A program made the position numbers and the translations under genes. From assembly GCF_013046825.1 (NCBI RefSeq), contig NZ_CP053187.1:2700001-2764000 (forward strand): a stretch of DNA of 64,000 nucleotides, given 5' to 3'. Under the pieces are notes generated by a model. The model ran no database searches. It was not told where the DNA came from and saw only the letters and a program-made list of their open reading frames with translations. The stretch's first letter is position 1, and each line of letters starts with the position of its first letter. The stretch is from Turicibacter sanguinis (lineage in GTDB: Bacteria; Bacillota_I; Bacilli_A; MOL361; Turicibacteraceae). Shown here piece by piece: positions 1 to 64,000 of the stretch.

Positions 1-511
1 CGAGTAATGTTCCATAACAAAGAATAACTAAAGATAAAATATATAATCCAATTGCTGTCATTAATGGAACGAAAATCCCATAAATTACAGATCCAATGAA
101 TCCGCCACCTACTGTAAAGGTCGTATTTAAGACATCATTATTCCAATAATAATTAACCATCCCGGAAAGCAACGGTGTATTGTGTGCATTAAATTCACGA
201 TAAACCGGGAGATGACTAAATGAAATAAAAGCAATAAACATTAAATAGTAACCAATTTGACGCGTCGTAAAAAACGTCGGAACTTTTCGACTAAAAATCA
301 TTTTACCACCATTGATAATCATCGCCAGAGCCACTACCCAAAAAAACTCACCAAAAACAAATAAGAAAATTCGCTTCAAAAAAGTTCCGATAATTCCAAG
401 TTGACCTAGAGTTAAAATAGATAATAAGATTAAGCCAATTCCAATTAACTCAATATATAAATCCGTAACAAACGTTTGTTTTTTTTGTTTCACTTTCTTT
501 TTTTGTGCCAT
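1..511 (-). CDS. spoIIIE: SpoIIIE/FtsK-type DNA translocase, N-terminal part (cut by window edge)
   Basis: The reverse complement reads openly from an ATG at 511 to the window edge (170 residues), with a GAGGG ribosome site about 7 bases upstream. After a lysine-rich cytoplasmic start there are hydrophobic segments near residues 18-38, 46-66, 85-100 and 138-170, which is the four-helix membrane anchor of FtsK/SpoIIIE. The phrases LGQLGIIG, GEFFW and VGGGFIGS match the conserved anchor of this family. The motor and gamma domains lie outside the window. In Bacillus subtilis spoIIIE also lies close to the dapA/rnjB region, which supports the name. SpoIIIE pumps the chromosome into the forespore; a vegetative FtsK role cannot be excluded from this fragment. 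Confidence 0.8.
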   Translation of the reverse strand, partial: MAQKKKVKQKKQTFVTDLYIELIGIGLILLSILTLGQLGIIGTFLKRIFLFVFGEFFWVVALAMIINGGKMIFSRKVPTFFTTRQIGYYLMFIAFISFSHLPVYREFNAHNTPLLSGMVNYYWNNDVLNTTFTVGGGFIGSVIYGIFVPLMTAIGLYILSLVILCYGTLL

Positions 512-616
512 AATAATCCCTCTATTACTTCATAATCGTACTTTACTTATTATCTCATAAAATCCCTAATTTTCCATTAATATCTGACGTTCTTTTTTTA
601 GAAATCTTGAACTAAG

Positions 617-645
617 TCAAAAACAGCTGCCGTTTGGCAGCTGTT
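617..645 (-). terminator. Intrinsic terminator after rnjB
   Basis: A perfect 10-bp inverted repeat (AACAGCTGCC, loop of 4) lies 9 bases after the rnjB stop codon and is followed on the minus strand by five T residues. Confidence 0.8.
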
Positions 646-653
646 CAATTGGA

Positions 654-2405
654 TTATAAATTAAATTCTTCTACAATTGGAATAATAATGGGTTTACGTT
701 TTGTCTTGTTAAACAATAACTTCCCAATTTTATCACGTAATTCTTGACGTAATCCTTGCCAGTTTACATATTGTTCTGTCACAAATTGACCAATAATATT
801 TCGAACCAACTCATCAAGTGCCGCATATAACTCTTCATTACCTTTTTCGTAAACAAATCCTTTACTCACAATTTGTGGTCCTGCGACAATTTCTTTTGTA
901 TTTTTATTTAAATTAGCAATCACCACAATAATTCCATCATTGGCCATTAATTGACGATCACGTAAGACCACACTTCCGATATCACCCACGCCCAATCCAT
1001 CAACTAATACTTGATCAATTTGAATATGTTCCGTATGATTAACTAATTCACCTTGTTGAAATTCAACCACATCACCATTATCTAACAAAATAACATTTTC
1101 TGTATTATATCCCATTTTCTCAGCAATTTTAGCATGAGCGACTAAATTACGATATTCTCCAATAACAGGCATAATGTATTGTGGTTTTAATAAGTTCATC
1201 ATTAATTTCAAATCTTCACTACTTGCGTGAGAAGAAGGTAATAAATTTTTATTAATCGCAACCACACTTGCCCCTGTACGGTATAATAAATCTAGTGTGC
1301 GAGCTGCTTTAATTTCATTTCCTGGAATAGGAGCAGTTGCCACAATAACCGTATCACTTTTTTCAATATGAATTAAACGATCCTGATGTTTTGCCATGCG
1401 AATCAAGGCATTAAATGGTTCGTAGCGATTTCCAGTTGCTAAAACAACAAGATTAGACAGATTATTATCATTTTTTTCATCGATATACAGTAAATTCATG
1501 AGCGCAGATTTCGGAATTCGCAAATAACCAAGTTTAACCGAAATATCAACAATACGTTGCATCTTACGTCCAATAATGGCAATCTTACGTCCATTTTGAA
1601 TCGCTAAATCAATCACTAATTGAATACGATGTAAATCCGATGAATAAAGCGAACAAATAATGCGCCCCTCAGCACGTGAAAAAGCTTCTTCTAATTCATA
1701 AGTTAAAGAACTGCCTGTACTTGTATGCCCTGATTTTTCGGCATTGATACTCTCCGATAATAAACAAAGAACACCTTCCTTTGAAATTTCAGAAATACGT
1801 GCATAATTAGTTTGATAACGCCCCTTAGCACTTTGATCGAATGTAAAATCAGACGTATATACAATCACTCCATCTGTTGTATGAATACAAATCGCAACAG
1901 AATCTGGAATGCTGTGAGTTGTTTTGAAGAATGTGACTTTTATATCTCCAAAAAATAGCTCGTTATTTTCTCGAATTTTATATAATTTATAGTTTTTAAA
2001 ATCAAGTCCATTTTCACTAAGTGAATCTTCTACTAATGCCATCGTTAAGCGTGTCCCATAAATTGGAACATTAATCAAACTCAATAATTGAGGTAAGGCC
2101 CCGATGTGATCTTCATGCCCATGTGATAAGAAAATCCCTTGTACACGTGACACATTCTCTTTTAAATAAGTAAAATCTGGAATTACCGCATCAACACCCA
2201 GCAAATCTTCAGTTGGATATTTCAACCCTGCATCTAAAACAAATATTTTATCATTTACTTCTACCACATATAAATTTTTTCCGTTTTCATCTAATCCGCC
2301 TAATGCAAATACTTTGATTTTTTGTTCAACTACTGATGACACATTTTTATCGCTATCAAAACTGCTATCACTTGATAACAGGTTACATTTTTGACAACGA
2401 TTCAC
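654..2405 (-). CDS. rnjB: Ribonuclease J (metallo-beta-lactamase/beta-CASP RNase)
   Basis: This is an RNase J-family protein for mRNA decay and rRNA maturation. It has a metallo-beta-lactamase fold with SHGHEDH at residues 94-100, His164 and Asp186, then a beta-CASP domain and the C-terminal domain typical of RNase J. The motif that reads PIHGEYR in B. subtilis RNase J1 reads PVIGEYR here (residues 413-419), so the last histidine metal ligand is replaced by isoleucine. His393 in the preceding S-H-A-S segment is kept. The start is uncertain. The GTG at 2405 overlaps the strong ribosome site AAAGGAGGTGA, and the only correctly spaced start (a TTG) runs into a stop after four codons. The next in-frame GTG is at 2342. 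It lies beside the dap genes as in Bacillus. The J1 versus J2 assignment is inference. Confidence 0.9.
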   Translation of the reverse strand: MNRCQKCNLLSSDSSFDSDKNVSSVVEQKIKVFALGGLDENGKNLYVVEVNDKIFVLDAGLKYPTEDLLGVDAVIPDFTYLKENVSRVQGIFLSHGHEDHIGALPQLLSLINVPIYGTRLTMALVEDSLSENGLDFKNYKLYKIRENNELFFGDIKVTFFKTTHSIPDSVAICIHTTDGVIVYTSDFTFDQSAKGRYQTNYARISEISKEGVLCLLSESINAEKSGHTSTGSSLTYELEEAFSRAEGRIICSLYSSDLHRIQLVIDLAIQNGRKIAIIGRKMQRIVDISVKLGYLRIPKSALMNLLYIDEKNDNNLSNLVVLATGNRYEPFNALIRMAKHQDRLIHIEKSDTVIVATAPIPGNEIKAARTLDLLYRTGASVVAINKNLLPSSHASSEDLKLMMNLLKPQYIMPVIGEYRNLVAHAKIAEKMGYNTENVILLDNGDVVEFQQGELVNHTEHIQIDQVLVDGLGVGDIGSVVLRDRQLMANDGIIVVIANLNKNTKEIVAGPQIVSKGFVYEKGNEELYAALDELVRNIIGQFVTEQYVNWQGLRQELRDKIGKLLFNKTKRKPIIIPIVEEFNL

Positions 2406-2923
2406 CTCCTTTATATCTTGAATTAACGTTAAAGCATTTCGTTGTAACGGACGTTTTTTTGCTTTTAACTTTTAAATAAATGGTTTTAAATCACAATCCT
2501 GTCCTCTTCTCATGGGACTTCAAATGTACAATTCCTTCTAAAGTACGTTTACTTATTTTGAAGATGCTTAATGTTATTTTTGAATTACTTTCCTAAACGT
2601 CAATATCAATAGGTTTTGTTCTCAATCTTAAATTAGTTCTATTTCTTCGAACAATATCCTACCCTCAAAATTAAAATAAATAAAAATGATTCATAAAAAT
2701 TAAAAAACATGGCATCCCATCAATAAACTTAAAATTTGAGAAAAAGACCTAATCCTTATTACTCTTTACATTCTTGTAAGATAATAAGTCTGTCAAATTC
2801 TCTCAATTATCATTTAAAAGAAACTGCGTAATCTCTATATTCATTATAGTACACAACGCAAGATAATGACAAGTATATCCTTCTTTTTTATTTAACATTC
2901 GCTTTTTTCCTCTTTAAAATACG
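2406..2923. other. Long intergenic region upstream of rnjB
   Basis: About 520 bases separate rnjB from the dapA terminator. The sequence is very AT-rich. I see no open frame with a convincing ribosome site, and no riboswitch or tRNA. It presumably carries the rnjB promoter, but no match to a sigma-A promoter stood out. Confidence 0.5.
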
Positions 2924-2957
2924 AAAAAACGTCTGTCACACTTCAAACAGACGTTTT
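2924..2957 (-). terminator. Intrinsic terminator after dapA
   Basis: An 11-bp inverted repeat (AAAACGTCTGT, arms 2926-2936 and 2947-2957) is followed on the minus strand by a run of six T. It closes the dpaA-asd-dapG-dapA operon. Confidence 0.85.
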
Positions 2958-2962
2958 GATTC

Positions 2963-3844
2963 TTATTCATCTATCAAATCTTTGATTTCATTAAATAAAT
3001 CTAATGCCTCAAACTGATCCATCTCTACAAGGGGTAAACGAAGTGATCCGACATCCATTCCCATTTGATTTAAAATCGCTTTGATTGGAATCGGATTCGT
3101 GGTACTAAACAATCCTTTATAAAGTGGCATTAATTTATTTTGTAAAGCTTCCGCCTCTTCTAATTTTCCTTCTTTAAATAATTTATAGATTTGATTCATT
3201 TGTAACCCTGCTACATGTGAAGCAACTGAAACAACCCCAGCTCCTCCAAGTTTTAATGCTTCTAAATAATTAGAATCGTCGCCACTATATAAGGCAAAAT
3301 CGGAAGGCATTACTTCTTTAAGTTGTTTTAATAATGTTAAGTCACCGCTTGAATCTTTAATTCCGACAACATTTTTAAGTTGTGCTAACTCCAAAATGGT
3401 TTCTAAATCTAAACTAACCCCCGTACGCGATGGAATATTGTATAAAATAATAGGTAAATCTGTTGAATTTGCCACTTCTTTATAATGCGTTAATAAGCCA
3501 ATTTTATTTGGTTTATTATAATATGGAGTAACCACCAAAACACCATCAGCACCAATTTCTTCTGCTAATTTAACATTATGAATCGTTGTTTTCGTATTAT
3601 TAGTTCCAACACCACAAATAATAGGGACACTTCCGCCTGCAAAATCAACTGCTGTTTCCCAAATACGCAAACGTTCAATTGCTGTTAATGTTGGGGCTTC
3701 CCCTGTTGTCCCTGTAATGACTAGACTGGTTGATCCGTGTTTTAATAAATGAATAATCAGTTTTCTTAAGCTACCAACATTGAGCTGATTATATTCATCA
3801 AAAGGTGTAACCATTGCCGTAATAACCGGACCAAAACTATTCAT
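2963..3844 (-). CDS. dapA: 4-Hydroxy-tetrahydrodipicolinate synthase
   Basis: DapA condenses pyruvate with aspartate semialdehyde, the branch step toward diaminopimelate, lysine and spore dipicolinate. The 293-residue TIM-barrel protein shows GTTGE at residues 45-49, the catalytic tyrosine in LYNIPSR (Tyr135) and the Schiff-base lysine in GIKDSSG (Lys163). The ATG at 3844 is preferred over one three codons upstream (3853), because the upstream ATG abuts the GAGAAGG ribosome site and family members begin at this methionine. It is the last gene of the dpaA-asd-dapG-dapA operon, 20 bases from dapG, the same order as in B. subtilis. Confidence 0.96.
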   Translation of the reverse strand: MNSFGPVITAMVTPFDEYNQLNVGSLRKLIIHLLKHGSTSLVITGTTGEAPTLTAIERLRIWETAVDFAGGSVPIICGVGTNNTKTTIHNVKLAEEIGADGVLVVTPYYNKPNKIGLLTHYKEVANSTDLPIILYNIPSRTGVSLDLETILELAQLKNVVGIKDSSGDLTLLKQLKEVMPSDFALYSGDDSNYLEALKLGGAGVVSVASHVAGLQMNQIYKLFKEGKLEEAEALQNKLMPLYKGLFSTTNPIPIKAILNQMGMDVGSLRLPLVEMDQFEALDLFNEIKDLIDE

Positions 3845-3863
3845 TCTTCTCACATCCTTCTCA

Positions 3864-4901
3864 TTAAGTTAAGTTACAGTGCAAGAAATTAAGAGTATCC
3901 TCAAGTTTCATTGCACTCACATAGTATGTTTCTTCTTTAGGCGAACGTTGTTGATTAATCAAACTGACTCGCACATAATTTTCCTCTTTTTGATAACTAA
4001 TTTTATTTTCTGTTAAGTAGTCTTCTACGACTTTCTCATCTTGACTGGAAGCATACCAATAAAGTCCGTGTTTAGTAAGTGGCTGACAATTAATAGGAGT
4101 GGTCACCCCTACTAATTCATAGCGAGTATAACCCGTTTTATAAGCTAGACTAATACTACTAATTTCCTCTTCTACGACATAAGTTCCAATATGATCGGCT
4201 GTTGTTGATCGAAGTCGAAGTTTAACATGATTTTGTTTAGCAAGTTCAACTGCCTTTAAATGAATAACCTTAGCACCTCTAGCCGCTAATGCAATTAAGT
4301 TATCATAACTTATTTTCTCTAATACCCTTGCATTTTTAACTAATTTTGGATCAGCAGTCATAACACCTTCAACATCTGAATAAATATCAACATAAACGGC
4401 ATGGAGGGCTGCTCCGAGTGCAACGGCTGACGTATCACTTCCACCTCGACCAAGCGTTGTGATTTCATTTTCTGATGTGGTTCCGACAAATCCTGGTACA
4501 ACCACTACTTGATACTCTTTTAATTGACTTAACAAATAATCCGTTTCAACCTTTTCAATATTTGCATTACTAAAATTTCGGTCTGTTTTAATTCCAACCT
4601 CATTTGGTGCTAAGGCACAAGCCTTCAAGCCTTCTTGTTGTAAAAAATCAGACATCACAATACTTGAAATTACTTCACCACAAGAGATAAGACGATCACT
4701 TTCCTTTTTACTTAGATGATAAGCAACGAGTGATTTTAACGTATCTGTCGCGTAGGGGGCTCCAACTCGCCCCATAGCTGACACGACAACAACTACTCTA
4801 TATCCAGCATTTACTTCCCGTCTAATATGTTTAAATGCCTCATATCTTGTTTTTTCATCACAAACTGAAGTTCCACCAAACTTTAAAACCACGATATCCA
4901 T
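3864..4901 (-). CDS. dapG: Aspartokinase, shortened C-terminus
   Basis: Aspartate kinase phosphorylates aspartate, the first step of the lysine/dipicolinate pathway. The N-terminus MDIVVLKFGGTSV carries the KFGGTS nucleotide motif, and the GRGGSDTSA and DVEGVMTADP motifs of the amino-acid kinase fold are present. The ATG at 4901 sits one base after the asd stop with AGGTGA 6 bases upstream, so it is preferred over a GTG at 4910. At 345 residues it is clearly shorter than B. subtilis DapG (about 404). The part after the catalytic domain is only about 110 residues, and I cannot recognise two ACT domains in it. Feedback regulation is therefore probably altered (inference). The operon position fits the DapG class. 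Confidence 0.93.
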   Translation of the reverse strand: MDIVVLKFGGTSVCDEKTRYEAFKHIRREVNAGYRVVVVVSAMGRVGAPYATDTLKSLVAYHLSKKESDRLISCGEVISSIVMSDFLQQEGLKACALAPNEVGIKTDRNFSNANIEKVETDYLLSQLKEYQVVVVPGFVGTTSENEITTLGRGGSDTSAVALGAALHAVYVDIYSDVEGVMTADPKLVKNARVLEKISYDNLIALAARGAKVIHLKAVELAKQNHVKLRLRSTTADHIGTYVVEEEISSISLAYKTGYTRYELVGVTTPINCQPLTKHGLYWYASSQDEKVVEDYLTENKISYQKEENYVRVSLINQQRSPKEETYYVSAMKLEDTLNFLHCNLT

Positions 4902-4902
4902 T

Positions 4903-5940
4903 TCAATCACCTAACAATCCATGACGATGCATATAATAAGCAATTTGAACACTATTTAGAGCTGCTCCTTTTAGAATGTTATCCGCAACAATCCAAAGAT
5001 GAATCACATCGTCTTCAAATAAATCCTTCCGTATTCTTCCTACATAAACATCATCGTGATGCGCTAAATAATAAGCCATCGGATATTTTTGAGATTCAAT
5101 CTCATCATAAAGGACGACATCCGATGAGTTTTTGAATAAATCCATAATTTCTTGGCGATTTTGAACGGGACCTTTTAGCTTCACAGTCGCACAAACACTA
5201 TGTCCATATCGCACGGGAACCCTAGCACACGTTGCATTGACCTTAAGACTTGAATCGCTTAAAATTTTTCGTGTTTCATTAATCATCTTAATTTCTTCTT
5301 TGGTGTATCCATTCTCCATAAACACATCAATCTGGGGAATAACATTGTGTGCCATTTGATAATGAACTTTATCTGATCGGGTCGGTAAAATTTGTGGAAC
5401 ATAATCATCTTGTTCCAACTCTTGATTATATTCATATAACGCTTTGGCTCCCGCACCTGAAATCGCCTGATAAGTTGCTACATTGACCGATTCAATGCCG
5501 TAAACATCCATTAAAGGTTTTAAAGCAACCACTAATTGAATCGTTGAACAATTTGGATTAGCAATTAACTTCATTTCATGAGTTAAAACGTCTGCATTTA
5601 CCTCGGGAACCACGAGTGGAATATCTTGATGCATTCTAAATGCACTTGTATTATCAATGACGACAGCACCTTTAGAAACCGCAATCGGTGCAAATTTTTC
5701 TGACACACTTCCTCCAGCACTAAAAAAAGCAAGATCGATTCCATCGAAAGAATTTTCCGTCAATTCTTCAATGATGAGGGGTTGCCCTTTAAATACCATG
5801 CTTTTCCCAGCCGAACGGCTTGATGCCAATAACTTTAATGAAGTCACCGGAATAGGATAACGTTCTAATGTTTCAACCATACTTTTTCCAACTTCACCAC
5901 TTGCGCCTACAATCGCAACCGAATATCCGTATCGGTTCAT
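4903..5940 (-). CDS. asd: Aspartate-semialdehyde dehydrogenase
   Basis: Asd reduces aspartyl phosphate to aspartate semialdehyde, the substrate of DapA. The NADP-binding motif GASGEVG is at residues 12-18, the catalytic cysteine is in NPNCS (Cys131), and the substrate-binding R-x-x-H pair is in VPVRYGHS (Arg244, His247). At 345 residues it has normal length. The ATG at 5940 has a GGGGAGA ribosome site formed by the last codons of dpaA, and the stop codon is one base from the dapG start, so the three genes are tightly coupled. Confidence 0.97.
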   Translation of the reverse strand: MNRYGYSVAIVGASGEVGKSMVETLERYPIPVTSLKLLASSRSAGKSMVFKGQPLIIEELTENSFDGIDLAFFSAGGSVSEKFAPIAVSKGAVVIDNTSAFRMHQDIPLVVPEVNADVLTHEMKLIANPNCSTIQLVVALKPLMDVYGIESVNVATYQAISGAGAKALYEYNQELEQDDYVPQILPTRSDKVHYQMAHNVIPQIDVFMENGYTKEEIKMINETRKILSDSSLKVNATCARVPVRYGHSVCATVKLKGPVQNRQEIMDLFKNSSDVVLYDEIESQKYPMAYYLAHHDDVYVGRIRKDLFEDDVIHLWIVADNILKGAALNSVQIAYYMHRHGLLGD

Positions 5941-5943
5941 TCT

Positions 5944-6777
5944 TTATCTCCCCTTTTTATCAGCAGTCGCAATATAATTGGTTAAAAAGCGGAAAAGATA
6001 ATAAGCTGCTGTTTTAGGAGCAACAATACTTGGAAGCGATCCAGCCAATTCTGCCTGTATTCCGATTTGTTTTGCATAATCAAAGTCGACTCCACCTGGT
6101 TTACTACTTACATCAATAATATAGCAATCTTTTGGAACATAATTTAAAGCTTCTTCATCTAACACCATAGCTGGAACAGTATTTACAATCACATCATAAT
6201 GTTGCAAATCTTCAACCATTAAATCAATATGAATAGGCGTTAATCCCATTTCAAACAATCTCGCCTCGTCTTTTTTCTTTCTAAAGGTCACGGTGACATG
6301 CGCACCTAACGCTTTCAAATCTCTGGCAATGGTTTGACCTGTTCTACCTGCCCCAATCACTAATATTTCAGCTTGATGAATCGTTATTTCTGTGTTTTTA
6401 ATAATATTAAAAATAACGCCTTCTGCTGTTGGAATAGAATTATAAATAGCCACTTCATCATAGTCAAAAATTACTTCACATTTTCTAGGGACAACTTGAA
6501 GCAATTCAACTAATTTCGGGTATTTAATTGGGGTTAAAATGGTACAATCTTCGGGTAAACTCAAGAGCACTTCTTCACTTAATCGCAAATTGGTATTTGC
6601 AATTTTCCCACTTGCACTAATTCCTCCAAACGGCAAAATAAAATAACGAGTTTGCTTTAAAATATTAAAATCAAAACTCAATGATTCCGGATGATACTCA
6701 ACTAAATCAAGTCCACTTTCTCGAATAAAACCAGTTAAGTAATTCATTCGCTTATCATTATTAATAATTAAAATCAT
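5944..6777 (-). CDS. dpaA: Dipicolinate synthase subunit A
   Basis: DpaA (SpoVFA) makes the dipicolinic acid of the spore core in the mother cell, normally together with the flavoprotein DpaB. Family hallmarks are AIYNSIPTAEG near residues 110-120, the Rossmann motif GAGRTG at 142-147, a PGG motif near 228 and IVAPKTA near 257. At 277 residues it is slightly shorter than B. subtilis DpaA (297). AGGTGA lies 8 bases before the ATG. The next gene is asd at 3 bases, whereas in Bacillus dpaB lies between them; no dpaB is present in this window. A sigma-K-type promoter lies about 35 bases upstream. Confidence 0.93.
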   Translation of the reverse strand: MILIINNDKRMNYLTGFIRESGLDLVEYHPESLSFDFNILKQTRYFILPFGGISASGKIANTNLRLSEEVLLSLPEDCTILTPIKYPKLVELLQVVPRKCEVIFDYDEVAIYNSIPTAEGVIFNIIKNTEITIHQAEILVIGAGRTGQTIARDLKALGAHVTVTFRKKKDEARLFEMGLTPIHIDLMVEDLQHYDVIVNTVPAMVLDEEALNYVPKDCYIIDVSSKPGGVDFDYAKQIGIQAELAGSLPSIVAPKTAAYYLFRFLTNYIATADKKGR

Positions 6778-6810
6778 TATCTATCACCTACCTCAAGTTT
6801 TCTTACGTTG

Positions 6811-6841
6811 TATTTTATGACTTTTAACCCCTAGTGGTGAC
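6811..6841 (-). promoter_or_regulatory. Sigma-K-type promoter of the dpaA operon
   Basis: On the minus strand a -35 element GTCACC (6841-6836) and a -10 element CATAAAATA (6819-6811) are 16 bases apart. Both fit the sigma-K consensus (GKMACM and CATANNNTA) at the expected spacing, and the dpaA ribosome site follows. Sigma-K control of dipicolinate synthase is established in B. subtilis. The match is seen in the sequence; promoter activity is inferred. Confidence 0.65.
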
Positions 6842-6877
6842 AGTAATCGAGGTTCTTCTCTACTTATTGCTTTCAAA

Positions 6878-6916
6878 GAAAAAGAGCCTAATTTTAAAAA
6901 TTAGACTCTTTTTTTC
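6878..6916 (-). terminator. Intrinsic terminator after the YlxY-type gene
   Basis: An inverted repeat AAGAGcCTAATTTT / AAAATTAGaCTCTT with one mismatch is bordered by an A-run and a T-run, so it could stop transcription in either direction. It lies between the deacetylase-like gene and the dpaA promoter. Confidence 0.75.
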
Positions 6917-6921
6917 ACCTT

Positions 6922-7857
6922 TTATTTTGTACATTCTGGACGAGTTCCCGCTACCATTTCATCAACTGTTTTAAATTGATACCCTTTTTCTTTTAACTGA
7001 TTAATCATTGGCTCTAAAGCAATGACCGTTTCAGGTTTAGGATGCATTAAGATTAAGGTCCCAGGTTCAACCTTACTCATCACACGATTAATCATTTGAT
7101 CAGCACTTCCTCCCATCCAATCAATGGTATCTGCTGTCCAAAGAATAGTATACATCGATTGATCCGCTGCAGCCTTTAGGGTTCGATCATTAAACTCACC
7201 ACCAGGAGGGGCAAAATAAACAATTGGTTCATTGATAATTGATGATAACACGTCATTCGTTTTCGTGATTTCTTCTACATATTGCTCATATGTATATCCT
7301 CCCCATTTTGAGGGATGAGAATACGAATGATTTCCAATTAAATGTCCATCTGTATATAATTTAGAAACCTGATTTTTATGTTTTTCAGCATAACGACCTT
7401 CAACAAAGAAGTTTGCTTTTACCCCTAGTCGATCCAAAATCGTAATCATTTTATCTAGTTCCTCTTCACCCCAAGCTACATTTATTAATAAAGAAACATA
7501 ATTTCCTTCTTCATTTCCTTTGTAAATGGGTTCATTTCTAAAATCTTCTGGACTATTTTGATAAGGGATACTTTTACACATTAGTAAAGATTCATCAAAA
7601 CTTCCATTTAATAACATATTATTATAAGATAATTCATAATCTATCTCTGCTCCCATCAATCCCGGAACAAATTTAAACACAGAATCTTTTCGTGGTTCAA
7701 CCGGATCTTGACGGTGATTTTGCATGTAATCCATCAATTGAATGGAAATTTCATCATTCATATTGGCAACGGGGGATGATTTTTGAAAAAAATTCAAACT
7801 AATCACAATGCTAACATACCCTACGATGGCGAGTAAGGTTACGATATTTTGTTTCAT
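6922..7857 (-). CDS. YlxY-like polysaccharide deacetylase-family protein
   Basis: A 311-residue membrane-anchored protein with one N-terminal helix (residues about 5-24) and an extracellular NodB-type carbohydrate esterase domain (about 120-300). Motif 2 is intact (HSYSH, His177 and His181), and PPGG near 220, TADTIDW near 243 and LILMHP near 275 follow. Motif 1, normally T-F-D-D-G with the catalytic and metal-binding aspartates, reads NVAWGEE (126-132), so hydrolytic activity is doubtful. To my recollection B. subtilis YlxY, next to pnpA, has a similar motif, which would explain both sequence and position. The small genes mlpA and ymxH that separate ylxY from spoVFA in Bacillus are absent. 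An AGAGGTG ribosome site precedes the ATG. Confidence 0.82.
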   Translation of the reverse strand: MKQNIVTLLAIVGYVSIVISLNFFQKSSPVANMNDEISIQLMDYMQNHRQDPVEPRKDSVFKFVPGLMGAEIDYELSYNNMLLNGSFDESLLMCKSIPYQNSPEDFRNEPIYKGNEEGNYVSLLINVAWGEEELDKMITILDRLGVKANFFVEGRYAEKHKNQVSKLYTDGHLIGNHSYSHPSKWGGYTYEQYVEEITKTNDVLSSIINEPIVYFAPPGGEFNDRTLKAAADQSMYTILWTADTIDWMGGSADQMINRVMSKVEPGTLILMHPKPETVIALEPMINQLKEKGYQFKTVDEMVAGTRPECTK

Positions 7858-7977
7858 TTTCTGACACCTCTAATTTTATGACAAGTATTTAACATAAATC
7901 TTTTACATTTTACCCAAAATAAAGTTAACCTATACTCAAATTATTTTTTCACATTCTTAAAAATACCTTAAAAAATA

Positions 7978-8015
7978 AAAAAAGTCCTATTGTATCCCCT
8001 ACAATAGGACTTTTT
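7978..8015 (-). terminator. Intrinsic terminator after pnp
   Basis: A perfect 15-bp stem (arms 7980-7994 and 8000-8014, loop of 5) ends in five T on the minus strand, immediately after the pnp stop codon. Confidence 0.9.
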
Positions 8016-8017
8016 GA

Positions 8018-10123
8018 TTAAGCTTGCTCTGCCGCTTGTTCTTTCATTGCTTCTTTACGTGATAAGTTAACACGACCACGCTCATCCACTTCTGTTACTT
8101 TAACTAAGATTTCATCACCAATAGCTACAACATCTTCTGTTTTAGCAACACGTTCTTCAGCCAATTGAGAGATATGAACTAATCCATCTTGTCCTGGGAA
8201 AATTTCAACAAAGGCACCGAATTTTTCGATTCGTACCACCTTACCTAAATAAATTTTACCGACTTCAACTTCACGAACAATATCTTCAATCATTGCAACG
8301 GCTTGATTAATGTTTTGTGAGTTGTCATGTAAGATGTAAACTGTTCCATCTTGCTCAATATCAATTTTAACACCTGTTTTATCAATAATTTCATTGATTT
8401 GTTTTCCACCAGGGCCGATGACATCGCGGATTTTATCAACTTTAATTGTAATGACTTTAATTTTTGGTGCAAATGCAGATAGTTCTTCACGCGTTTCAGA
8501 AATAGTCCCTAACATATGGTTAAGAATTTGCATACGTCCAACTTTTGCCTGTTGTAAGGCTTCTTCTAAAATTTGACGATTTAACCCTTCAATTTTAATA
8601 TCCATTTGAAGAGCTGTTACCCCTTTAGCTGTTCCAGCCACTTTAAAGTCCATATCTCCTAAATGATCTTCCATTCCTTGAATATCAGTTAAAACGGTGT
8701 AATTTTCACCTTTTTTAACTAATCCCATCGCAATCCCAGCAACTGGTGCTTTAATCGGAACTCCAGCTGCCATTAAGGCCATTGTGGAAGCACAAATTGA
8801 AGCTTGTGATGTCGATCCATTTGATTCTAAGACTTCTGATACTAAACGAACTGTATATGGGAAGTCTTTTTCAGAAGGCATGACTTGTTTTAATGCGCGC
8901 TCTCCTAAGGCACCATGTCCAATCTCTCGACGACCTGGTGCCCCGTAACGCCCTGTCTCTCCTACAGAGAATGGAGGGAAATTATAATGGTGCATAAAAC
9001 GTTTTGTTTCTTCTACTTCTAATCCATCTAACATTTGATGCTCATTTAAGGCACCTAATGTACAAACTGATAAAGCTTGCGTTTGTCCACGTGTAAACAA
9101 CGCTGATCCATGTGTACGTGGTAATAAATCAACACGTGAAGATAATGGACGAATTTCATCAATCTTACGACCATCTGGACGTACTTTTTCATCAGTAATT
9201 AAGCGACGGACTTCTTCTTTTACAATTTTATTTAAAACTTCTTTTACTTGCTTTAATTCTTTGTCACTTGCTTCTTCTGATTCGAATACGTCTAAAACAC
9301 GTGCATTAACGGCGTCAATTGCTTCTTGGCGCGCATGTTTTTCAACGACTTGAATCGCGGCTAGCATGTCTGCTTCTGCCATTTCACGAACACGTGCATT
9401 AATCGTCGCATCCACTTCATATAGGTTTAAATCCATTTTCGGTTGTCCAATTTCAGCCACAATTTGCTCTTGGAAAGCAACAATTTGTTTAATCATCTCA
9501 TGACCAAACATAATCGCCTCTAACATATCTTCTTCTGGAACTTCTTTTGCTCCAGCTTCAACCATGTTGATCGCATCTTTTGTTCCAGCAACCGTTAAAT
9601 CAATATCTGACTTCTCTAATTCCTCTACGGTTGGATTAATAATAAATTTTCCATCTACTCGACCTACAACAACTCCCGCAATCGGTCCTTCAAATGGAAT
9701 ATCTGAAATTGATAAAGATAATGATGATCCAATCATCGCTGCAATGGCAGGCGAATTATCGTGATCAACACTCATTACATAGTTAATCACTTGGACATCG
9801 TTACGGAATCCATCTGGGAATAAAGGACGAATTGGACGGTCAATTAAACGTCCTGATAAAACAGCATGCTCACTTGGGCGTCCTTCACGTTTAATAAACC
9901 CACCTGGTACTTTTCCAACAGCATAAAGACGCTCTTCATATCCAATTGTTAATGGGAAAAAATCTATATCTTTAGGTTCTTTTGAAGCAACACAAGTTGA
10001 TAAGACAACTGTGTCACCATAGCGTACTAAAACCGAAGCATTCGCTTGCTTTGCCAATTCCCCAATTTCAAATGAAAGGGGACGACCAGCCAGTTCAAAC
10101 GAATAAACGTGTTTCTCTGACAT
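8018..10123 (-). CDS. pnp: Polyribonucleotide nucleotidyltransferase (PNPase)
   Basis: PNPase is the phosphorolytic 3'-5' exoribonuclease of mRNA turnover, acting as a ring-shaped trimer. The 701 residues contain two RNase PH domains (about 1-225 and 300-545; note [29 protein letters not shown] split around residues 320-348), a KH domain with [12 protein letters not shown] near 560-575, and a C-terminal S1 domain ([15 protein letters not shown] near 625-640). Length and domain order are standard. AAGGAG precedes the ATG at 10123. It follows rpsO, as in most bacteria, but both genes have a clear terminator of their own. Confidence 0.98.
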
Positions 10124-10348
10124 ATTATATTACTCCTTCATATTCTACATTTATATTTATTCTTTTCTATCATACCATAAGCAAATAATTTTACGAAATA
10201 ATTTTTTTCATAATCATCCCTAATTTGCCAAGTTCGTCTTTTTTTTGTTTTAAAAGTGTTTTATTCTGCCTTTTTACTTCAATCTAGACAATTTTATTAT
10301 TCTCAACTGCTTATTAAATTATCACGAGTTATGACATACGGTGATCAT

Positions 10349-10382
10349 AAAAAAAAGAACCTTCTACCGAAGGTTCCTCTTT
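10349..10382 (-). terminator. Intrinsic terminator after rpsO
   Basis: An 8-bp stem GAACCTTC/GAAGGTTC (10357-10364 and 10369-10376) with a TACC loop, followed on the minus strand by a run of T. It overlaps the rpsO end. Confidence 0.85.
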
Positions 10383-10384
10383 TA

Positions 10385-10654
10385 TTATCGACGTAATCCT
10401 AAACGCTCGATTAATGAAGCGTAACGGTTGATGTCTTTGTTACGTAAGTAAGTTAATAAGTTACGACGTTTACCAACCATACGTAATAATCCACGACGTG
10501 AATGGTGGTCATGTTTGTGCTCTTTTAAGTGTCCGTTTAAACGGTTGATTTCAGCCGTTAAAACTGCGATTTGTACTTCTGGAGAACCTGTATCTCCTTC
10601 GTGTACTGCATAAGCTTTGATGATTTCTTGTTTTTCTGTTTTAGAAATAGCCAT
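10385..10654 (-). CDS. rpsO: 30S ribosomal protein S15
   Basis: S15 binds the central domain of 16S rRNA early in 30S assembly. The 89-residue sequence has the family signature [15 protein letters not shown] in the middle and the conserved ending [10 protein letters not shown]...LGLRR. AGGAGG lies 8 bases before the ATG. A sigma-A-like promoter and a roughly 80-base leader, possibly an autoregulatory S15 site, lie upstream. Confidence 0.98.
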
Positions 10655-10739
10655 TACTATTACCTCCTAATATTTTTTCATACGCCTTATACCAAGCAAA
10701 TCGCTGGAGGAGCTAAAAGCATAGAATAAGGACTTTTTT

Positions 10740-10767
10740 ATTGTATCATAATTTTAAATTAATTCAA
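10740..10767 (-). promoter_or_regulatory. Sigma-A-type promoter of rpsO
   Basis: TTGAAT (10767-10762) and TACAAT (10745-10740) are separated by 16 bases on the minus strand, with TG one base before the -10 (extended -10). The transcript would carry a leader of about 80 bases in which CCTTAT and ATAAGG (10726-10731 and 10685-10690) can pair. Confidence 0.6.
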
Positions 10768-10770
10768 GTC

Positions 10771-11688
10771 CTATTTGAAATATCCTCTGACCGTTTTACG
10801 ATCATGATTTAACTGTGTCATCAAGGCTTCAATGGAAGAAAAACGTTCTTCATCACGAAGACGATGATAAAATTCAACCTTCATTTCTTGACCATAAATA
10901 TCTTGATTAAAATCTAAAATATGAACTTCAACCGACACATTATCGATAAAATTAAACGTTGGATTATGGCCGATATTACACATTCCAGCATAAGATTGCC
11001 CCTTCACCCAAACTCTAACGGCATAAACTCCATTTTTAGGAATAATATAGGCTTCAGTCGTTGCGACATTTGCAGTTGGGAAACCAATTTGTCTTCCCTT
11101 TTGTTGTCCACTAATCACTGTTCCACAAAGCGTATACGGTCTTCCAAGCATTTCATTTGCTTTTTCAATATTTCCAACAGCTAAGTAAGACTTGATTTCA
11201 GTTGCTCCGATTTTTTCTCCTTCAATTTCTTTTTTATCCGTTACATTTAAGCTGAATTTTTCTGGGTATTGTCGAAGTAACTCCACTGAACCTTCTCCCT
11301 TCTTTCCAAATCGAAAATCAAAGCCGGTCGAAACGTGCTCTACCTTCATCTTAACTAAATAACGTTCAATAAAATCTATCGCTCTAAGTGATGCCAACTC
11401 TTCATTAAAAGTTAAAATCATTAAATAATCAACTCCAAGTTCCGTTAATAAACGAACTTTTTCAGTTGGTGGGGTTATCAAGTGTTCAGAACTTAATTTT
11501 TTCAAGATCACATTTGGATTAGGTGAAAAGGTCATCACAGCACTTTTTAATCCATTTTTTTTAGCATATTCAATCGCTTCTTTAATCACTAGTTGATGCC
11601 CAATATGTAAACCATCAAAATACCCTAAGGCTACACTTAATCCCTCTTCTGAATTAAAGGATGTTTGATTTAAATTCAAAACTTTCAT
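10771..11688 (-). CDS. ribF: Bifunctional riboflavin kinase / FMN adenylyltransferase
   Basis: This enzyme converts riboflavin to FMN and FAD in the cytoplasm. The N-terminal nucleotidyltransferase half starts with LGYFDGLHIGHQ (residues 21-32), and FDFRFGKKGEG follows near 110-120. The C-terminal riboflavin kinase half (about 180-305) has QKGRQIGFPTANV. The ATG at 11688 has AGGAAG 8 bases upstream; a GTG at 11697 would overlap that site. It follows truB with 12 bases between them, the usual truB-ribF pair. No FMN riboswitch precedes it. Confidence 0.96.
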   Translation of the reverse strand: MKVLNLNQTSFNSEEGLSVALGYFDGLHIGHQLVIKEAIEYAKKNGLKSAVMTFSPNPNVILKKLSSEHLITPPTEKVRLLTELGVDYLMILTFNEELASLRAIDFIERYLVKMKVEHVSTGFDFRFGKKGEGSVELLRQYPEKFSLNVTDKKEIEGEKIGATEIKSYLAVGNIEKANEMLGRPYTLCGTVISGQQKGRQIGFPTANVATTEAYIIPKNGVYAVRVWVKGQSYAGMCNIGHNPTFNFIDNVSVEVHILDFNQDIYGQEMKVEFYHRLRDEERFSSIEALMTQLNHDRKTVRGYFK

Positions 11689-11700
11689 TTTACTCACTTC

Positions 11701-12603
11701 CTAAAAGAATCCCCTTACGGATTTCATGACTGGTTTCGACTCGTGCTTCTCATACACGGCTAAACATTGCCCAGATTGACTAAAAATTGCAAATTGAGGA
11801 GTTTCTATATTTCCAACTTGTTCAGGATGTAATTGAACTCCATTTCGAACTAACTTTTCAACCCAGTGATCAACCGTTACCTTTGGAAAATCTTCAAAAG
11901 CTTGTTCAATCGTTAATAAACTTAAGGACTGATGCTCAACCTTTTCTTTTAATTGATCGATCGATAAACAATCTGAAATTTTAAAAACACCAGATGCAAT
12001 ACGTCGAAGGTGTGACATATGAGCTGGATATCCTAGCTTTTCACCAATCGTTACGGCTACTGTTCGAACGAATAACCCTTTACTTCCTTTGACACGGAAA
12101 CTAAATTTCACACAACCCGTTTGCTCATCTTGAATAACCTCTCCAAGTAATTCTAATTCATAAATCGTCACTTCACGACGAGGTCGTTCAACCGTTTGCC
12201 CTGCTCTTGCATATTCATATAGTTTTTTTCCATTGACCTTAACCGCTGAATACATAGGAGGAACTTGAATACTCGTTCCTAACATTGATTTTAATACCGC
12301 TTTAACTTCTTCTTTTGTAATCTGACGATGAATGGGTTTCGATTCAACGACTTCCCCATCTGCATCTTCGGTCGTCGTTGAAAAACCAATCGTCACCTCA
12401 CCCAAATATTCTTTTTCATTTGCCGTTAAAAATTGCGAAATTTTAGTTGCACGACCGATGCAAAGTGGTAAAACCCCGGTTACACTTGGGTCAAGTGTTC
12501 CTGTATGCCCTACTTTTTTTGTCTTTAGCACTTTACGGACAATATTAACACAATCATGTGATGTCATTCCTGCTGGTTTATCTAATAACAATACGCCATC
12601 CAT
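11701..12603 (-). CDS. truB: tRNA pseudouridine-55 synthase
   Basis: TruB makes pseudouridine 55 in the T loop of tRNAs. The catalytic aspartate is in GHTGTLDPSVTGVL (Asp38), and the KPAGMTSHD start and VRTV motif are typical. The 300-residue length, including a C-terminal PUA-like part, is normal. GAGGTGA precedes the ATG. It is separated from hemW by about 20 bases and followed by ribF, so hisJ-like gene, hemW, truB and ribF probably form one transcript. Confidence 0.96.
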   Translation of the reverse strand: MDGVLLLDKPAGMTSHDCVNIVRKVLKTKKVGHTGTLDPSVTGVLPLCIGRATKISQFLTANEKEYLGEVTIGFSTTTEDADGEVVESKPIHRQITKEEVKAVLKSMLGTSIQVPPMYSAVKVNGKKLYEYARAGQTVERPRREVTIYELELLGEVIQDEQTGCVKFSFRVKGSKGLFVRTVAVTIGEKLGYPAHMSHLRRIASGVFKISDCLSIDQLKEKVEHQSLSLLTIEQAFEDFPKVTVDHWVEKLVRNGVQLHPEQVGNIETPQFAIFSQSGQCLAVYEKHESKPVMKSVRGFF

Positions 12604-12624
12604 GCCTTCACCTCATTATTTCCT

Positions 12625-13773
12625 TTAAATCGATAATAAAAACTGCTCAAAAACTTCATTTGCCATCAATAAGCCACTTGGAGTTAGCCGGACATTTAAT
12701 TCTTTTTGTTCTAAATATCCCTTTTGAATTAATTCTTCAAACGCTTTTCCATAAATCTCATCGATATTCACATCGTATTTATCACTAATCGCCTTTAAAT
12801 TAACACCCTTTAATAATCTTAAACCGAGAAACATTTCTTCTTCAATCATTTCCTCTTTCGTTAACGCATGTGATTCTATCATTGGGAGCTTCCCATCTTT
12901 TAATAGCTCAATATACGTATTGATAGAACGAGTATTTTGATAACGCTGCCCCTTAACATAACCATGCGCGCCAAGTCCTACACCAATATACGTCTCATTT
13001 TTCCAGTACCACTGATTATGTAAACTTGGTTTAGATTTTGCAAAATTGCTAATTTCATAATGCTCATATCCCGCTTCTGTTAACGTCTCAATCGTCACTT
13101 CATACATCTTGGCTTCTATTTCATTATCTGTTAGCTCAATTTGATCTCTCATATAAGCTAAGTATAATTGAGTATGTTCTTCTACGATTAAGGAATAAGC
13201 TGAGATATGCTCCACCTCTAGTGAAATAACCTGTCTTAAATCATCTCTTAACTCATCAAGTGTTTGTCCTGGAATGGCATAAATCAAATCTAAATTAATA
13301 TTTTTAATTCCACATTGTTTTAAGTTAGCAACCGCTTGAATAACCTCTTGAGCCTGATGTTTTCTTCCAATTCGCTTTAATAAAGATTCATGAAAAGTTT
13401 GAACGCCCAAACTAAATCGATTCACACCTTGAGCTTTTAAATATTGAATTTTATCACGTGTTAAATTTTCAGGATTTGCTTCAATACTAAACTCTTGAAT
13501 CTGATTCATCTGGATCTGTTCCGTTAAAAAATCAAAAACTGGTTGAATTTGCTCCACACTTAAAGCCGTCGGTGTTCCTCCCCCAATATAAATACTTTGG
13601 AGGTTTGAAAACCCAACGTTCTGTTGATACAGTTTCAATTCTTGAATCAATGCTTCGATATATTCAGCATGTCGTTGTCCTTTTGTTAAAAGCTTTGGAA
13701 AATCACAATATGTACAGATATGATCACAAAATGGGATATGTATATATAATCCTTTTGGCATACCGTTCACCAT
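12625..13773 (-). CDS. hemW: HemW-type radical SAM protein
   Basis: HemW family proteins bind a 4Fe-4S cluster and heme; they are related to oxygen-independent coproporphyrinogen oxidase but are thought to act as heme chaperones. The cluster motif C-x3-C-x2-C is in HIPFCDHICTYC (Cys16, Cys20, Cys23), followed by the radical SAM segment GGGTPTAL near 75 and the HemN C-terminal domain. The 382-residue length is normal. The ATG at 13773 overlaps the stop of the preceding PHP gene; an ATG four codons later (13761) with GGTGA nearby may be the real start. B. subtilis also has hemN/hemW in this lepA-hrcA region. Confidence 0.92.
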   Translation of the reverse strand: MVNGMPKGLYIHIPFCDHICTYCDFPKLLTKGQRHAEYIEALIQELKLYQQNVGFSNLQSIYIGGGTPTALSVEQIQPVFDFLTEQIQMNQIQEFSIEANPENLTRDKIQYLKAQGVNRFSLGVQTFHESLLKRIGRKHQAQEVIQAVANLKQCGIKNINLDLIYAIPGQTLDELRDDLRQVISLEVEHISAYSLIVEEHTQLYLAYMRDQIELTDNEIEAKMYEVTIETLTEAGYEHYEISNFAKSKPSLHNQWYWKNETYIGVGLGAHGYVKGQRYQNTRSINTYIELLKDGKLPMIESHALTKEEMIEEEMFLGLRLLKGVNLKAISDKYDVNIDEIYGKAFEELIQKGYLEQKELNVRLTPSGLLMANEVFEQFLLSI

Positions 13774-14543
13774 TATAAACGGTCTAACACGTTTAAATGA
13801 AGACGTTTAGCCATCTCACGTGCCATGATCATATATTCATCATTTAAAAATTTAGGATTATGACAATCAGAGTTAACGATCACCTTTGTCTCTTTAAATT
13901 CTGTTGCAATTAACGACCAGAACTTTTCAGATGGATAAGGATAACGAACCCCATCTTCATATCGTTTTTTCCCGCGTCTAAAACCATTTGCATTTAATTC
14001 TAAAATGACATCATATTGATTGGCAGCTTTTGCAATTTGACGAGTTGCTCTAATGCACGCCTCATCCCATTTAGGGTAAAGTGTCATAAAAACATCTGGG
14101 TGAGCTAGAATTTTAAATAAGCCAGTTGACATCGCTTCAACAATTTTAGCCGCATATAATTCAAGTTGCTCTGGTCTTGTAAAATGAAACGCATCTTGAT
14201 ATTTTCCATCTAAATAAATATAATGTTGAGCTAATACTAGATAATCCGTCTTTGCAGCTAAACTCGCAATATAATCATGAGTATGAGGGAAATATTCACA
14301 TTCGAATGCCTTCAGCAAATGAATTTGTGGATATTTCTTCTGAGCCTCTTCAATATCATTTAAATAAATGTCTAAATCTTCAAACTCCATACGACGTCCC
14401 ATTTCAGGGAAGTTTTCATAAGGAACATGACAACTCATTCCAAGTTCTGTATAGTTTTGATTTACCGCTTCTAAAACATAGTCTTCAACTGTTCCTTTAG
14501 CATGTTTACAACGGTCATGATGTGTATGATAATTAGTTAACAT
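13773..14543 (-). CDS. PHP-family phosphatase (histidinol-phosphatase HisJ-like)
   Basis: A 256-residue PHP-domain protein: NYHTHHDRCKHAKG at the N-terminus gives the first metal ligands, with further ligands in a C-H-V-P-Y segment near 39, FECEYFPH near 61-68, LAHPDVF near 150 and NSDCH near 222. The family hydrolyses histidinol phosphate or other small phosphate esters. No other histidine-biosynthesis gene is in the window, so the substrate is open. AAGGTGAGAAG precedes the ATG. It is translationally coupled to hemW. Confidence 0.85.
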   Translation of the reverse strand: MLTNYHTHHDRCKHAKGTVEDYVLEAVNQNYTELGMSCHVPYENFPEMGRRMEFEDLDIYLNDIEEAQKKYPQIHLLKAFECEYFPHTHDYIASLAAKTDYLVLAQHYIYLDGKYQDAFHFTRPEQLELYAAKIVEAMSTGLFKILAHPDVFMTLYPKWDEACIRATRQIAKAANQYDVILELNANGFRRGKKRYEDGVRYPYPSEKFWSLIATEFKETKVIVNSDCHNPKFLNDEYMIMAREMAKRLHLNVLDRL

Positions 14544-14626
14544 CTTCTCACCTTCTTATGTAGTCTCTATTAAACAGTTTATCCTAAGTTTGTCATAGTA
14601 TAAACTAAGTTGCTTTTTATTATGGA

Positions 14627-14650
14627 AAAAGAGAGGTTTCCCCCTCTCTT
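14627..14650 (-). terminator. Intrinsic terminator after lepA
   Basis: AAGAGAGG (14629-14636) pairs with CCTCTCTT (14643-14650), and a run of T follows on the minus strand. The stem includes part of the lepA stop codon. Confidence 0.8.
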
Positions 14651-16472
14651 AATCTTCATCCATTGATAAAACAGCCATGAATGCCTCTTGTGGAACCTCA
14701 ACTGATCCAACTGACTTCATACGTTTTTTACCTTCTTTTTGTTTTTCAAGTAATTTACGTTTACGTGAAATATCTCCACCATAACATTTAGCTAAGACAT
14801 TTTTACGTAAGGCTTTAATCGTTGAACGTGCAATGATTTTCCCACCAATTGCGGCTTGAATTGGAACCTCAAACTGTTGTCTTGGAATAATTTCTTTTAA
14901 TTTTTCAGTGATGACTTTACCACGACTATAAGCAAAATCTTTATGAACAATTAAACTTAAGGCATCGACGATTTCACCATTTAATAAAATATCCATTTTC
15001 ACCAGTTTTGACGCTTGGTAACCAATTAATTCATAATCAAATGATGCGTATCCTTTTGTCGATGATTTTAATTGATCAAAGAAATCATAAACGATTTCTC
15101 CTAATGGAATCTCATAGTTAACATGAACACGAGTTTCATCTAAATACTGCATATCGATAAAGTTACCACGTTTTTTCTGACATAACTCCATGATGGCCCC
15201 CACATAATCATTTGGTGTCATAATGGAAGCTTTAACGTAAGGTTCTTCAATTGACTTAATCGTTTGTGGTTCTGGCATTTGCGATGGGTTATCGACAATT
15301 AACTTTGTTCCATCTGTTAAATAAACATGATAAATTACCGATGGTGCTGTGGCAATTAAATCAATATTAAACTCGCGTTCAATACGTTCTTGAATAACGT
15401 CCATATGTAATAATCCTAAGAATCCTGTACGGAATCCAAATCCTAAGGCTTGTGATGTTTCAGGCTCAAACTGTAAAGATGAGTCATTTAACACTAATTT
15501 TTCTAATGCATCACGTAAATCATTGTAACGTGCTGCATCAATTGGATAAAGCCCACAGAATACCATTGGATTTAATTTACGATATCCTGGTAATGGTTCT
15601 TCAGCTGGATTGTCAACACATGTAATCGTATCCCCGACGCGAACATTTTTAACATCCTTAATCGAAGCTGTTACAAATCCTACATCTCCAACAGTCAAAC
15701 AATCTACGATTTTCTCATGTGGCGTGTGTACTCCAACTTCAACGACTTCGTACTCAGCACCTGTTGCCATCATACGAATCACTTGCCCTTTTTTCATCGT
15801 TCCATTTACAACACGAATAGAAGCAATAATTCCACGATATTGATCATACACTGAGTCAAAGATTAACGCTTGTAATGGCGCTTCAGGGTCTCCCGTTGGG
15901 GCTGGGACTTTTTCAACCACTTGCTCTAAAATCTCTTCAATTCCAATTCCTGCTTTAGCTGATGCTAAAACCGCATCATCTGCCGGTAATCCAATGATAT
16001 CTTCAACCTCTTGCTTCACGCGATCTGGATCAGCACTTGGTAAATCAATTTTGTTAATTAACGGTAAAATTTCTAAATCATTATCTAAGGCTAAATAAAC
16101 ATTCGCAAGTGTTTGAGCCTCAATTCCCTGTGCAGCATCAACGACTAATACTGCCCCTTCACATGCTGCTAACGAGCGTGATACCTCATAAGTGAAGTCA
16201 ACATGACCTGGGGTATCGATTAAATGTAAAATGTACTCTTCTCCATCTTTAGCTTTATATGTCAACTGCACGGCATTTAATTTAATGGTAATTCCGCGCT
16301 CACGTTCTAAATCCATTGAGTCTAACAGCTGATTTTTCATCTCACGTTTTTCCAACGCATTCGTTCGCTCCAAAATACGATCCGAAAGGGTTGTTTTTCC
16401 ATGATCGATGTGGGCTATAATTGAAAAGTTGCGAATTCTTTTTTGGCGTTCTTTGATTTGTTCAATGTTCAT
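14649..16472 (-). CDS. lepA: Elongation factor 4 (LepA)
   Basis: LepA is a ribosome-associated GTPase with an EF-G-like fold. G motifs are HIDHGKTT near residues 19-26, DTPGHVDF near 80-87 and [10 protein letters not shown] near 135-144. The LepA-specific C-terminal domain ends with [21 protein letters not shown] divided around residues 565-585, with the usual basic tail. The ATG at 16472 has GGTGA at good spacing and matches family starts; a GTG at 16490 would add six residues. The position downstream of gpr and spoIIP matches Bacillus. Confidence 0.98.
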
Positions 16473-16664
16473 CGCACTCACCAAACTCACTCCATTCCGA
16501 AATAATTAAATATCCACTTTATTTTACTGTAAAAAAACCTAACTCACAAGCAAAAAATAATCATTCACTTCTTTTTCGGCTATTTTCGCATCTTTTACGA
16601 CATCACTTTCTTTCATTCATCACTTAATATCCTTTACATTATGACAACTCCTATGCCTAAAAAA

Positions 16665-16712
16665 TTAAAAACCATGGCTTTTTTCTCCTTGAGAATGAAG
16701 TCATGGTTTTCA
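16665..16712 (-). terminator. Intrinsic terminator after the YqxA-position gene
   Basis: AAAACCATGgCTT and AAGtCATGGTTTT (16667-16680 and 16698-16710) form a stem with one mismatch and a 17-base loop, followed by T residues on the minus strand. Confidence 0.65.
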
Positions 16713-16716
16713 TCTA

Positions 16717-17067
16717 TTATTCAGTGATTAATTGATCACAGGCTTTTACAATCATTCGTAAAACTTCCCTGACTGTGGTTTTTAATAAATCCGCAGCATC
16801 TTGTCCAAATTGCGACACATTATTATGTGCTACACCTCCGCTTGAAACTGGTGTTGACTTTGGAACCACGCCTTCAGAAATCATCTCACTATAAGAAGTG
16901 ATGATTTCCTCACCTTGTGATAATTTCTGCTCATACTCTTTGATTTGTTGCGTGATATTAGAGCTTGCCGCGACATGAGGTGTCGTTTCTGAATGGGAGC
17001 TAGAACCATAAATAGTTCCTAATAAAAAGCAAACGACGAAAAAAATAAGAGCTATTCCTTTTTTCAT
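16717..17067 (-). CDS. Small membrane-anchored protein at the yqxA position
   Basis: A 116-residue protein of unknown function. Residues about 4-21 form a single hydrophobic helix, followed by an extracytoplasmic part rich in Ser, Thr and Gln and a C-terminal amphipathic helix (about 85-113). The ATG at 17067 has AAGGAG 8 bases upstream; an ATG two codons earlier is too close to that site. It directly follows spoIIP (about 17 bases) and precedes lepA. In B. subtilis this slot is held by yqxA (DUF3679), also a small single-helix protein, so I infer a positional and probably functional counterpart. Similarity is too weak to assert homology. Confidence 0.7.
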   Translation of the reverse strand: MKKGIALIFFVVCFLLGTIYGSSSHSETTPHVAASSNITQQIKEYEQKLSQGEEIITSYSEMISEGVVPKSTPVSSGGVAHNNVSQFGQDAADLLKTTVREVLRMIVKACDQLITE

Positions 17068-17084
17068 CCCCATCTCTCCTTCAA

Positions 17085-18143
17085 TTAATGAGTTGTAATA
17101 TACTGTGTCATCACCTTCGCGATGGCTTCGGCAGTATTACATAATTCTTCGTACGTATTATCAACTCCACCGACTTCCATTAAGAGGAGTGTCGTGGCAA
17201 AGTCTTGATTATAAATCCCATTCGTATATTCTCCACCTTTTTCAATAATTCCTTTTGAAAGACCGGGATAATACATATTAAACAAATTATTAATTTCATT
17301 GGCAAAGGCTAAATTTTCTTTATAACGTTGATGATCTTGTCCTACAACCAATAACAACTTAGCATAGGATTTTCCGTCAATTGTGGTGGTCGTTCGATTA
17401 TAGTTTAACGAATCACGATGGATATCAATAAAATATTTGAGAGTGTTATACTCTGTTGCCGTCGACTCTAAATACATGCGGGAAGCTTTATAGGATTGCC
17501 AATATTCCCAATCATTCGCAACTAATACTTCAGAGATATCTCTTGTTTCAACAAGTGTTTTAACTCCTAAATTAGAAAATTCATTCGCTACAAGGTTTGA
17601 CATGTCGCCAACAAAAACTTTACGCCCAAGCATGGCATTGACTTGATCAGATTCATACGTTTCAGAATCATGCGTATTAAAAAGATAAACCAATGGTTCT
17701 GTTGAATTCACCGCTTCTGGCCGTGGTTCTAATTTTAACTCTTCACTGACATAGGTATATTTATAATCATTGGATGTATTCGGTGTAGCAGCGGCCACAC
17801 TACTTTGTTTTGAATCCATTTGAATAAAGGCAAACCCATCATTTAAAAAGGAATACAACTGATTCAAATCAAGGTTTGTCATGACTTCTGCAAAATACTT
17901 TTGTAAATTAGTCATCAGTTCGATAAAATCCGCTGGATTAGCAAAATCAAAAATACTCGATAAAACAACCTCTTGATTGACATGCTTTTCATAGGCTTCT
18001 TTTTGATTGACATAAAATAATTGAAAAAATTGCGTTGAGTATAGCGTCACAACAAAGAATCCTACCACTAAATAGGGAACTCCCTTTGTTAGTTGTTTAC
18101 TTAATTTATTTCTTTTAGAGCGCAAACGACGTTTTCGTTTCAA
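17085..18143 (-). CDS. spoIIP: Stage II sporulation protein P (engulfment peptidoglycan hydrolase)
   Basis: SpoIIP is the membrane-anchored amidase/endopeptidase that works with SpoIID and SpoIIM to degrade septal peptidoglycan during engulfment. It has a very basic N-terminus, one membrane helix (residues about 22-40), a linker to about 145, then the catalytic domain with LFNTHDSETYE (His158), FIDIHRDS (His242) and LLLMEVGGVDNT (Glu322), which fit the zinc and catalytic positions of the family. At 352 residues it is a little shorter than the Bacillus protein (about 400). The start is a TTG preceded by a G-rich ribosome site. It follows gpr, as in Bacillus. Confidence 0.93.
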   Translation of the reverse strand: MKRKRRLRSKRNKLSKQLTKGVPYLVVGFFVVTLYSTQFFQLFYVNQKEAYEKHVNQEVVLSSIFDFANPADFIELMTNLQKYFAEVMTNLDLNQLYSFLNDGFAFIQMDSKQSSVAAATPNTSNDYKYTYVSEELKLEPRPEAVNSTEPLVYLFNTHDSETYESDQVNAMLGRKVFVGDMSNLVANEFSNLGVKTLVETRDISEVLVANDWEYWQSYKASRMYLESTATEYNTLKYFIDIHRDSLNYNRTTTTIDGKSYAKLLLVVGQDHQRYKENLAFANEINNLFNMYYPGLSKGIIEKGGEYTNGIYNQDFATTLLLMEVGGVDNTYEELCNTAEAIAKVMTQYITTH

Positions 18144-18248
18144 AATTCTCCCCCCCAGACCGTTTCCTCTAAGTTAAATTCCTTTTTTCATTTATACTTT
18201 ATTATACCGAATGAGGGTTGTTATTAATTGTTGTTTTATGGTAATCAC

Positions 18249-19316
18249 TTAACTAAATTGTACATTTTGATGTAAAGCACGGTTAATCCCATTTGAAATC
18301 AAGGTTGCCAAATCTTCCATTGCCGTGTCTATTTCTTTTGGTGTGACAATTAAGTTAAATCCATTTGGAGTTAAGACTTCACTAATGAGTTGGCGTTTAT
18401 CTTCCTCAGCAAGGAGTCCCACCTGCCCCATGAATTGTTGACGTAACTCATCCGACGGTAGATCATCCTCACTATATTGTTGACGAACCATTGAAAAAGG
18501 CACTAATTTTTTATACGAACGCTTTTCTTCTTTTAATGATTTTCCAATATGTTTTAATAACAAGTCAATGGTGTCCGACGTAATTGAGACGGCATCTACA
18601 ACCGTTGGAACACCGATGGAAAAAACAGGAATACCAAGCGATTCCTCATCAACGGCTTTACGTTTATTTCCAACCCCACTTCCTGGCGCAATTCCAGTGT
18701 CAGTCATTTGAATCATTTTGTTAACACGAGTTATCGAACGCGAAGCAAGCGCATCAACCATGACTAAAAAATCAGGTTTAATTTTTTTGACCAACGACTC
18801 AATCACATCAAATGTTTCAATCCCTGTCATCCCCATTACACCGGGTGCTAAAGCACTCACTTCACGATAACTACGATCGACTTCGTCTGGTCTTAGTTCA
18901 TAAAGATGACGTGTCACAATCACTTCGTCAACCACCATCGGACCTAAAGCATCTGGCGTCACGTGGTCATTTCCAAGTCCGATGACTAAACAAGTATGTT
19001 CATCCGTAATATTTCGATGATCTAATAATTTTTTAAATTGTTGCGCAAAGACTTCCATAGCAACGGTCAGCTGATCGTGATCATGAGATAAAATAGATGA
19101 CGTATCGAGTGTCATATAGCGCCCCGCCTTTTTCCCCACGCTTTCTTCAGCTTCTTTTTCAACATCAATGCAAGTCACTTTTAAGCCTTTAATATTATCC
19201 TCTTGATAATGGACACCTTTTTGTTGATCTTCATCGACTTGTCCCACCATTTGTTCAACAGCTTCAAGTGCTAAGTCAGATCGGCATTGCCATTTTTTTT
19301 GTTCTTGTTCATTCAT
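18249..19316 (-). CDS. gpr: Germination protease GPR
   Basis: GPR is made as a zymogen in the forespore and degrades small acid-soluble spore proteins on germination. The 355-residue protein has an N-terminal propeptide region, then conserved blocks CLVIGLGNDHVTPDALGP (about residues 108-125), APGVMGMTG near 155 and VDALASR near 185, typical of peptidase family M63/A25. The ATG at 19316 has GAGGTGA at the right spacing; a GTG at 19325 overlaps the ribosome site. It lies upstream of spoIIP with about 105 bases between them. A possible sigma-G promoter lies just upstream. Confidence 0.96.
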   Translation of the reverse strand: MNEQEQKKWQCRSDLALEAVEQMVGQVDEDQQKGVHYQEDNIKGLKVTCIDVEKEAEESVGKKAGRYMTLDTSSILSHDHDQLTVAMEVFAQQFKKLLDHRNITDEHTCLVIGLGNDHVTPDALGPMVVDEVIVTRHLYELRPDEVDRSYREVSALAPGVMGMTGIETFDVIESLVKKIKPDFLVMVDALASRSITRVNKMIQMTDTGIAPGSGVGNKRKAVDEESLGIPVFSIGVPTVVDAVSITSDTIDLLLKHIGKSLKEEKRSYKKLVPFSMVRQQYSEDDLPSDELRQQFMGQVGLLAEEDKRQLISEVLTPNGFNLIVTPKEIDTAMEDLATLISNGINRALHQNVQFS

Positions 19317-19334
19317 TTTTATCACCTCACCTTA

Positions 19335-19363
19335 TAGTGTGACCGAATCGTCTCAGTTCATGA
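19335..19363 (-). promoter_or_regulatory. Possible sigma-G (forespore) promoter of gpr
   Basis: On the minus strand TCATG (19363-19359) and CACACTA (19341-19335) are 17 bases apart. They match the sigma-G consensus GMATR and CATNMTA at 4 of 5 and 6 of 7 positions. Forespore expression of gpr is known in Bacillus; the site itself is an inference from a short motif. Confidence 0.35.
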
Positions 19364-19389
19364 AACGACTTCACTATTTTTAGCAAAAA

Positions 19390-19415
19390 AAAAGAAAATC
19401 AATGATGATTTTCTC
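19390..19415 (-). terminator. Intrinsic terminator after the EamA transporter gene
   Basis: AGAAAATCA (19392-19400) pairs with TGATTTTCT (19405-19413) around an ATGA loop; a long T-run follows on the minus strand. Confidence 0.8.
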
Positions 19416-20312
19416 TTATTCCTTTTGAGCAACGATTTTTGATTTTAATTTGGATGATTTTAAGTGACAAAAATCAAATTCAATCATCAATATAGCAATC
19501 AAACAAATCAAACCGCCAAAAACTAATCGATTTGTAATGGGGTCATGTAAAATCATGACGGATAAAATAGCTCCAAACAACGCTTCTGTTGATAAAATCA
19601 ATCCAGCTTTAGCCTCGGATGTATAGCGTTGAGCGATGGTTTGTAACAAATAAGCTAACAGTGTACTAAAGATTCCGAGATACATAATCGCTAGCCCACT
19701 TGAGAAACTAAGCGCAGCCCATGGTTCGCTAATTAAAGACCAGATTAGTGAAACCATCGCCACCGTGACCATTTGAATAATCGTGAAACAATAACTATTG
19801 CATCGATTAATATATAATCCTGTGATGATAATTTGTAAAGCAAAACCAATGGCACAAATGAGCGTCAGCAAGTCACCAATACTCACCGAAAAATCACGCT
19901 CTAATGACAGAATACTAATTCCTAAGATCATCACTAGCATTCCAATCCATTGCGAACCTTTCATTTTGTTTTTGAAAAACAAGACGCCAAATAAAGGTAC
20001 TAGTAACACATACGATGATGTAATAAAGGCATTTTTAGATGCCGTTGTGTATTGCATTCCAATGGTTTGAAAAGTAAATCCTATAAACAAACAAATTCCA
20101 GCCAACACACCGGCTACCACGTCTATCCGCTTTAGATCCAAGAGCTGCTTTCTAAATACAATCGCCAATACTCCCCCTGCAATCAAAAAACGCAACGTGA
20201 TTAATTGGCCGGCCCCCACCCCCTCTTGCACCGCTAACCCTACTGCTGGAAATCCGCCTCCCCAAATAATCGCAACTAATAACAATAATCCGTCTGCTAT
20301 TTTCGAATTCAT
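19416..20312 (-). CDS. EamA/DMT-family transporter
   Basis: A 298-residue membrane protein with ten hydrophobic segments in two repeats, the drug/metabolite transporter (EamA) architecture. The start IADGLLLLVAIIWGGGFPAVG is typical of the first repeat, and YLLQTIAQRYTSEAKAGLILSTEALFGA (split around residues 221-248) of the second. The substrate cannot be predicted; the family includes amino-acid and metabolite exporters. An AGGGGGA ribosome site precedes the ATG. It lies alone between gpr and pepD, each with its own terminator, so it is probably a single-gene transcript. Confidence 0.9.
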   Translation of the reverse strand: MNSKIADGLLLLVAIIWGGGFPAVGLAVQEGVGAGQLITLRFLIAGGVLAIVFRKQLLDLKRIDVVAGVLAGICLFIGFTFQTIGMQYTTASKNAFITSSYVLLVPLFGVLFFKNKMKGSQWIGMLVMILGISILSLERDFSVSIGDLLTLICAIGFALQIIITGLYINRCNSYCFTIIQMVTVAMVSLIWSLISEPWAALSFSSGLAIMYLGIFSTLLAYLLQTIAQRYTSEAKAGLILSTEALFGAILSVMILHDPITNRLVFGGLICLIAILMIEFDFCHLKSSKLKSKIVAQKE

Positions 20313-20356
20313 CCCAATCCCCCTAATCCCTTTTATACCATTCTATGTTTTTAGTA

Positions 20357-20388
20357 AAAAAAGCATGTCCACAAGAACATGCTTTTGA
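20357..20388 (-). terminator. Intrinsic terminator after pepD
   Basis: AAAAGCATGT and ACATGCTTTT (20359-20368 and 20377-20386) form a perfect 10-bp stem; T residues follow on the minus strand. Confidence 0.85.
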
Positions 20389-20391
20389 TCA

Positions 20392-21846
20392 TTATTTAAT
20401 TTCTTTTAATACTTGACATAAGAAGTCATAAACGCGTTCAGTAGATGAAATAGATAACGATTCTTTTGGCGTATGCGCTCCTGTAATATCAGGTCCAATT
20501 GAAATCATATCTATTTTCCCTAATTTTTGTGATAAGAAGCCACACTCAAGACCTGCATGAATCGCTGAAACTTCTAATTCTTTTCCTGCCGTACGCTCAT
20601 AAACCTCTTTCATAATATCACGAATTTTTGAATCTGTTTCAAATTCCCACTCTGGATAATCTGCAATTAACTCCATCTTAGCTCCAGTTAAATCAGCAAT
20701 CGCTTGAATACGATGATTGATTTCACGTTTTAATGATCCAACTGAGCTACGAACCGCACTATTAAACTCAATTTCTGATTCAGTCATTTCAACGACACCA
20801 ATGTTACTTGAACTTTCAACAAGTCCTGCTACATTTGCACTCATCGTTTGAGGTCCATAAGGGATTAATTGTAAAATATGAGTGACTTTTTGTAACGTTT
20901 CTGCTGTCCAAACCTTAAGTTCAGTTGCAACTGGTGCTAATTTTAAAGTAATGTCTTGATCCGCCGTTTCAAATTCAGCACGAATCATGATTTCAAAATC
21001 TTTTACTTTTTCTTCAAGTGTTGATACTTTGTCTTTTGATAATGTTAAGACCATTTTGGCACGTTTTGAAATGGCATTCATTTTTTCTCCACCTGCAACA
21101 TGTGCAACTGAAACTTGAAGATCTTGCACATAATGGAAAAAGCGTCCCATTAATTTATTGGCATTGGCACGACACTTATTAATTTCAATTCCTGAGTGCC
21201 CACCTTTTAAGCCACTAATCACAACTTCATATGAAACAAGTGAATTATCACTTAACGTCATCCATTCAAGCGGTAGCTTTAATGAGTTACGTACACCTCC
21301 AGCACATGAAGCTAACGCTACTCCTTCTTCTTCTGAATCAATATTAATTAAGATATCACCTTGTACATGAGCAGGATCCAATGCCATGACTCCATCCATT
21401 CCTGTCTCTTCTTCCGTTGTCACTAACACAGTTAAGGCAGGATGAGCCATCGTCTTATCTGCTAAAATAGCAAGCGACATCGCAACCGCAATTCCATTAT
21501 CAGCTCCAAGAGTTGTTCCTTTTGATTTAATCCAATCGCCTTCAACATAAATCGGTAAAGCTTGTGTTTCAAAATCAAACTCTAATTCATCATCTTTGAC
21601 ACAGACCATGTCCATATGACCTTGTAAAATGACACGTGGAGCATTTTCATAACCCGCAGTAGCTGGTTTTTTGATGATTACATTTTTACAGGGTTCTTGA
21701 ATCACTTCTAACCCATGCTCATTAGCAAAATCAACTAAATACTGACTAATGGCAGCCTCATTTCCTGATTCACGTGGAATCTTCGTCATTTCTTCAAAAT
21801 AATGAAACACCGCACGTGGGTTTAAGTTTCCTAAAATATCCGACAT
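20392..21846 (-). CDS. pepD: Aminoacyl-histidine dipeptidase (PepD, M20 family)
   Basis: A cytoplasmic zinc dipeptidase of 484 residues, the PepD class of peptidase family M20. Metal and catalytic motifs are in order: VILQGHMDMV near 77-86 (His and Asp), LGADNGIAVAM near 118-128 (bridging Asp), TTEEETGMDG near 147-156 (catalytic and metal Glu), NIDSEEEG near 173 and IHAGLECGFL near 435-444. Length is normal. AGGAGG precedes the ATG. A single-gene unit with a strong terminator. Confidence 0.95.
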   Translation of the reverse strand: MSDILGNLNPRAVFHYFEEMTKIPRESGNEAAISQYLVDFANEHGLEVIQEPCKNVIIKKPATAGYENAPRVILQGHMDMVCVKDDELEFDFETQALPIYVEGDWIKSKGTTLGADNGIAVAMSLAILADKTMAHPALTVLVTTEEETGMDGVMALDPAHVQGDILINIDSEEEGVALASCAGGVRNSLKLPLEWMTLSDNSLVSYEVVISGLKGGHSGIEINKCRANANKLMGRFFHYVQDLQVSVAHVAGGEKMNAISKRAKMVLTLSKDKVSTLEEKVKDFEIMIRAEFETADQDITLKLAPVATELKVWTAETLQKVTHILQLIPYGPQTMSANVAGLVESSSNIGVVEMTESEIEFNSAVRSSVGSLKREINHRIQAIADLTGAKMELIADYPEWEFETDSKIRDIMKEVYERTAGKELEVSAIHAGLECGFLSQKLGKIDMISIGPDITGAHTPKESLSISSTERVYDFLCQVLKEIK

Positions 21847-21967
21847 AATTTGCGCCTCCTTTTTTTATATATTCTACCATAACTTCACTTAAAATGATAA
21901 CCATTGGACATACTTTTATTCATAATCTATCCAACTTCCCCGAAGGGGGAGATTATAATTTTCAAAA

Positions 21968-21994
21968 AAAAAGAGGTAACTTTCACCTCTTTAA
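21968..21994 (-). terminator. Intrinsic terminator after the PspC-domain gene
   Basis: AAAGAGGT (21970-21977) pairs with ACCTCTTT (21985-21992), loop of 7, with a T-run on the minus strand. Confidence 0.8.
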
Positions 21995-21997
21995 TCT

Positions 21998-22291
21998 TTA
22001 ATAGATTGTATAATCTTTATCTTTTTTATTCTCTTGATCCTTTACTTTATAATCATTTGTTTCAAATACGGCATCCTTTGTAGTTTGGCGTTTCTCACGT
22101 TCAATCGTTGCTTTATCTGGAAAAATAAACACACACGCAATATATAAAATAATTCCGACTGAGGTAAAGGAAATCAAGACCCATACTAAGCGAATTAAGG
22201 TGACGTCAATATTTAAATACTCAGAAATCCCTTTACATACTCCACCAAGCATTGCTCCTTGTGAGGTTTTATATAAACGTTTATTTGACAT
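21998..22291 (-). CDS. PspC-domain membrane protein
   Basis: A 97-residue protein. Residues 3-60 form a PspC domain: KRLYKTSQGAMLGGVCKGISEYLNID is the family opening (split here for length around residues 4-29), followed by a helix at about 33-58. A charged, lysine-rich cytoplasmic tail follows. PspC proteins often act in envelope-stress responses. There are no psp partner genes nearby, so the role is open. An AAAGGA ribosome site precedes the ATG. It is divergent from pncA. Confidence 0.88.
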   Translation of the reverse strand: MSNKRLYKTSQGAMLGGVCKGISEYLNIDVTLIRLVWVLISFTSVGIILYIACVFIFPDKATIEREKRQTTKDAVFETNDYKVKDQENKKDKDYTIY

Positions 22292-22393
22292 AGTTTTCCA
22301 TCCTTTCCATCATATCTTCCTCTTATTATATATCACCACTCATCTCATGCCAATCTTTTTGAAATATATTTCAATCTTAAGCTATTTAAGACT

Positions 22394-22422
22394 TTGTGAT
22401 TAAGAATTAAATATACTATAAT
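22394..22422 (+). promoter_or_regulatory. Sigma-A promoter of pncA-pncB
   Basis: TTGTGA (22394-22399) and TATAAT (22417-22422) are 17 bases apart. A short hairpin TTTCC/GGAAA follows in the leader near 22434-22449. Confidence 0.75.
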
Positions 22423-22476
22423 AGTTCTATAACTTTCCTCACACAGGAAAATTTTTGAGTATCGGAGGTGTAAAAG

Positions 22477-23148
22477 ATGAGTTATGAATTACTAAATTTA
22501 ATAAAATCGAGTGAAACATCCTTAACAAAAATGGTTAATCTATTAAATGAATCTCCTTCTGTTTGTCTTTCATCATTAGACCCAAATCAAACGGCCTTAA
22601 TCATTGTTGATATGGTGAATGGATTCGTCAAGATGGGCCCGATGTCATCTCCTCGAATCCAAACAATTATCGATCCGATTTGCGACTTATTAAAACGAGC
22701 AAATGATTCTCAAATTGATGTTGTGGCTTTCGCCGACTGTCACCAAACGGATTCAATTGAGTTTAATTCTTATCCTGCACACTGTATCAAAGGAGAAGTA
22801 GAAAGTGAAATTATCGATGAAATCAAACAGGCTGGACCTTATCACTTAATTGAAAAAAGTTCTACAAATGGCTTCTTAGAGCCTGCATTTCATCAGTGGT
22901 TAGAAAACCATCCATTGATTAACCAATTTATTATTGTGGGTGATTGCACCGATATTTGTGTAGAACAATTTGCGATTACCTTAAAGACTTATTTTATCAC
23001 GCAAAATAAAATAAGTCGTATCATCGTTCCAATGAATAGTGTTGAAACTTATGACTATGATGTTCATGCTGCTGACTTCATGAATGTCATTGCCTTATAT
23101 AAAATGATGATGAATGGGATTGAAATTGTGACACGCATCGAAGAATAG
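22477..23148 (+). CDS. pncA: Nicotinamidase / isochorismatase-family hydrolase
   Basis: PncA deamidates nicotinamide to nicotinate for NAD salvage. The Asp-Lys-Cys triad of the family is visible: Asp45 in LIIVDMVNGF, Lys127 in IEKSS and Cys161 in DCTDICVEQF. Metal-binding residues lie around FADCHQTDSIEF (86-97). The first 40 residues are an N-terminal extension. It has 223 residues and a GGAGG ribosome site. Pairing with pncB 15 bases downstream makes nicotinamidase much more likely than another isochorismatase. Confidence 0.88.
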   Translation: MSYELLNLIKSSETSLTKMVNLLNESPSVCLSSLDPNQTALIIVDMVNGFVKMGPMSSPRIQTIIDPICDLLKRANDSQIDVVAFADCHQTDSIEFNSYPAHCIKGEVESEIIDEIKQAGPYHLIEKSSTNGFLEPAFHQWLENHPLINQFIIVGDCTDICVEQFAITLKTYFITQNKISRIIVPMNSVETYDYDVHAADFMNVIALYKMMMNGIEIVTRIEE

Positions 23149-23163
23149 AAAGAGGAATTTATT

Positions 23164-24609
23164 ATGAACTTAAAATCATCAAATTTAACAATGCTAGTTG
23201 ACTTTTACGAGTTAACGATGGCTCATGGTTACTTCGAAAACGGCATGAAAGATCAAATCGCCTATTTTGATATGTTCTTCCGTCGCGTTCCTGAACGTGG
23301 TGGTTTTGCCATTATGGCAGGCCTTGAACAGCTCATTGATTATTTAAAGAACTTACACTTTACAGATGAGGATATCGATTTTTTACGACGTAAAAACATG
23401 TTTTCTGATGCCTTTTTAGATTATTTAAAAAACTTTGAATTCGCTTGTGACATTTATGCCATTCCAGAAGGAACACCTATTTTTCCAAATGAGCCAATCC
23501 TTACAGTTCGAGGACCGATTATTCAAGCTCAGTTCATTGAAACGATGGTATTACTGTCAATCAACCATCAATCTTTAATCGCAACGAAAGCAAATCGAAT
23601 TGTTCGTGCAGCTGAGGGACGTCCTGTCATGGAATTCGGATCTCGTCGTGCGCAAGGAGCACAAGGCGCTATTTTAGGGGCTCGTGCTTCTTATATTGGG
23701 GGATGTATTGGGACGGCTTGTACCATTACTGATCGTGATTACCAAGTTCCATCCCTTGGAACAATGGCCCACAGTTGGGTTCAAACGTTTGATACTGAAT
23801 ACGATGCCTTCAAAAAATACGCAGAACTTTATCCAGAAAATTGTGTTCTTTTAGTTGATACTTATAACACGTTAAAGCAAGGTGTTCCTAATGCTATTAA
23901 AGTCTTTAAAGAAGTGTTAATTCCAAAAGGCCATCGACCTGGAGGCATTCGCATTGATAGTGGGGATGCCGCTTATTTATCAAAAAAAGCTCGTAAATTA
24001 TTAGATGAAGCGGGACTTGAAGATTGTAAAATTGTCATTTCTAACTCACTCGATGAGTATATTATTCGCGATTTAATCATTCAAAAAGCCCCAATCGATT
24101 CATTCGGTGTGGGAGAACGCCTTATTACATCAAAAGCTGAGCCAGTTTTCGGTGGCGTTTATAAAATTGTGGCAGTTGAAAAAGAAGGAGCTATGATTCC
24201 AAAAATCAAAATTAGTAATAACATTGAAAAAATTACAAATCCAGGATATAAACAAGTGTATCGTTTATTTGAACGCGAAACTAATAAAGCCATTGCTGAT
24301 GTCATCACCCTAGCTGATGAAATCATTGATGATAATCATCCATATACCATTTTTGATCCAGAACACACTTGGAAACGCAAAACAATCGAAAACTTCTATG
24401 CCAAACCGCTACTTATCCCTATTTTCTTAAATGGAAAACAAGTTTATAACTCACCAAGCCTCGAGGAGATTGTCGCCTATTCAAAAGAGCAAATTAATAC
24501 GTTATGGGAAGAAGTTCTACGTTTTGAACATCCTCATCAATATTATGTCGATTTATCTAAAAACCTTTGGACATTAAAAACGGACTTACTTGAAAAGTAC
24601 TCAAAATAA
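23164..24609 (+). CDS. pncB: Nicotinate phosphoribosyltransferase
   Basis: PncB joins nicotinate and phosphoribosyl pyrophosphate to give nicotinate mononucleotide, the step after PncA. The 481-residue protein has the family start LTMLVDFYELTMAHGYFE, EFGSRRAQG near 158-166, GTMAHSW near 198 and RIDSGD near 260-265. Length is typical of the larger Bacillota type. GAGG lies before the ATG. It forms a two-gene NAD-salvage operon with pncA. Confidence 0.96.
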   Translation: MNLKSSNLTMLVDFYELTMAHGYFENGMKDQIAYFDMFFRRVPERGGFAIMAGLEQLIDYLKNLHFTDEDIDFLRRKNMFSDAFLDYLKNFEFACDIYAIPEGTPIFPNEPILTVRGPIIQAQFIETMVLLSINHQSLIATKANRIVRAAEGRPVMEFGSRRAQGAQGAILGARASYIGGCIGTACTITDRDYQVPSLGTMAHSWVQTFDTEYDAFKKYAELYPENCVLLVDTYNTLKQGVPNAIKVFKEVLIPKGHRPGGIRIDSGDAAYLSKKARKLLDEAGLEDCKIVISNSLDEYIIRDLIIQKAPIDSFGVGERLITSKAEPVFGGVYKIVAVEKEGAMIPKIKISNNIEKITNPGYKQVYRLFERETNKAIADVITLADEIIDDNHPYTIFDPEHTWKRKTIENFYAKPLLIPIFLNGKQVYNSPSLEEIVAYSKEQINTLWEEVLRFEHPHQYYVDLSKNLWTLKTDLLEKYSK

Positions 24610-24690
24610 TCTTTTTACTACAAAAAATACGTCTCAAAGCTCGTAAACAATTGGAAATTTTACTATTTCATTAAATATTGTATTTTCTTC

Positions 24691-24719
24691 TTGCAATTTA
24701 GACATGGGTTTGATAGAAT
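24691..24719 (+). promoter_or_regulatory. Sigma-A promoter of rpsT
   Basis: TTGCAA (24691-24696) and TAGAAT (24714-24719) are separated by 17 bases, about 30 bases before the rpsT start codon. Confidence 0.75.
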
Positions 24720-24749
24720 ATTTTTGTTGTATTAATGGAGGTGAATTGA

Positions 24750-25013
24750 ATGCCAAATATTAAATCACAAATTAAACGTGTTAAAACAAACGATAAACGT
24801 CGTCAATTTAATGCTTCTTTCAAAGCATCTATGCGTACTGCTATCAAAGCTGTTGAGGTTGCTGTTGAGAACAAAAACATCGAAGCTGCAAAAGAAGCTT
24901 ACAATACAGCTAACAAAAAATTAGACAAAGCTGTTGCAAAAGGAATTTGCCATAAAAACTACGCAGCTCGTCAAAAATCACGTTTAAGCAAAAAAATTAA
25001 CGCTTTAGGATAA
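24750..25013 (+). CDS. rpsT: 30S ribosomal protein S20
   Basis: S20 binds 16S rRNA and helps 30S assembly. The 87-residue helical protein starts [18 protein letters not shown] and has the usual [10 protein letters not shown]-like ending ([15 protein letters not shown]). GGAGGTGA precedes the ATG. In Bacillus rpsT lies beside gpr on the opposite strand; here it is at the convergent end of the spoIIIA operon. Confidence 0.98.
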
Positions 25014-25017
25014 AAAA

Positions 25018-25046
25018 ATACCGACTTTTGGGTCGGTATTTTTTTT
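25018..25046. terminator. Bidirectional terminator between rpsT and spoIIIAH
   Basis: ATACCGAC (25018-25025) pairs with GTCGGTAT (25032-25039). A-rich sequence on one side and eight T on the other make it work for convergent transcription from both rpsT and the spoIIIA operon. Confidence 0.9.
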
Positions 25047-25058
25047 ATTATCTTTTAT

Positions 25059-25646
25059 TTAGTTAATCGGTTGAAATTGAATGGTTACATCAGGATTATT
25101 TGTAAATTCTGTTTTAGCCATCATGTAAAGTTCATTCACTTCTTCCACTCCTGGAAAGGCACTTTCATCTGCCACTTGTACAATAACTTGAACCGTTTCT
25201 TCATTAACACGAACTAATACATCATTATAACCTTTTGATTTAATCATTGTTTCAAGCGCGCTTTGATGTTCACGATCTCTATTTAATTTATCTAAATCAT
25301 CTTTTGCTTCACTTTTAGCTGTTGCATCGTAATCTTTACTAGCAATTACTTCTTTTAATTCTGATACTTTTTGACTTTGTTGTTTTTCAAGTTCAACACG
25401 TAACACTTGGATTGAATTCGATTCCGTTGCAACTGTTGTAACATTTTCTTCTGTCGTTGTTTCACTTGCTAACTCACTACCTGTTTGCGCATCAGTTTCG
25501 CTAACTTCCATTTGAACATTTGGTAAGGTTTGAGTTGATCCTGCTCCAGTTGTTAAATCTTTTGGATCTTCCATTCCCATATAAAAAACTGTTAATAAGA
25601 CAAAGACAACAAATAATGCGGCTGTAACATAAGAATTTTTGTTCAT
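25059..25646 (-). CDS. spoIIIAH: Stage III sporulation protein AH
   Basis: SpoIIIAH is the mother-cell partner of the SpoIIQ channel that joins mother cell and forespore across the septum. The 195 residues have one N-terminal helix (about 5-24), a low-complexity Thr/Ser/Gln linker (about 30-75), and a C-terminal YscJ/FliF-like ring-building domain (about 100-195) with a charged helix before it. It is slightly shorter than the Bacillus protein (218). AGGAGG precedes the ATG. It is the last gene of the operon, adjacent to spoIIIAG. No spoIIQ gene is in the window. Confidence 0.9.
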   Translation of the reverse strand: MNKNSYVTAALFVVFVLLTVFYMGMEDPKDLTTGAGSTQTLPNVQMEVSETDAQTGSELASETTTEENVTTVATESNSIQVLRVELEKQQSQKVSELKEVIASKDYDATAKSEAKDDLDKLNRDREHQSALETMIKSKGYNDVLVRVNEETVQVIVQVADESAFPGVEEVNELYMMAKTEFTNNPDVTIQFQPIN

Positions 25647-25647
25647 T

Positions 25648-26166
25648 TTAATTTCCTCCTAATTCAGATGCATTTAATAATGATATTTGATGGATTGGTA
25701 CATCAAGTAACAAACTGATTGCGTTCGTGACATCATAAGGTGCTTTGAGCACTCCGCGATACACAATAACAACTCCATTTGAAACAGTATTTGTTTGATT
25801 TGAAGCGAAGATTGTTGCAGATGAAGAATCCGATACAGTTTTATAAGACAAATTAACACTTTCAAGCGTAACCCCTTCTATTGAGGCAAATAACGTATTA
25901 ATTTGTTCTTGATGTTTCGTCTCAAGTACGTTTGTCGTTGTTTTACCACTGTTGTTTTCAAAACTTCCATTAAACAATGTGGTAAAAATAAAGACGGCTG
26001 CAATAACTGATAGAATTCCAAACGGACCTAAATCTGCGACTATTTTTCTTAACTTCTGAATCATTTGTGATATATCCGAGGTTTTTTTTATCTCCTTCGT
26101 CCCCCCTCCTGATCCGTTTATACTACTTTGAAACACTGCTGGGATTTTTATCCCCTCATCCTTCAT
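25648..26166 (-). CDS. spoIIIAG: Stage III sporulation protein AG
   Basis: SpoIIIAG forms a large ring in the intermembrane space of the forespore channel. The 172 residues have a cytoplasmic stretch, one helix near 46-65 (LGPFGILSVIAAVFIF), then a periplasm-like ring domain, including VVIVYRGVLKAPYDVTNAIS near 132-151. It is shorter than the B. subtilis protein (229). The start codon overlaps the stop of spoIIIAF (ATGA), and a G-rich ribosome site lies inside the spoIIIAF end. Confidence 0.88.
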   Translation of the reverse strand: MKDEGIKIPAVFQSSINGSGGGTKEIKKTSDISQMIQKLRKIVADLGPFGILSVIAAVFIFTTLFNGSFENNSGKTTTNVLETKHQEQINTLFASIEGVTLESVNLSYKTVSDSSSATIFASNQTNTVSNGVVIVYRGVLKAPYDVTNAISLLLDVPIHQISLLNASELGGN

Positions 26167-26618
26167 TGACCTCCCCCCTCAAACAAAATATCGTTTCGGT
26201 CGATTCCTAGTTGATTAGAAACACATAGTTTCGCTTCTTTACTAGTTTCCACCATTTGTATGGTTAGAACTTCATCTAATTCGAATGTGATAATGTCGAC
26301 GTCACAGAGTGCCTCAGCTTTTTGTATCAAGGCATCAACTTCACCTAAGGTAAGATCTTTTAAGTCCTCCTCAAGCTTGCTCTGATAATACTGTACAGAT
26401 TCGTCGAACTCACTCTCACTAATGAAGGTAATCGAATTAATAAATGAACTAACTTCATTATTCATTATACTGAGTACCGGCTTTAAAATGATAACTATAA
26501 TAAAAAAATGAAGATAAAATGAAATTATCTTTTTATAAGAAGCCGGAATAACCAACAAATTGACAACAGCTATCAAAAAAAACATGGCAATAATTTGTTT
26601 GGCGTATGTATATATCAT
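26163..26618 (-). CDS. spoIIIAF: Stage III sporulation protein AF
   Basis: SpoIIIAF is a small two-helix component of the mother cell-forespore channel. Hydrophobic helices lie at about residues 5-23 and 28-48, followed by a roughly 100-residue soluble domain rich in acidic residues. The ATG at 26618 has GAGGAG 11 bases upstream and a family-like start; a TTG at 26648 would add ten polar residues and lacks a ribosome site. It lies between spoIIIAE and spoIIIAG in the canonical order. Confidence 0.8.
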   Translation of the reverse strand: MIYTYAKQIIAMFFLIAVVNLLVIPASYKKIISFYLHFFIIVIILKPVLSIMNNEVSSFINSITFISESEFDESVQYYQSKLEEDLKDLTLGEVDALIQKAEALCDVDIITFELDEVLTIQMVETSKEAKLCVSNQLGIDRNDILFEGGGQ

Positions 26619-26655
26619 TTCTTTTCCCATCTCCTCACATCTTGTCAAATGTTAT

Positions 26656-27714
26656 CTAATTGGTTACTAACATCATATTAGAACTATATAAAATAATAAA
26701 GAACGTAAAGATAAACATAACAGCAATAATAATGGTAATAACTAATAAATTCATAACACCTGTATTAAAAATATCTAAGACGTTAATAAAATCTTTACTA
26801 ACTAGTGGTTGAATAATCGCTGTTAGTAATCGAAACAAGATGGTTGCAATTCCAAGCTTCACAATAGGAAAAGAAACAAAAATAACCAATGTGATGATAC
26901 TTAATAGGCCTACACTATTGCGCATAATCGATAACGTTGAGATAATGGAAACAACCGTATCAGTAAAACGGCTCCCAATAACTGGAATGTAATTCATTAA
27001 AGTTTGCGTTGTCCTAAAAAACAACCCATCCGCAAAACTTAACGTGACATTTTGGATGGACATCAACGTTAAAAAGAATGCAAAATAGCCTCCCAGTGTC
27101 CACAAGGCAATTTTATTAATAAAATTCGTTAATCGACTATATAAATCTTCAATACCAATTTGATTAACAAAACCAAAGATTGTTCCAATCACCGTCAAAG
27201 GTAAACTGACAGCATTAATGAAAAAATAGGAGACATTAATCAAAAATACAACAGCAGGCTGAAATAAGGCATGATTCCAAAGTGCGCCCGTAATGGTAAT
27301 CATCGATAATAAAATAGGAAATACAGCCACAACAATATCCATATATCTTGTTAAAATATCCAGCGTATAGTCGTGATAAAAGACAAATAACCCAAATAAT
27401 TGTACAATCAGAATTAATTTTAAGACTGTATTCGTAATCTTTTCATATCGTGTTGAAAACGTTGTTTGAATATTTTGAAACAACGCAATCACTAATAAGA
27501 AAATTAAAATCATTTTAAACTGAGAAAAACTCACATTTAACTCATACATGGCATATTCAACAATTGACTTAAAAAAACCGACTATATTAAAATTTTCAAC
27601 CTTTAGTAAGTTCGATTTATCAAGATAATCAGCTTGTACAAGCCAGTCATATTGTGAATAGATTTCGGCCCAAATATTGTCAAACGATGATAGATCCATA
27701 CTAAATTGACTCAT
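26656..27714 (-). CDS. spoIIIAE: Stage III sporulation protein AE
   Basis: SpoIIIAE is the multi-spanning membrane component of the forespore channel. The 352 residues begin with a soluble N-terminal part (to about 45) and then have about eight hydrophobic segments. The stretch GDYFAFFLTLMSIQNVTLSFADGL-like region near 205-230 (here GGYFAFFLTLMSIQN, then VTLSFADGL) and YIPVIGSRFTDTVVSI near 240-255 are family hallmarks. AGGGGGTGA precedes the ATG. Confidence 0.92.
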   Translation of the reverse strand: MSQFSMDLSSFDNIWAEIYSQYDWLVQADYLDKSNLLKVENFNIVGFFKSIVEYAMYELNVSFSQFKMILIFLLVIALFQNIQTTFSTRYEKITNTVLKLILIVQLFGLFVFYHDYTLDILTRYMDIVVAVFPILLSMITITGALWNHALFQPAVVFLINVSYFFINAVSLPLTVIGTIFGFVNQIGIEDLYSRLTNFINKIALWTLGGYFAFFLTLMSIQNVTLSFADGLFFRTTQTLMNYIPVIGSRFTDTVVSIISTLSIMRNSVGLLSIITLVIFVSFPIVKLGIATILFRLLTAIIQPLVSKDFINVLDIFNTGVMNLLVITIIIAVMFIFTFFIILYSSNMMLVTN

Positions 27715-27738
27715 ACTTCACCCCCTAGTTCGTAAAGA

Positions 27739-28122
27739 CTACAATATTGATAAAATTAGTTCAAATAAGGTGATAATCATCGGTAAACTGTACCCGATTA
27801 AATAGAGTTTTACAATATACTCAAACATTTTCCCTACATTACCAAGCTTTGCTTCTGTTAATAAAAAATTAACAAACTCAGCGTAATAAACAATTCCGAT
27901 CAAACGAATGATAATCGTAACATACTGCTGTTCAATATTAAAATTCAAGAACACTGCTGTTAAGTCACCAATCATTTTGGAAAGAATTTGTAAGGCGACC
28001 ATAAAAAAAAATGTTAGCAAGACAAGACTAAATCCTTTAGCATATTTCGGATTTACTTCTTCTAATAGCAAATAAACAAGTGCACATCCAATTACAAGTG
28101 AGATGATTTGAACAATATCAAT
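27739..28122 (-). CDS. spoIIIAD: Stage III sporulation protein AD, apparent ATT start
   Basis: SpoIIIAD is a small three-helix membrane protein of the forespore channel. Family similarity begins at I-D-I-V-Q-I-I, encoded from 28122, and continues without a gap. This gives 127 residues, close to the 133 of B. subtilis. That first codon is ATT. It has AAGGAG nine bases upstream and follows directly on the spoIIIAC stop codon (28138-28140), so no upstream ATG, GTG or TTG is possible in this frame. The first in-frame TTG (28071) would delete the first membrane helix and has no ribosome site. I therefore annotate ATT as the start. Confidence 0.82.
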   Translation of the reverse strand: MDIVQIISLVIGCALVYLLLEEVNPKYAKGFSLVLLTFFFMVALQILSKMIGDLTAVFLNFNIEQQYVTIIIRLIGIVYYAEFVNFLLTEAKLGNVGKMFEYIVKLYLIGYSLPMIITLFELILSIL

Positions 28123-28137
28123 GGCACACCACTCCTT

Positions 28138-28341
28138 CTACAACATGAAGATATTTCGTAAACTGGTCATTAATATTTCGATTAGTTGTACGATAAAAAT
28201 AAGCATATAGACGTAACCAGCAAGTGTAATTAACTCACTGACGTCTTTTGCAATGTCTAACTTTTTAAAAACCATTCCTATAATTCCTAGCAAGAATCCG
28301 ATTCCGGCAAATTGTAATATTTCAGTCACATCAATTGGCAT
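28138..28341 (-). CDS. spoIIIAC: Stage III sporulation protein AC
   Basis: SpoIIIAC is a 67-residue, two-helix membrane protein of the forespore channel. Helices are near residues 6-25 (LQFAGIGFLLGIIGMVF) and 34-58, separated by the conserved K-K-x-x-x-A-K-D-V segment (KKLDIAKDV). GAGGTG lies about 10 bases before the ATG. In Bacillus it is the third gene of the operon. Here nothing resembling spoIIIAA or spoIIIAB precedes it, and a possible sigma-E promoter sits right upstream, so it is now the first gene. Confidence 0.9.
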   Translation of the reverse strand: MPIDVTEILQFAGIGFLLGIIGMVFKKLDIAKDVSELITLAGYVYMLIFIVQLIEILMTSLRNIFML

Positions 28342-28378
28342 CCCTTACACCTCATACTTTCGTTTAATTTGCTATTTA

Positions 28379-28407
28379 ACTCTATGTTTAACTTATTTAA
28401 AAAATAA
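28379..28407 (-). promoter_or_regulatory. Possible sigma-E promoter of the spoIIIAC-AH operon
   Basis: On the minus strand TTATTTT (28407-28401) and CATAGAGT (28386-28379) are 14 bases apart. They match sigma-E (KMATATT and CATACANT) at 5 of 7 and 6 of 8 positions. The spoIIIA operon is sigma-E dependent in Bacillus. Inference from motif and position. Confidence 0.45.
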
Positions 28408-28610
28408 CAAATAAACGATCTTCAGGAAGTAAATCTACAAGGCTATGGATTCATATCATTAAAAAGATGAGCTTTTACCCAAATTACAAACAGAATCCCT
28501 CCTATTTTTAGAATGCTCTGTCGAAATTTCATAAGAAAATTCTTTACTTCTCAACTCAAAGAGCCTATAACTCCCCCTTCCAGAACTAAAAACCTATCCT
28601 TAAGAAAATA
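28408..28610. other. Gene-free interval upstream of spoIIIAC
   Basis: This stretch holds only short open frames without ribosome sites. Two overlapping minus-strand frames (about 30 and 40 codons, around 28450-28570) look faintly protein-like but match nothing I recognise. No trace of the spoIIIAA ATPase or spoIIIAB could be read. Confidence 0.4.
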
Positions 28611-28650
28611 AAAAAAGACTTTAAAAGTCGAAGCTCTAAAGTCTCTAAAA
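28611..28650. repeat. Diverged copy of the efp terminator sequence
   Basis: These 40 bases match 31435-31475 at about 37 of 41 aligned positions in the same orientation. The copy keeps the A-run and the AGACTTTA/TAAAGTCT arms, so it may still act as a terminator. The two copies border the decayed interval between spoIIIAC and efp. Confidence 0.7.
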
Positions 28651-28848
28651 CATGATGATTTTAATGTGTTAATGGATTTAAAACCTTACCCCATAACGAA
28701 GCAATGCCAGAAAGCGTTCATTATCTACGAGTTAAACCCATACTTTGAAGACGTAAGTGATAGACTATGATCACAACCTACAAGAATGTAGCAATATATT
28801 TGCGATAAAAATTTAGAACTACCAAATAAATTTCATAATCAACGCTAA

Positions 28849-28872
28849 AAAAGACACAACTATGTGTCTTTT
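28849..28872. terminator. Bidirectional hairpin terminator
   Basis: AAAAGACACA (28849-28858) and TGTGTCTTTT (28863-28872) form a perfect 10-bp stem with a four-base loop and T-runs on both strands. On the minus strand it is the first terminator after the small membrane-protein gene at 29014-29181. Confidence 0.75.
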
Positions 28873-29013
28873 CTCAAGTTATCTTTTGATAATAGGACTT
28901 AAATCTATCGGAATGCAAACAGAATCATCATTAGTACAAAAGCAATATCACATTATCACTTTTCAGATGCTACCTTTCTTTTTAATCCATCCAGTAGCAT
29001 AGATTCTAACATC

Positions 29014-29181
29014 TTAGATATCAAAATTTTCAAATGCTGCATCTTCCAATTCTTGTAGCATCTTTGCATTTCTTCTTTTCTCTTTAAACGATTTTAAAGC
29101 CACACCTGAAATGAGTCCTGTTAAAATCACTGCTCCAATCGCTCCGTATTTACCTTTATTTTGTTTCATTTTTTCTAACAT
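29014..29181 (-). CDS. Small single-helix membrane protein (55 residues)
   Basis: An ATG at 29181 has GGAGG eight bases upstream and opens a 55-codon frame. The product starts MLEKMKQNKGKYG, has one membrane helix (about residues 13-30, AIGAVILTGLISGVAL), then a basic stretch (KSFKEKRR) and an acidic C-terminal helix ending ENFDI. I do not recognise a family. The strong ribosome site, the sensible membrane-protein topology and the terminator about 140 bases downstream argue that it is real. It lies in the interval where spoIIIAA/AB would be expected but is not similar to them. Confidence 0.6.
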   Translation of the reverse strand: MLEKMKQNKGKYGAIGAVILTGLISGVALKSFKEKRRNAKMLQELEDAAFENFDI

Positions 29182-29786
29182 TCTTCATTCCTCCTTAGTG
29201 TTACTTAATTTGTTAACTTCATATTATCTGAATTTTCGACATAAAAACATTCTTTTTTTAAAATTTTTTATATGATATACTTAGGAGGTAAGCTTAATTT
29301 TCATAAAATGAATGAAGACATGATTATAGAGCAATTAATCACTGACATATTCACCGATCATGATACTAGAACGCGCCCTATGGCGTTTTTTTTATAAAAA
29401 TTTAAATACTAGAATACAAAGTGATTTTCAACATTAAGAGACATCTTTTACACCTTATTCTTTCTTTTTTTTACCTAAATATAATAAGATTATAATCGAC
29501 CATTATCAAGTGGTCCACCTAACACTAATTAACTATTACCCTTTTACATCGTTATAATTATTATTTTTTTAGCCCAGAGAGGTCCTTGTGGCCTCTTTTT
29601 CATTGCTATAACAAAAGTAGCACTGAAGTTCATCGATTCTATCATATTTGATGATGCTGATGAAGGAACGTCTTTTTTCATGGCATCAAAAAAAAGAGAC
29701 ATCACGTTTCTCTCCTGTTACAATGTAATGAGCTAAAGCAATATCGAAAAGATAAATCTTAATGTGTCACTCATAGTCCACTAGAA
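29182..29786. other. Decayed intergenic region with plus-strand terminator-like hairpins
   Basis: About 600 bases without a supported gene. Two plus-strand hairpins followed by T-runs are visible: 29371-29393 (GCGCC...GGCG then eight T) and 29578-29600 (AGAGGtCC, TTGT loop, GGCCTCT then T). A 29-codon frame (29308-29397) ends in the first hairpin, and an open stretch of about 40 codons (29611-29735) ends before the IS; neither has a good ribosome site. Confidence 0.4.
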
Positions 29787-30934
29787 ATTTTTTGAATCCT
29801 GAGTTGTCAATTTAAATCAGACAATTATTCATCACAAACTAAGCAATTGGAAGGAGTGAATCTAATCCAGTTGCTTTTTTCATGATTTCTTCTGGTGTGT
29901 AATAGTTTAAAGATCTTCTGGGTACACGATTATATTTCATCGCAATTTCATTTAATTTCTTTTGTGAATGTACGGATAAATCCGTGGATTTCGGTAGATC
30001 TTGTCTAACGATACTATTTGAATTCTCATTCAATCCTCGTTGTCCTGGTGCTCCTGGATCACTAAAGTAAATCTCAAGAGGTATCTTGCTTTCTTGTTCA
30101 ATTTCTTTCCATCTAGAAAACTCTTTTCCTCGATCAAAGGTTATTGTTTTGATGTCGATTTCAACTTGTTCATTTAGCCAATTTAATGTCGCATCTTTGA
30201 CATCTTGACTCTTACGACTTGCTTTTAATAGTACGATATATTTACTTTTCTTTTCAACTAAAGTGACAATGGCTGATTCACGATTCTTACCGACAATGGT
30301 ATCCCCTTCAAAGTGCCCATATTCTTGATTCATCGAAGCTTTAGGATACTGCTTATCTCGCTCATGAATGGTTTTACAATCATTAATTCTCCCACGTGTT
30401 TCTTTGTGATTTTTAGGGTTATTCTTTCCTTTTCGACGGAGCTTTTTAGCGTCAATGACTCCATTTTTAACAAGCTTATATAATGTTTTAGTCGAGACTC
30501 TTTCTGAGTGATCCATGATCTTATCACGACCCGCGATAGCATCTAATGACCACCCTTGACCTAATAACTCATGAATATTCTTTAACTTCTGTTCTGATAA
30601 CACACGTTCTTTTCTCCCACAACGCTTTTTATTTTGCTTGTAAGTGGAGTAGATTTCTTCAACTGTTAATCCTTGTTTGAATAAGCGATAATAGCGATAC
30701 ACTTTGTCTTTTCCAATGTTCATGCGACGTGCACATTCACGAGCGTTAACTCCTAAATAATAATTTGACTCTATATTTGTCAGCTGATTTATGTTAAGAT
30801 GATGATAAGACATAGATGAAAACTCCTTAATTTGTTTGGCGATGAATTAAGTGTACCATCTATGTCTTTTTTATTACCATTAAATACGTTTACCAGTTGT
30901 CTGACTTAATTATATAATTCAGGAATCAAAAAAT
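29787..30934 (-). mobile_element. IS30-family insertion sequence
   Basis: About 1.15 kb holding one intact transposase gene, bounded by imperfect inverted repeats of about 40 bases: ATTTTTTGAATCCTGAGTT at 29787 and ATTTTTTGATTCCTGAATT read inward from 30934, continuing into AAATCAGACAA / AAGTCAGACAA. Size and transposase type fit the IS30 family. A target duplication is not clear because both flanks are A-rich. Confidence 0.8.
29839..30813 (-). CDS. IS30-family transposase
   Basis: A 324-residue DDE transposase. An N-terminal helix-turn-helix (about 15-45, NARECARRMNIGKDKVYRY) and a second DNA-binding part precede the catalytic core. That core has FEGDTIVGK (first Asp, near 169), TFDRGKEFSRW (second Asp, near 229) and ENSNSIVRQDLPK (Glu, near 263), the IS30 arrangement. 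AAGGAG precedes the ATG. No frameshift or stop interrupts it, so the element may be active. Confidence 0.93.
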   Translation of the reverse strand: MSYHHLNINQLTNIESNYYLGVNARECARRMNIGKDKVYRYYRLFKQGLTVEEIYSTYKQNKKRCGRKERVLSEQKLKNIHELLGQGWSLDAIAGRDKIMDHSERVSTKTLYKLVKNGVIDAKKLRRKGKNNPKNHKETRGRINDCKTIHERDKQYPKASMNQEYGHFEGDTIVGKNRESAIVTLVEKKSKYIVLLKASRKSQDVKDATLNWLNEQVEIDIKTITFDRGKEFSRWKEIEQESKIPLEIYFSDPGAPGQRGLNENSNSIVRQDLPKSTDLSVHSQKKLNEIAMKYNRVPRRSLNYYTPEEIMKKATGLDSLLPIA

Positions 30935-30954
30935 AAAAACTTCACCCTTCTTAA

Positions 30955-31306
30955 TATGATGTTGAAACAGTTAAATTAAATGAATTCACTAAATTTTTTG
31001 AAAAAGAAATTTTGCCTTATCCCTCCACTCATGATAGAAACAGTGTGGAATTCTTTTGATTCCAATTAAAAAGTATGATTTTAAAACGTCTCATATTGTT
31101 ATTTCCAAAACCTCACTCCCTGATATCGATCTAGATTTAAAGGAACAGTGTTATGATTGTGTGTATGATCGATTTACATTTACTCAAAAACATTTATTAT
31201 TGAAAAGAACGGTTATACTTTCTACCATACAAAATACGAGATTGTTTTAGAGGTACAAAATAAAATTTCAGAGTGGCGGGTCCTCTACAGTTCACTCCTT
31301 TTATGA
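30955..31306 (+). pseudogene. Frameshifted remnant of an unidentified protein gene
   Basis: Three protein-like segments follow one another on the plus strand, each in the next -1 frame: 30955-31059 (including FTKFFEKEILPYPSTHDR), 31056-about 31210 (including SLPDIDLDLKEQCYDCVYDR) and 31208-31306 (including YEIVLEVQNKISEWRVLYSS). Single-base losses at about 31055 and 31210 would join them into one product of about 115 residues. No start codon with a ribosome site remains. It begins 20 bases after the IS30 end. Family not recognised. Confidence 0.5.
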
Positions 31307-31434
31307 GCTATTAATACGTATTCTCATAACTCAAAACATAACTCAACTAAAATAAAAACACCTAGTCATTTCATCACAAGGCTTATTCTTAAAGTCATTC
31401 ATTGTAATAGATGCAATACTCTTTGAGAAAGAAC
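31307..31434. other. AT-rich spacer
   Basis: No open frame, hairpin or known motif stands out between the pseudogene and the efp terminator. Confidence 0.4.
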
Positions 31435-31475
31435 AAAAAAGACTTTAAAAGCCAAAGCTCTTAAAGTCTTTAAAA
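31435..31475 (-). terminator. Intrinsic terminator after efp
   Basis: On the minus strand AAAGACTTTAA and TTAAAGTCTTT pair around a 12-base loop and are followed by a run of T. A diverged direct copy lies at 28611-28650. Confidence 0.8.
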
Positions 31476-31533
31476 TATAATAATATCAATATTTTATCCT
31501 ATTCAAGATAAAATTTATAATGTTCCAAAGAAA

Positions 31534-32091
31534 TTATCCGCGAGATACGTAACGTCCATCATTTGTGTTGATGATTAATTTATCTCCAACTTCAACGAAT
31601 AAAGGAACTTGTAAAGAGTATCCAGTTGAAACTGTTGCACTCTTAGTTGCATTAGAAGCTGTGTTTCCTTTAACACCTGGCTCACATTCTACAACTTCTA
31701 ATGTTACTTTTTCAGGAACTTCAACTCCTAAGATTTCACCGTTGTAGCTCATCACTTTAACTTCCATTCCATCAACTAAGAAGTTTTTCTCTTGCTCTAA
31801 TTGAGCAGCCGTTAATTCAATTTGTTCATATGTTTCATTGTTCATGAAAACATACTCATCTCCCATTGAATATAAGAATTGCATTGTTGATTTTTCAACG
31901 TGTGCACGTTTAACTTTTTCACCTGCATTGAATGTATTATCAATAACAGCTCCAGAACGTAAGTTACGTAATTTAGAACGTACGAAGGCTTGTCCTTTAC
32001 CTGGTTTTACGTGTTGGAATTCGATAATTTGGAATAAGTTTCCTTCATAATCGATAGTCATACCTGTTTTAAAATCGTTACTTGAAATCAT
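31534..32091 (-). CDS. efp: Elongation factor P
   Basis: EF-P relieves ribosome stalling at polyproline stretches. The 185-residue protein has the three-domain EF-P pattern. The modified lysine is in the loop [11 protein letters not shown] (Lys32); the PGKGxAF context is the one that is 5-aminopentanolylated in B. subtilis. The C-terminal [26 protein letters not shown] is typical (split near residues 160-185). AAGGAGG precedes the ATG. In Bacillus efp lies upstream of spoIIIAA; here a decayed interval follows instead. Confidence 0.97.
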
Positions 32092-32155
32092 AAAAATCCT
32101 CCTTGAACACTATACAAACTACTCCTTAGTAGTATGAGAATCATTTCCGTATTTA

Positions 32156-32184
32156 ATTATAACGATTAATGGAGAAATTGTCTA
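32156..32184 (-). promoter_or_regulatory. Sigma-A promoter of efp
   Basis: TAGACA (32184-32179) and TATAAT (32161-32156) are 17 bases apart on the minus strand. A perfect ACTACT/AGTAGT hairpin follows in the leader near 32119-32134. Confidence 0.7.
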
Positions 32185-32381
32185 TTATAAACAGCTATTT
32201 TTCCCTATTCTCGACCTAAAATCAGCTTTTTCACCCTCGCTATTGAACAAAAAAAAACACTCTATCTTTCTATTTCTTTTCGTCTTTTCTCGTGATACGA
32301 CGATACTTCTCTAAAAGGGCTTTATTTTTAATCTGAAATTCTGTAAAATAAAAGGTGTTGCGAATAAAGGAGGTTATGTGG

Positions 32382-32771
32382 ATGAATTGGCCATTAATTA
32401 TTAGTGCAATTCTTTTAGGATTGATCGTTGGATTATGGATTACTATGCGTCGTGAATCGAAAAAATGTGTGGTAAACTTAACAGAAGCAGAGTTTGTAGA
32501 GCAAATGCGTAAGGGACAGTTAATAGACCTTCGTAAGAAAGAAGAATTTGATCAAGGACATATTAACGGTGCTCGTAACATTCCTTTTGCTATTTTAACT
32601 CGTAATCCTGGAAAATTACGCAAGGATTTACCTATTTTCTTATATTGTGAAAAAGGAAAAGTAAGCAAACGTGCTGCTTTAGTTCTTTACGGTAAAGGAT
32701 ACGAGAAAATTTACCAACTCGAAGGTGGATTAACAGCTTGGACAGGTCCATTAAAAGCTACAAAAAAATAA
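32382..32771 (+). CDS. Membrane-anchored rhodanese-like protein
   Basis: A 129-residue protein with one N-terminal helix (about residues 3-21) and a cytoplasmic rhodanese domain. The catalytic cysteine is in the LYCEKGKVSKR loop (Cys89), and IDLRKKEEFDQGHINGARNIP near 48-68 is the typical first part of the domain (one residue beyond 20 when counted whole). It may carry persulfide sulfur. The ATG at 32382 lies 8 bases after AAGGAGG; earlier in-frame starts overlap that site. It stands alone between divergent efp and convergent yqeY. Confidence 0.87.
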   Translation: MNWPLIISAILLGLIVGLWITMRRESKKCVVNLTEAEFVEQMRKGQLIDLRKKEEFDQGHINGARNIPFAILTRNPGKLRKDLPIFLYCEKGKVSKRAALVLYGKGYEKIYQLEGGLTAWTGPLKATKK

Positions 32772-32779
32772 AAACAAAA

Positions 32780-32813
32780 AGATTATTAGAATTAAATCTA
32801 ATAATCTTTTTTT
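32780..32813 (+). terminator. Intrinsic terminator after the rhodanese gene
   Basis: AGATTATTAGA (32780-32790) pairs perfectly with TCTAATAATCT (32797-32807), followed by seven T. Confidence 0.85.
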
Positions 32814-32830
32814 ATTATTTGCAAATAATA

Positions 32831-32857
32831 AAAAAACACACAATTATGTGTGTTTTA
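32831..32857 (-). terminator. Intrinsic terminator after yqeY
   Basis: AAAACACACA (32833-32842) pairs with TGTGTGTTTT (32847-32856). The stem includes the yqeY stop codon and is followed by T on the minus strand. Confidence 0.85.
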
Positions 32858-33307
32858 TTCTTGGCTTAAATAAGCTTTAACCAATTTACTAACTAAAGCA
32901 CCGTCTGTACGCCCTTTTGTTTTAGGAACAACGGCACCCATTAACTTACCCATGTCAGATGGTTTTTCTGCGTTAATCATTTTAGCTGTTTCAGATATAA
33001 TTTGTTTAAGCTCTTCCTCAGTAAGTTGCGCCGGTAAATAGGCATTCACGTATGTTAATTCTTGCTCGATTTTTGCTGCTAAATCTTCACGTGCTGCCTC
33101 TTTAAATTCTTTTAAAGAATCACGGCGTTGTTTAACTTCACGTGAAAGAACAGTAAGTTCTTGGTCTTCATTTAAATCTGTAACACCTAAATGAATGGCT
33201 TCATTTTGAAGTGAAGCTTTTAACATGCGAATAACTGATAAGCGATCTTTTTCTTTCGCTTTCATTGCTTCTTTCATGTCAGCATTTAATTGATCAAGTA
33301 ATGCCAC
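32855..33307 (-). CDS. yqeY: YqeY family protein (GatB/YqeY domain)
   Basis: A 150-residue helical protein of the YqeY family, related to the tail domain of GatB and thought to bind tRNA or amide-transfer complexes; its exact role is not established. Typical features are REKD-like MKAKEKDRLSVIRMLKASLQNEAI near residues 13-36 (read in two parts) and the YLPAQLTEEEL segment near 91-101. The GTG at 33307 has AGGTGA five bases upstream; an earlier GTG at 33316 overlaps it. It follows rpsU, as in B. subtilis. Confidence 0.93.
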   Translation of the reverse strand: MALLDQLNADMKEAMKAKEKDRLSVIRMLKASLQNEAIHLGVTDLNEDQELTVLSREVKQRRDSLKEFKEAAREDLAAKIEQELTYVNAYLPAQLTEEELKQIISETAKMINAEKPSDMGKLMGAVVPKTKGRTDGALVSKLVKAYLSQE

Positions 33308-33326
33308 TGAGATCACCTATTTAAAA

Positions 33327-33515
33327 TTAGTATTTGTTACGTTTGATTGCAGACTTGCGTGCTGCTTCTGATTTTTGTTTACGTTTGATACTCGGTTTAA
33401 CGTAATATTCACGTTTACGAGCTTCAGTAAGGGTACCTACTTTAGATACTTCTCTCTTAAAACGACGTAATGCATCATCTAATGATTCGTTTTTTCGAAC
33501 TACAGTTTTAGCCAC
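33327..33515 (-). CDS. rpsU: 30S ribosomal protein S21
   Basis: S21 is a small basic protein of the 30S platform. The product, [20 protein letters not shown] and onward, is 62 residues with a lysine/arginine-rich C-terminal helix, close to the usual 57-60. The start is the GTG at 33515, six bases after AAGGAGGG. Starting further upstream would add 17 residues not found in the family and would place the ribosome site inside the gene. It is cotranscribed with yqeY. Confidence 0.96.
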
Positions 33516-33615
33516 CACTAACCCTCCTTCCGCTTCGCTACGATTAACAGTAATATTATACAACATCTTTTACGTTCTGTAAATAAAACAAAAAAAAATC
33601 ATAAAAATGATTTTA

Positions 33616-33624
33616 TGTTATAAT
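33616..33624 (+). promoter_or_regulatory. Extended -10 promoter of femX
   Basis: TG-T-TATAAT (33616-33624) is a perfect extended -10 element. The -35 position (about 33596-33601) is poor. It lies about 50 bases upstream of the femX start. Confidence 0.5.
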
Positions 33625-33675
33625 AATAACCGATAATAAAAAGGTGGACAAACACTGAACTGAAGGTGGAGTTTT

Positions 33676-34989
33676 ATGAAATTTGTAACCAATATTGATG
33701 CTAAAAAATTTAATGACTTTGTGTCAACTCATCCTAAAAATCATTTTCTACAAACCTATGAGTGGGGTGTTTTTAAATCAAAATCACCCGAGTGGTCATT
33801 TGAAACTGTGGGACTTGAAAACGATCAAGGAGAACTCGTTGCAGCTGCGTTAGTTCTCATTCGTTTTTTACCTATCATCAAACGTCCATTTTTATATATT
33901 CCACGTGGATTTGTGCTTGACTTTAATAATGAACAACAATTAAAAGATTTTACAGAAGGAATGAAAAACTTCGCAAAATCAAAAAAAGCAATTTTCTTTA
34001 AAATCGATCCAGACCTAAAATACGTTAATCGCACCATCGATGGTGAAATTGCAGAAGGGGCGTTCCCAAATGAGTCACTAATTCAATCTTTGCTTAACCT
34101 CAATTATAAACATTTAGGCTTCACACAAGATTTTGACTCTAGCATTCAACCTCGATATACTTTCCGCTTAGATTTAAAACCAGAAGAAAAAAACTTATTA
34201 CAAGGCTGTCATACAAAAACACGCTACAATTTAAAAGTAGCACAAAAAAAAGGAATCGAAATTGTAGAAGGATCACGTGAAGATTTAACAAAATTTGAAG
34301 AAATTATGCGTATCACAGGAGAACGTGATGGATTCTTAACTCGTCCTCTTTCTTATTTTGAAGAAATGTATGACACACTAGCCCCTCATGGAATGTGCAA
34401 ACTCTACTTAGCTAAGCTTAATACAGAGCAAGCCTTAAATAATTTAACGGAGGAACTAAATCAAACCACATCAACCATCGAACAATTAAACAATCAACTT
34501 CAAAATGCAGAATTAAATGAGAAGAAACGTCAAAAACTAATTAATAAATTAGAACCCGAAAAAAATAAACTTCAAAATATTACCCAACAATTAAAAGAAG
34601 TGGAACAATTGTATAAAGAACACCCAACAGGGATTACAATGTCAGGGATTATTACCACTTATTTCGGCAATAAAGCATGGTATTTATATGGAGCCAGTGA
34701 TAATGTTTATCGTGAATTCATGCCAAACTACTTAATTCAATGGAAAGCTTTAACAGACGCTAAACAAGATGGATATGAAATTTACGACTTCTTTGGAATT
34801 AGTGGGAAAACAGATGAATCAGATCCATTATATGGTCTATATCGATTTAAAAAAGGATTTGGTGGAGAATTTACCGAATTTATTGGAGAATTTGATTACG
34901 TGATTGATCCCATTGGTTACTTTGCTTGGACCAAACTTTTACCACAATTTAAAAAATTCAAAAAAAGATTGCGCAATAAAAGACATTAA
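33676..34989 (+). CDS. FemABX-type peptidoglycan interpeptide-bridge aminoacyltransferase
   Basis: Fem proteins add amino acids from aminoacyl-tRNA to the peptide stem of lipid II at the cytoplasmic face. The 437-residue protein has the two GNAT-like halves of the FemX/MurM fold. FLQTYEWGVFK near 24-34 and TKTRYNLKVAQKKGIEI near 180-196 are family motifs. A helical coiled-coil arm rich in Leu, Glu, Gln and Asn (about 250-315), typical of Fem proteins, is inserted, and WYLYGASDNVYREFMPNYLIQW near 332-353 closes the core (read in parts). A GGTGGAG ribosome site precedes the ATG. Its presence suggests a branched or bridged peptidoglycan. Confidence 0.92.
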   Translation: MKFVTNIDAKKFNDFVSTHPKNHFLQTYEWGVFKSKSPEWSFETVGLENDQGELVAAALVLIRFLPIIKRPFLYIPRGFVLDFNNEQQLKDFTEGMKNFAKSKKAIFFKIDPDLKYVNRTIDGEIAEGAFPNESLIQSLLNLNYKHLGFTQDFDSSIQPRYTFRLDLKPEEKNLLQGCHTKTRYNLKVAQKKGIEIVEGSREDLTKFEEIMRITGERDGFLTRPLSYFEEMYDTLAPHGMCKLYLAKLNTEQALNNLTEELNQTTSTIEQLNNQLQNAELNEKKRQKLINKLEPEKNKLQNITQQLKEVEQLYKEHPTGITMSGIITTYFGNKAWYLYGASDNVYREFMPNYLIQWKALTDAKQDGYEIYDFFGISGKTDESDPLYGLYRFKKGFGGEFTEFIGEFDYVIDPIGYFAWTKLLPQFKKFKKRLRNKRH

Positions 34990-35058
34990 AAAAGGACACC
35001 GACATGTAGTGCACCCCAAATGTTAGACTTAAAAATCTAATGTTAGGGGTGCTTTTCT

Positions 35059-35592
35059 ATGGCTAAATATAGCTCAGAATTTAAGTTGCATGTTGTTAAC
35101 GAGTATTTGCAGGGAACTTTAGGTTACCGTTTGCTCGCTAAAAAATATCACATACCAAGTAAATCACAAATTGAAACGTGGGTTAGACAATATAAACAAA
35201 CTGGAAGAAGTGGAGTTCAACGAAAAGAAAAACAAGAATATACTGGAGAATTTAAATTAAATGTATTAAACGATATGAAAACAACAGGTGCTTCATATAG
35301 TCAAACTGCTATCCATTTTGGATTATCAGAGATAGGAACGATTGCCAATTGGAAGGCAGACTTTCTAAAAGACGGTGCAGAGGCATTCTTTAAATCGAAA
35401 GGAAGGCCTCAAAATCCTATGACTAAATTAAAAGCATCTAAACAACCAAAAACTTTAACTCGTGAACAACAATTAGAAGAAGAACTTAAATTATTGAGAA
35501 TCGAGAATGAATACTTAAAAAAGTGTCACGCCCATGGAATTACGCCATGGAGCCAAAGAATCAAATCGAAACAAGAATCATCCAAGAATTAA
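35059..35592 (+). CDS. IS3-family OrfA (helix-turn-helix protein)
   Basis: A 177-residue DNA-binding protein with two helix-turn-helix segments (about residues 5-50 and 60-110) and a leucine-zipper-like C-terminus (LEEELKLLRIENEYLKK). The sequence A-AAA-AAG at 35517-35523 lies in the correct phase for -1 ribosomal slippage into orfB, giving the OrfAB transposase. No stop or deletion interrupts it. Confidence 0.9.
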   Translation: MAKYSSEFKLHVVNEYLQGTLGYRLLAKKYHIPSKSQIETWVRQYKQTGRSGVQRKEKQEYTGEFKLNVLNDMKTTGASYSQTAIHFGLSEIGTIANWKADFLKDGAEAFFKSKGRPQNPMTKLKASKQPKTLTREQQLEEELKLLRIENEYLKKCHAHGITPWSQRIKSKQESSKN

Positions 35593-36437
35593 CGGCTAAT
35601 TTTAAATTAAGTGACATTTTAAAGGTCACAAAGTTTCCTAAATCAACCTATCACTATTGGGTCAATAAGATGAAACAAGTAAATCCTGATCAAGAGCTTG
35701 AAGAGCTGATTTTAATTATTTTTAAAGAGAGTGATGAGACTTACGGCTATCGTCGAATTCAAGATGAGCTTTATAATAGAGGAATTAGAATCAATCATAA
35801 AAAAGTATATCGTCTCATGAAAAAGCTTGGGATAATGTGTGTCAAGTTTGGTCGTAAATCACGTCAATATCGCTCATACAAAGGGACTGTTGGAACAGTG
35901 GCTAAGAATCGAATTAATCGCCGTTTTAATACACCGTATCCTTATCAAAAGTTAACAACAGATGTGACGGAGTTTAAAACACAAGAAGGAAAGAAATTAT
36001 ATTTGAGCCCTATAATGGATATGGCAACGGGTGAAATTTTATCTTTTTCAATTAGCCATAAACCTGATTTAAACTTTGTCATGGAATCATTATATCAAGT
36101 TCTTCCAATTCTTGAACAAGCTAAATATCGAACAACGATTCATTCTGATCAAGGTTGGCACTATCAACATAGACAATGGGTTCAAACATTAAAACAGAAT
36201 AACATATTTCAAAGTATGTCTCGTAAAGGAAACTGTTTAGATCATTCTCCTATGGAAAATTTCTTCGAGATTCTTAAACAAGAAAAATATTATGGTAAAA
36301 CATTCAAAACATATGAGGAGCTAAAAGAAGCAATTGAAGAATATATTGACTACTATAATCATAAACGAATCAAAAGAAAATTGGCTGGCATGAGTCCAGT
36401 TCAATACCGAATTCATACCAGCCAATTGGCTGCTTAA
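35523..36437 (+). CDS. IS3-family OrfB (DDE transposase catalytic part)
   Basis: A 304-residue rve-type catalytic domain. It contains the HTH_21-like segment YGYRRIQDEL near 75-84, the first Asp in TTDVTEF (near 145), the second in HSDQGWHY (near 210) and Glu in MENFFEILKQE (near 245). It overlaps orfA by 70 bases in the -1 frame and is expected to be translated as a fusion by slippage at 35517-35523. Intact. Confidence 0.93.
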   Translation: MSRPWNYAMEPKNQIETRIIQELTANFKLSDILKVTKFPKSTYHYWVNKMKQVNPDQELEELILIIFKESDETYGYRRIQDELYNRGIRINHKKVYRLMKKLGIMCVKFGRKSRQYRSYKGTVGTVAKNRINRRFNTPYPYQKLTTDVTEFKTQEGKKLYLSPIMDMATGEILSFSISHKPDLNFVMESLYQVLPILEQAKYRTTIHSDQGWHYQHRQWVQTLKQNNIFQSMSRKGNCLDHSPMENFFEILKQEKYYGKTFKTYEELKEAIEEYIDYYNHKRIKRKLAGMSPVQYRIHTSQLAA

Positions 36438-36482
36438 TATTTAGTTCAACTTTTTGGGGTCACTACAACAAGGTGTCCTTTT

Positions 36483-37928
36483 TTATGCATTCTTTTCTAA
36501 TCTTCTACGAAGTACTTCTTTCGCAACTTCACGATCATCTAAACGAATATTCCCACTTTTCCAATATTGGATTTGCTCATGACCTCGTCCTGCAATTAAT
36601 ACAATATCATTTTTCTGTGCTTTATTGATAGCAGTTTCAATTGCTTCAATCCGATCAACAATCACTTCATAATTCATTGGTTTAATTCCAGAAACCATTT
36701 CATTCAAAATATCAACCGGATCTTCTGAATGAGGATCATCTGTTGTAAAAATAACATCATCTGCATAATCAACGGATAACTTAGCGATAACTGGGCGTTT
36801 GGTACGATCTCGATCTCCTGGACATCCAATAACAACTTTGACCCCATTTTGTTTAATCCCGGTCACAAACTCTAACACTTTCTCAACCCCATCTGGCGTA
36901 TGAGCATAGTCAACAATAACCGTAAAGTCTTGACCCTCATTAATAATTTCCATTCGGCCATCAACAGGCGATAATGTTTTAATTAACGCAATAATTTGTT
37001 CCATTGGCATCGAAGCCGAATAGGCAGAAGCCATAGCCCCTAGGGCATTATAAACATTAAATCTTCCTAAAAGCGGTGTTTGGACCTCATAGATCCCTTC
37101 TGGGCATGTCAATTTAAAACTTGTTCCAAATGACGTCATGTGAATATCCTCTGCTTTAAAGTCCGCATCCGACTCAATTCCATATGTATAAACAGCAGTC
37201 TGACTTTCTTTTAAGCGATTAACTAATTTTTCACCATACTCATCATCTAAATTCACAATCCCATGACCATCAGGAGTTAACATTTCAAACAACTTATATT
37301 TCGCTTCAAAATAGTCATCCATCGTTGGATGAAAATCTAAATGTTCTGGTGTCAGGTTTGTAAATAATGCAACTTTAAACTGACAGTAATCAACACGATG
37401 TAATTCTAAAGCATGTGAAGAAACTTCAATCGCAACTTGTTTTACGCCCTCTTCAACCATCTCATGAAAAATACGTTGCAAACTTAAAGGCTCAGGTGTT
37501 GTATTTTTAGGTTCAATGTAATGATTGGCATAGCGAATTCCATTTGTTCCAATGTATCCAACATGCCCTTCAAAACCAGTTAGAAGATGCTCTAAAATAT
37601 AGGCTGTTGTTGTTTTTCCGTTTGTTCCAGTTAATCCAAATAAATTTAGCTTTTCTGTTGGTTTATTAAACATCAAATGCGCAAGCCTTGGAAGTTCAAC
37701 TGCTGTATCTTTGACAATAATTTGAGGAATTGCAATATTTTCAAGTTCATATTCACAAACGATTGCAACAGCTCCAGCTTCTTCTGCTGACTTAGCAAAG
37801 CGATGCCCATCAACAGTATATCCCTTTATACACACAAATAAATCGCCTGGCTTTACTTGACGATTGTCTGTTGCAATACCGGTTACCTCAAAATCTTGTT
37901 CAACATTGAATAACGATTTAATATTCAT
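36483..37928 (-). CDS. murE: UDP-N-acetylmuramoyl-tripeptide synthetase MurE
   Basis: MurE adds the third amino acid to the peptidoglycan stem peptide. The 481-residue Mur ligase has the ATP loop LTGTNGKTTTAY at residues 99-110, the central domain with NLTPEHLDFH at 191-200 and the C-terminal domain with DYAHTPDG at 340-347. The DNPR motif that marks diaminopimelate-adding enzymes reads DDPH here (397-400), so the added residue is uncertain: possibly lysine or another diamino acid. AGAGGTGA precedes the ATG. It follows mtaB by 22 bases and has lost its terminator to the IS insertion. Confidence 0.93.
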   Translation of the reverse strand: MNIKSLFNVEQDFEVTGIATDNRQVKPGDLFVCIKGYTVDGHRFAKSAEEAGAVAIVCEYELENIAIPQIIVKDTAVELPRLAHLMFNKPTEKLNLFGLTGTNGKTTTAYILEHLLTGFEGHVGYIGTNGIRYANHYIEPKNTTPEPLSLQRIFHEMVEEGVKQVAIEVSSHALELHRVDYCQFKVALFTNLTPEHLDFHPTMDDYFEAKYKLFEMLTPDGHGIVNLDDEYGEKLVNRLKESQTAVYTYGIESDADFKAEDIHMTSFGTSFKLTCPEGIYEVQTPLLGRFNVYNALGAMASAYSASMPMEQIIALIKTLSPVDGRMEIINEGQDFTVIVDYAHTPDGVEKVLEFVTGIKQNGVKVVIGCPGDRDRTKRPVIAKLSVDYADDVIFTTDDPHSEDPVDILNEMVSGIKPMNYEVIVDRIEAIETAINKAQKNDIVLIAGRGHEQIQYWKSGNIRLDDREVAKEVLRRRLEKNA

Positions 37929-37950
37929 GACATCACCTCTAATTATTCTG

Positions 37951-39255
37951 TTACTTCACGATTTCCCCTAAACAAATTGGATAATCTGCTTTTACAACCT
38001 TCACTGGCACAACTTCTCCAATTAAATCCGTTTCCCCTTTAAACTCCACTTTTACATAATTACTTGCATGCCCTACTAAATACCCTTCTTTTGTATGTGA
38101 GGCTTCTTCTGGAATAACTTGTAGAATTTTTCCTTCACAAGAACTTGCATATTCTTTAGCCAATTGTTCACTCAATGCTAATAATTTATTAACTCGCATC
38201 GACTTAACCATTTCTGGGACTTGATTTTCCATACGCGCAGCCGGCGTTCCATTACGCACTGAATACGGGAAGACGTGTAATTCAGAGAATCCGATACGTT
38301 TAATCGTCTCAACTGTTTCATTAAATAGCTCTTCTGTTTCTCCTGGGAAGCCTACAATCACATCTGTTGTAATTGCTAAATTGTCAAATAACTCACGTAA
38401 CTCTTTTACCTTTGCCTCAAATTCAGCTAATGTATAGGGACGCTTCATTCCCTTTAAGATTTCATTTGATCCAGCTTGAAGTGGCATATGTAAATGGTTC
38501 ACAATTTTATCTGACATTTTCATGGCAGTGATGACATCATCTGTCATTTCTGATGCCTCAATTGAAGAGATACGAATACGTTTTAATCCGTCAATTTTAA
38601 TTAAGTCTTGAAGTAATTTACCAAAACTATAATCTTCTAAATCTTCACCATAAGCCGCTGTATGAATCCCTGTTAAAACGACTTCACAGTGACCATTCGC
38701 TACTAATTGCTTAACTTGATCAATAACGATTTCAGGTTTTTGAGAACGAACAGTTCCACGCGCCCAAGGAATAATGCAATACGTACAGAAATTATTACAT
38801 CCATCTTGAATTTTTAATGTTGCACGCGTACGGTCTGAGAATTGAGAAACATTCAATGTTTCAAATCCATCTACCTTGAAAACATTTTGAATTTGTGAAA
38901 TCGGTTGACGCTCTTCACGATATTTTTGAACTAATTGAGGAATTTGGTCACGTCCATGTGTTCCAATCACAATATCAACGCCCTCGATATCCATAATTTC
39001 TTTTGGTTTGGTTTGTGCGTAACATCCCATGACACACATAACGGCCTCAGGGTTACGACGAATGGCACGACGAATCACTTGACGACTTTTTTTATCTCCT
39101 GTATTCGTGACCGTACACGTATTAATGATATAGACATCTGCTACACCTTTAAAATCTACTTTTTCATAACCTTCATTTTTAAATAACTCCCATACTGCTT
39201 CTGTTTCATAATGATTTACTTTGCATCCTAATGTATGAAATGCTACAGTCGGCAT
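37951..39255 (-). CDS. mtaB: tRNA N6-threonylcarbamoyladenosine-37 methylthiotransferase MtaB
   Basis: MtaB converts t6A37 to ms2t6A37 in ANN-decoding tRNAs. The 434 residues have a UPF0004 domain with HTLGCKVNHYET (Cys11) and two further cysteines (NTCTVTN near 47; MGCYAQ near 80), then a radical SAM domain with CNNFCTYCIIPWARG near 153-167 and a C-terminal TRAM domain. AAAGGA precedes the ATG. The position after rsmE matches yqeV in B. subtilis. Confidence 0.96.
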   Translation of the reverse strand: MPTVAFHTLGCKVNHYETEAVWELFKNEGYEKVDFKGVADVYIINTCTVTNTGDKKSRQVIRRAIRRNPEAVMCVMGCYAQTKPKEIMDIEGVDIVIGTHGRDQIPQLVQKYREERQPISQIQNVFKVDGFETLNVSQFSDRTRATLKIQDGCNNFCTYCIIPWARGTVRSQKPEIVIDQVKQLVANGHCEVVLTGIHTAAYGEDLEDYSFGKLLQDLIKIDGLKRIRISSIEASEMTDDVITAMKMSDKIVNHLHMPLQAGSNEILKGMKRPYTLAEFEAKVKELRELFDNLAITTDVIVGFPGETEELFNETVETIKRIGFSELHVFPYSVRNGTPAARMENQVPEMVKSMRVNKLLALSEQLAKEYASSCEGKILQVIPEEASHTKEGYLVGHASNYVKVEFKGETDLIGEVVPVKVVKADYPICLGEIVK

Positions 39256-39295
39256 AAAATCATTCCTTTCCCTATGACAAATCTTGTTGTGATAT

Positions 39296-40042
39296 TTAAA
39301 ATTCTAATGCAAACGAAATCGCACTCAACGCGTAAATCGGTGCTGTTTCTGTTCTTAAAATGCGAGGCCCTAATGCACACGGTTTAAATCCATGCTGGAT
39401 TAATAAATCAACTTCTTTTTCTCCAACGCCTCCCTCAGGCCCAACTAATAACAATAACGTTGCACCTGGTTTTATATTTTCTAACGTTTGTTTTAATTGA
39501 GCTAATTCACCTTGTTTGGCTGTTTCTTCATAAGCAAACAAGCAAACATCGTAATGTTTAGATTGTTCTAAGAAAGCCTTAAAGGTATGAACAGAATGAA
39601 CTTTTGGAACCACTTGACGATGAGACTGTTCAGCAGCTTCTTTTGCAATCTTATTCCATCGTTCAACCTTTTTCACTTCCTTTTTAGCATCTAGTTTAAC
39701 AACACAACGTTCCATACTTACCGGCATAAAGTTAGTTGCTCCACACTCCGTTGCCTTTTGAATGACCCATTCAAATTTATCTCCTTTAGGTAACCCTTGG
39801 GCAATCGTGACCTCAATGGGTAATTCCGTATCACTTTCAATTGCTTCACCAATTTCTCCCGTCACTTCATCTGGTGTTACGGCTGTAATCGTGAGATAAT
39901 AACATTCTTTATCTTCATTACAAACAATGATTCGCTCACCGACTTCCATTCGCATGACACGGGCGATATGATGAGCATCTTCATCAGTAATTCGAACTTG
40001 TTTCGCTTGAAACTGATGATTTTTTAAAAAATAACGTTGCAT
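39296..40042 (-). CDS. rsmE: 16S rRNA m3U1498 methyltransferase RsmE
   Basis: A 248-residue SPOUT methyltransferase for U1498 of 16S rRNA. An N-terminal PUA-like part (to about 70) precedes the knotted domain with LVGPEGGVGEKE near 197-208 and LGPRILRTETAP near 222-233, which bind the methyl donor. GGAGG precedes the ATG. It lies between prmA and mtaB as in Bacillus (yqeU). Confidence 0.96.
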   Translation of the reverse strand: MQRYFLKNHQFQAKQVRITDEDAHHIARVMRMEVGERIIVCNEDKECYYLTITAVTPDEVTGEIGEAIESDTELPIEVTIAQGLPKGDKFEWVIQKATECGATNFMPVSMERCVVKLDAKKEVKKVERWNKIAKEAAEQSHRQVVPKVHSVHTFKAFLEQSKHYDVCLFAYEETAKQGELAQLKQTLENIKPGATLLLLVGPEGGVGEKEVDLLIQHGFKPCALGPRILRTETAPIYALSAISFALEF

Positions 40043-40063
40043 TACGTTGCCTCCAATTCGACT

Positions 40064-41002
40064 TTAACCTTCGTATGTTGCCACAATCGCAACCCATCCA
40101 TTTTTTTCTCTCACTTCTTCAATCTTAAATTGATGGGCAACTAAAGCATCTAATACTGCTTGTTTTTCATGGTCAACAATACCAGAACAAATAAACGTTT
40201 GACCTTGTGGTAATACTTTCACCACATCATCTAACATATTAATAATAATCGGTGCTAATATATTAGCTACCATTAACGTTGGAGCTTCTGATAACGCCTC
40301 CACCCCATCAATTAAATTGTTTTTCTCAATGATAATGTTTTGACAATGATTCATTTCAATATTTTCTTTTGCACGAATCACTGCCATTGCGTCCAAGTCA
40401 ACCGCATAAACCAAACGACATCCAAGTTTTGAAGCAGCGATTGCTAAAATTCCAGAACCAGTTCCTACATCAACAACGACTTGACTTGAATTGGCATACT
40501 GTTCAATCAATTCTAAACATAATTGTGTCGTTTCATGCGTTCCAGATCCAAAGGCCATTCCCGGATCTAACATAATCTCTGTCACATTAGGATCAGTTGT
40601 AGGTTCAAGCCAACAAGGTTTAATCACTAGCGTCTTCGTAATTTCAATTGGAGTATAATGTTTTTTCCAACTATTTGCCCAGTCTTCTTCATCTAACATT
40701 TTGATTTCCAGTTTATTATGGTCAAAGTTATCAAATTTTAAATTTAATAATTGCGTTCTCACAAATTCTAACTGTGTTTCAATATCTGACGTTACGGCTA
40801 AATAGCCTTTAATGATAACTCCATCACTTGGATAATCATTAGGATTTAGGCGATAAATTTCACCAAAATGATCCTCATGTGATTCTGTTACGGTATTTGA
40901 ATCTTCAAGTAAGACTCCCTTCGAACCAGCCTCAATAAAAATATTACTAACTAAATCATACGCTTCATGCGTTGAATGAAAACTTAACTCTAACCAGTTC
41001 AT
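40064..41002 (-). CDS. prmA: Ribosomal protein L11 methyltransferase
   Basis: PrmA trimethylates ribosomal protein L11. The 312-residue protein has a substrate-binding N-terminal domain and a class I methyltransferase domain with DPGMAFGSGTHETTQLCLE near 145-163 and VVDVGTGSGILAIAASKLG near 175-193. GAGGTGA precedes the ATG. It is downstream of dnaJ as in Bacillus (yqeT), and a separate extended -10 promoter lies upstream. Confidence 0.96.
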   Translation of the reverse strand: MNWLELSFHSTHEAYDLVSNIFIEAGSKGVLLEDSNTVTESHEDHFGEIYRLNPNDYPSDGVIIKGYLAVTSDIETQLEFVRTQLLNLKFDNFDHNKLEIKMLDEEDWANSWKKHYTPIEITKTLVIKPCWLEPTTDPNVTEIMLDPGMAFGSGTHETTQLCLELIEQYANSSQVVVDVGTGSGILAIAASKLGCRLVYAVDLDAMAVIRAKENIEMNHCQNIIIEKNNLIDGVEALSEAPTLMVANILAPIIINMLDDVVKVLPQGQTFICSGIVDHEKQAVLDALVAHQFKIEEVREKNGWVAIVATYEG

Positions 41003-41034
41003 GAAGTCACCTCATTTATCAATTTTATCTCTAA

Positions 41035-41043
41035 ATTATAACA
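41035..41043 (-). promoter_or_regulatory. Extended -10 promoter before prmA
   Basis: On the minus strand TG-T-TATAAT (41043-41035) is a perfect extended -10, about 35 bases upstream of prmA. The -35 (TTTTAG at 17 bases) is weak. Confidence 0.5.
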
Positions 41044-41119
41044 CAATTCATCAAAAACTAAAAATTATGTTCTTTTGTTTAATATTGTAAATTTTTTATA
41101 GTGTCATTCTTTTTCCATA

Positions 41120-41154
41120 AAAAAATTGTAAGGATTCTTCATCCTTACAATTTT
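41120..41154 (-). terminator. Intrinsic terminator after dnaJ
   Basis: A perfect 14-bp stem (41122-41135 and 41141-41154, AAAATTGTAAGGAT and its complement) with a 5-base loop and a following T-run on the minus strand. Confidence 0.9.
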
Positions 41155-41156
41155 CA

Positions 41157-42305
41157 TTATTTAAAGGCCTTTTTTAACTTATCCCAGATTGAACCTGTTT
41201 TATCTTCTAACTGATCAAATTCATGTAATAATTCACGTTGACGATGACTTACTTTTTTAGGAACGACTAATTTAACTTTGACATATAAGTCTCCCGTCAT
41301 TTCGCGGTTAATGTATTTAATTCCTTTATTACGAACTCTAAATTCAGTTCCTGGTTGTGTTCCTTCTGGAATTTTTAAAGCCACTTTTCCATTTAACGTC
41401 GGTACTTCAACTTCAGCTCCTAAAGTTGCTTGACTAAATGAGATTGGAATTTCACAACGAAGGTCATAACCATCGCGAACAAAGAAATCATGTGGTAAGA
41501 CTCTAAATCCAACATATAAATCTCCACTTGGTCCGCCATTACGTCCCGCTTCTCCTTGACCTGTTAAGCGGATTTGTTGACCATCATCAATTCCAGCTGG
41601 AACTTTAACTTCAATCGTTTTTTGACGGTTAACTGTTCCATGCCCTGAACAAGCATCACATTTATGTTTAATCTTTTTACCCGTTCCAGAACAGTCAGGA
41701 CAAGTCGTTTGAGTTTGCATACGTCCAAGAATCGTATTTTGAACTTCCACAACGCGTCCTGTTCCACTACAACGAGAACATGTTTCAATATCGTCTTTAG
41801 AACGTGCTCCTGATCCCCCACATTTTGTACATTCTTCTTCACGATTTACTGTAATCTCTTTTGTCACGCCAAATGCAGCTTCTTCAAACGTAATCGTTAT
41901 TGTTTGCTTTAAATCATTACCACGTTGTGGGGCATTTGGATTTCGACGATTTGAGCCACCACCGAATCCGCCGAATCCGCCTCCGAACATACTTTCAAAT
42001 ATATCTTCGAATCCGCCTCCGAATCCGCCTTGTGCTCCACCAAATCCTCCGAATCCGCCAAATCCACCTTGGCCACCGAATCCATCTGTTGCTGCATGTC
42101 CATATTGATCATAGGCTGCGCGCTTTTGCTCATCGCTAAGCACCTCATATGCTTCTTGTACCTCTTTGAACTTTTCTTCTGCATTTGCTTCCGTTGCAAC
42201 ATCAGGATGATACTGTTTAGCTAACTTACGGTAAGCGCGCTTAATTTCTTGATCAGTTGCTGTTTTTGAAACACCTAGCACCTCATAATAATCACGTTTT
42301 GCCAT
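41157..42305 (-). CDS. dnaJ: Chaperone protein DnaJ
   Basis: DnaJ delivers unfolded proteins to DnaK and stimulates its ATPase. The 382-residue type I protein has a J domain with HPD (residues about 33-35), a long Gly/Phe-rich region (about 75-125), four zinc-binding CxxCxGxG repeats (CTKCGGSG, CSRCSGTG, CPDCSGTG, CDACSGHG, about 150-215) and the C-terminal substrate domains. The ATG at 42305 lies after AAAGGAGGG; an in-frame start 18 codons upstream would put that site inside the gene. Confidence 0.98.
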   Translation of the reverse strand: MAKRDYYEVLGVSKTATDQEIKRAYRKLAKQYHPDVATEANAEEKFKEVQEAYEVLSDEQKRAAYDQYGHAATDGFGGQGGFGGFGGFGGAQGGFGGGFEDIFESMFGGGFGGFGGGSNRRNPNAPQRGNDLKQTITITFEEAAFGVTKEITVNREEECTKCGGSGARSKDDIETCSRCSGTGRVVEVQNTILGRMQTQTTCPDCSGTGKKIKHKCDACSGHGTVNRQKTIEVKVPAGIDDGQQIRLTGQGEAGRNGGPSGDLYVGFRVLPHDFFVRDGYDLRCEIPISFSQATLGAEVEVPTLNGKVALKIPEGTQPGTEFRVRNKGIKYINREMTGDLYVKVKLVVPKKVSHRQRELLHEFDQLEDKTGSIWDKLKKAFK

Positions 42306-42342
42306 GCTGTACCCTCCTTTTATTCTTTCATAATATACCATA

Positions 42343-42376
42343 AAAAAAGTCAAAGTCATAGTAGACTTTGACTTTT
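42343..42376 (-). terminator. Intrinsic terminator between dnaK and dnaJ
   Basis: AAAAGTCAAAGTC (42345-42357) pairs perfectly with GACTTTGACTTTT (42364-42376), with T residues following on the minus strand. It should reduce read-through from dnaK to dnaJ. Confidence 0.85.
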
Positions 42377-42386
42377 AAATTTTTTA

Positions 42387-44207
<1,821 letters not shown>

Positions 44208-44233
44208 TCATCCTCCTATATAACAATTTAGAA

Positions 44234-44788
44234 TTATTCGCTTACTTTTACCATTGAAGGTCTAATAACACGATCTTTTAATTTATAACCTTTTTGAAGT
44301 TCTTGTAAAACCATTCCTGATTCTACCCCTTCAACTGCTTCTTGCATCACAGCTTGATGCACAGTTGGATCGAAGGCCACGCCTTCTGCTTTAATGACTT
44401 CAACCCCTTCTTGCTTTAATGCCTCAAGTAATTGGGTATGAATCATTTTAAATCCTGTTAAGAATGTTTTTGTATTTTCATCTTCAACCGTACTAGATAA
44501 AGCACGCTCAAAGTTATCAATCGCTGGAATAATATTCGTAATCACAGCCTGTGAGCGATATTTCGCTTCACGAACGCGTTCTTCATTCATACGACGTTTA
44601 AAGTTTTCAAGTTCAGCTGCATTACGTAACAATTGATCTTTCAGATCTTGAATTTGTTGTTTTAATTCCACTGTTTCATCGATAACTTCTGATTCCGTCT
44701 CACACTGGCAATCACCATTTGCTTCTTGGCAACCTGCTTCTTCATTTAATTCTTCTAATTCTTCAACTGGTTGGGTTTCCTTATTCAA
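44234..44788 (-). CDS. grpE: Nucleotide exchange factor GrpE
   Basis: GrpE releases ADP from DnaK. The 184-residue protein has a long helix (about 35-85, with NAAELENFKRRMNEER) and the C-terminal beta domain with VAFDPTVHQAVMQE near 141-154. The acidic N-terminus carries three cysteines close together (CQEANGDCQC, residues 20-29), unusual for GrpE. The start is a TTG at 44788, 8 bases after GGAGG; a GTG at 44797 overlaps the ribosome site. Confidence 0.96.
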   Translation of the reverse strand: MNKETQPVEELEELNEEAGCQEANGDCQCETESEVIDETVELKQQIQDLKDQLLRNAAELENFKRRMNEERVREAKYRSQAVITNIIPAIDNFERALSSTVEDENTKTFLTGFKMIHTQLLEALKQEGVEVIKAEGVAFDPTVHQAVMQEAVEGVESGMVLQELQKGYKLKDRVIRPSMVKVSE

Positions 44789-44800
44789 CCGCCCCACCTC

Positions 44801-45823
44801 CTATTTATATAAATCAGACATAATTCGTGCGACATGCTCAAGAAGTGGAATGATTTTTCGATACTCCATTCTCGTCGGTCCTAAAACCGCAATCTTCCCA
44901 AATTCATGGTCACTAATTTGGTACGGAACCGTGATTAGTGTACAGTTTTCCATCGCTTTTATTTCGTTTTCTTGTCCAATTTTAACCGTCAATTCATGAG
45001 TCTCATCATCTGACTCAATAACTTTTACAATCTCATCTGCTTCAATCATACTAAACAAATGATAAGCTTTATCTAAATCATTGAATTCTGGTTGTTTCAA
45101 AATATTAGATTTTCCACTTAGAATATAATTGTTTTGAGAGAGCGACTGAGAAAGTAATTGAAGCATTGTATACATAATTTCCTCTTTGTATGTAATGAAA
45201 TCATGTAATTGATTTTCAAAGCTTTCAGTTAACTTATCATGGATTTCACCCACAAATTCACCGACAAGTAATTCATCGAGCGCTTTAATAATGGTCTCCA
45301 TTTTTTTAATATCAATATTGTCAGGAATCGTAATTGTCCGACTCTCAACATGCCCTTGGTCTGTAATAAGAACAAAGACAGCTTGTGCATCTGAAATCGG
45401 AACAAACTGAATTTTTTTCACTCGACTGTAATCACGAGAGGGACCTAATAAAATTGACGTATAATTCGTTAAACTTGAGAGCAATTTAACCGCTTCTTTA
45501 ATGGTTGTTTCACGTTCAAATTGTTTTTGATTTAACAATTGTTTAAATATTCCTACTTCTGGTGTTGTCTCCATAGGTTCTTCTTTTACAAGGTAGTCTA
45601 CGTAATAACGATATCCCTTTTGACTCGGGATCCGACCACTTGACGTATGTGTTTTTTCAAGAAAGCCCAAATCTTCTAAATCTGCCATTTCATTTCGAAT
45701 CGTAGCAGCTGAAAAATTCAGTTCTTCTTTTTTAGATAAGACGCGCGAACCTACTGGCTGTGCCGTGTGTATGAACTCTTCTACAATTGCCTTTAAAACA
45801 AGTATTTGTCGTTCCGTTAGCAA
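44801..45823 (-). CDS. hrcA: Heat-inducible transcription repressor HrcA
   Basis: HrcA represses chaperone operons by binding CIRCE. The 340-residue product starts MLTERQILVLKAIVEEF, the N-terminal winged-helix (to about 100) with RNEMADLEDLGFLEKTH-like text near 47-63 and GRIPSQKGYRYYVD near 66-79. GAF-like and dimerisation parts follow. The start is a TTG at 45823 with AGAGGTG at good spacing and perfect family alignment; a GTG at 45844 lies within the CIRCE element. It heads hrcA-grpE-dnaK-dnaJ and binds its own promoter. Confidence 0.96.
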   Translation of the reverse strand: MLTERQILVLKAIVEEFIHTAQPVGSRVLSKKEELNFSAATIRNEMADLEDLGFLEKTHTSSGRIPSQKGYRYYVDYLVKEEPMETTPEVGIFKQLLNQKQFERETTIKEAVKLLSSLTNYTSILLGPSRDYSRVKKIQFVPISDAQAVFVLITDQGHVESRTITIPDNIDIKKMETIIKALDELLVGEFVGEIHDKLTESFENQLHDFITYKEEIMYTMLQLLSQSLSQNNYILSGKSNILKQPEFNDLDKAYHLFSMIEADEIVKVIESDDETHELTVKIGQENEIKAMENCTLITVPYQISDHEFGKIAVLGPTRMEYRKIIPLLEHVARIMSDLYK

Positions 45824-45837
45824 TGTAAACACCTCTT

Positions 45838-45864
45838 TTAGCACTCGTTATCATCAAGTGCTAA
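45838..45864 (-). promoter_or_regulatory. CIRCE operator 1 (promoter-proximal leader)
   Basis: TTAGCACTC, nine bases, AAGTGCTAA: one mismatch from the CIRCE consensus. It lies just after the -10 element, between the promoter and the hrcA ribosome site. Confidence 0.95.
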
Positions 45865-45868
45865 TACC

Positions 45869-45897
45869 ATTATATATAACCTTATTAGCACTGTCAA
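45869..45897 (-). promoter_or_regulatory. Sigma-A promoter of the hrcA operon
   Basis: A perfect consensus on the minus strand: TTGACA (45897-45892), 17 bases, TATAAT (45874-45869). The -35 lies inside the upstream CIRCE element. Confidence 0.9.
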
Positions 45898-45911
45898 CTC
45901 ATTAGTGCTAA
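45885..45911 (-). promoter_or_regulatory. CIRCE operator 2 (overlapping the -35)
   Basis: TTAGCACTG, nine bases, TAGTGCTAA: two mismatches from the consensus, one in each arm. It covers the -35 hexamer, so bound HrcA would block RNA polymerase. Confidence 0.85.
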
Positions 45912-45988
45912 TTTTTTATTTTTTTCAGAAGTCTAACTTCAGCAACCGTCTACCTTGATTAATATTCTCATTTCATGCTATTTCATAC

Positions 45989-46018
45989 AAAAAAAGACAC
46001 TCCTAGGAGCGTCTTTTT
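45989..46018 (-). terminator. Intrinsic terminator after trxA
   Basis: AAAAAGAC...CTC and GAG...GTCTTTTT (45991-46018) form a hairpin with one mismatch and a T-run on the minus strand. Confidence 0.75.
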
Positions 46019-46021
46019 GAA

Positions 46022-46336
46022 TTATTTATGCGATTCAATTAATGATAATAACGACGCTTTTGGTTGGAATCCAACTGTTTGCTGAACTGCTTGACCGTCT
46101 TTAAATAAAATTAATGTTGGAATTGACATCACTTTAAATTGTGACGCAACACCTGGACAATGATCCACGTTTACTTTAACAATTTTAGCAACACCTTGTA
46201 ATTCAGTCGCTAACTCTTCTAGAACAGGCGCAATCATCTTACATGGTCCGCACCAATCTGCATAAAAATCAACTAAAACTAATCCAGTTGCAATTTCTTG
46301 AGCAAAATTTTCTTCTGTTGCATGAATAACTGCCAT
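46022..46336 (-). CDS. trxA: Thioredoxin
   Basis: The 104-residue thioredoxin reduces protein disulfides in the cytoplasm. The active site is WCGPCK (Cys29 and Cys32), with the cis-proline in the SIPTLILF segment near 72-79. The ATG at 46336 lies after AGGAGG; an in-frame start at 46375 would put the ribosome site inside the gene. It has its own promoter and terminator. Confidence 0.97.
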   Translation of the reverse strand: MAVIHATEENFAQEIATGLVLVDFYADWCGPCKMIAPVLEELATELQGVAKIVKVNVDHCPGVASQFKVMSIPTLILFKDGQAVQQTVGFQPKASLLSLIESHK

Positions 46337-46376
46337 GTTTATTTCCTCCTCTAATACTTCTTGATAGTCTATCATA

Positions 46377-46404
46377 AGTATATCATATTACCATGAAATT
46401 ACAA
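46377..46404 (-). promoter_or_regulatory. Sigma-A promoter of trxA
   Basis: TTGTAA (46404-46399) and TATACT (46382-46377), 16 bases apart on the minus strand, about 40 bases before the trxA start. Confidence 0.6.
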
Positions 46405-46518
46405 ATAGATTGCACTTTCACCCAAATATTATTTCACATTTTTAGACACCTATCCCCATAACTTTCTAACAATCCCTTTATTTTAAACAGTAAATGGAGC
46501 GCCAACATGATCCTTTAA

Positions 46519-47259
46519 CTAATTTAAATATCGGCGTAAAAATTCTTTCGTTCGTGCCTGTTTAGGATTTACAAAGATTTCATCTGGTGTTCCTTCCTCA
46601 GCAATCACCCCTCGATCCATAAAAACAACTCGATGACTCACCTCTTTAGCAAATCCCATTTCATGTGTCACCACAATCATCGTTAATCCATCCTCCGCTA
46701 ATTGTTTCATGACTTTTAAAACGTCACCCACCATTTCGGGATCAAGGGCACTTGTCGGTTCATCAAATAACAATACTTCTGGTTCCATACATAAAGCACG
46801 CGCAATGGCTACACGTTGTTTTTGCCCCCCTGATAATTGTGAACTACTTGCATGAGCAAATGATTTCATTCCGACCTTCTCTAAATAAAACATCGCTTTT
46901 TCGATCGCCTCTTCTTTTCTTCGTTTCAATACTTTTGTTTGTCCAATGACACAATTATCAAGAACTGTTTTATTTTGAAACAAATTAAAACTTTGAAACA
47001 CCATCCCGACTTTAGTTCGGTATTGATTAACATTAAGTTCTCCCTTTAAAATATCCTGGCCTCGATATAAGATTTCACCACTATCTGGAATTTCTAATAA
47101 ATTAAGGCATCGAAGTAGAGTTGATTTCCCACTTCCACTTGATCCAATAATCGTAATAACTTCTCCTTTATCCACATGAAACTCTATGTTTTTTAAAACC
47201 TCTAGTTCTCCAAATCGTTTTTCTAAATGATGGATGTTGATCATCGTATTTTCTGCCAT
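46519..47259 (-). CDS. Amino-acid ABC transporter ATP-binding protein
   Basis: A 246-residue ABC ATPase of the polar amino-acid uptake class. The Walker A motif GSSGSGKST is near residues 35-43, the Q-loop in MVFQSFNLF near 86-94, the signature [15 protein letters not shown] near 142-156 and Walker [15 protein letters not shown] near 162-175. It is the third gene of the lysine-riboswitch operon, 9 bases after the permease. An AGGAGGAG ribosome site precedes the ATG. I see no terminator right after it. Confidence 0.95.
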
Positions 47260-47268
47260 ACTCTCCTC

Positions 47269-48030
47269 CTAAAGATTTGCCATTGGAACCGTTTGCGATG
47301 ATGGAAATGAAGTTTTTTTCACGTTCATTTTCTTTTCAATCCAACCTAAAATTTGTGCTGTAATTGTCGTTAACACTAAATAAATGAGGCACGTAATAAA
47401 AAACGTCTCAGAATATAGCATCACACTTCCTGCTACTGATTTAGATTGGAAGAAAACTTCAATCACCCCAATGACATTTAACATTGAACTATCTTTAATA
47501 TTCACAATAAATTCATTTCCAATAGAAGGAAAGGCGTTTTTAATCGCCTGAGGTAAGATAATGTACATCATCGATTGAAAAGCGGTCATTCCAATACTTC
47601 TAGCGGCTTCAAGTTGCCCTTTATCCACTGACTGAATACCTGAACGGATAATTTCTGCCATATAAGCCCCAGTATTAACCGAAATAATCACAATCCCTGC
47701 AGTTAATGAACTCCACCCTAGAATAGGACGTAAAGCATGATATAAAAACATCGCTTGCACCATCATTGGAGTCCCTCTAAAAAACCAAACGTAAAGACCT
47801 ATCAAACAGTGCATCATTTTTTTTAACACTTTTACACTTTTTAAGTCTCTTGGTTCAATTGTAATCGCACGCAATCCCCCTAGAACTAACCCAATAACTA
47901 AGCCTAACATCGTTCCTAAAAAAGCTAAAATGAGTGTCATTTTAATTCCATACATGAACAAATCAAAATTTTTAACAAATAAAGAAAATGATTTATTTAA
48001 AAAGCCATTTTGAGTCGTTAAGAACATCAT
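47269..48030 (-). CDS. Amino-acid ABC transporter permease
   Basis: A 253-residue permease of the HisM/GlnP family with about five membrane helices. The GTPMMVQAMFLYHAL-like segment near 90-104 and the EAA loop (GQLEAARSIGMTAFQSMMYIILPQA near 155-179, read in two parts) contact the ATPase. It lies between the binding-protein and ATPase genes. The ribosome site AGGTGA is inside the end of the binding-protein gene, so translation is coupled. Confidence 0.94.
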   Translation of the reverse strand: MMFLTTQNGFLNKSFSLFVKNFDLFMYGIKMTLILAFLGTMLGLVIGLVLGGLRAITIEPRDLKSVKVLKKMMHCLIGLYVWFFRGTPMMVQAMFLYHALRPILGWSSLTAGIVIISVNTGAYMAEIIRSGIQSVDKGQLEAARSIGMTAFQSMMYIILPQAIKNAFPSIGNEFIVNIKDSSMLNVIGVIEVFFQSKSVAGSVMLYSETFFITCLIYLVLTTITAQILGWIEKKMNVKKTSFPSSQTVPMANL

Positions 48031-48032
48031 AA

Positions 48033-48845
48033 TTATTCACCTGTTGGCGCACTTTCGCGAGATTCTGTCATCCATTCATTTCGAGTCGAATCTGAAATAT
48101 TATCTAAAGCAGATTGAACTTGATTAAAGAACTCTGTACCACGACTGCCTTCTTTTAATCCAATTGAAACAGATGTATCAATATCAAATCCTTTACCTTC
48201 TGCAAAGTGAACAATAGTCAAATCTGGATTAGCTTGAATGACCCCTTCGGCAACGGGTAATTCAGCCGTAATAGCATCTGCTTCATTTGATTGTAAAGAG
48301 ACCACTAACTCAGGATAAGAAGATTTAGGTGTTAAGTGATTCACCCCTTCAATTTGGTCAATTACCGTATCATAATTAGTATTCATCTGTCCAATCACAT
48401 TTTTACCACTAAAATCTTGAATAGATGTTGCATGAACTAAATCATCGTCTGCACGAACAATCAGTACCATTTCTGATTCAAAATAAGGTGTCGTAAAATC
48501 AATTCCTTGTTCACGTTCCTCATTAGCGGTCATCCCAGCAATAATCGCATCAATTTCTCCCGATTCTAGTGATAATTGCAAACCATCCCACTCTAATTTT
48601 TTAATCACTAACTCTTTTTCCATGCTCTTTGCAATTTCATTTGCAATTCTCACATCGTATCCATCACAAAATCCTGCTCCACCAATTGATACACTTGTCT
48701 GTGTTGGTGCTGACGTTTGCCAGTTAAACGGAGCATAATTACATTCCATTCCAACCGTAAACGTATCTTTTGAATTACTTGTAGCATTCCCGCTACATCC
48801 TGCAAGCAAAATACATCCTGCTAACGTTACAACTAATTTTCTCAT
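48033..48845 (-). CDS. Amino-acid ABC transporter substrate-binding lipoprotein (probably lysine)
   Basis: A 270-residue extracellular binding protein anchored as a lipoprotein. The signal (residues 1-16) ends in the lipobox LLAGC (Cys17). The family 3 binding-protein fold follows, with FCDGYDVRIANEIAKSM near 64-80 and AIIAGMTANEEREQGIDFTTPYFES near 107-131 (read in parts). A lysine riboswitch controls the operon, so lysine is the likely ligand; this is inferred from the riboswitch, not from binding residues. GGGGAGA precedes the ATG. Confidence 0.92.
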   Translation of the reverse strand: MRKLVVTLAGCILLAGCSGNATSNSKDTFTVGMECNYAPFNWQTSAPTQTSVSIGGAGFCDGYDVRIANEIAKSMEKELVIKKLEWDGLQLSLESGEIDAIIAGMTANEEREQGIDFTTPYFESEMVLIVRADDDLVHATSIQDFSGKNVIGQMNTNYDTVIDQIEGVNHLTPKSSYPELVVSLQSNEADAITAELPVAEGVIQANPDLTIVHFAEGKGFDIDTSVSIGLKEGSRGTEFFNQVQSALDNISDSTRNEWMTESRESAPTGE

Positions 48846-48881
48846 ATTAAAATCTCCCCTTTGATTAAAATTGATTGTAAC

Positions 48882-48908
48882 AAAAAAAGTCGTGCTATTA
48901 ACACGACT
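48882..48908 (-). terminator. Riboswitch-controlled terminator of the lysine transporter operon
   Basis: AGTCGTG (48889-48895) pairs with CACGACT (48902-48908) before seven T on the minus strand. The loop bases 48894-48901 can instead pair with 48926-48933, the likely antiterminator. Confidence 0.85.
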
Positions 48909-48949
48909 GAAAAAAAGTCCTCTGTTTAATAGCTCCTCTTCAAAACTGA

Positions 48950-49085
48950 AGGAGTGTTACAGGTATTTCCTGCAACCCCAAGTGACGTATTTGCCAATAC
49001 GAAACTTTCGGCGATGATTACCTTTCCAACATTTCCTCACTTGCCAGCTCCCTGTTGTACTCTGATGCAACGCTACCTCTATACG
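48950..49085 (-). promoter_or_regulatory. Lysine riboswitch (L box)
   Basis: The leader read on the minus strand has conserved lysine-aptamer blocks in order: GAGGTAGCGTTGCATC then AGAGTA, the CGCCGAAAG core, GGGTTGCAGG with its ACCTGTAAC partner, and the closing ACTCC. A terminator follows at 48882-48908. Lysine binding should favour termination and so reduce the transporter when lysine is plentiful. The assignment is from recognised consensus blocks. Confidence 0.85.
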
Positions 49086-49104
49086 ATTTTTTTTGTCCTC
49101 TTAT

Positions 49105-49133
49105 AAAATAACATGATTTCCATATAATGTAAA
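49105..49133 (-). promoter_or_regulatory. Promoter of the lysine-riboswitch transporter operon
   Basis: TTTACA (49133-49128) and TATTTT (49110-49105) are 17 bases apart, with TG one base before the -10. It lies directly upstream of the L box. Confidence 0.55.
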
Positions 49134-49160
49134 CTTTATTTTAAAAAATATATTTTCACA

Positions 49161-49191
49161 AAAAAATCTATCCCGATTGACTCGAGATAGA
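49161..49191 (-). terminator. Intrinsic terminator after mutS2
   Basis: CTATCcCGA and TCGaGATAG (49168-49176 and 49182-49190) form a stem with one mismatch; a T-run follows on the minus strand. Confidence 0.7.
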
Positions 49192-49201
49192 CAGGACTCC
49201 C

Positions 49202-51547
49202 TTATTTTAATTCAACAACCGTTGCTCCAGTTCCACCTTCACCGGCTCCCCCAAATCTAAAGCTTGCAACGTGTTTATTTTGTTTTAAATATTTATGAAC
49301 CCCTTGGCGAAGAGCTCCCGTTCCATGACCATGAATAATCGTAATCGTTTGATATCCAGCCAATAAGACATCATCAAAGTATTTATCAAGCATTAACATA
49401 GCATCTTCATAGCGTTCTCCTCGTAAATCCAATTGAATTCCGACATGGCTATTACGTTTATGAACCATTTGCCCTTTTTTTGTTTCCTTTTTCTGAACCG
49501 ATTTACGTAAATATTGAAGATCTTCAGGTTTAATGTTCACTTTCATCATACCCAGTTGAACCATCCATTCTCCATTTTTGGTTTGCTCAATCAGTTCACC
49601 TTGACGATTTAAAGATAAAACCATCACTTCATCACCTGGTTTTAACGGCTGTTTATTTTGAGCCTTTTTCTTAAATTGCTCTGCTTGTTTCGCCTCTGCT
49701 TTCTTTAATGACGTCAATTTTTCTGTTAACTCATGATCTTTCATTGATAAATCAGCCATTTTTTTCGCTCGACGTAAATCCATCACAATTTGTTCTGCTT
49801 CTTCTTTTGCTTGGCGAACACTTTCAAATGCTTCTTTTTTGATATCCTCTAAGACTTTTTCACGTTCTGCCTCAAATTTTGCCAGTTTTTGCTCATATTC
49901 TTTTTTCATTTCTTCAACTAATGTATTTTGTTGCTGAAGATGTTGAATCTCCTGATCTAATTGTAATCCACGATCCTCAAGTTTTGTAATTAAATCCGTC
50001 ATTTCTGTTCGTTCACTTTCAACATATGAACGAGCTTGATTTAAAATGGCCTCTTTTAATCCTAAACGTTTTGAAATCTCAAAGGCATTTGAACGTCCAG
50101 GTACTCCAACAAGTAAACGATACGTTGGGGAAAGCGTCTCAACATTAAATTCAACCGATGCATTAATCACATCATCTTGCTCATAAGCATAGGCCTTAAG
50201 CTCAGGGTAATGCGACGTCGCAATCGTACGCGCTCCTCGAACCTTAACATAATTTAAAATCGAAATAGCAAGTGATGCGCCTTCTTTCGGATCGGTTCCT
50301 GCCCCTAGCTCATCAAATAAAATCAAGCTATTCACTGTTAAACGTTCCATAATTTTAACGATATTTGTCATATGAGATGAGAACGTTGATAAACTTTGTT
50401 CAATACTTTGTTCGTCTCCAATATCAGCAAAAACATGATCGAAAATAGCCAATTGTGATGACTCGTGTGCCGGAATTAAAAGACCTGCTTGTGCCATCAA
50501 CGTTAGTAATCCCACCGTTTTTAACGTAACAGTTTTCCCCCCTGTGTTTGGACCTGTGATTACAATCGTCGTATACTCATCTCCAAGTTCGATGTCATTA
50601 GCCACAACAGACTTTTGATCAATTAAGGGATGTCTAGCAGCCACTAAACGGATAATCCCTTTAGTATTTATTTTAGGACGCGTTCCATTAATTAAACGGG
50701 CATACTTTCCTTTTGCAAACATGAAGTCAATTTCTCCAAGAAGCTCAACATTTAATGACAGTAAGTCGACAAACTTCTTCACTTCTTCGGTTAATTCACG
50801 TAAAATACGTTCAATCTCACGGCGTTCTTCTACATGCCACTCTTGCAACTTATTATTTAAATCCACCACTTCTTTTGGTTCCATAAAATACGTATTTCCT
50901 GATGAGGATTGATCATGAATCGTTCCACCAAACGTATTTTTATAATCTGCACGAACTGGAACAACATAACGTTCATTACGAATCGTTACGATTCCATCTG
51001 TCAATTTGCTACGACGCTCTGATACGACTTGATTTAGACGTTCTTTAATACGAGATTCGGTGCTTTGAATAGCACGACGAATACTACGTAATTCACCTGA
51101 TGCACTGTCCATCACATATCCTGTCTCATCGATACACGCATTAATAGCATTTTGTAAACTCGATAAAGCGACTAACGTATTCGTATGATGTGCAAAAATC
51201 GGGGCATCGACTTTAATCTCATTTAAACGTTCTGCAAAAGATTTCATCTGTGACACCGCATAAAGTAAGCGGCTCACCGCTAATAACTCTTGTGAAGATA
51301 GAATCGCTGAAATCTTCGCACGCGCAATCGCCTCTGAAATATCAGATACCCCACCTAGTGGAGCCTCTCCTAACGCGTAAATAATTCTTAAGGCTTCATC
51401 TGATTGATTTAATCCATACTCCACATCTTTTTCAATCGTCGTTGGCTTTAATAAAGCCACGCGTTTTTGTCCAAGCGAACAAGCACACAACGACTCAATC
51501 GTTTGTTTAATCTTATTAAATTCTAATATCTGAATAGCTTGTTTCAC
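49202..51547 (-). CDS. mutS2: Endonuclease MutS2 / ribosome-rescue factor
   Basis: A 781-residue MutS2: a core and clamp region, the ATPase with Walker A ITGPNTGGKTVTLK near 331-344 and Walker B LILFDELGAGTDP near 407-419, a long coiled coil (about 515-640), a KOW-like linker, and the C-terminal Smr nuclease domain with LDLRGERYEDAM near 707-718 and IHGHGTGALR near 740-749. MutS2 acts on recombination intermediates and on collided ribosomes. The GTG at 51547 is eight bases after GTGGAG and fits family starts. It is divergent from rnhC. Confidence 0.96.
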   Translation of the reverse strand: MKQAIQILEFNKIKQTIESLCACSLGQKRVALLKPTTIEKDVEYGLNQSDEALRIIYALGEAPLGGVSDISEAIARAKISAILSSQELLAVSRLLYAVSQMKSFAERLNEIKVDAPIFAHHTNTLVALSSLQNAINACIDETGYVMDSASGELRSIRRAIQSTESRIKERLNQVVSERRSKLTDGIVTIRNERYVVPVRADYKNTFGGTIHDQSSSGNTYFMEPKEVVDLNNKLQEWHVEERREIERILRELTEEVKKFVDLLSLNVELLGEIDFMFAKGKYARLINGTRPKINTKGIIRLVAARHPLIDQKSVVANDIELGDEYTTIVITGPNTGGKTVTLKTVGLLTLMAQAGLLIPAHESSQLAIFDHVFADIGDEQSIEQSLSTFSSHMTNIVKIMERLTVNSLILFDELGAGTDPKEGASLAISILNYVKVRGARTIATSHYPELKAYAYEQDDVINASVEFNVETLSPTYRLLVGVPGRSNAFEISKRLGLKEAILNQARSYVESERTEMTDLITKLEDRGLQLDQEIQHLQQQNTLVEEMKKEYEQKLAKFEAEREKVLEDIKKEAFESVRQAKEEAEQIVMDLRRAKKMADLSMKDHELTEKLTSLKKAEAKQAEQFKKKAQNKQPLKPGDEVMVLSLNRQGELIEQTKNGEWMVQLGMMKVNIKPEDLQYLRKSVQKKETKKGQMVHKRNSHVGIQLDLRGERYEDAMLMLDKYFDDVLLAGYQTITIIHGHGTGALRQGVHKYLKQNKHVASFRFGGAGEGGTGATVVELK

Positions 51548-51655
51548 TAATCTCACTCCACTTTAGCAAAAAAAATTTGCAAAAATTTTTAACGATGTTA
51601 TTTTAACACAAATTCTGTTAAAATCATAGTATACATTTAAATGGACGGTGACCCT

Positions 51656-52582
51656 ATGGCTTCAACAATTACCTTAACAGTATCGCAACAAATACTAGAA
51701 AAAATGTACCAATATTACGAAAAACAAATTATTAAAATTCCAAATCATACTCTTTTTCAAGCAAAGACCACTTCTTGTACCATTACAGCTTATCTAAGCA
51801 AAAAAGTGGTATTTCAAGGGGTGAATCCTGAGATTGAAGCAAACAAATGGCAAAAGGCTTCACCTACTTCAACGACTCCTAAAAAATCAACTTTAAATGA
51901 AAAGTCAACCCTCCCAAGCAACATTGCTATGCTTTCAGCAATCGGATGTGATGAGGTTGGAACAGGAGATTACTTCGGACCGATTGTGGTTTGTTGTGCG
52001 TCTGTTGAAAAAGATCAAATAGCTTTTCTTCAAGAAATGGGAATTAAAGATTCAAAAGCATTAAAAGATCCTGAGATTTGTCAACTGGCTCATCAAATTG
52101 AAACGATGATTCCCCATCAATGCCTCGTTCTACCTAATGAAAAATATAACCTCATGGTTGAAAAAGGAATGAATGCAAACTCAATTAAAGCCTATCTCCA
52201 TAATCAAGCTTTATTGAAATTAACCACGTCACTCCCTTCCCTTCCTGATTTCATCATAATGGATGAGTTCGTTAATGAAGCAAAGTACTATGACTATTTG
52301 AAGAAATTACCTAAACAACCAACCATCATCAGCGAAAACCTTCACTTTATTCAAAAAGGCGAATCGGTTCACGTAGCGGTAGCAGCTGCCTCAATTTTAG
52401 CTCGCGCCTCATTTGTTAAATACATGCAAATTATGAGTAAAAAATATCAATTTGAACTACCAAAAGGTGCAGGTGCTCCGGTCGACATCGCAGGACGAAA
52501 ATTTGTTAAACTTCATGGAAAAGAAACACTTCAGTCTTTAACAAAATGGCACTTTGCGAATACAAATAAAATTTTAAAATAG
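51656..52582 (+). CDS. rnhC: Ribonuclease HIII
   Basis: RNase HIII removes RNA from RNA-DNA hybrids. The 308-residue protein has an N-terminal TBP-like substrate domain (to about 85) and the catalytic domain with GCDEVGTGDYFGP near 102-114 (first Asp-Glu), IKDSKAL near 137-143, and IIMDEF near 200-205. The ATG at 51656 has GGTGA six bases upstream; an ATG at 51641 lacks a ribosome site. It is divergent from mutS2, the usual neighbour in Bacillota. Confidence 0.95.
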   Translation: MASTITLTVSQQILEKMYQYYEKQIIKIPNHTLFQAKTTSCTITAYLSKKVVFQGVNPEIEANKWQKASPTSTTPKKSTLNEKSTLPSNIAMLSAIGCDEVGTGDYFGPIVVCCASVEKDQIAFLQEMGIKDSKALKDPEICQLAHQIETMIPHQCLVLPNEKYNLMVEKGMNANSIKAYLHNQALLKLTTSLPSLPDFIIMDEFVNEAKYYDYLKKLPKQPTIISENLHFIQKGESVHVAVAAASILARASFVKYMQIMSKKYQFELPKGAGAPVDIAGRKFVKLHGKETLQSLTKWHFANTNKILK

Positions 52583-52651
52583 AACCTCGAATAAAAGAGT
52601 TGAGATGAAAATAATCTGATCTTTTATAAAAAGGCGAATTAAATGACAGTT

Positions 52652-52690
52652 AAAAGATGAATTCTGCATCCTACAGAGTTCATCTTTTTT
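52652..52690 (+). terminator. Intrinsic terminator after rnhC
   Basis: AAAAGATGAA (52652-52661) pairs with TTCATCTTTT (52679-52688), with an inner CTG/CAG pairing and a T-run after it. Confidence 0.8.
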
Positions 52691-52800
52691 ATTCGACGAC
52701 TTTCCTTCTCTATTGGGATTGAAATTCTCAATTTCTACGTTGGGGTTAAAAGATGCTAAAGAATACAAAATGGATTGCCACTTAAATCTTATAAAATAAA

Positions 52801-52846
52801 AGAACCTATAACCACACACTGTTTCAAGTGTAAGCTAATAGGTTCT
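52801..52846 (-). terminator. Intrinsic terminator after the rhomboid gene
   Basis: AGAACCTAT (52801-52809) pairs with ATAGGTTCT (52838-52846) around an inner ACAC/GTGT hairpin; T residues follow on the minus strand. Confidence 0.7.
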
Positions 52847-52866
52847 AATTGAAACTTTCATACTTT

Positions 52867-54138
52867 TTATTTGACTATTTCTTCTAACTTAACATCTAAT
52901 TTATCAATAAAATGGGCTGCTTTTTCAGGTTCATTATTTTGTAAATAATAATAGATTAACGCCATATTATAGTCAGAATAATCCGTTTGCTGTGTTAAAA
53001 GTGTTCCACGTGTAAAAAGTCCCATCACTAATAACACATAGGTGGCAGTTGCTAACGCTGTTCGTGATAAATACTGTTTAGTTTTTGGAAGTCCTAAAAT
53101 TGAAGCAATTAAGAACCCTCCTAAAAATCCTCCTAAATGACCATAAAAGTCAATCGTTGGATCTATGATTGCCCAAACAATTGAAAATAGCATAATGGGA
53201 AAAATCATTCCCTTTACTAAATGCATAAACATTTTTCTATTTTCAATTCCTAAAAACAGCATGGCACCGAGTAACCCATAAGCAACGGTAGAAGCTCCTA
53301 AAGAAACATTTTCAATAAAAGCAAAACTAAATAAATTTCCTAAAAAGGCAGACCCAATGATGATAATAGTGAGTCGCCACCACCCAAATAGGTGCTCAAT
53401 TATTTTACCAAATTGATAAATAAAAATAGCATTAAATAATAAATGGAATAATTGTAAATGAATAAGACTTGGTGTTAATAAGCGCCAATATTCTCCCGCT
53501 ATAATTAATGGATTATATTTCGCTCCAAATTCGATAGCGGTTCCAATATTTTTAACCGGTTGAATTTGAATCATTAAAAATAGGATGACTAGAAGCGCTA
53601 AAAATCCAATAATCACAAATGATTTAGATTGAAACTCAAGCATTTTTCTTACATTTAAAGCTTTAGCTTTCGATGTTTGTTGCATTTCAATAATCAACTC
53701 ACTCATTGAACGCTCCAAAGACGCTCGTTCAATACTTGAGTAAAATTGTTTAATGTCCTCATTTTGAGTAAAATCGTCTGCTCGCTGAATATCAATAATT
53801 TTAACATAGTCTTTTACATTACTAAAATATTGACAACTTGCCGTATCTATATTTAAAATCACCACGTTCAGACGCCATAACAAATAACGACGTCTGACAC
53901 GCGAACGAACTCGATCAATTTGTTTCATGAGTTGTGAGGCTTGCATTTCATTAAACAAACTTCGTTGATTAATATATATGAGCTGCACCGTTGGATGTGA
54001 TAAATTCTCTAACCAAATTTCTTTTTCATTTCCAACATAAATGTAATTTTCTTCTACTAATAAATAATTCACGATATTCATGGTTAGTTCACTTTGAATA
54101 TCTAAGCGAATCTCCTTCATCACACCTTGCTTTTCCAT
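52867..54138 (-). CDS. Rhomboid-family intramembrane serine protease
   Basis: A 423-residue protein with a cytoplasmic N-terminal domain (about 1-165), a six-helix rhomboid domain (about 172-375) and a short TPR-like tail (about 395-420), the layout of B. subtilis YqgP/GluP. The catalytic serine is in GASTVAYG (Ser283) and the histidine in FYGHLGGF (His334). The residue after the serine, usually glycine, is threonine. GEYWRLLTPSLIH near 215-227 is a conserved family stretch. It is downstream of rluD and lspA on the same strand. Confidence 0.9.
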   Translation of the reverse strand: MEKQGVMKEIRLDIQSELTMNIVNYLLVEENYIYVGNEKEIWLENLSHPTVQLIYINQRSLFNEMQASQLMKQIDRVRSRVRRRYLLWRLNVVILNIDTASCQYFSNVKDYVKIIDIQRADDFTQNEDIKQFYSSIERASLERSMSELIIEMQQTSKAKALNVRKMLEFQSKSFVIIGFLALLVILFLMIQIQPVKNIGTAIEFGAKYNPLIIAGEYWRLLTPSLIHLQLFHLLFNAIFIYQFGKIIEHLFGWWRLTIIIIGSAFLGNLFSFAFIENVSLGASTVAYGLLGAMLFLGIENRKMFMHLVKGMIFPIMLFSIVWAIIDPTIDFYGHLGGFLGGFLIASILGLPKTKQYLSRTALATATYVLLVMGLFTRGTLLTQQTDYSDYNMALIYYYLQNNEPEKAAHFIDKLDVKLEEIVK

Positions 54139-54162
54139 TTTCTTATCACCTTATATTTAAGC

Positions 54163-55071
54163 TTATTTTTGAAGATTTGCTAATGCCTCTTCAAAATATG
54201 TTGGAATCGGTGCCGAGAATTCCATATACTCTTCGGTCTTAGGATGGACAAACCCTAAAACTTTAGCATGTAAAAATTGTCCATGTTCTGCACCAATTGT
54301 TTTACGTGGACCATATTGAGGATCTCCTGCTAATGGATACCCAATATATCTCATATGAACACGAATTTGATGAGTGCGACCTGTTTCTAAACGACACTCA
54401 ATTAACGTAAACTCTTTAAAACGTTGTAACACTTTAAAATGCGTAACCGCATGCTTCCCTGACTCTACTACCGCCATCTTCTTACGGTCTTTAGGATCAC
54501 GGCCAATCGGCGCATCAATCGTTCCATTATCATGAGGAATCACCCCATGTACAAGGGCAACATAACGTCTAGTGACTGTTTTTTCAACTAATTGATTCAC
54601 AAGAGATTCATGTGCCACATCGTTTTTAGCAACCATTAATAAACCAGATGTATCTTTATCAATACGATGCACAATGCCTGGACGTAAAACACCATTAATA
54701 CCTGATAAATCCGTCACTTGGGCCATCAATCCATTGACAAGCGTCCCACTCATACTTCCTGGTGCGGGATGTACGACCATATTTTCAGGTTTATTAACAA
54801 CAATCACGTAATCATCTTGATAAACAATATCTAAATCCATCTCTTCTGGAATCACGTCTAAAACTTCAGGTTCTGGGATATTGATTTCAATTTGATCATT
54901 TAATCGACATTTATAGTTAGCTTTCGCCACTTGTCCATTAATTAAAACACGTCCCTCTTTAATGAGTTGTTGTAAATAAGAACGTGAATAATCCTCAAAT
55001 GATTCATTTAAAACTTTATCTAAACGAACACCTACTAATTCTTCTGTTACTATCATATTTTCTTGTTCCAT
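54163..55071 (-). CDS. Ribosomal large-subunit pseudouridine synthase, RluD/YlyB type
   Basis: A 302-residue pseudouridine synthase with an N-terminal S4 RNA-binding domain (about 10-70, VRLDKVLNESFEDYSRS) and a catalytic domain with HRIDKDTSGLLMVAK near 137-151, which holds the catalytic aspartate. GRTHQIRVHM near 225-234 is also typical. The ATG at 55071 has AAAGG nine bases upstream and is preferred over earlier in-frame ATGs at 55080 and 55104. It follows lspA as in Bacillus, where the gene is ylyB. Confidence 0.94.
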   Translation of the reverse strand: MEQENMIVTEELVGVRLDKVLNESFEDYSRSYLQQLIKEGRVLINGQVAKANYKCRLNDQIEINIPEPEVLDVIPEEMDLDIVYQDDYVIVVNKPENMVVHPAPGSMSGTLVNGLMAQVTDLSGINGVLRPGIVHRIDKDTSGLLMVAKNDVAHESLVNQLVEKTVTRRYVALVHGVIPHDNGTIDAPIGRDPKDRKKMAVVESGKHAVTHFKVLQRFKEFTLIECRLETGRTHQIRVHMRYIGYPLAGDPQYGPRKTIGAEHGQFLHAKVLGFVHPKTEEYMEFSAPIPTYFEEALANLQK

Positions 55072-55182
55072 AAACGCCATCCTTTCAACAAGCAAAAAAG
55101 CCATTTAAGGATTTACTACTTTCTTGGTTGTCTTTAATTTAATCGTCTTTATTTTACTAAGTTGTAGTGTTTGATGTTATGA

Positions 55183-55641
55183 TTATTGACGCTTCATATC
55201 TAAAATGGCATCAATCGCCATTAAGACAACTCCAATACATAAGGCACTATCTGCAATATTAAAAATTGGGAAATCATAACCCAAAATATACGTGTCAATA
55301 AAGTCAACAACGTGTTGATACAACACACGATCGATAAAGTTTCCAACCGCTCCCCCTAAAATAAGGGCTAAGGCAATCATTAACCATTTATCTTTTTTAA
55401 TATCTAAGCGAGTCATCCACACAATAACAACGGCGATGACTGCTAATGTGATGAGGTAAAAAAACATCATTTTTCCTTGAAAAATTCCCCAAGCTGCACC
55501 TGCATTACGATGTGATGTAATGTATAAAAAGTTATCAATAATCGGAATGGATTGACCAATCGTCATTTGTGAGGCAACTAAATATTTTGTCACTTGATCG
55601 AGCACAATAGTTAAAGCGACAATGGCGATAATTAACCACAT
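55183..55641 (-). CDS. lspA: Lipoprotein signal peptidase (signal peptidase II)
   Basis: LspA removes signal peptides from prolipoproteins. The 152 residues contain four membrane helices and the catalytic aspartates in FIDRVLYQHVVDFID near 101-115 and FNIADSALCIG near 127-137, with the conserved RNAGAAWG near 46-53. AAGGAG lies upstream of the ATG. It is followed by the rluD-type gene as in most Bacillota. It would process lipoproteins such as the binding protein at 48033. Confidence 0.96.
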   Translation of the reverse strand: MWLIIAIVALTIVLDQVTKYLVASQMTIGQSIPIIDNFLYITSHRNAGAAWGIFQGKMMFFYLITLAVIAVVIVWMTRLDIKKDKWLMIALALILGGAVGNFIDRVLYQHVVDFIDTYILGYDFPIFNIADSALCIGVVLMAIDAILDMKRQ

Positions 55642-55726
55642 TTATTCCACTACTCCTTTAGTATTCGTTTTATTTTGACATTTTAACATTATAACAAACA
55701 ATTCAATTTTTGTATATAAAATTTCC

Positions 55727-56200
55727 CTATTTAGCCGTGTTCACATTCAATGAAATCTCAGCCATTTGACGGTATTTAACTCCCGCTGCATCAAGCATTC
55801 GTTTTGAGGCAAGGGTGCTGTCTGTATGAGCATACTTATCACTCATGTAAACAATTTCATTAATTCCAGATTGAATGATATATTTGGCACATTCATGACA
55901 TGGAAACAGTGAAACATATAAACGACAATGTTTAAGGCTAGTCGTACTGTTTAAAATAGCATTTTGTTCCGCATGAACAACGTATGGATATTTCGTATTT
56001 ATAAACTCTCCTTCACGCTCCCATGGAAATTCTTCATCTTTACATCCATGTGGAAACCCATTATAGCCTATTCCGACAATTCGATGTTCTTCATTTACAA
56101 TGCAAGCTCCAACTTGAGTCTGAGGATCTTTACTACGCATGGCAGATAGTAATGCAATCCCCATGAAATACTCATCCCAACTTAAATAATTTTCACGCAT
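55727..56200 (-). CDS. comEB: ComEB-like deoxycytidylate deaminase
   Basis: A 157-residue zinc deaminase. The zinc and catalytic residues are in VVHAEQNAIL (His76, Glu78) and PCHECAKYI (Cys101, Cys104), and the N-terminal YFMGIALLSAMRSKDPQTQVGACIV is typical of dCMP deaminases (residues 11-35, read in parts). It deaminates dCMP to dUMP for thymidylate synthesis. An AGGAGG ribosome site precedes the ATG. No comEA or comEC is nearby, so the name reflects the family only. Confidence 0.94.
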   Translation of the reverse strand: MRENYLSWDEYFMGIALLSAMRSKDPQTQVGACIVNEEHRIVGIGYNGFPHGCKDEEFPWEREGEFINTKYPYVVHAEQNAILNSTTSLKHCRLYVSLFPCHECAKYIIQSGINEIVYMSDKYAHTDSTLASKRMLDAAGVKYRQMAEISLNVNTAK

Positions 56201-56247
56201 AAAAAAGCCTCCTATTACATTAACCTAATTCGTTTTGATGTGATAGT

Positions 56248-56284
56248 AAAAAAACCTATCGCCCACTGGGAGATAAGTTTTTAT
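56248..56284 (-). terminator. Intrinsic terminator after the DUF4097 gene
   Basis: AAAACcTATCgCCCA and TGGGaGATAaGTTTT pair with a few mismatches (56251-56281); T residues follow on the minus strand. Confidence 0.7.
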
Positions 56285-56291
56285 CCCTATT

Positions 56292-57278
56292 TTAATTATA
56301 ACTGATTTTCAAGACATTTGCCTCTATTTCATGATTTTTCTTTAATCCTGATAGCTGTAAAGATTTAATTTGATAACTTAAATCTTCATTTTTTAAACTT
56401 ACCTCTCCATTTAGTTTATCCACATCAATGTAGCTCATGTATATATTTTTCAAATTGAAATCCCCATTCACTGTGGAGAGGTTTAATACCTCTCCCTTTA
56501 AATCTGTTATCGAAAAATCACCATTAATTGTTTCCGCTTCGATATACGAACTTTCTAAATTAGAAACTAAAAGACTTCCGTTTACAACTGATAGCGTACT
56601 CTCGTTGTTTATGATACTATCTAAAACTTTAATTTTTCCATTCACTGTTTCTAAAATGGCCTCAACAAACTGACTATCACAGAGTTCAACCGTTCCATTC
56701 ACGGTCTTAACTTCTAAAATTTGTCCAATCCCTGAAATTTTAATATCGCCATTAAGGGTCTCTAATTCATAATCCATGACATTTTGAGGGACCTTAATGA
56801 CAATTTTTGATTTACTTTCCTCACATCCAAAGAAACAAAACAGTTGATTTTTTTTCTTTTCTTCAACTGTCACGGTCGAAATGGATTGTTCAATACGGAA
56901 ACGATTTGGTTTTTTGGTGTAAATTTCAACACTTAATGTCTGACCTTCTACCGATTGAATCACTACATCTGCGTTCATCACATCAGTTTCTAGTTCAATT
57001 GGTTGTGCTAAATCAAAATCAAACGTACTTAAATGATAATAGTCTTCTTCACTTCCACTTTGTCTAAACTGTAAATTTGACACAAACTGCTCGGATTCTA
57101 GATGATCATAAGTGAAAATATCTCCCTCATAGCCTTCTATTCTTTCTGCGATATCATCAATCAAATCAGGTATTTTCTTGATATCATAGACTGTCATGGA
57201 AATCATGCTTGCTATAAAAATAACTAAAGCTGTCACTGATGAATAAATTAAATATAAACCCATTCTATTTTTTTTCAT
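56292..57278 (-). CDS. DUF4097-type membrane-anchored beta-repeat protein
   Basis: A 328-residue protein with one N-terminal helix (about residues 10-30) and an extracellular part made of beta-strand repeats: phrases of the type ETLNGDIKI, KTVNGTVEL, ETVNGKIKV, SVVNGSLLV, ETINGDFSI and STVNGDFNL recur about every 20 residues between about 178 and 290, the pattern of DUF4097 right-handed beta-helix domains. The function is unknown; relatives occur with envelope-stress genes. It is the last gene of the padR-DUF1700-DUF4097 operon. Confidence 0.85.
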   Translation of the reverse strand: MKKNRMGLYLIYSSVTALVIFIASMISMTVYDIKKIPDLIDDIAERIEGYEGDIFTYDHLESEQFVSNLQFRQSGSEEDYYHLSTFDFDLAQPIELETDVMNADVVIQSVEGQTLSVEIYTKKPNRFRIEQSISTVTVEEKKKNQLFCFFGCEESKSKIVIKVPQNVMDYELETLNGDIKISGIGQILEVKTVNGTVELCDSQFVEAILETVNGKIKVLDSIINNESTLSVVNGSLLVSNLESSYIEAETINGDFSITDLKGEVLNLSTVNGDFNLKNIYMSYIDVDKLNGEVSLKNEDLSYQIKSLQLSGLKKNHEIEANVLKISYN

Positions 57279-57296
57279 AACAAATCCCCTCTCAAA

Positions 57297-57848
57297 TTAA
57301 AATGGTCTGATTAAAAAACGGCCCATTCGATACAAACCGTAAAATAGAGCTAGTCCACTATTAAAAATTAAAATCGATAAGCTAAATAATAAGAAAAAGA
57401 TTGACCACGTTACTTGGCTAAATAAAAAGGAAACAAAGAACAATACAATCCCACCAATCGTTAAACCAAATGCAACCCCCATCACTCCAAATCCGACAAC
57501 AAAAAAAACACCCCATAAAGCTAAATAAATTAATTTTTCTCCCATCCTTTTTCCCTCACAATCTTGACGGCTCACCACATCAGCAAAAAAATTAAGCGCC
57601 TCATTTGCTCCTTGTTCGATTTTTTCAAACAGATTCTCTTGATGTTCAATCCCTAACGCCAATTTCACTTCCTTTGCTACTTCTTTTGGTGAACCTAGTC
57701 GCTGTAAAATTTCATCTTCACTTTTCCCTTCATTGAGCATCGCCTTAATTTGCTCTTGATAATTTAGGATAATATCACTTCGATCCTCTTCAGACAAAAG
57801 TCGTAATTCTTTTTCTAATGCCTCAATCCAATTCGTTTTGTGACTCAT
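57297..57848 (-). CDS. DUF1700 membrane protein
   Basis: A 183-residue protein. The N-terminal helical part (about 1-65) with LEKELRLLSEEDRSDIILNYQEQI and DEILQRLGSPKEVAKEV (read in parts) is the DUF1700 signature. Three or four hydrophobic segments follow (about 90-180). Its start overlaps the padR end by 26 bases; the ATG at 57848 fits the AAGGAG site better than one two codons upstream. DUF1700 genes are usually paired with padR genes, and the module is thought to be autoregulated. Confidence 0.87.
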   Translation of the reverse strand: MSHKTNWIEALEKELRLLSEEDRSDIILNYQEQIKAMLNEGKSEDEILQRLGSPKEVAKEVKLALGIEHQENLFEKIEQGANEALNFFADVVSRQDCEGKRMGEKLIYLALWGVFFVVGFGVMGVAFGLTIGGIVLFFVSFLFSQVTWSIFFLLFSLSILIFNSGLALFYGLYRMGRFLIRPF

Positions 57849-58164
57849 CCACATTCACTCCTTCTAAAAAATAATTAACTTCTAAACTAAACACTTTCCA
57901 ATCCCTCACCATTTTACTGAGATGTTTTTTTCCCACTGTCGTTATCACATAATATTTTCGTGCGGGTCCTTCACTTGAATCTCTCATATACGTCCTGCAA
58001 TAGCCTTCCTTTGTTAACCGTCTTAATAAGGGATAAATCGTACTCTCTGTCACCTCAATGCGCGGTGAAATTCGTTGGACAATCTCATATCCATATAAAT
58101 CTTCTTGCTCAATTAAACTAAGTACACAAAGTTCTAAAATCCCTTTTTTATATTGAGAATTCAT
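57823..58164 (-). CDS. PadR-family transcriptional regulator
   Basis: A 113-residue winged-helix protein of the short PadR class. KKGILELCVLSLIEQEDLYGYEIVQRIS at residues 6-33 (read in parts) and ESTIYPLLRRLTKEGYCRTY near 40-59 are the family motifs, and EGPARKYYVITTVGKKHL near 65-82 forms the wing. A C-terminal dimer helix follows. Palindromes in the upstream region (58216-58260) are likely operator candidates for autoregulation. GAGGAGG precedes the ATG. Confidence 0.93.
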   Translation of the reverse strand: MNSQYKKGILELCVLSLIEQEDLYGYEIVQRISPRIEVTESTIYPLLRRLTKEGYCRTYMRDSSEGPARKYYVITTVGKKHLSKMVRDWKVFSLEVNYFLEGVNVDESQNELD

Positions 58165-58215
58165 TCAGTCCCTCCTCAATGTTTATCTCTTCTTCATCCA
58201 ATTTATGCGTCTAAC

Positions 58216-58260
58216 CACTATAGTGTGATACACAATACAAAACATAACATAGTAGTATGT
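58216..58260. promoter_or_regulatory. Palindrome cluster, candidate PadR operator
   Basis: Three perfect inverted repeats are crowded upstream of padR: CACTATAGTG (58216-58225), GTGT-GAT-ACAC (58223-58233) and ACATA-GTAG-TATGT (58247-58260). ACAT/ATGT arms are typical of PadR sites. A possible -10 TATAGT lies inside the first palindrome on the minus strand. Confidence 0.45.
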
Positions 58261-58275
58261 CACGCGCCATAGGTT

Positions 58276-58314
58276 GAAAAAAAAAGAAGAACATTCGTTC
58301 CTCCTTTTTCGTCA
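58276..58314 (-). terminator. Weak terminator candidate after nagA
   Basis: An imperfect hairpin (AAGAAGAAC / GTTCCTCCTT) is followed on the minus strand by a long T-run just after the nagA stop codon. The stem is poor. Confidence 0.4.
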
Positions 58315-58316
58315 TG

Positions 58317-59444
58317 TTATCGCTCATAGACAATTTTTCCTTCAACAATCGTCACCAATGCTTCTAACGCTTCATCCCAAATCACTAAATCTGCATCTTT
58401 CCCAATCTCAATCGATCCTTTACAATCCTCTACTCCAATTGAACGAGCGGCATTTAAAGACGCTAATTGGTAAACAGCAGGTAAAGAAAGCGTGGTTTCT
58501 TCATAAAAATTACGCACTGCTTTATTTAAAGTTAACACACTACCTGCTAAAGATCCTGTTCGAAGCCTTGCACTTCCATTCTCAACGATAACTTCTTGTC
58601 CTCCCAAATCATAAACGCCATCTGGCATACAGCCCGCTCGCATACTGTCCGTAATTAACACTATATTTCCACTTTTAACCCGATAAAACCATTCAAAAAT
58701 TTCAGGATTAACGTGAATTTTATCTGCGATTAACTCCGCACTCACATCAGACATTAAAATAGCCCCTACTGCTCCAGGTTCGCGATGATTAAATCCAGAC
58801 ATCCCGTTAAACGTATGTGTGGCGTGTGAAATACCAAGTTGAATCGCTTCTTTGGCTTTTGCAAACGTCGTTGAAGTATGTCCCATCGACAATTTAATAT
58901 CTGTCTTTAATTTCATGGCTTTAATAAATTCATAACCTTCATCAACTTCAGGCGCAAGGGTAATTAATTTAATCACATCTTGAAAAGGTTCAATCCATGT
59001 CATATTAGGCTTTTGAATAAACGCTTTGTTTTGGGCACCTTTATACGTCTCACTAATAAATGGTCCTTCTAAATGACACCCTAAAACCTTAGCGCCTTTA
59101 TAATGGCCATTCATGCCTATTCGAATTTGATTTAATGCACATTCAATCTTTTCTTGACTCATCGTCATCGTGGTTGGTAAAAAACTCGTCACTCCAAACT
59201 TAACAAGCAGTTGACTAATCGTCTCAATTGTATCATCATTTGCATCCATGACATCAGCCCCACCTGCCCCATGGATATGAATATCAATCAATCCCGCTCC
59301 AACATAAGCTCCTTTAGCATCTATAATGTCCACCTGATCCGGTAAATCATCTGTAATATCTAGGATTTTGTCCTCAAATAAAATAATTTTTTGTTCCATA
59401 ATAGAATCATTTAAAATAATTTTACCATTTATAATTGCCTTCAT
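58317..59444 (-). CDS. nagA: N-acetylglucosamine-6-phosphate deacetylase
   Basis: NagA deacetylates GlcNAc-6-phosphate in amino-sugar catabolism and cell-wall recycling. The 375-residue amidohydrolase has GLIDIHIHGAGG near 53-64, the metal ligand Glu in GCHLEGPFIS near 123-132, LSMGHTSTTF near 186-195, and HTFNGMSGFNHREPG near 209-223, then the catalytic Asp in LITDSMRAG near 266-274. The ATG at 59444 lies five bases after GGAGGGG. No nagB is adjacent. Confidence 0.94.
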   Translation of the reverse strand: MKAIINGKIILNDSIMEQKIILFEDKILDITDDLPDQVDIIDAKGAYVGAGLIDIHIHGAGGADVMDANDDTIETISQLLVKFGVTSFLPTTMTMSQEKIECALNQIRIGMNGHYKGAKVLGCHLEGPFISETYKGAQNKAFIQKPNMTWIEPFQDVIKLITLAPEVDEGYEFIKAMKLKTDIKLSMGHTSTTFAKAKEAIQLGISHATHTFNGMSGFNHREPGAVGAILMSDVSAELIADKIHVNPEIFEWFYRVKSGNIVLITDSMRAGCMPDGVYDLGGQEVIVENGSARLRTGSLAGSVLTLNKAVRNFYEETTLSLPAVYQLASLNAARSIGVEDCKGSIEIGKDADLVIWDEALEALVTIVEGKIVYER

Positions 59445-59550
59445 CTTTTCCCCTCCAAGCAAACGTTCCTCACTCCTTTTATACCATATCTGACAGTTAA
59501 ATCGTATGGTTTATCCTCATGATTATATAGAAATATCTTACCTACCTAAC

Positions 59551-59591
59551 AAAAAAAACCAATGAACGAAACATCGATTCATTGGTTTTTG
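59551..59591 (-). terminator. Intrinsic terminator after ileS
   Basis: AAAACCAATGAA and TTCATTGGTTTT (about 59555-59566 and 59578-59589) form a perfect stem with a T-run on the minus strand. Confidence 0.85.
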
Positions 59592-59602
59592 GTCATATTT
59601 AA

Positions 59603-62338
59603 TTAGGCTTCAATAACTTCAGCACAACGAGGACAAATTCCTTGCTCATTAGCAGCTGGTACCACTAACCAACAACGATCACAAGTATGTCCTTCAGCTG
59701 CTTTAACCACAACGGCTAATCCATCAAATTGTAAAGCATCCTCAGGAGCCTCTCCCTCTTCAAGCACACACTCAGATACGATGAAGATTTGTTTTAAATC
59801 TGCCTGTAATGAGTTTAATAATGCTTTAGTCTCAGCATTTGGATATAAGTGTAATGAAGCAGTTAATGATTTACCAATCACTTTTTGATTACGTGCTTCT
59901 TCTAATGCTTTTAAAACATCATGACGTAATGATAAGAATTGACTCCATTTTGTCGTCACTTCAGCTGCATTCGCATATTCTTTAACCACTGGCATATCTG
60001 TTAAGTAAACAGAAATTTCAGTGTGTCCTGGAATATATGAATACACTTCATCCGCTGTATGTGGGATGACTGGTGCAAGTAAGCGACACATGTCATACAC
60101 ATGGTGATATAAGACGGTTTGAATTGAACGACGTGCTTGGCTATCTGCTTTTTCAATATATAAAATATCTTTCGTAAAATCTAAATAGAAGGCACTTAAA
60201 TCATTTGAGATATAATTATTAACTGTTTTGAATACGTCATCAAAACGATATTCTTCATAAGCTGATTTTAATTCTTTTGTTAACTCATTTAAACGAATCA
60301 TCATAAATTGATCCACTTCATTTAAGTCTTCATAAGCCACTAAATCAGTTTCAGGATTAAAATCAAATAAGTTTCCAAGTAAGAAACGGAATGTATTACG
60401 CATTTTACGATAACTTTCAGCAACTTGTTTGATTAAATCTTCAGAAATACGAACGTCTGCTTGGTAATCAACTGATGCTACCCATAAACGAACGATATCT
60501 GCACCGTAAATTTTAATTAATTTTAATGGGTCAATAACATTTCCAATTGATTTAGACATTTTACGTCCTTGTCCATCTAAAACAAATCCATGACTTACGA
60601 CTGTTTTATATGGCGCACGTCCTGTCATCGCAACCCCTGTTGATAATGAAGAGTTAAACCATCCACGATATTGGTCAGACCCTTCTAAATATAAATCAGC
60701 TGGATATGGTAATCCACGTTCAACTAACACACTATGGTGAGAAGAACCAGAATCAAACCAAACATCCATGATATCTGTCTCTTTGCGGAACTTTCCATTT
60801 GGGCTACCTGGATGAGTAAATCCTGCTGGTAATAATTCTTCAGCTTCTAATTCAAACCAGATGTTTGATCCTTTTTCACGGAATAAATTAGCGACATGAT
60901 TAATAACTGATTCATCTAAAATGGCTTCACCATCTTCAGCATAGAACACTGGAATCGGAACACCCCAAACACGTTGACGAGAAATACACCAATCAGCACG
61001 ATCTTTAATCATATTTCCTAGACGCACTTCTCCCCATGCCGGTAACCAGTTCACCTCTTTAATTTGCTCCATCATTTGACCTTTTAACGCTTCAATTGAA
61101 GCAAACCATTGCTCTGTTGCACGGAAAATAATTGGTTTTTTCGTACGCCAGTCATGTGGATATGAGTGAGTGATGAATTTTAATCCAAGAAGTGCACCCT
61201 TTTCTTCAAGCTTTTGTCCAACTGCTTTATTAGCATCTTCATAGTACATTCCTTCAAACTCAAACGCATCTTTTGTCATGTATCCACGATAATCAACTGG
61301 ACATAAGACCTCTAAATTATATTTACGCCCTGCATTAAAGTCATCTTCACCATGACCTGGTGCAGTATGAACAAGCCCTGTTCCGGCATCTAATGTAACG
61401 TGATCTCCTAAAATTAATAATGATTCACGATCAAATAATGGATGTTTAGCTGTCATATATTCAAAGTCTGACCCTTTATAAGTTGCTAAAATCTCATAAG
61501 TTTCCCAGTTTAATTCTTTTGATAATGACTCAACTAATTCTTTAGCGACAATGAACTTGCGATCATTAACAGCCACTGTCACATACTCAAGATCAGCATT
61601 CACACAGATTCCTAAGTTCGCTGGAATGGTCCAAGGAGTTGTTGTCCAAATAACAAATTCTTCATCTCCAGCTAAAATACCCTTTCCATCTTGTACTTTA
61701 AATGCCACATAGATAGATGGCGATTTTTTATCATGATATTCAATTTCCGCTTCAGCTAAAGCTGTTTCTGAAGATGGTGACCAGTAGATTGGCTTTAATC
61801 CTTTATAAATTAACCCTTCCTTCACCATTTTTCCGAAAACTAAAATTTGTTGTGCTTCATACTCTTTTTGTAATGTAATATATGGGTTATCCCAGTCACC
61901 AAGTACCCCTAAACGTTTAAACTGTGTCTTCTGACCTTCTACTTGTTCAAGAGCGTACTCTTTACATAATTCGCGGAATTCAGCCACCGTTTTTTCTTTA
62001 CGATTCACTTTTTTATTATTCGTTAATGCTTGCTCAATTGGAAGACCATGTGTATCCCATCCTGGAATATATGGTGCGTAATATCCATCCATATTTTTAA
62101 AACGCACAACAAAATCTTTCAAAATTTTATTTAATGCGTGCCCCATATGAATATTTCCATTGGCATAAGGTGGTCCATCATGTAAAACGAAAGGTGTTTT
62201 ATCTTGATTTTTTTCCAACACTTTCTCATATAATTTTTCATCATACCACGTCTGTTCAATTTGTGGTTCACGATTTGGAAGATTTCCACGCATTGGGAAA
62301 TCTGTTTTAGGCATTAATAATGTCTCTTTTAATTCCAT
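59603..62338 (-). CDS. ileS: Isoleucyl-tRNA synthetase
   Basis: A 911-residue class I synthetase. The HIGH motif is in [15 protein letters not shown] near 56-70 and KMSKS in [10 protein letters not shown] near 590-599. An editing domain lies between ([11 protein letters not shown] near 233-243), and the C-terminal zinc finger has CDRCWLV and CPRC near 885-905. Length is the bacterial standard. AAAGGAG precedes the ATG. It is under an isoleucine T-box. As in Bacillus, it lies next to the divIVA position. Confidence 0.98.
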
Positions 62339-62390
62339 GTCGACAACTCCTTTTTGATTTATCCATCAAATAGTTTAAGACAATAAAAAA

Positions 62391-62626
62391 AACTTTCCGT
62401 CACATAAGGACGAAAAGTTCGTGGTACCACCTTAATTTACAACAAAAGGATTTCCTCTTATTGCCTCAAACTATTTATCGCATAGTATACGTCATGTTTT
62501 AATTCACATGAAAGCTCCTGGCTGATTCTATTTCATCATTTTTATCGGCCTTTCACCAACACCGACTCGCTAAAAAAAAGAGGAAAAAATAGCATGGTCC
62601 AATCATCGCTCATATTCACTATATTT
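62391..62626 (-). promoter_or_regulatory. T-box riboswitch of ileS
   Basis: The leader contains the T-box core GGTGGTACCACG (minus strand, 62421-62432), followed by the terminator AACTTTTCGTC / GACGGAAAGTT (62391-62401 and 62409-62419) with eight T. Upstream, AGCGAGTCGG and GTTGGTGAAAGGCC form stem I parts, and the candidate specifier is ATC (62526-62524), an isoleucine codon. Uncharged tRNA-Ile would stabilise the antiterminator. Confidence 0.92.
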
Positions 62627-62633
62627 GACTTAA

Positions 62634-62662
62634 ATTTTAAAGAATTTAAGTTAAAAAATCAA
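62634..62662 (-). promoter_or_regulatory. Sigma-A promoter of the ileS T-box transcript
   Basis: TTGATT (62662-62657) and TAAAAT (62639-62634) are 17 bases apart on the minus strand, just upstream of the T-box leader. Confidence 0.65.
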
Positions 62663-62669
62663 TACATTT

Positions 62670-63086
62670 TTAACATTTTCCCCAACAATTTTTAATATCT
62701 TCAATTTTCGAGTTTAAAAAGTCGATTAACTCATTTTTAATTTGTAATTGTTGTCGTTCAAACAAGGCTGTTTCTTCTGTAATTTTTTCTACATCCTGGA
62801 CAGCTTGATTAATAATTACTTGCGAAATTTTCTCAGTTTCTTGGATAATTTTCATCGCATCACGTTTAGCATGAGTTTTTAAAAGCTCGATTTGCGCAAG
62901 CTCTGATTTCATTTGTTGTTCAGAACTTTCTTGCATCGCATGAATCTCTTTTTTCAACGACTTATTCTGCTTTTCTAAGGCTTCAATTTGCTCAATTAAT
63001 AAACAGAAAACACGATATAACTCCTCATCTGAAAATCGTCCCCACGATTTTTTCATTTGACTTTTCAACATTTCAGCTGGTGTCAT
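62670..63086 (-). CDS. Coiled-coil protein at the divIVA position (divergent DivIVA-like)
   Basis: A 138-residue, almost entirely helical protein. A roughly 30-residue N-terminal segment with WGRFSDEELYRVFCLLIEQI resembles the DivIVA membrane-binding start only loosely (the usual F-R-G-Y-D-x-x-E-V-x-x-F-L is replaced). Heptad-like helices follow (about 35-130), and the tail is CWGKC. The ATG at 63086 has AGGGGG six bases upstream. It lies between ylmH and ileS, exactly where divIVA lies in Bacillus, so I infer a DivIVA/GpsB-type cell-pole or division scaffold. Assignment is mainly by position. Confidence 0.65.
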   Translation of the reverse strand: MTPAEMLKSQMKKSWGRFSDEELYRVFCLLIEQIEALEKQNKSLKKEIHAMQESSEQQMKSELAQIELLKTHAKRDAMKIIQETEKISQVIINQAVQDVEKITEETALFERQQLQIKNELIDFLNSKIEDIKNCWGKC

Positions 63087-63099
63087 TTTGTTCCCCCTA

Positions 63100-63867
63100 T
63101 CACACGGTTTTCCCGACAATAATTACAAATCGTTCACTTTTAGTTCGACTTTTTAAAACTTTTAATCTAAATCGTCCATGTCGTTTAATTGACAAGACAT
63201 CTCCAATTTGACAAATACGTGAGTGATTTTGTTCAATCACCCAATTAACTTGAACCCCGGCTTGCATGATATACTCATGGACTTGTGAACGCGAAACTTT
63301 CATTAAACTAGCCACAATGACATCTAAACGCATCGAACTAATAATGATTTCAAATTCATCTTCCTGATCGATTTTTTCAAACTGGGAAATTGAAGATTCT
63401 TTGATTAAAATTGAATGTTTTCCTACCTTATGAAAATGTTGGAGAAAAAATTCTGAAAATTCTTCACATATTGCTAAATAAATTCTTCCATTTGATAGGA
63501 CAACAATATCTCCAATCAATGAGCGATCAATATTTAAAGCAGTTAAAGAACCTAGAATTTGTGGATGTTTTAAGGTAACTAATTTTTGATTATACTCAAT
63601 TTCATAACCCTTCACATACTGACTGAGATTATTTAACTTTAAATAATCAGGATATAGGATTGCACGCTTTCGCTCAGCCTTTTGAAAGCCACCTTCAAAA
63701 CTGACTCGGACTTCACTGTTTTGGTTGACTAACATCTGAACAATTTCTTGTTCACGAAGGGTTAGAAATTTGGTTGTTTTTATTTTGTGACTATAGTAGA
63801 CTTGATTAACCCAATCCGATACCTTTAATACGAATTGATGCTCATGCTTATTAAAATGCTCTAACAT
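63100..63867 (-). CDS. ylmH: YlmH-type S4-domain RNA-binding protein
   Basis: A 255-residue protein of the YlmH family, linked to ribosome quality control and, by location, to cell division. The central domain includes GGFQKAERKRAILYPDY (near 59-75) and LTALNIDRSLIGDIVV (near 107-122). The C-terminal S4 domain (about 180-250) includes SMRLDVIVASLMKVSRSQVHE near 177-197 (read in two parts). It starts three bases after the stop of the preceding YggT gene and overlaps nothing downstream. Confidence 0.93.
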   Translation of the reverse strand: MLEHFNKHEHQFVLKVSDWVNQVYYSHKIKTTKFLTLREQEIVQMLVNQNSEVRVSFEGGFQKAERKRAILYPDYLKLNNLSQYVKGYEIEYNQKLVTLKHPQILGSLTALNIDRSLIGDIVVLSNGRIYLAICEEFSEFFLQHFHKVGKHSILIKESSISQFEKIDQEDEFEIIISSMRLDVIVASLMKVSRSQVHEYIMQAGVQVNWVIEQNHSRICQIGDVLSIKRHGRFRLKVLKSRTKSERFVIIVGKTV

Positions 63868-63869
63868 GG

Positions 63870-64000
63870 CTAAAACAGTCTAAATAATCCTTGCATGGCG
63901 ATATCTAAAACAATAAAGGCCACGATTGGAGAAAAATCAATCATTCCAATAGGTGGTATGATTTTTCTAAAAATAGATAAATATGGCTCAACAAAACTTG
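63870..64000 (-). CDS. ylmG: YggT/YlmG-family membrane protein, C-terminal part (cut by window edge)
   Basis: The last 43 residues of a YggT-family protein are readable: [16 protein letters not shown] followed by [20 protein letters not shown] and a stop at 63870-63872. This is the conserved second-helix motif of the family. YlmG lies directly upstream of YlmH in Bacillus, in the order ylmG-ylmH-divIVA-ileS, which is reproduced here. The 5' part lies outside the window. Confidence 0.85.

What the first reader, a model, noticed from the sequence alone, without database searches (positions are those of the whole stretch)
28342..31533. spoIIIA operon starts at spoIIIAC; spoIIIAA and spoIIIAB are replaced by a decayed, IS30-bearing interval
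In Bacillus the order is efp, then spoIIIAA to spoIIIAH. Here efp and spoIIIAC-AH are in place, but the 3.2 kb between them holds an IS30-family element, a frameshifted pseudogene, a small membrane-protein gene and terminator repeats, with no readable trace of the AA ATPase or AB. A sigma-E-like promoter sits directly before spoIIIAC. Either the two genes moved, or this organism builds the forespore channel without its ATPase, or sporulation is degenerating.
Basis: partly seen in the sequence, partly recalled or inferred. Interest (0 to 1): 0.62.

Follow-up and report, generated by a model that had tools for sequence, protein, structure and literature searches.

The report
Turicibacter spore channel lacking its motor
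This gut bacterium (a Turicibacter) and its relatives keep the operon for the mother cell-to-spore channel but lost its ATPase motor and one partner gene in an ancestor of the family; the transposon debris seen here arrived later and is not the cause.

Summary
The causal reading does not hold. All five Turicibacter species examined and a sister genus have an operon that begins at AC behind the same sigma-E-like promoter block, and in one species efp and spoIIIAC are 296 bp apart with no IS. AA/AB were lost in a family ancestor; the 3.2-kb interval is a later, lineage-specific expansion. The 'pseudogene' is the 5' end of a dead ISL3 element split by the IS30. The only secretion ATPases found are ComGA, PilB and PilT in their own clusters. 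Sporulation does not look degenerate: sigF, sigE and sigG operons, spoIVA, spoIIP and gpr are intact, AC-AH evolve under purifying selection, and published Turicibacter isolates survive ethanol or chloroform. Best reading: an ATPase-less SpoIIIA complex, with AG also lacking its cup insert. Across the class SpoIVA is common (119 of 395 genomes) but SpoIIIAE occurs only in Turicibacteraceae (6). AA/AB loss in Erysipelotrichia and Planococcaceae is already in published surveys, so this refines a known pattern. SpoIIQ and this strain's phenotype were not tested.

The parts
28138..28341 (-). spoIIIAC, first gene of the shortened spoIIIA operon
   Evidence: TIGR02848 1.9e-7; 66-76% identity to AC of four congeners
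27739..28122 (-). spoIIIAD
   Evidence: TIGR02849 1.6e-9; dN/dS about 0.05-0.10
26656..27714 (-). spoIIIAE
   Evidence: PF09546 9.5e-53; dN/dS about 0.05-0.09
26163..26648 (-). spoIIIAF
   Evidence: PF09581 1.4e-7; dN/dS 0.16-0.22
25648..26166 (-). spoIIIAG, short form: ring-building motif without the cup-forming insert
   Evidence: order; aligns to PDB 5wc3 in two pieces with 7 residues where 5wc3 has 51; predicted alpha-beta-beta-alpha-beta; PrgK and SpoIIIAF are the top PDB folds
25059..25646 (-). spoIIIAH
   Evidence: PF12685 1.5e-22; matches B. subtilis SpoIIIAH 3uz0 at 4.9e-16
28378..28407 (-). sigma-E-like promoter block: TTATTTTTT (28399-28407), 12 nt, CATAGAGTT (28378-28386), followed by TAGCAAATT
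   Evidence: same block upstream of the first operon gene in 5 Turicibacter species and sister genus G006
29787..30934 (-). IS30-family element (transposase ORF 29839-30813)
   Evidence: NF033563 5.1e-68; 38-bp imperfect terminal inverted repeats; 44% identity to IS6770-type transposases
29637..29797 (+). left part of a dead ISL3-family element into which the IS30 inserted
   Evidence: 84% DNA identity to L050:4859-5017, upstream end of an intact ISL3 element
30929..31275 (+). right part of the same ISL3 remnant: the 'frameshifted pseudogene', transposase N-terminal part
   Evidence: 76% DNA identity to L050:5021-5370 over 352 columns; intact copy is NF033550 ISL3 321 bits
29014..29181 (-). 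55-aa ORF, small membrane-type protein, no family
   Evidence: no Pfam or NCBIfam match; not shown to be a gene
31438..31471 (-). intrinsic terminator after efp; diverged copy of the surrounding repeat at 28597-28671
   Evidence: 15-bp stem plus T-run; 79% over 77 bp between copies; homologous terminator in the 296-bp G004 spacer
31534..32091 (-). efp, the neighbour that marks the old AA/AB site
   Evidence: TIGR00038 1.4e-77
17085..19325 (-). gpr (18249-19325) and spoIIP (17085-18143), intact sporulation genes elsewhere in the window
   Evidence: TIGR01441 390 bits, TIGR02867 166 bits, both over cut-off
5944..7857 (-). dpaA-like (5944-6777) and ylxY-like polysaccharide deacetylase (6922-7857)
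   Evidence: NF006162 5.1e-76, TIGR02873 1.2e-77, both below strict cut-offs

Best explanation
This is the spoIIIA operon of a Turicibacter. The common ancestor of Turicibacter and a sister genus deleted spoIIIAA (the ATPase) and spoIIIAB (its GspF-like partner) in place, leaving efp next to a sigma-E-driven spoIIIAC-AH operon. IS elements came later: in this lineage an ISL3-family element decayed and an IS30 jumped into it, which widened the gap. The retained membrane proteins (AC, AD, AE, AF) and ring proteins (AG, AH) still form the mother-cell half of the forespore complex. It most likely works as an unpowered conduit or scaffold, with no ATP-driven secretion motor. Shown here: absence of AA/AB, timing relative to the IS, a conserved promoter block, purifying selection, the AH ring/SpoIIQ-binding domain and (weakly) the trimmed AG. 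Inferred: that the complex assembles, that it supports sigma-G activity, and that transport is passive.
For: AA and AB profiles find nothing above threshold in G000 or in seven relatives, while B. subtilis rings. All three strong T2SSE hits are ComGA, PilT and PilB in com or type IV pilus clusters. In G004 efp and spoIIIAC are 296 bp apart, separated only by a terminator and the promoter. The same promoter block lies before the first gene in six genomes of two genera. The interval's pseudogene is ISL3, split by IS30. dN/dS is about 0.05-0.10 for AC/AD/AE and below 0.4 for AF/AG/AH. SpoIVA, sigG, sigE-spoIIGA, sigF-spoIIAB-spoIIAA, spoIIP and gpr are intact. Turicibacter isolates survive ethanol (PMC7000398) or chloroform (PMC11320971). 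Sporosarcina spore formers show the AC-AD-AE-AG-AH-Q signature without AA/AB (PMC7924749).
Against: In B. [quoted passage not shown] SpoIIQ was not searched for. No expression or phenotype data exist for this strain. A very divergent or unrelated ATPase could stand in.
Confidence: 0.66

Rival explanations
1. The motor was replaced, not lost: another ATPase (ComGA, PilB, PilT or an unrelated P-loop protein) energises the complex in trans.
For: Three T2SS/T4P-type ATPases and two GspF-like partners are encoded in the genome; SpoIIIAA and SpoIIIAB belong to the same superfamilies.
Against: Each of the three sits in its own competence or pilus cluster and matches that family's model. None is near spoIIIA.
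Confidence: 0.15
2. AC-AH persist only as an engulfment zipper or ratchet and septal scaffold (AH with SpoIIQ, AG ring) with no transport role, so no motor is needed.
For: AH keeps the domain that binds SpoIIQ in B. subtilis. AG has lost the cup insert. Other SpoIVA+ and sigma-G+ genomes of the class live without detectable SpoIIIAE.
Against: The integral membrane proteins AC, AD and AE, the presumed pore or export part, are the most constrained of the set, which a pure AH-Q zipper would not explain.
Confidence: 0.2
3. Sporulation is degenerating in this lineage and the operon is a relic.
For: AA/AB are lost, AG is trimmed, and the interval is full of dead IS elements.
Against: Intact sigF, sigE and sigG operons, spoIVA, spoIIP and gpr; purifying selection on AC-AH across diverged species; resistant isolates reported from the genus.
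Confidence: 0.07
4. AA/AB were destroyed recently by the IS30 and ISL3 insertions, as the title of the finding implies.
For: The interval contains both elements.
Against: No relative has AA/AB. G004 has a clean 296-bp junction. The operon-start promoter is conserved across two genera. No AA/AB trace in the interval.
Confidence: 0.02

Closest known systems
spoIIIA operon of Bacillus subtilis and Clostridioides difficile (SpoIIIAA-AH with SpoIIQ)
   Same: Order AC-AH, position next to efp (B. subtilis), sigma-E-like promoter, AH and AG ring-building domains.
   Different: No AA ATPase and no AB; operon starts at AC; AG lacks the insert that forms the cup of the B. subtilis AG ring.
SpoIIIA sets of Planococcaceae (Sporosarcina, Solibacillus, Lysinibacillus) reported without AA, AB and AF (PMC7924749, PMC3533761)
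   Same: Spore-forming lineage that keeps a partial SpoIIIA set without the ATPase or AB.
   Different: Turicibacter keeps AF; the loss is in a distant lineage and so probably independent.
Erysipelotrichia pattern in PMC7924749 (AA, AB and AF not recovered; Turicibacter H121 said to lack most SpoIIIA proteins)
   Same: Same clade; AA and AB absent.
   Different: Here AC-AH, AF included, are all found, conserved and under selection, and the loss is tied to an in-place deletion that predates the IS.

Membership tests
SpoIIIA operon / SpoIIIA-SpoIIQ complex | SpoIIIAE and AC/AD integral membrane proteins | tested here: met
   PF09546 9.5e-53; TIGR02848/49 1.9e-7 and 1.6e-9
SpoIIIA operon / SpoIIIA-SpoIIQ complex | SpoIIIAH and SpoIIIAG with ring-building motif | tested here: met
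   AH matches 3uz0/3tuf. AG is weak by sequence (0.23 to 5wc3) but the predicted fold has the motif's topology, with PrgK and SpoIIIAF as top fold matches
SpoIIIA operon / SpoIIIA-SpoIIQ complex | SpoIIIAA ATPase with Walker A/B, Asp and His boxes | tested here: not met
   Nothing at E<=0.001 genome-wide; only a 14-bit local hit with stops at E<=10; T2SSE hits are ComGA/PilB/PilT
SpoIIIA operon / SpoIIIA-SpoIIQ complex | SpoIIIAB | tested here: not met
   No match in G000 even at E<=1
SpoIIIA operon / SpoIIIA-SpoIIQ complex | sigma-E-dependent promoter before the first gene | tested here: inconclusive
   Conserved TCATTTTT / 12-14 nt / CATA-AGTT block in six genomes; a similar match before spoIVA; no expression data
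SpoIIIA operon / SpoIIIA-SpoIIQ complex | SpoIIQ partner in the forespore | not tested
[quoted passage not shown]
   Needs genetics
IS30 family | DDE transposase of IS30 type with terminal inverted repeats | tested here: met
   NF033563 230 bits, cut-off 80; 38-bp imperfect terminal repeats
ISL3 family (the 'pseudogene') | homology to an intact ISL3 transposase gene | tested here: met
   76-84% DNA identity to L050:4859-5370; intact copy NF033550 321 bits

The most novel reading that the evidence does not exclude
Turicibacter runs a selected, sporulation-relevant SpoIIIA complex with neither an ATPase, nor SpoIIIAB, nor the AG cup. It is a surviving intermediate in a stepwise dismantling: full set in Bacillus, motor-less in Turicibacter, no detectable SpoIIIAE in other SpoIVA+ and sigma-G+ genomes of the class. 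That would mean ATP-driven secretion is not the indispensable activity of the 'feeding tube'.
Probability: 0.5. Interest if true: 0.72.

Novelty: new variant of a known kind. Interest (0 to 1): 0.5.

Why it matters
Whether the SpoIIIA-SpoIIQ complex is an ATP-driven secretion machine, a passive pore or a mechanical zipper is unsettled. A lineage that keeps and constrains the pore and ring proteins but has no ATPase separates these models naturally. It also shows that surveys which score SpoIIIA as mostly absent in Turicibacter miss a conserved AC-AH operon.

Tried and rejected
1) AA/AB moved elsewhere: rejected, no profile hit in the complete genome. 2) A hidden AA among the T2SSE-family ATPases: rejected, they are ComGA, PilT and PilB in their own clusters. 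3) The pseudogene as an AA/AB remnant: rejected, it is ISL3, and operon-sense frames show no Pfam trace. 4) IS30 as cause of the loss: rejected by G004 and the other relatives. 5) A phylum-wide control set with Bacillus/Clostridia was attempted, but the genomes listed from the phylum draw were all of the same class, so the Planococcaceae comparison rests on the literature. 6) The AF profile against PDB gave only compositional matches to designed repeat proteins. 7) The whole genome was not available as a file; only targeted stretches were taken. 8) Galperin et al. 2022 on sporulation gene loss is not held in the library; from memory it reports strong loss in Planococcaceae and Erysipelotrichaceae.
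Full report
OBSERVATION. The window is part of a complete 2,999,687-bp genome (G000:C1:2700001-2764000). The only named relative found is Turicibacter sp. UBA7094, whose SpoIIIAE is 77% identical; four congeners are held as G001-G004. Reading from efp in its own direction (minus strand), the order is efp (31534-32091), a 3192-bp interval, then spoIIIAC, AD, AE, AF, AG, AH (28341 down to 25059). Family models confirm AC, AD, AE, AF and AH. AG is recognised only weakly by sequence and is accepted on position, a two-piece alignment to B. subtilis SpoIIIAG (5wc3) and its predicted fold.

SPOIIIAA AND SPOIIIAB ARE ABSENT. PF19568 (SpoIIIAA) and PF09548 (SpoIIIAB) find nothing in the genome at E<=0.001, while B. 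subtilis rings in the controls. At E<=10 the only AA match is a 14-bit local hit in a frame with stops; AB has no match at E<=1. The broader T2SSE profile finds three strong ATPases. They sit in a comG operon, beside a prepilin peptidase, and in a pilB-pilC-pilM-N-O cluster, and they match ComGA, PilT and PilB. No further T2SSE-type ATPase is left over that could be SpoIIIAA.

WHAT FILLS THE INTERVAL. An IS30-family element spans about 29787-30934 with 38-bp imperfect terminal repeats. The frameshifted pseudogene is not a SpoIIIA relic. Window 29637-29797 and 30929-31275 match, at 84% and 76%, adjoining parts of one intact ISL3-family element that lies beside spoIIGA in the same genome (L050:4859-5370). 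The IS30 therefore jumped into an ISL3 copy that is now decayed. The rest is a terminator after efp with a diverged second copy, and a 55-aa ORF of unknown status. Three operon-sense frames of the non-IS30 parts give no Pfam match.

TIMING. In G004 efp and spoIIIAC are separated by 296 bp: a terminator and a promoter region, no IS and no gene. G003 has a different 2.1-kb spacer. G001 has other genes upstream and no efp within the stretch read. G002's contig ends 503 bp upstream of AC. Sister-genus genome G006 also begins the operon with an AC-type gene. None of these genomes has AA or AB above threshold. All six share a promoter-like block (TCAT-TTTT, 12-14 nt, CATA-AGTT, then TAGCAAATT) immediately before the first operon gene. 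The simplest history is one in-place deletion of AA-AB before these genera split, with efp marking the old site, followed by independent changes of the spacer.

IS SPORULATION ALIVE? The window has intact gpr and spoIIP, and dpaA- and ylxY-like genes. Just outside lie spoIIGA-sigE-sigG. Elsewhere are spoIIAA-spoIIAB-sigF and a full spoIVA. SigG, SigE, SpoIIAA, SpoIIAB and SpoIVA pass an NCBIfam cut-off; SigF and SpoIIGA match over their length but fall below theirs. Pairwise dN/dS within the genus is about 0.05-0.10 for AC, AD and AE, 0.16-0.22 for AF, 0.23-0.26 for AG and 0.29-0.38 for AH. Synonymous divergence is high and in some pairs saturated, so the values are rough, but they indicate constraint. 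Turicibacter has been recovered from ethanol-treated stool, with T. sanguinis now regarded as endospore-forming (PMC7000398), and from chloroform-treated faeces (PMC11320971). The phenotype of this particular strain is not known to me.

WHAT THE REDUCED COMPLEX LOOKS LIKE. AH keeps the B. subtilis SpoIIIAH ring domain. AG aligns to 5wc3 in two pieces with 7 residues where B. subtilis AG has 51. The AlphaFold model (pLDDT above 80 over most of the core, low elsewhere) is alpha-beta-beta-alpha-beta with a plain loop at that place, and its best PDB matches are the PrgK-type needle-complex protein and SpoIIIAF (E about 0.01-0.03, probability at least 0.95). In B. subtilis a unique insertion in the AG ring-building motif forms most of the cup (PMC6934232). 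So besides the motor, Turicibacter appears to have lost the cup. The sequence match is weak and this point is tentative.

WIDER PATTERN. In one draw of 395 genomes of the class, SpoIVA passes its cut-off in 119, but SpoIIIAE is found in only 6, all Turicibacteraceae. A SpoIIIAE profile built from Turicibacteraceae was run on 80 SpoIVA+ genomes: it found the two known positives (G000, G006) and no convincing match in the other 78; the best of those was E 0.15. Two SpoIVA+ members of the same family (G005, G007) are among the negatives. In a 50-genome subset, 40 carry a full-length SigG-type hit of at least 290 bits. Turicibacter therefore looks like an intermediate. Extremely diverged AE homologues cannot be excluded.

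MECHANISM. In B. subtilis all four ATPase motifs of SpoIIIAA are needed for sigma-G activity (PMC2703783), and AA or AB deletion cuts sporulation to 0.001-0.003% (PMC12720343). In C. difficile ATP binding matters more than hydrolysis (PMC4605598). The best explanation is that Turicibacter uses the AC-AH complex without an ATP-driven motor, as an unpowered conduit or scaffold. That it transports anything, and that SpoIIQ is its partner, is inferred.

NOVELTY. Published surveys already note that Erysipelotrichia lack AA, AB and AF and that Planococcaceae spore formers lack AA, AB and AF (PMC7924749). An earlier study set aside the Lysinibacillus sphaericus case as unreliable sequence (PMC3533761). 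New here are the intact, constrained AC-AH operon with AF, the demonstration of in-place loss that predates the IS, the identity of the 'pseudogene', the trimmed AG, and the class-wide contrast between SpoIVA and SpoIIIAE.

Noticed in passing
L029:4709-5092 (-), sister-genus genome G006: The first gene of the operon encodes two AC-like halves in tandem (37% identity between halves, E 5e-13) where Turicibacter has a single 67-aa AC.
   Followed up: partly
G005 and G007 (same family, other genus): Both have intact SpoIVA and a SigG-type factor but no detectable SpoIIIAE, even with a family-specific profile.
   Followed up: partly
395 genomes of the class: 119 have SpoIVA over cut-off but only 6 have SpoIIIAE; the forespore channel core is undetectable in most apparent spore formers of this class.
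   Followed up: partly
window 28342-28407 and the same place in five relatives: The motif TAGCAAATT directly downstream of the -10-like block is invariant across two genera; possible regulator site or transcript start feature.
   Followed up: no
L050:4979-6268: An intact ISL3-family transposase gene lies directly upstream of spoIIGA-sigE-sigG, in divergent orientation.
   Followed up: no
window 35059-36437: An IS3-family element (two overlapping transposase ORFs) lies a few kb upstream of efp, so mobile elements cluster around this locus.
   Followed up: no
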